A DNA stretch of 10,653 nucleotides. Source: Bacillota bacterium (GTDB lineage Bacteria > Bacillota > Sulfobacillia > Sulfobacillales > Sulfobacillaceae). This document shows, in pieces, positions 1 through 10,653 of this stretch. The DNA lies in contig JAKADI010000023.1 of the NCBI GenBank assembly GCA_021820675.1, forward strand, positions 1-10,653, written 5' to 3'. The notes beneath the pieces are model-generated. The model was not told the origin of the DNA, did not search any database, and worked only from the letters and a program-made list of their open reading frames with translations. The translations under genes and the position numbers were made by a program. Position 1 is the stretch's first letter; every line of letters begins with the position of its first letter.

Positions 1-1044
1 GCGGCTATCGACAGAAATACCAAGCCGCTTCGCCAATCGGTGTGCATCTTCGGTACTAACGACGTCGGCCCACCGCACACCGACCTTTTCATCAAGGCGT
101 TCCACCAAATCTACCCGCGCAAAAGGCGGAGTAAAATCCAAACGTTGACCTTGGTATTCTAAAGTTGCGTGGCCCTTAATCTCTGTCACAAGAAAAGCTA
201 AGAGCGATTCTACCAATTCCATGATCCCTTGGTAATCCGTGTAGGCTTGATAGAGTTCAAGCATCGTAAACTCAGGATTGTGTTTAGTCGAGATTCCTTC
301 GTTTCGAAATACCCGTCCAATTTCGTATACGCGGTCCAGACCTCCGACAATCAGCCGTTTGAGATGTAATTCTAAAGCAATGCGCAAGTATAATGTCATG
401 TCCAAAGCGTTATGATGGGTAACAAAGGGCCGGGCTTCAGTTCCCCCGGCTATGGGCAACAACACCGGCGTCTCGACTTCAATGAAATCGCGTTCAGCTA
501 AAAATTGGCGAATATAGGTGATGGTTCGACTGCGTATATTCACCACCTCTCGAACCTCGGGGTTCACTAATAAATCCACATAGCGTTGACGGTATCTTAG
601 ATCGACATTGGTAAGGCCATGGCGCTTATCGGGAAGATCTAATAAACTTTTACTCAAAAATTGAAAAGACTGAACTTCAATCGTGACTTCGCCACGCCGG
701 GTTTTAAATATCGTGCTCCTTGCTCCGCCGATATCCCCGACTTCCAAAAATTCAGCTAACGCAAATACCGTGTCCCCCACAACATCCTCACGCAAGTGGC
801 ATTGTATCTTCCCTTGCTGGTCAACCACATCCAAGAACATGGCCCGTCCGTGTGTCCGGATCGCCTTGACCCGTCCCGCCAGGCGTACCATTTGGCCCTC
901 CCATTCCCCATAGTGATCGCGGATATCCTGGCTAAAGGCGGTGACATCAAAGAGAGTGGGTTCATACGGATCCACGCCCCGCGCCCTAAGCGCCTCTAAC
1001 TTGGTAATCCGGACAGCGCGGGGATCAAAACTGTCTTCTGCCAA
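1..1044 (-). CDS. lysS: Lysyl-tRNA synthetase, class II (3' part cut off by window edge)
   Basis: LysS charges tRNA-Lys with lysine using ATP in the cytoplasm. The visible 348 codons show the N-terminal OB-fold anticodon-binding domain (around residues 50-110, with VRLAGRVKAIRTHGRAMFLD), then the class II catalytic core: motif 1 region DLRYRQRYVDLL, and motif 2 YEIGRVFRNEGIS followed by HNPEFTMLELYQAY. This arrangement is typical of bacterial LysS of about 490-500 residues, so roughly the last 150 residues, including motif 3, lie outside the window. I chose the TTG start at 1044 because GGAGGT lies six bases upstream and the protein then begins (M)AEDSFDPRAVRITKLEAL, matching the usual N-terminal helix; no in-frame ATG is better placed. 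It starts 19 bases after the greA stop, so the two are probably co-transcribed. Identity is very secure; the start is an inference. Confidence 0.97.
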   Translation of the reverse strand, partial: MAEDSFDPRAVRITKLEALRARGVDPYEPTLFDVTAFSQDIRDHYGEWEGQMVRLAGRVKAIRTHGRAMFLDVVDQQGKIQCHLREDVVGDTVFALAEFLEVGDIGGARSTIFKTRRGEVTIEVQSFQFLSKSLLDLPDKRHGLTNVDLRYRQRYVDLLVNPEVREVVNIRSRTITYIRQFLAERDFIEVETPVLLPIAGGTEARPFVTHHNALDMTLYLRIALELHLKRLIVGGLDRVYEIGRVFRNEGISTKHNPEFTMLELYQAYTDYQGIMELVESLLAFLVTEIKGHATLEYQGQRLDFTPPFARVDLVERLDEKVGVRWADVVSTEDAHRLAKRLGISVDSR

Positions 1045-1050
1045 AATATA

Positions 1051-1056
1051 ACCTCC
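1051..1056 (-). promoter_or_regulatory. Ribosome binding site deciding the lysS TTG start
   Basis: GGAGGT on the minus strand, six bases before TTG at 1044. It sits in the short greA-lysS gap and is the best Shine-Dalgarno match there, so it supports the non-ATG start. Confidence 0.8.
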
Positions 1057-1063
1057 ACGGATC

Positions 1064-1537
1064 TTACGATATCTTCACAACCTGCATGCGAATTTTTCCG
1101 ACAGGTGCACTGACTTCCACAACTTGACCAACCTTTGCTCCCATCAAAGCCTTTCCTACAGGCGATTCATTGGAAATATGATTTTTGTTGGGATCAGCCT
1201 CGGCAGCGCCCACGACCGTGTACTCTTCCTCGAATTCTTCTCCCAAATCCTTAACTCTCACGATAGAGCCAATATGCACCGCCGTGGGGTCGACGTTATC
1301 GCTTGTTACCACCTTCGCTTGCCGGAGCATTTTCTCGATGGTCTGAATTCGTCCTTCTACAAAAGCCTGCTCATTTTTCGCGTCCTCATACTCGGAATTC
1401 TCGGAGATGTCTCCAAATTCTCGGGCAGTCTTGATGCGCTCCGAAATCTCATGCCGCCGTACCGTCTTTAAGTACTCCAATTCACTCTCTAATTTTTTAA
1501 GTCCTTCTTCAGATACTAGCAACTCTTTATCGCTCAA
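1064..1537 (-). CDS. greA: Transcription elongation factor GreA
   Basis: GreA binds the RNA polymerase secondary channel and stimulates cleavage of the 3' RNA end in backtracked complexes. The N-terminal antiparallel coiled coil is seen in EEGLKKLESELEYLKTV through EGRIQTIEKMLRQA, with the acidic tip signature FGDISENSEYEDAKNEQ, which corresponds to the conserved GDxxENxEY of the family. The C-terminal FKBP-like domain follows (IGSIVRVKDLG ... SNESPVGKALMGAKVGQVVEV). With the TTG start at 1537 the protein has 157 residues, the family's usual length; GTGGGGA lies six bases upstream. A GTG at 1561 would add eight residues but lacks a ribosome binding site, and a GTG at 1540 is too close to the GGGGA. 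The gene sits between the HTH gene and lysS and has its own promoter. Identity is firm; the exact start is less so. Confidence 0.96.
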   Translation of the reverse strand: MSDKELLVSEEGLKKLESELEYLKTVRRHEISERIKTAREFGDISENSEYEDAKNEQAFVEGRIQTIEKMLRQAKVVTSDNVDPTAVHIGSIVRVKDLGEEFEEEYTVVGAAEADPNKNHISNESPVGKALMGAKVGQVVEVSAPVGKIRMQVVKIS

Positions 1538-1618
1538 CACGATTCCCCACTTTCTTCTCACATAAGGGCTGGCTAATGAATCCTACGAAAAAATTTGGTA
1601 TCTATGCTATGTGGACCT

Positions 1619-1646
1619 ATTATATACATTTATCAGCCTAGCGCAA
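1619..1646 (-). promoter_or_regulatory. SigA-type promoter for greA-lysS
   Basis: Minus-strand TTGCGC (1641-1646) and TATAAT (1619-1624) are separated by 16 bases in the 96-bp or longer gap between the HTH gene and greA. The -10 is a perfect match to the consensus. Transcription would start near 1612, giving a leader of about 70-75 bases with no obvious riboswitch or strong hairpin. Predicted from sequence only. Confidence 0.7.
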
Positions 1647-1657
1647 CGGTCTTAATC

Positions 1658-2203
1658 CTATTTTTTCGTCTCGGGTGAATCAACTACCGCCGAAATGGTC
1701 TGTCTGAGTAACGGAAGATCTACGGTAACATCTGTACTCAACGGGGTTTCTCCTAAGACCAGCGGAATGACCGTTCGGCTGTCCAAAAGCGCAGTCATCA
1801 AGCGAACGCGGGCATTTGAGGCCAGTAAAATCACGATGTCGAATTGACGAAATTTATTGGCCAGATCCATGATTTCGTTTACCAATTCAATGCCATTCCG
1901 ACTCTGCGCATATTCCCATCGTTCCTGGTTGGTCATAACCCAACACAACTCGACGCCCAGATCCTGGCAGAGTTGCCGGACTTCGTCAGGATTCGCAATG
2001 GGAAACCCAATCACCGCAATTGAGCGGCCCTTACGCAACTCGCCCAATGTTTCCAGGCGAGACACAAAAGACCGATCAACGCCAAATTTCTTTGCCACAT
2101 CGTGTTGCGACAGACCTTGGGACCTGGCCAAAAGTATTTGTTCGGTGTAACTAGAGATCCGCGACAAGCTTATAACCTTGTCGCCTATTCGAATCAAATC
2201 CAC
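1658..2203 (-). CDS. Helix-turn-helix regulator with C-terminal alpha/beta domain, role unknown
   Basis: A 181-residue cytoplasmic protein. Residues about 18-52 form a helix-turn-helix (LLARSQGLSQHDVAKKFGVDRSFVSRLETLG), strongly resembling the DNA-recognition helices of XRE/sigma-like HTH domains. Residues about 60-170 look like an alpha/beta domain with alternating hydrophobic strands (SIAVIGFPI, VELCWVM, FDIVILLAS) and could bind a ligand; none can be named. I recall similar HTH proteins next to dusB and greA/lysS in Clostridia-like Firmicutes, and Bacillus has a small HTH gene (yazB) next to dusB. The GTG start at 2203 has GAGGAA about six bases upstream, within the end of dusB; the genes overlap by 10 bases, so translation is probably coupled. 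Function as a DNA-binding regulator is inferred from the HTH; its targets are not visible. Confidence 0.85.
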   Translation of the reverse strand: MDLIRIGDKVISLSRISSYTEQILLARSQGLSQHDVAKKFGVDRSFVSRLETLGELRKGRSIAVIGFPIANPDEVRQLCQDLGVELCWVMTNQERWEYAQSRNGIELVNEIMDLANKFRQFDIVILLASNARVRLMTALLDSRTVIPLVLGETPLSTDVTVDLPLLRQTISAVVDSPETKK

Positions 2204-3180
2204 GAAAGTTCCTCGTTTCGCGCATGGTTAAGCCACTCATGAATCAGGTTTTCGGCTTCGTCGCGCGTGTTTAGGGCGTAACACCGATTGCGGTAGGTAT
2301 TCGACCCAGGCGTTCCGCGGAGATACCACGTTAATTGCTTGCGCATCTCACGAATTGCCACCGTTTCTCCCTTTATTTCGACCATACGCCGCACATGATA
2401 CAACGCCATCTCCGCACGCTCTAAGGCGTCCGGAGGATCCAGATGACGGCCGGCGCGAACAAATTCCGTAATTCGCCTAAAAATCCACGGATCGCCAAAA
2501 GAGGCTCGTCCGATCATCACTCCGTCGGCTCCGGTTTGCTCTATCATACGAACAGCGTCTTCGGGGGTCCGAACATCTCCATTCCCAACAACAGGAATAT
2601 CGACCCGCTCTTTGACCTGACGAATAAAATCCCAGTTTGCCGGTCTGGTATATAAATCATCCCGGGTGCGCGCATGAATCGTGATAGCCCTTGCTCCGAC
2701 CCGTTCAAACGACTCAGCCAAAGACGGAGCGGTAATACTGTTATGATTCCACCCGGCACGAACTTTAACCGTCACGGGAATCTTAACAGCCGATACAACT
2801 TCACGAACCACACTGACAGCCCTGTCCGCATCATTTAATAAAGCGGACCCATCACCGTTTTTGACAACTTTCGGTACGGGACACCCCATATTGATGTCGA
2901 TTAGGTCACAACCTTGTCGCTCTGCCTGATAGGCCGCTTCGGCCATGACTTCCGGTGTCGATCCCGCTATTTGAATCCCTACCGGGTGCTCCCCGGGATC
3001 CATTTCCATCAGCCAAAAACTCTTGGCACTGTTGTGTAGCAACGCGTTGGCATTGACCATCTCAGTGATACACAATGTCGCACCTTGCCGGCGCGCAATA
3101 GACCTGTAGGCACGATTCGATACACCTGCCATCGGCGCGAGCATCACAGGAGGATCAATAATCATAGGCCCTATTTTCAT
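2194..3180 (-). CDS. dusB: tRNA-dihydrouridine synthase B
   Basis: A flavin enzyme that reduces uridines in the tRNA D-loop to dihydrouridine with NADPH. The 328-residue protein has the Dus TIM barrel with FMN-binding start PVMLAPMAGVSNRAYR (residues 11-26), EMVNANALL, the catalytic cysteine in DINMGCPVPKVVKNGDG (Cys100), VTVKVRAGW, IHARTRDDLYTRPANWDFI, VVGNGDV and the phosphate-binding IGRASFGDPWIF, followed by the C-terminal helical tRNA-binding domain. Length and motif order fit the Firmicutes DusB group. The ATG at 3180 follows a purine-rich GAGGGGTGA about six bases upstream. It is first in a cluster with the HTH gene, greA and lysS, and has an extended -10 promoter 34 bases upstream. 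Nothing looks broken. Confidence 0.96.
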   Translation of the reverse strand: MKIGPMIIDPPVMLAPMAGVSNRAYRSIARRQGATLCITEMVNANALLHNSAKSFWLMEMDPGEHPVGIQIAGSTPEVMAEAAYQAERQGCDLIDINMGCPVPKVVKNGDGSALLNDADRAVSVVREVVSAVKIPVTVKVRAGWNHNSITAPSLAESFERVGARAITIHARTRDDLYTRPANWDFIRQVKERVDIPVVGNGDVRTPEDAVRMIEQTGADGVMIGRASFGDPWIFRRITEFVRAGRHLDPPDALERAEMALYHVRRMVEIKGETVAIREMRKQLTWYLRGTPGSNTYRNRCYALNTRDEAENLIHEWLNHARNEELSWI

Positions 3181-3213
3181 CGCGCATCACCCCTCGTCAA
3201 AAATTGCCCAATT

Positions 3214-3222
3214 ATTATACCA
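3214..3222 (-). promoter_or_regulatory. Extended -10 promoter for dusB operon
   Basis: Minus-strand TGGTATAAT is a perfect extended -10 element (TGnTATAAT). No convincing -35 hexamer lies 16-18 bases upstream, which is usual for extended -10 promoters. Transcription would start near 3207, about 27 bases before the dusB ATG. Confidence 0.7.
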
Positions 3223-3381
3223 CAGGCCCATACCGACGAATGCGTAAATGTGCCCTTCAGTATCCTGTATTGATCACCGTAAACGTCAAGTAAGGCAATG
3301 ACGGGAACTAAGCAACCGTTGATGTCGCGCCTGCCATTACACCGAGAGGGCAGGCGTTTGGACGTTGTAGGCATTCCTCTT
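3223..3381. other. Intergenic region between unknown gene and dusB promoter
   Basis: About 160 bases with no gene I can support. It contains the stem-loop at 3328-3356 and, between about 3284 and 3327, short imperfect self-complementary stretches (for example CGG ... CCGTTG). I could not match it to a riboswitch, T-box or known small RNA. A 65-codon reading frame crosses it but runs through the dusB promoter and lacks a spaced ribosome binding site. Confidence 0.5.
3328..3356. repeat. GC-rich stem-loop after the unknown gene
   Basis: Perfect 8-bp inverted repeat CGCCTGCC / GGCAGGCG with a 13-base loop, 25 bases beyond the stop codon of the 446-residue gene. No run of U follows on the minus strand, so it is not a standard intrinsic terminator; it could still end or protect the mRNA 3' end, or be an operator. 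Confidence 0.55.
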
Positions 3382-4722
3382 CTATGGCAAAGTGTAGATA
3401 ACAGGCCCTTGGCTAAATCCAGGCCAGTCTAACCCGTGGGATAGACATTGTTCCAAGATTTCCTCGGCTAAGGTTTGAACGATGAGAAGATGGCTCGGAT
3501 CGGTTTTCAACCGGAGAACCCACCAATCAGCGCGCCGATTCCCCAAAGCTCCTTGCATCCATGCTTTAACCACCTCGGGATCGGCCCCTTCTAACCACAA
3601 CCATGCATCTCCCAGCGCCAACACATCGATAGTGTTCCTCCAATTTGCGCTCCATCTCACCATGGCATCCGGGATCGACTCGGGCAAGCATGCCATCAGG
3701 GAATACATAATACTTTCAAAAATCGGCGGTGCGGTTAAAAGAAAGCTTAATCGGTCCTGCATAAATTGCGAAGCCCACCATAGAAAGATCTGACTAAGAA
3801 AAATGGATATTTGGGCATTAGGCCCGTAAAAAATGACAGGTTGCGGACCAATGCGTACGAAGCTGGATCCATCCAGCATTGGGAGCAGACGATATTGCGA
3901 AGGCATGATTTTGGCGTGCGTTTCGCGGGGAAATATGTGCCACGGGAAATTGTCGGTTAATGCTGTGGTCGGCAAGATTGGCACAGGGCATTGCGAACGA
4001 ATTTGAGACGCTAATCTCCGACTATGCCACTCCCAGGCATCCACATGGGCACTGGTTGCCCACGGCACATCCATGGAACAGGCTTCTTGTTGCTGAATGA
4101 ACACCCCATAATCATCTAAGGACAAATGTAAAGACTCAATACTGTGTGAGAGGTTTCTGTCCGCTAAGGCCATTCCAGTCCACGTTTTGAGGTCTTCACA
4201 CTCGTCATGCAGTTGAGCCCGAACAAAGAAATCTCCGCCTAACTGGTCACGAGTGTTGCGAAGCCAGTTAGACGCCGATTTCAACGTTGATTCCCAGTCG
4301 ATTTCTTCTCCTTGAGAGTCCAAAAGCCATAAAGTGAATAATGATGCACGCAACGTTCGTACCGGAGCAAGCGGTGATTGCCACCCCCCTTGGGCGATAC
4401 GATTGGCCGCCAGACGCGCGAATCGTCCCCAATGTTTCACTTCGCTGTCTGAACATTTCACGGTTGATTGGGACAATACCAACCAATCGTGACGTTCTTT
4501 GGCAAAAGCCGTTTTTGACCATTCGGGCCACTTAAACGAGCCGATCGGTATTAAATCGTGCCATAATGCCGAAGACGGCGACCTTTCACTCAAGAGCTTA
4601 AGAAAGTCGCGTCTGATATTTTCTTTGTGGAGTATCAAACGGCTCGGCAACGCCTCGGCCGGTGATGCGTCTTTTTTCTTTCCCCCAGGGCGCATGTATG
4701 ACCTCATCTCCTCTTGGCTCAT
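3382..4722 (-). CDS. Hypothetical tryptophan-rich protein, 446 residues
   Basis: I do not recognise this family. The protein begins with a short basic, probably disordered segment (RPGGKKKDASP, residues 11-21), followed by what looks like a largely helical soluble protein. It has about 24 tryptophans (over 5 percent), often paired or near-paired (WEWH at 230, LWWAS at 314, AWLWLEG at 373, DWWVLRL at 399). A hydrophobic stretch at about 303-345 (SIFLSQIFLWWASQF, LSFLLTAPPIF) is interrupted by charged residues and is not a clear membrane span. No signal peptide, Walker motif, zinc site or catalytic signature is evident. The reading frame is long and intact. The first ATG (4722) has no good ribosome binding site; ATG at 4695 (residue 10) has GAGGT five bases upstream and may be the real start. 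It lies 97 bases after the acyl-CoA synthetase gene on the same strand, so co-transcription is possible. Function unknown. Confidence 0.75.
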   Translation of the reverse strand: MSQEEMRSYMRPGGKKKDASPAEALPSRLILHKENIRRDFLKLLSERSPSSALWHDLIPIGSFKWPEWSKTAFAKERHDWLVLSQSTVKCSDSEVKHWGRFARLAANRIAQGGWQSPLAPVRTLRASLFTLWLLDSQGEEIDWESTLKSASNWLRNTRDQLGGDFFVRAQLHDECEDLKTWTGMALADRNLSHSIESLHLSLDDYGVFIQQQEACSMDVPWATSAHVDAWEWHSRRLASQIRSQCPVPILPTTALTDNFPWHIFPRETHAKIMPSQYRLLPMLDGSSFVRIGPQPVIFYGPNAQISIFLSQIFLWWASQFMQDRLSFLLTAPPIFESIMYSLMACLPESIPDAMVRWSANWRNTIDVLALGDAWLWLEGADPEVVKAWMQGALGNRRADWWVLRLKTDPSHLLIVQTLAEEILEQCLSHGLDWPGFSQGPVIYTLP

Positions 4723-4819
4723 CTTATGTTAGAGGCAGGGGAGGCGATACCAGGGGCCAAGTCGTTTCCTGACCGCGGAGACTGACTTTGTAGTCTTTTC
4801 CTGATCAATTAGTCATGCG
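4723..4819. other. Gap between acyl-CoA synthetase and unknown gene
   Basis: A 97-base gap. A short AGACT/AGTCT stem (4779-4796 region) is followed by four T on the plus strand, the wrong direction for the flanking minus-strand genes. I see no convincing minus-strand terminator and no promoter, so read-through from the upstream operon is possible. Confidence 0.4.
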
Positions 4820-6805
4820 TCATACAGGCTTTCTCAGGCATGGAATCCCCGCTAACGCCTCAGGATTGTCCAATCCCGACACATCGCCGGCCGGCTCCCC
4901 CAAAGCTGCCGACCGAACGATGCGGCGCATAATCTTGCCGTTGCGGGTTTTGGGCAAGGCTGGGACCGCCACCAAATATGTCGGCCTGAGTGGCTTCCCG
5001 AGCGCTTCGGCTACGCGGTCCATTAAAGATGCGCTCCAATCCGACGAAGTTACGGTTTCCGGCACCACCACAACAAAGGCCGCTAACACCTCGCCTTTTA
5101 TGGGATCGGGAATTCCAACCACGGCGGCTTCCGCAATTGTGGCGTCAGCTAATAGTACCGCTTCCACCTCTGCGGGTCCTATGCGTTTACCGGCAATTTT
5201 CAAGGTATCATCCGTACGTCCAAGGACAAACCACGCTCCACAATCTGTGGCAACAGCCCAATCTCCATGGACCCACTGTCCAGACCACCGGCGCCAATAG
5301 GTCTCCAAGTAGCGGTCGGCATCATGCCAAAAACCCTGTGTCATTCCCGGCCAGGGCTGGCTTACCACGAGTTCTCCCACCGTATTTCTTACGGGTTTTC
5401 CCCAGTCGTCAACGACCTTTGCTGCCATTCCTGGCACAGGCCCGGAAAAGGCACACGGGTATAATGGTTCCAACAGTGTGCCGCCTAAAATCCCACCGCC
5501 AATTTCCGTTCCCCCACTATAATTCATGATGGGGCAGCGCGATTGCCCGACATGTCTAAAAAACCAGTACCAGCTGTCCGGATCCCAAGGTTCCCCCGTT
5601 GAACCTAACACCCTGAGGGACGATAAGGCCACTTCCGGTGTGCTCCCCGACTGGGCCATCAACCCGCGTATGAGGGTCGGAGCTAATCCTAGCACGCTCA
5701 CCCCATGTCTTTGTGCAAGTTCCCATACCCGCCTAGGTCCGGGGTAATCCGGCGCTCCATCATAAAGAACGACCGTGCTCTGACGTATTAATCCCCCGAT
5801 AATGGCCCAAGGGCCCATCATCCATCCGAGATCTGTCATCCACCACAACACATCTCCCGGGCCAACATCAAAGACGTGCCACAAATCTTGCGCCGCCTTC
5901 AGAGGGAATCCGCCATGCCCATGGACCGTTCCCTTCGGCTTGCCGGTGGTGCCTGACGTATAAAGGAGCAGGCATGGGCTATTCGGCAAGAGCCGTTCAA
6001 TGGGGATGGTTGCTCCCTCATGGTCGTCCATGAAGTCATTCCACCAGAAATCTCGCTGCGGAAACCAACCCTCCACTTGGCCGATATGATTCACCACCAA
6101 GACGTGGCTAGACCAAGGCATGTGATCCATCACGCGATCGATCACCGTTTTCATCAAAACACGTTTCCCACGGCGCATCACGCCGTCCGCCACGATGACG
6201 TACCGGACTTCTGCGTCGATAAGCCGTTGGCGTATCGCATCTTCCCCATACCCAGAAAACAAGGGAACGGCGATGGCCCCTAACAAGCCGAGCGCAACCA
6301 GGGCCACCGCCGCCTCCCCTATCATCGGTAACATAAGGCCGACGGTGTCGCCTCGCTTCACGTCCCACCGCTCGCGCAACGACCGGGCTAGTATGCGGGC
6401 TTGGCGCATCAGTTTCCCGTACGTCCAGGTGCTTACCTCCCCAGACTCCGTCTCCGCGACGATTGCCTCCACCTGGGCCATTGGCCCCCCTGCCTGCCGT
6501 TCGACCGCCGCAACCCAGTTTGTCGTCCCGCCGACAAACCACTGGGCCCATGGCTTCGTGCGAGAGACATCCAGAACCGTATGGTAGGGACGGAACCACG
6601 GCCATTGTAATCCTTGCTCTACGCGCTGCCAAAACCAGGCCGGATCCTTTTCCGCTTTTTCCCGTAAAGCTTGGACCGACGGCAATTCCAATTCTTGGAG
6701 AAATTGCCCTAAACGGGTTGTGTGATAAGCGTCTGCTGCCGGGGTCCACGCAGGCTCCCGATTAATCCATTGTTCCCAGGCCGCAGCGGGCCGGTGTTCA
6801 TTCAT
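4820..6805 (-). CDS. AMP-forming acyl-CoA synthetase, probable acetoacetyl-CoA synthetase
   Basis: Member of the acetyl-CoA synthetase-like branch of the adenylate-forming (ANL) enzymes: it adenylates a short carboxylic acid with ATP and transfers it to CoA. With the ATG at 6805 it has 661 residues, close to Acs and AacS (about 650). Visible motifs: N-terminal ACS domain, P-loop YTSGTTGKPKG (282-292), HGHGGFPLKAAQDLWHVFDV and DLGWMMGPW, VLGSTGEP, NYSGGTEIGG (428-437), hinge GRTDD (529-533), and the catalytic lysine in NGKIMRR (Lys624), the site acetylated in Acs. Where acetate-specific Acs has WWQTE, this protein has SGGTE, so the tryptophan closing the acyl pocket is missing, which suggests an acid larger than acetate. 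Next to a ketone carboxylase subunit, acetoacetate is the likely substrate; propionate or another short acid is possible. A GTG at 6826 would add seven residues but would lie upstream of the strong AAGGAGGT site. More GC-rich by eye than the dusB-lysS block. Confidence 0.9.
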   Translation of the reverse strand: MNEHRPAAAWEQWINREPAWTPAADAYHTTRLGQFLQELELPSVQALREKAEKDPAWFWQRVEQGLQWPWFRPYHTVLDVSRTKPWAQWFVGGTTNWVAAVERQAGGPMAQVEAIVAETESGEVSTWTYGKLMRQARILARSLRERWDVKRGDTVGLMLPMIGEAAVALVALGLLGAIAVPLFSGYGEDAIRQRLIDAEVRYVIVADGVMRRGKRVLMKTVIDRVMDHMPWSSHVLVVNHIGQVEGWFPQRDFWWNDFMDDHEGATIPIERLLPNSPCLLLYTSGTTGKPKGTVHGHGGFPLKAAQDLWHVFDVGPGDVLWWMTDLGWMMGPWAIIGGLIRQSTVVLYDGAPDYPGPRRVWELAQRHGVSVLGLAPTLIRGLMAQSGSTPEVALSSLRVLGSTGEPWDPDSWYWFFRHVGQSRCPIMNYSGGTEIGGGILGGTLLEPLYPCAFSGPVPGMAAKVVDDWGKPVRNTVGELVVSQPWPGMTQGFWHDADRYLETYWRRWSGQWVHGDWAVATDCGAWFVLGRTDDTLKIAGKRIGPAEVEAVLLADATIAEAAVVGIPDPIKGEVLAAFVVVVPETVTSSDWSASLMDRVAEALGKPLRPTYLVAVPALPKTRNGKIMRRIVRSAALGEPAGDVSGLDNPEALAGIPCLRKPV

Positions 6806-6812
6806 CTGGCCT

Positions 6813-6820
6813 ACCTCCTT
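6813..6820 (-). promoter_or_regulatory. Strong ribosome binding site of acyl-CoA synthetase
   Basis: AAGGAGGT, seven bases before ATG at 6805. It is a full Shine-Dalgarno match and lies inside the reading frame that an upstream GTG (6826) would open, so it sets the start at 6805. Confidence 0.85.
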
Positions 6821-6864
6821 AGCCACTGATTATCAAACGAAGTCAGACATATGGATTGCACGGA
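6821..6864. other. Short gap between rpoN and acyl-CoA synthetase
   Basis: No -24/-12 element and no terminator seen on the minus strand. A GATAAT lies here but has no -35 partner. Co-transcription of the synthetase with rpoN is the simplest reading. Confidence 0.45.
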
Positions 6865-8115
6865 TTAAGGGGCTGACCTTCCCCGCGGAGGGGTCAATCC
6901 CAATTCGCGCCGCCATTTGGCCACCGTACGGCGGGGAACACAAAACCCTTCCCTTTCCAAACATTGGCTAATTATTCGATCGGAGCGGGCCCCGTGCTCT
7001 ATCCAATATCGGATGCGGTGCTGAATAGTCCGGCGATCTGCGCTCGCCCCGGGAACTAGCTGACGCAAGCGCAATATTCCCCGAGGCAGCGCAATCACCC
7101 GATTATGCAATACCCTTTGCACAGTCGTCTCGTGAACCCCAGCGATGGGTGCCACCTGAGCCACGGTTAAAGCCCGGGGTGAGAGGGCATCACCGAGACA
7201 AAATGGCGCTTGCGCAACAACGATAGAATGGGTCACAGCCATCAAGACATCACGGCGTCGGCCCATGACCTTCATCCACTGTATAGCGTTTTCTTGCATG
7301 GAATGCCACGCTGTTCCCGAATTGGCCCGAGGTTCGGCCAGATCCCGCCGACGGCAACGGAGCATATAGGGATCGTTGACCTCAATTTTCCATTCACCTT
7401 GACTGCCTTGTCGCTGCGCCCACAAACTCACCCCCAATCCCCCTGACATCATGTGATCGTCCCGGCCTATCAGAGGATAAGGACGGCAGCGGCGAATATG
7501 CTCCATGGCCGTTGTTACCTGAGGTACCGTCGATGCCGTGACGCGAGCTAACCACGTCGGTTCCCGGAGCCAATCTGCCAGAGGCAATTGGAGGATATCG
7601 CGTTCAACGGAACCATCTAAACCTAAACGTTGGAGTTGAAGCCAGACCGCCTCCGGCACTGACCGTGCACCGATTCCCGGAGGGTCGAGGGATTGCAGGG
7701 CCCAAAGGGCCCTACGGGCATCGGCCGGCGCGACACCCGTCTGAGAGGCCACTTCTGGTACGGTACATGAGACCAGGCCATGAGCATCCAGCGCCTGCCA
7801 CCAATAACGGAATGCCCGTCGTTCGACCAGGGACAACATATTTTCCACTTCCGCAAGTGTCATAAGCCATTCCCACTCTGTCCAGGGATTCGACGCCACT
7901 GTCGATTCCACAGGCCATAGGTAAGGGTGATAGTCAGGATTAGAAACCACCTCGAGAAAAGGGTTGGCTTCAGCGGCCTTCCAACATTGCTCCGCCCATT
8001 CATCATCAGAACGGTCCAACCAAGTGGCCACTTGCATCCATAGGAGCGTTACCGATGTATGAAGCGCGGTCCCGACTTGCACCTGCGATTCCACTCGATT
8101 TCCCGTATGCATCAT
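6865..8115 (-). CDS. rpoN: RNA polymerase sigma-54 factor, short divergent form
   Basis: Sigma-54 directs RNA polymerase to -24/-12 promoters and needs an AAA+ activator to open them. The 416-residue protein (E. coli RpoN has 477, Bacillus SigL 436) has a reduced N-terminal region I ending ANPFLEVV (ENPxLE in the family), the core-binding domain with LDPPGIGARSVPEAVWLQLQ (143-162), the central HTH LTVAQVAPIAGVHETTVQRVL with ALPRGILRLRQL, and a C-terminal RpoN box RRTVAKWRRELGL, close to the classic ARRTVAKYRE. Region I contains few glutamines compared with the Q-rich family norm, and the box has P for A and W for Y. The start region reads TTGATGATG; ATG at 8115 has AGGA eight bases upstream and overlaps the activator's TGA by one base (TGATG), implying translational coupling. 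A TTG at 8118 or ATG at 8112 is possible. It most likely serves the neighbouring activator; whether it also acts genome-wide is unknown. Confidence 0.93.
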   Translation of the reverse strand: MMHTGNRVESQVQVGTALHTSVTLLWMQVATWLDRSDDEWAEQCWKAAEANPFLEVVSNPDYHPYLWPVESTVASNPWTEWEWLMTLAEVENMLSLVERRAFRYWWQALDAHGLVSCTVPEVASQTGVAPADARRALWALQSLDPPGIGARSVPEAVWLQLQRLGLDGSVERDILQLPLADWLREPTWLARVTASTVPQVTTAMEHIRRCRPYPLIGRDDHMMSGGLGVSLWAQRQGSQGEWKIEVNDPYMLRCRRRDLAEPRANSGTAWHSMQENAIQWMKVMGRRRDVLMAVTHSIVVAQAPFCLGDALSPRALTVAQVAPIAGVHETTVQRVLHNRVIALPRGILRLRQLVPGASADRRTIQHRIRYWIEHGARSDRIISQCLEREGFCVPRRTVAKWRRELGLTPPRGRSAP

Positions 8116-9914
8116 CAACTTTTTCCTGCTTTCTTTAGACGGCGGTATATTGTGCTCCGCGAAACTCCTAGTTCGGCCGCCGCAGCACTGACACTACCGG
8201 GATGACGTTTAAGGGCCTGTAGCGTAGGGTCGGGCATCAAAGCCGGAGAACATTGGTACAATAATTCTGGGGTAATCACTCCGTCACCCGCAAAAATCGC
8301 ACACCGTATCAAGACATTGCGCAACTCCCGGAGATTCCCCGGCCAGGAATATGCCATCAAGACCTGCAGGGCCGTTTCGGTGAGCCCCAAAGTCGGTTGA
8401 CCGACTGTTTTACTGGCTTCCTGGAGGAAATAGCGTGCTAAGAGTTTCATGTCGGTGATTCGCTCCCGAAGCGAGGGAACAGTCAATTCGACAACCGCCA
8501 AACGGTAGTATAAGTCGGCACGAAAACGCTGACAGTCAACCAATTCCCTCAGATCGCGATGCGTCGCCGCCACTATTCGGACATCCAAAGGAATGGGCGT
8601 CGTACCGCCCACCCGGACGAGTTCCTGCATTTCGAGCACTCGCAGCAGATAGGGTTGAACAGACAAGGGCAGTTCGCCGATTTCATCCAGGAAAATGGTT
8701 CCGTGATGGGCCGCCTCAAATTTTCCGGCCGCACCCTGGGGGCGAGCACCTGTAAAAGCCCCCCCTTCATATCCAAACAGTTCGGGGCCCACCAAATCGG
8801 ATGGAATCGCACCGCAATTGACGGCTACAAAAGATCCCGATGCCCGCGGGCTAGCTTGATGAATCGCATGGGCCACTCGTTCTTTACCCGATCCCGTTTC
8901 TCCGTACAGCAAGATGGGCACAGATGTGGGCGCGACTTGATCGATTTGATGAATAAGCTCCAGATAAGCCGGGTTCCCCCCTATCAAATCGTGGCGATCA
9001 TATTGAGCTTTCCAATAAGTTGCCGAATTTTCTATTGTCAGCGGCCTTCGCACAACCACCCAGCCAGACAGATTATCCCCCCGACGTAGCGGAATGAGAT
9101 CGCAGGGGAGTTTTGAAAGTTCACGCAACTCGACGCCTGATTTAATCGCACCTTGTAGCTGATGCTGCTCCAATTCGGTCGGAGGCGGGCCGTGGGTCGC
9201 CACCACGCCGCCATAGCCATCCAATAGCCACAAGGTGTCCTGAGCATAGCGGGATACATAACGCAAGAATTGATTGTGAAGCCACTCACGCTCCCCCTCG
9301 GTGGCGATATGGCAAAGGCCCGCCACCATGTCCCCCATCATTTGGAGCAAGGCCGTTGCCGGATGGTACAAATGCTTCTCCCGAGGCCCTGTGACATCAA
9401 CGACACCCAATAACCGTCCCGAATCCCGATCCCATACCGGTGTAGCAGTGCAGACCCAATCGTGAAACGGTGCAATAAAATGTTCCGATCCCCGAACACT
9501 CACAGCTTGTCCCGTCACGAGCGCGGTTCCGATAGCATTGGTACCCGCTCCGGATTCGCTGTAATCGGCTCCTGGCATGAAGTGAATGGCTGTTTCCGCA
9601 CGCCGCCGAACTCCCTGGTCTCCCGCGACGTAAACTAACACACCTTCGGCATTAGTCAACGCGGCCAAATGTCCTGTATCCCGAACCCAGGTGTCTAACT
9701 GATCCAAGAAGGAGGAAGCCGTGGTCAACGGCTTCCATTCCCGCATCGCTGTTGTTGCGGACTCTGTTACCAGTGGCGGCTTTTGATCGGGGGAGATCCG
9801 TCTATGCACACGTTGCCAGCTTTCTTGAATGAGGGGACGGATCGTTTCGGGGACCACTCCCTGGGTTATGAGTTGCTTCCAGCATTCTTTTAGGTCCCTT
9901 TCACTGGATAACAT
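8115..9914 (-). CDS. Sigma-54-dependent activator, AcoR/AcxR type
   Basis: A 599-residue bacterial enhancer-binding protein. Residues about 60-200 form a GAF sensor domain typical of AcoR-like activators (SESGAGTNAIGTAL, then GSEHFIAPFHDWVCTATPVWD and GRLLGVVDVTG). The AAA+ domain spans about 308-540 with Walker A GETGSGKE (338-345), the sigma-54-contacting GAFTGA loop (385-390), Walker B TIFLDE (406-411), arginine finger segment FRADLYYRL (464-472) and WPGNLREL (524-531). A Fis-type HTH closes the protein (GSVSAAAAELGVSRSTIYRRL, about 573-592). All key ATPase and sigma-54-contact residues are present, so it should be active. The GAF ligand is unknown; acetone or a metabolite is likely by context, since proteobacterial acetone carboxylase operons carry a related activator, AcxR. 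The start at 9914 follows a very purine-rich tract with AAGGAGGGGGT. It overlaps rpoN downstream, and has its own promoter. Specific regulatory target is inferred. Confidence 0.94.
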   Translation of the reverse strand: MLSSERDLKECWKQLITQGVVPETIRPLIQESWQRVHRRISPDQKPPLVTESATTAMREWKPLTTASSFLDQLDTWVRDTGHLAALTNAEGVLVYVAGDQGVRRRAETAIHFMPGADYSESGAGTNAIGTALVTGQAVSVRGSEHFIAPFHDWVCTATPVWDRDSGRLLGVVDVTGPREKHLYHPATALLQMMGDMVAGLCHIATEGEREWLHNQFLRYVSRYAQDTLWLLDGYGGVVATHGPPPTELEQHQLQGAIKSGVELRELSKLPCDLIPLRRGDNLSGWVVVRRPLTIENSATYWKAQYDRHDLIGGNPAYLELIHQIDQVAPTSVPILLYGETGSGKERVAHAIHQASPRASGSFVAVNCGAIPSDLVGPELFGYEGGAFTGARPQGAAGKFEAAHHGTIFLDEIGELPLSVQPYLLRVLEMQELVRVGGTTPIPLDVRIVAATHRDLRELVDCQRFRADLYYRLAVVELTVPSLRERITDMKLLARYFLQEASKTVGQPTLGLTETALQVLMAYSWPGNLRELRNVLIRCAIFAGDGVITPELLYQCSPALMPDPTLQALKRHPGSVSAAAAELGVSRSTIYRRLKKAGKS

Positions 9915-9942
9915 GGCCGAGACCCCCTCCTTCCTCCTCGTG

Positions 9943-9960
9943 CGCTCTCACATGAGAGCG
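9943..9960. repeat. 18-bp perfect inverted repeat in activator leader
   Basis: CGCTCTCA-CA-TGAGAGCG: two perfect 8-base arms around a 2-base centre. It lies between the predicted promoter and the activator start, about 20-40 bases after the expected transcription start. The 2-base centre is too short for an RNA hairpin loop without losing pairs, so a DNA operator for a dimeric protein is more likely than a terminator. No T run follows. It could be an autoregulation site of the activator or a site for an unseen repressor. Confidence 0.6.
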
Positions 9961-9986
9961 TTGAACCCTGGACGTTATTGTTATTT

Positions 9987-9995
9987 AGTATAGCA
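9987..9995 (-). promoter_or_regulatory. Extended -10 promoter for activator-rpoN-synthetase operon
   Basis: Minus-strand TGCTATACT fits the extended -10 pattern TGnTATAAT with one mismatch. No good -35 is seen, and no -24/-12 element is present in this 111-base gap, so the activator operon appears to be read by the housekeeping sigma factor. Predicted from sequence only. Confidence 0.55.
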
Positions 9996-10025
9996 AATTG
10001 TGGTGGAGTTGGTTGATATTACCGG

Positions 10026-10586
10026 TTAATCGGAGCTATCCGCCGGCATGGTGGGTAAGGGCCGTCCCAACCATTCCTGGTAAAAGGTCTCAAGGTCAGG
10101 AATGAAGGAATGCACCGGCGGATACCACGGCGGCACAGTTTCGACTTCCAATTGCGTACCACAGCTTGGACAATAATATTCGCGGTACTCTTGCCATGCA
10201 GGGTCAGCCCCCATGAAATTGGGGTAAATTTCCCGAATCGTCTCTGCCGTATTACGCACATAAACCAATGCCTGTTCTTTCCAATTTTCTCGGTAATCGC
10301 CAAATTCAAATCCGCAATCACTCTTGATGATTCGTCGCCCATCCGCGGTCTGCACAACATTCAAATGAAAAGCAAACGGAAGGAGAATCTGGTCGGGATA
10401 GGGCATGCGAGATTGTAAAATTTCGATGACCTGGTCAAACCGATCCGGGTCCTTAAAGGTTGATAACATTTCATGCAGTGTAGGCCAGGTAACCTTGCCG
10501 TCAATCAGTTCCTCGATAGTCTGGCGATCGAATCGACGCCGTCGCCCTGCGGTACGTAAGGACCCGGAATGTTCTGCACTTGGCAT
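10026..10586 (-). CDS. acxC: Acetone carboxylase gamma subunit
   Basis: Small subunit of the ATP-dependent ketone carboxylase, a cytoplasmic alpha2-beta2-gamma2 complex in the known enzymes, which turns acetone and bicarbonate into acetoacetate. The 186-residue protein matches the family along its length: IEELIDGKVTWPTLHEMLSTFKDPDRF (24-50), EILQSRMPYPDQILLP (55-70), CGFEFGDYRENWK (91-103), VYVRNTAETIREIYP (108-122), YYCPSCGTQLEVE (137-149), PPWYPPVHSFIPD and FYQEWLGRPLP at the end. A basic extra segment of about 20 residues precedes the conserved part (RTAGRRRRFD). The zinc-type cysteines are C91, C139 and C142; the family often has CxCGH at the first pair, but here it is SDCGF, so one cysteine is replaced by serine and the histidine by phenylalanine. 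AGGAGGT lies six bases before ATG at 10586. Related subunits also occur in carboxylases for other ketones, such as butanone or acetophenone, so acetone is the best but not the only substrate. Confidence 0.92.
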   Translation of the reverse strand: MPSAEHSGSLRTAGRRRRFDRQTIEELIDGKVTWPTLHEMLSTFKDPDRFDQVIEILQSRMPYPDQILLPFAFHLNVVQTADGRRIIKSDCGFEFGDYRENWKEQALVYVRNTAETIREIYPNFMGADPAWQEYREYYCPSCGTQLEVETVPPWYPPVHSFIPDLETFYQEWLGRPLPTMPADSSD

Positions 10587-10592
10587 AATGAC

Positions 10593-10599
10593 ACCTCCT
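10593..10599 (-). promoter_or_regulatory. Ribosome binding site of acxC
   Basis: AGGAGGT, six bases before the ATG at 10586. A small CTTCC/GGAAG stem (10609-10621) lies just upstream; no promoter is visible between it and the right edge, which suits expression from an operon promoter outside the window. Confidence 0.8.
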
Positions 10600-10634
10600 A
10601 GAATATTCCTTCCGGGGGAAGCGTCCCCGACTAT

Positions 10635-10653
10635 TCAGACGGCCACTTCCTCC
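10635..10653 (-). CDS. Possible last codons of the upstream gene (partial)
   Basis: Reading the minus strand from the right edge, one frame gives EEVAV followed by TGA at 10635-10637, 48 bases before the acxC start. In acetone carboxylase operons a large subunit gene normally precedes the gamma gene closely, so this could be its C-terminus. Another frame ends in TAG at 10631-10633 (RKWPSE), and six codons cannot identify a gene, so this is only a possibility. Confidence 0.25.

Follow-up and report, generated by a model that had tools for sequence, protein, structure and literature searches.

A ketone-carboxylation operon in Sulfobacillaceae that encodes a divergent sigma-54, the probable dedicated partner of the activator encoded beside it

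The stretch of DNA analysed here, the window, is 10,653 nucleotides long and is the entire contig C444 of a 2.6 Mb assembly in 499 contigs that is 61% complete. Read on the minus strand from 10586 to 4820, it encodes an acetone carboxylase gamma subunit (acxC-like; 10026..10586; PF08882, E 3e-42), a GAF-type sigma-54 activator, i.e., a bacterial enhancer-binding protein (8115..9914), a divergent sigma-54 factor (6865..8115) and an AMP-forming acyl-CoA synthetase of the acetyl/acetoacetyl-CoA synthetase family (4820..6826; PF00501, E 3e-64, PF13193 and PF16177), whose score of 541 bits against the acetate--CoA ligase subfamily is under that subfamily's cut-off of 657. The activator and sigma-54 genes meet in the stop/start overlap TGATG (8113..8117, minus strand), read in the sequence, with one base common to the activator's TGA and the sigma-54 ATG. 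The identities of these four genes, their order and the overlap, as given in a preliminary description of this DNA, were confirmed by profile matches and by reading. The 111-bp gap between the gamma subunit and activator genes (9915..10025, minus strand) contains the palindrome CGCTCTCATGTGAGAGCG at 9943-9960, and consensus scans of it gave neither a sigma-70-like promoter nor a terminator. At the left edge a 446-aa protein of unknown family is encoded (3382..4722, minus strand), with zero matches in Pfam and NCBIfam at E 0.001; in 8 of 10 relatives a homologue precedes dusB, and it is chromosomal backbone, outside the cassette.

What of the other carboxylase subunits? The alpha and beta genes, which were expected to the right of position 10653, do adjoin acxC there. 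They are on another contig of this assembly, C101 (L075), and the two contigs overlap at window positions 10511-10653 (143 bp, 1 mismatch). Against the solved acetone carboxylase chains the alpha, beta and gamma subunits score 875, 818 and 184 bits, and against acetophenone carboxylase 145, 313 and 33 bits; all three are thus nearest to acetone carboxylase (AcxABC), with acetone the putative substrate. The genes of the operon, presumably a single transcript, run hyuA (beta) - hyuB (alpha) - acxC (gamma) - activator - sigma-54 - acyl-CoA synthetase. An assembly error is improbable since homologue trios are each listed with one contig size in the database records: those of the proteins 99-100% identical to the window's sigma-54, activator and gamma subunit all give 96,045 bp for the longest contig, and those of one relative's proteins (59, 66 and 87% identical) all give 43,891 bp.

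The activator has the make-up of a bacterial enhancer-binding protein: a GAF domain (PF01590), an AAA+ domain (Sigma54_activat, PF00158, E 6e-64; PF25601) with GAFTGA and the Walker A and B motifs (GETGSGK and IFLDE) intact, and a C-terminal Fis-type HTH (HTH_8, PF02954). The sigma-54, about 416-417 aa from the ATG at 8115, retains the DNA-binding domain (PF04552, Sigma54_DBD, E 3e-19), with the RpoN box PRRTVAKWR at residue 395, and a core-binding domain (PF04963, Sigma54_CBD, E 7e-15) that is above cut-off and covers 25-144 of the 185 profile positions. Together with four other proteins it forms a highly divergent clade, set on a very long branch, in which no member (0/5) matches the Pfam activator-interacting domain (PF00309, AID) even at E 1; in the same search four of four mim-type sigma-54s were above cut-off. 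The mim-type proteins, at 25-31% identity, are not its near kin. For lack of a recognisable PF00309 it is named here a divergent sigma-54 and not a canonical RpoN, and its normal activation is accordingly an assumption; the predicted fold, which has two N-terminal helices, aligns with a solved sigma-54 over 362 residues. The tree had 57 rows (7 of the 8 order sequences, 7 class sequences and 43 of 120 listed database proteins), the near-duplicate G007, the sequences L012, L014 and L015, too short or unfound, and the remaining class hits being omitted; owing to a tool warning on long branches the clade of five is accepted and deeper placement is unused. According to database records the clade's sigma-54s and its activators are on equal-sized contigs in 4 of 5 cases (43,891 bp for P0002, 10,996 bp for P0005 and 9,062 bp for P0004), which suggests that four of the five adjoin a matching activator. 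The best match to the window's sigma-54 in 154 class genomes is the gene itself, at 745 bits, the runner-up having 147, so that there is no close relative among the 153 others; two scans of genome contigs for relatives also found zero.

Where might such a factor act? A -24/-12-like site, TGGCACGGTTGGCGCA, is 94 bp upstream of hyuA, the operon's first gene. Its -24 element is good and its -12 element weak, GCGC instead of TTGC, and its score, a match of sequence only with weights and region chosen following a first look at the data, was equalled in 3 of 500 dinucleotide shuffles. The strict pattern TGGCAC-N7-GC has 2 hits in the 34.6 kb of contigs from its own genome, with approximately 1 estimated by chance for equal base frequencies; 10 of the 23 hits to the strict -24/-12 pattern are outside the regions before hyuA, mimA and the amidohydrolase gene. 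It is position and direction, then, and not number of hits, that speak for the hyuA site as a candidate promoter. A loose scan floods coding DNA with matches, and for this reason use was restricted to sites before operons that fit the strict pattern or were tested by shuffling; the promoter scan omitted G007, a near copy of G006. A consensus scan upstream of hyuA gave no sigma-70-like promoter. As to enhancers, all 7 mim gaps contain the dyad TGTYGC-N5-GCRACA, 1-3 times in each at up to 2 mismatches, where single-base shuffles lead one to expect 0.04-0.11, though the motif was derived from those same gaps. Upstream of hyuA there is no convincing dyad, just one with 2 mismatches, and as an equal one is present in one of the three acx regions taken as controls no enhancer is claimed for the window.

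Sigma-54 is typically cell-wide in its action and mostly encoded by a single gene per genome, as stated in the part consulted of one account (PMC12316311). In the order to which this bacterium belongs it is rare: 8 of 42 genomes have it, 7 above cut-off plus G026, where it is broken at a contig end, and a match in G025 (20.7 bits, below cut-off) was left out of the count. Beyond the order it is widespread in the class, where 13 of 19 genomes searched have it. All 9 sigma-54 genes found in the order are near an activator within a catabolic cluster, which supports the proposal that sigma factor and pathway travel together, in the form of one private pair per cluster. A propane-monooxygenase-type cluster is present in 7 of the 8 sigma-54 genomes, with its own sigma-54 and activator in 6 of the 7; the remaining one, that of the window's genome, is broken at a contig end, its cut-off start, with a second activator, being on contig C14. 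This truncated copy is the eighth of the mim-type clusters examined, the other seven of which have a sigma-54. In G011, if that genome is the cultured strain Sulfobacillus acidophilus DSM 10332, the mim cluster and its sigma-54 are at about 1.68-1.70 Mb. Because the combination of own sigma-54 and own activator recurs in the family's propane-monooxygenase-type clusters, sigma-54 appears there as a pathway-borne part rather than a general factor. Among the family's 34 genomes sigma-54 and a MimA-type subunit occur in exactly the same 7 (2e-7 under an independent draw that ignores relatedness). Among 16 genomes searched strong activators (219-232 bits) are in 7; in the six relatives, 93-99% complete, each sigma-54 is matched by exactly one of them, on a shared contig, while the 9 genomes devoid of sigma-54 have no activator match better than 56 bits. 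Weak PF00158 matches in G000 (on C480, C440 and C265) were rejected as activators, as they score no more than 38 bits (for one, 29 with neighbours), which is what genomes devoid of sigma-54 give.

The preliminary description further inferred that the cassette is self-contained and could be moved into a genome lacking sigma-54. Transfer may have taken place. The cassette is missing from the matching place in all six relatives where that place is readable (it is unreadable in four more). The genes annotated in the window and on C101 include none for mobility. Recent foreign origin as judged by composition was rejected, the base composition differing just mildly. A search for a second rpoN found one sigma-54 in the assembly; however, with that assembly 61% complete and a second activator on C14, the absence of another sigma-54 from the genome is unsupported.

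We consider it probable that this is a self-regulating ketone-carboxylation operon whose own sigma-54 is the dedicated partner of its activator, and that sigma-54 is pathway-borne in these bacteria. An acetone-like compound or derivative would act on the activator's GAF domain, and at the -24/-12-like site before hyuA the activator would remodel the RNA polymerase that bears the sigma-54 encoded in the operon. Acetone would be carboxylated to acetoacetate and the latter activated to its CoA ester. As both regulatory genes are inside the operon, induction would raise activator and sigma-54 together, a positive feedback. From layout and co-occurrence we infer that the window's sigma-54 and activator form a private pair, the former working with no other activator. 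A bolder reading, held tentatively and with some doubt, is that sigma-54 in Sulfobacillaceae, acidophilic Gram-positives, has no general regulon and exists only within plug-in private pairs, one for each alkane or ketone cluster, which come and go with that cluster, the activator-contact region of the window's pair having changed such that at least two switches can coexist without cross-talk.

Could the window's gene instead be the organism's general sigma-54, present in an acx operon by chance, with its other activators encoded in the part of the genome that the assembly lacks? The assembly's incompleteness, the activator fragment on C14 and the failure to find a second sigma-54 gene there would fit this, but the one-to-one ratio of strong activators to sigma-54s in the six near-complete relatives, the sigma-54 in every mim-type cluster except the truncated one, and the very long branch shared with four proteins, three of them on a contig equal in size to that of a clade activator, make it unlikely. 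Slightly more so is the idea that another promoter mainly drives the operon and that the sigma-54/activator pair has another target or jointly controls the branches for propane and acetone. Propane is oxidised via 2-propanol to acetone, and so co-control of both branches would make sense; the poor -12 element before hyuA points the same way. Against this, the mim cluster has a separate activator, the dyad of the mim gaps recurs before hyuA just with two mismatches, and a sigma-70-like site was not found by consensus. That the sigma-54 is decaying and works with no activator any longer would be in keeping with its unmatched AID, shortened core-binding match and long branch, and seems very improbable to us.

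A family where sigma-54 tracks single catabolic clusters is a natural test of a two-part switch spreading with its pathway, offers a possible set of small, perhaps orthogonal, sigma-54/activator/promoter units, and links sigma-54 in acidophiles to the use of propane and acetone. In the open literature nothing was found joining Sulfobacillus with propane monooxygenase, and for Sulfobacillus with sigma-54 the titles concern Leptospirillum; the main text of one Sulfobacillus comparative-genomics paper has no mention of sigma, monooxygenase, acetone, propane or alkane.

Known parallels to the arrangement in the window exist. In Methylosinus trichosporium rpoN reportedly adjoins mmoR. In that bacterium rpoN, mmoR and mmoG are tied to soluble methane monooxygenase (Stafford 2003, as cited in PMC5874634), and like the family's mim-type clusters the system combines sigma-54, a GAF-type activator and a GroEL-like protein with a di-iron monooxygenase, whereas the window has a carboxylase operon. 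The prxS-rpoN2 operon on the symbiosis island of Mesorhizobium loti, behind a sigma-54-type promoter, is alike in that the sigma-54 gene rides with the pathway that it serves; it differs, from the portion of the account available, in having rpoN1 off the island, in the island being an integrative conjugative element and in the pathway being nitrogen fixation (PMC3538637). The pairs RpoN1-NifA, RpoN2-FleQ and RpoN3-AprX of Cereibacter sphaeroides likewise give each studied sigma-54 copy its own activator, but there the pairing was established by genetics and here it is deduced from layout, and the overlap of the two genes in one catabolic operon, a feature of the window, is absent from the relevant passages (PMC11999139). 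Closest in pathway is acxABC of Xanthobacter autotrophicus, also an acetone carboxylase operon run by sigma-54 and a dedicated activator; its passage names RpoN and AcxR with no mention of rpoN inside the operon, whereas in the window the sigma-54 gene is in the operon and overlaps that of the activator (PMC2244623).

The preliminary description stands as regards coordinates and gene identities, on the evidence of gene calls, family matches and a reading of the overlap. The window takes in all of contig C444 (10,653 bp), which belongs to an assembly of 2.6 Mb and 499 contigs that is 61% complete. The window's minus strand carries an acxC-like gamma subunit gene (10586-10026), then, after a gap of 111 bp, genes for a GAF-AAA+-Fis activator (9914-8115), a sigma-54 factor (8115-6865) overlapping the activator gene as TGATG, and an AMP-forming acyl-CoA synthetase (6826-4820). 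Beyond, also on the minus strand, are a 446-aa protein (3382-4722) without Pfam or NCBIfam match and, in that order, dusB, an HTH protein gene, greA and lysS. A palindrome with 8-bp arms, CGCTCTCATGTGAGAGCG, lies at 9943-9960, within the gap before the activator gene.

Where is the rest of the carboxylase? Another contig of the assembly, C101, overlaps the right end of the window (143 bp, one mismatch). Immediately upstream of acxC, and co-directional with it, this contig has the genes for a 747-aa Hydantoinase_B protein (alpha, hyuB) and a 711-aa Hydantoinase_A protein (beta, hyuA), so that the case which would have told against a ketone-carboxylation module, an acxC with no alpha and beta genes beside it, does not arise. 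The alpha subunit scores 875 bits to the solved acetone carboxylase chain versus 145 to acetophenone carboxylase, the beta subunit 818 versus 313 and the gamma subunit 184 versus 33. By score the synthetase comes closest to acetate-CoA ligases (8rpk, 384 bits; the acetoacetate-CoA ligase 4wd1 has 242), and the position of its gene suggests that acetoacetate may be its substrate. The same genome has a second acetone-carboxylase set on C486 (L074), with the end of hyuB, acxC and a synthetase and without regulators in the stretch examined, and a third hyuA/hyuB pair on C197 (L076).

A candidate -24/-12 promoter, TGGCACGGTTGGCGCA, identified by sequence match, is 94 bp before the hyuA ATG, its GG and GC being spaced as in such promoters; when the 300-bp region was shuffled 500 times by dinucleotides, 3 shuffles scored as high. 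Five contigs of this genome (34.6 kb, both strands) contain the strict form TGGCAC-N7-GC twice, about one being the estimated chance expectation, and both sites point in the right direction, one before hyuA and the other, TGGCACCAAACATGCT, before mimA, a hydroxylase subunit gene of a propane-monooxygenase-type (mim) cluster on C14. A consensus scan for sigma-70-like promoters came up empty both upstream of hyuA, where shuffles gave an expectation of 1.0, and in the gap that precedes the activator gene, where it was 0.1. Applied upstream of three acx operons from relatives without the sigma-54 and activator pair, the -24/-12 scoring found no site (165 to 457 of the 500 shuffles were as good), the gene start being approximate for two of the three; beside these operons lie divergently oriented, homologous regulators, of GAF/PucR type in G001.

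The sigma-54 itself is divergent, being 25-31% identical to the mim-type sigma-54s and to that of G041, a genome of another family. A database search (8,000 candidates scored, 919 matches, best 120 listed) gave, after itself, proteins 59, 46, 45 and 42% identical, the rest being at 32% or below. Together with the window's protein these four make up a clade (support 100/100), its branch 3.4 changes per site long; any deeper placement is unsafe. The profile of the five, run against 154 genomes of the class, gave 745 bits for the window gene and no more than 147 for any other. The Pfam activator-interacting domain is undetectable at E 1 in all five and clear in four mim-type proteins; despite this, the N-terminal region of the clade has invariant residues, and the predicted model keeps two N-terminal helices, aligning with a solved sigma-54 from residue 18 at an rmsd of 14.6, a large value that reflects several domains. 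The window's activator has a clade of its own with six members, at least 50% identical over residues 1-300; other activators are at 26-40%. Equal contig sizes join clade sigma-54 to clade activator in four cases (96,045; 43,891; 10,996; 9,062) and join the gamma subunit also in the first two, none with the 10,996 or 9,062 contig being among the best 120 of 240 gamma matches. These size figures, rather than DNA seen, point to common contigs. The fifth sigma-54, P0003, is on a 3,279-bp contig with no partner among the matches listed.

Sigma-54 is common in the class outside the order (13 of 19 genomes). Within the order, PF04552 at E 0.001 matched 9 of 42 genomes, 7 over cut-off, and sigma-54 is present in 8, a count that includes G026, whose weak match is a sigma-54 cut by the contig end, and not the weakly matching G025. 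Strong activator domains (219-232 bits) were found in 7 of 16 genomes searched, with none above 56 bits in the nine lacking sigma-54; six relatives have one strong activator per sigma-54, on the same contig (G006 two of each). G001, G006 (twice), G007, G011, G014 and G026 carry the pair as part of one cluster type, its genes named from Pfam/NCBIfam matches in G011 and G007: on one side sigma-54, two di-iron hydroxylase subunits (PF02332) and a reductase; on the divergent side an amidohydrolase, an FeS-assembly-like protein, alcohol dehydrogenase, GroEL, the activator and an Nramp-type transporter. A MimD-like effector gene is in five of the seven, G011 and G014 having none called, and sigma-54 is followed by a hexapeptide-repeat gene in six, G026 being cut before that point. 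The effector's best NCBIfam match, propane 2-monooxygenase MimD, is at 127 bits, under the cut-off of 150, so the 'propane' label rests on similarity. Across the 34 genomes of the family, sigma-54 and a MimA-type subunit occur in the same seven, a match of probability 2e-7 under independent draw, though the genomes are related. In G023, where there is no sigma-54 match, the di-iron monooxygenase genes (C177, L107) are of another type, at 25-35% to Mim subunits.

For seven mim clusters (G007 omitted as a near copy; G014 mimA start approximate) the highest-scoring site was taken on either side of the divergent gap; all 14 of these 14 sites fit TGGCAYNAARNNNGCT, lie at about -84 to -176 and were equalled by 0 to 25 of 500 shuffles. 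Dyads TGTYGC-N5-GCRACA, a motif derived from these same gaps, number one to three in each. The six mim-type activators examined have GSFTGA, the window activator GAFTGA. The clusters of G006 C123 (L068) and G007 C92 (L070) are almost identical (sigma-54 99.8%, activator 100%); these genomes stand for different species, and recent transfer or bin contamination would account for it. G041 (L073, C46, 5469-13387) has another catabolic set with its own pair: sigma-54 with a luciferase-like monooxygenase, ADH, an acyl-CoA ligase and a divergent activator whose loop is GAFSGA.

Is the window's sigma-54 the only one in its genome? A sigma factor that travels with its pathway had been proposed, and as one pair per cluster this is strengthened; the idea of a sole sigma-54 is weakened by C14 (L105, 1-6725), a cut-off mim cluster with GroEL, ADH, FeS-assembly-like and amidohydrolase genes, the first 125 residues of MimA and the N-terminal 359 residues of a second activator, which over 343 residues is 89% identical to that of G007. 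The PF00158 search missed this activator because the contig ends before the AAA+ domain. The suggested search for a second rpoN, made in the 61%-complete assembly with the G007 sigma-54, returned the window's gene only. As seven of the eight mim clusters seen carry sigma-54, the eighth being the cut one on C14, the unassembled part of the genome probably contains another sigma-54, of mim type.

As to how the cassette came to its place, the order dusB, HTH gene, greA is kept in 10 of 10 relatives, and the 446-aa homologue is upstream of dusB in eight, adjacent in three (G008, G011, G014) and 3-11 kb off, or in pieces, in the others. Cassette-gene homologues are absent from the matching place in all six readable relatives (G003, G004, G007, G008, G011, G014; 3.4-9.9 kb read), the stretch ending too soon in G001, G002, G005 and G006; the cassette was thus gained here or lost elsewhere. 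Its GC is a little higher than that of its neighbours (0.50-0.58 versus 0.47-0.52), and no mobility gene was seen among the annotated genes of the window or of C101.

Published accounts describe acetone carboxylase controlled by sigma-54 and AcxR in Xanthobacter (PMC2244623), sigma-54 copies with private activators in Cereibacter (PMC11999139), an rpoN copy on a mobile island together with its pathway in Mesorhizobium (PMC3538637), -24/-12 control and the GAF-type MmoR for methane monooxygenase (PMC5874634), and one rpoN in most genomes, with several in about 5% (PMC12316311). The present case adds a catabolic operon that contains both regulators, their genes overlapping by one base, a sigma-54 clade linked to that operon, and a family where sigma-54 appears only with such catabolic clusters.
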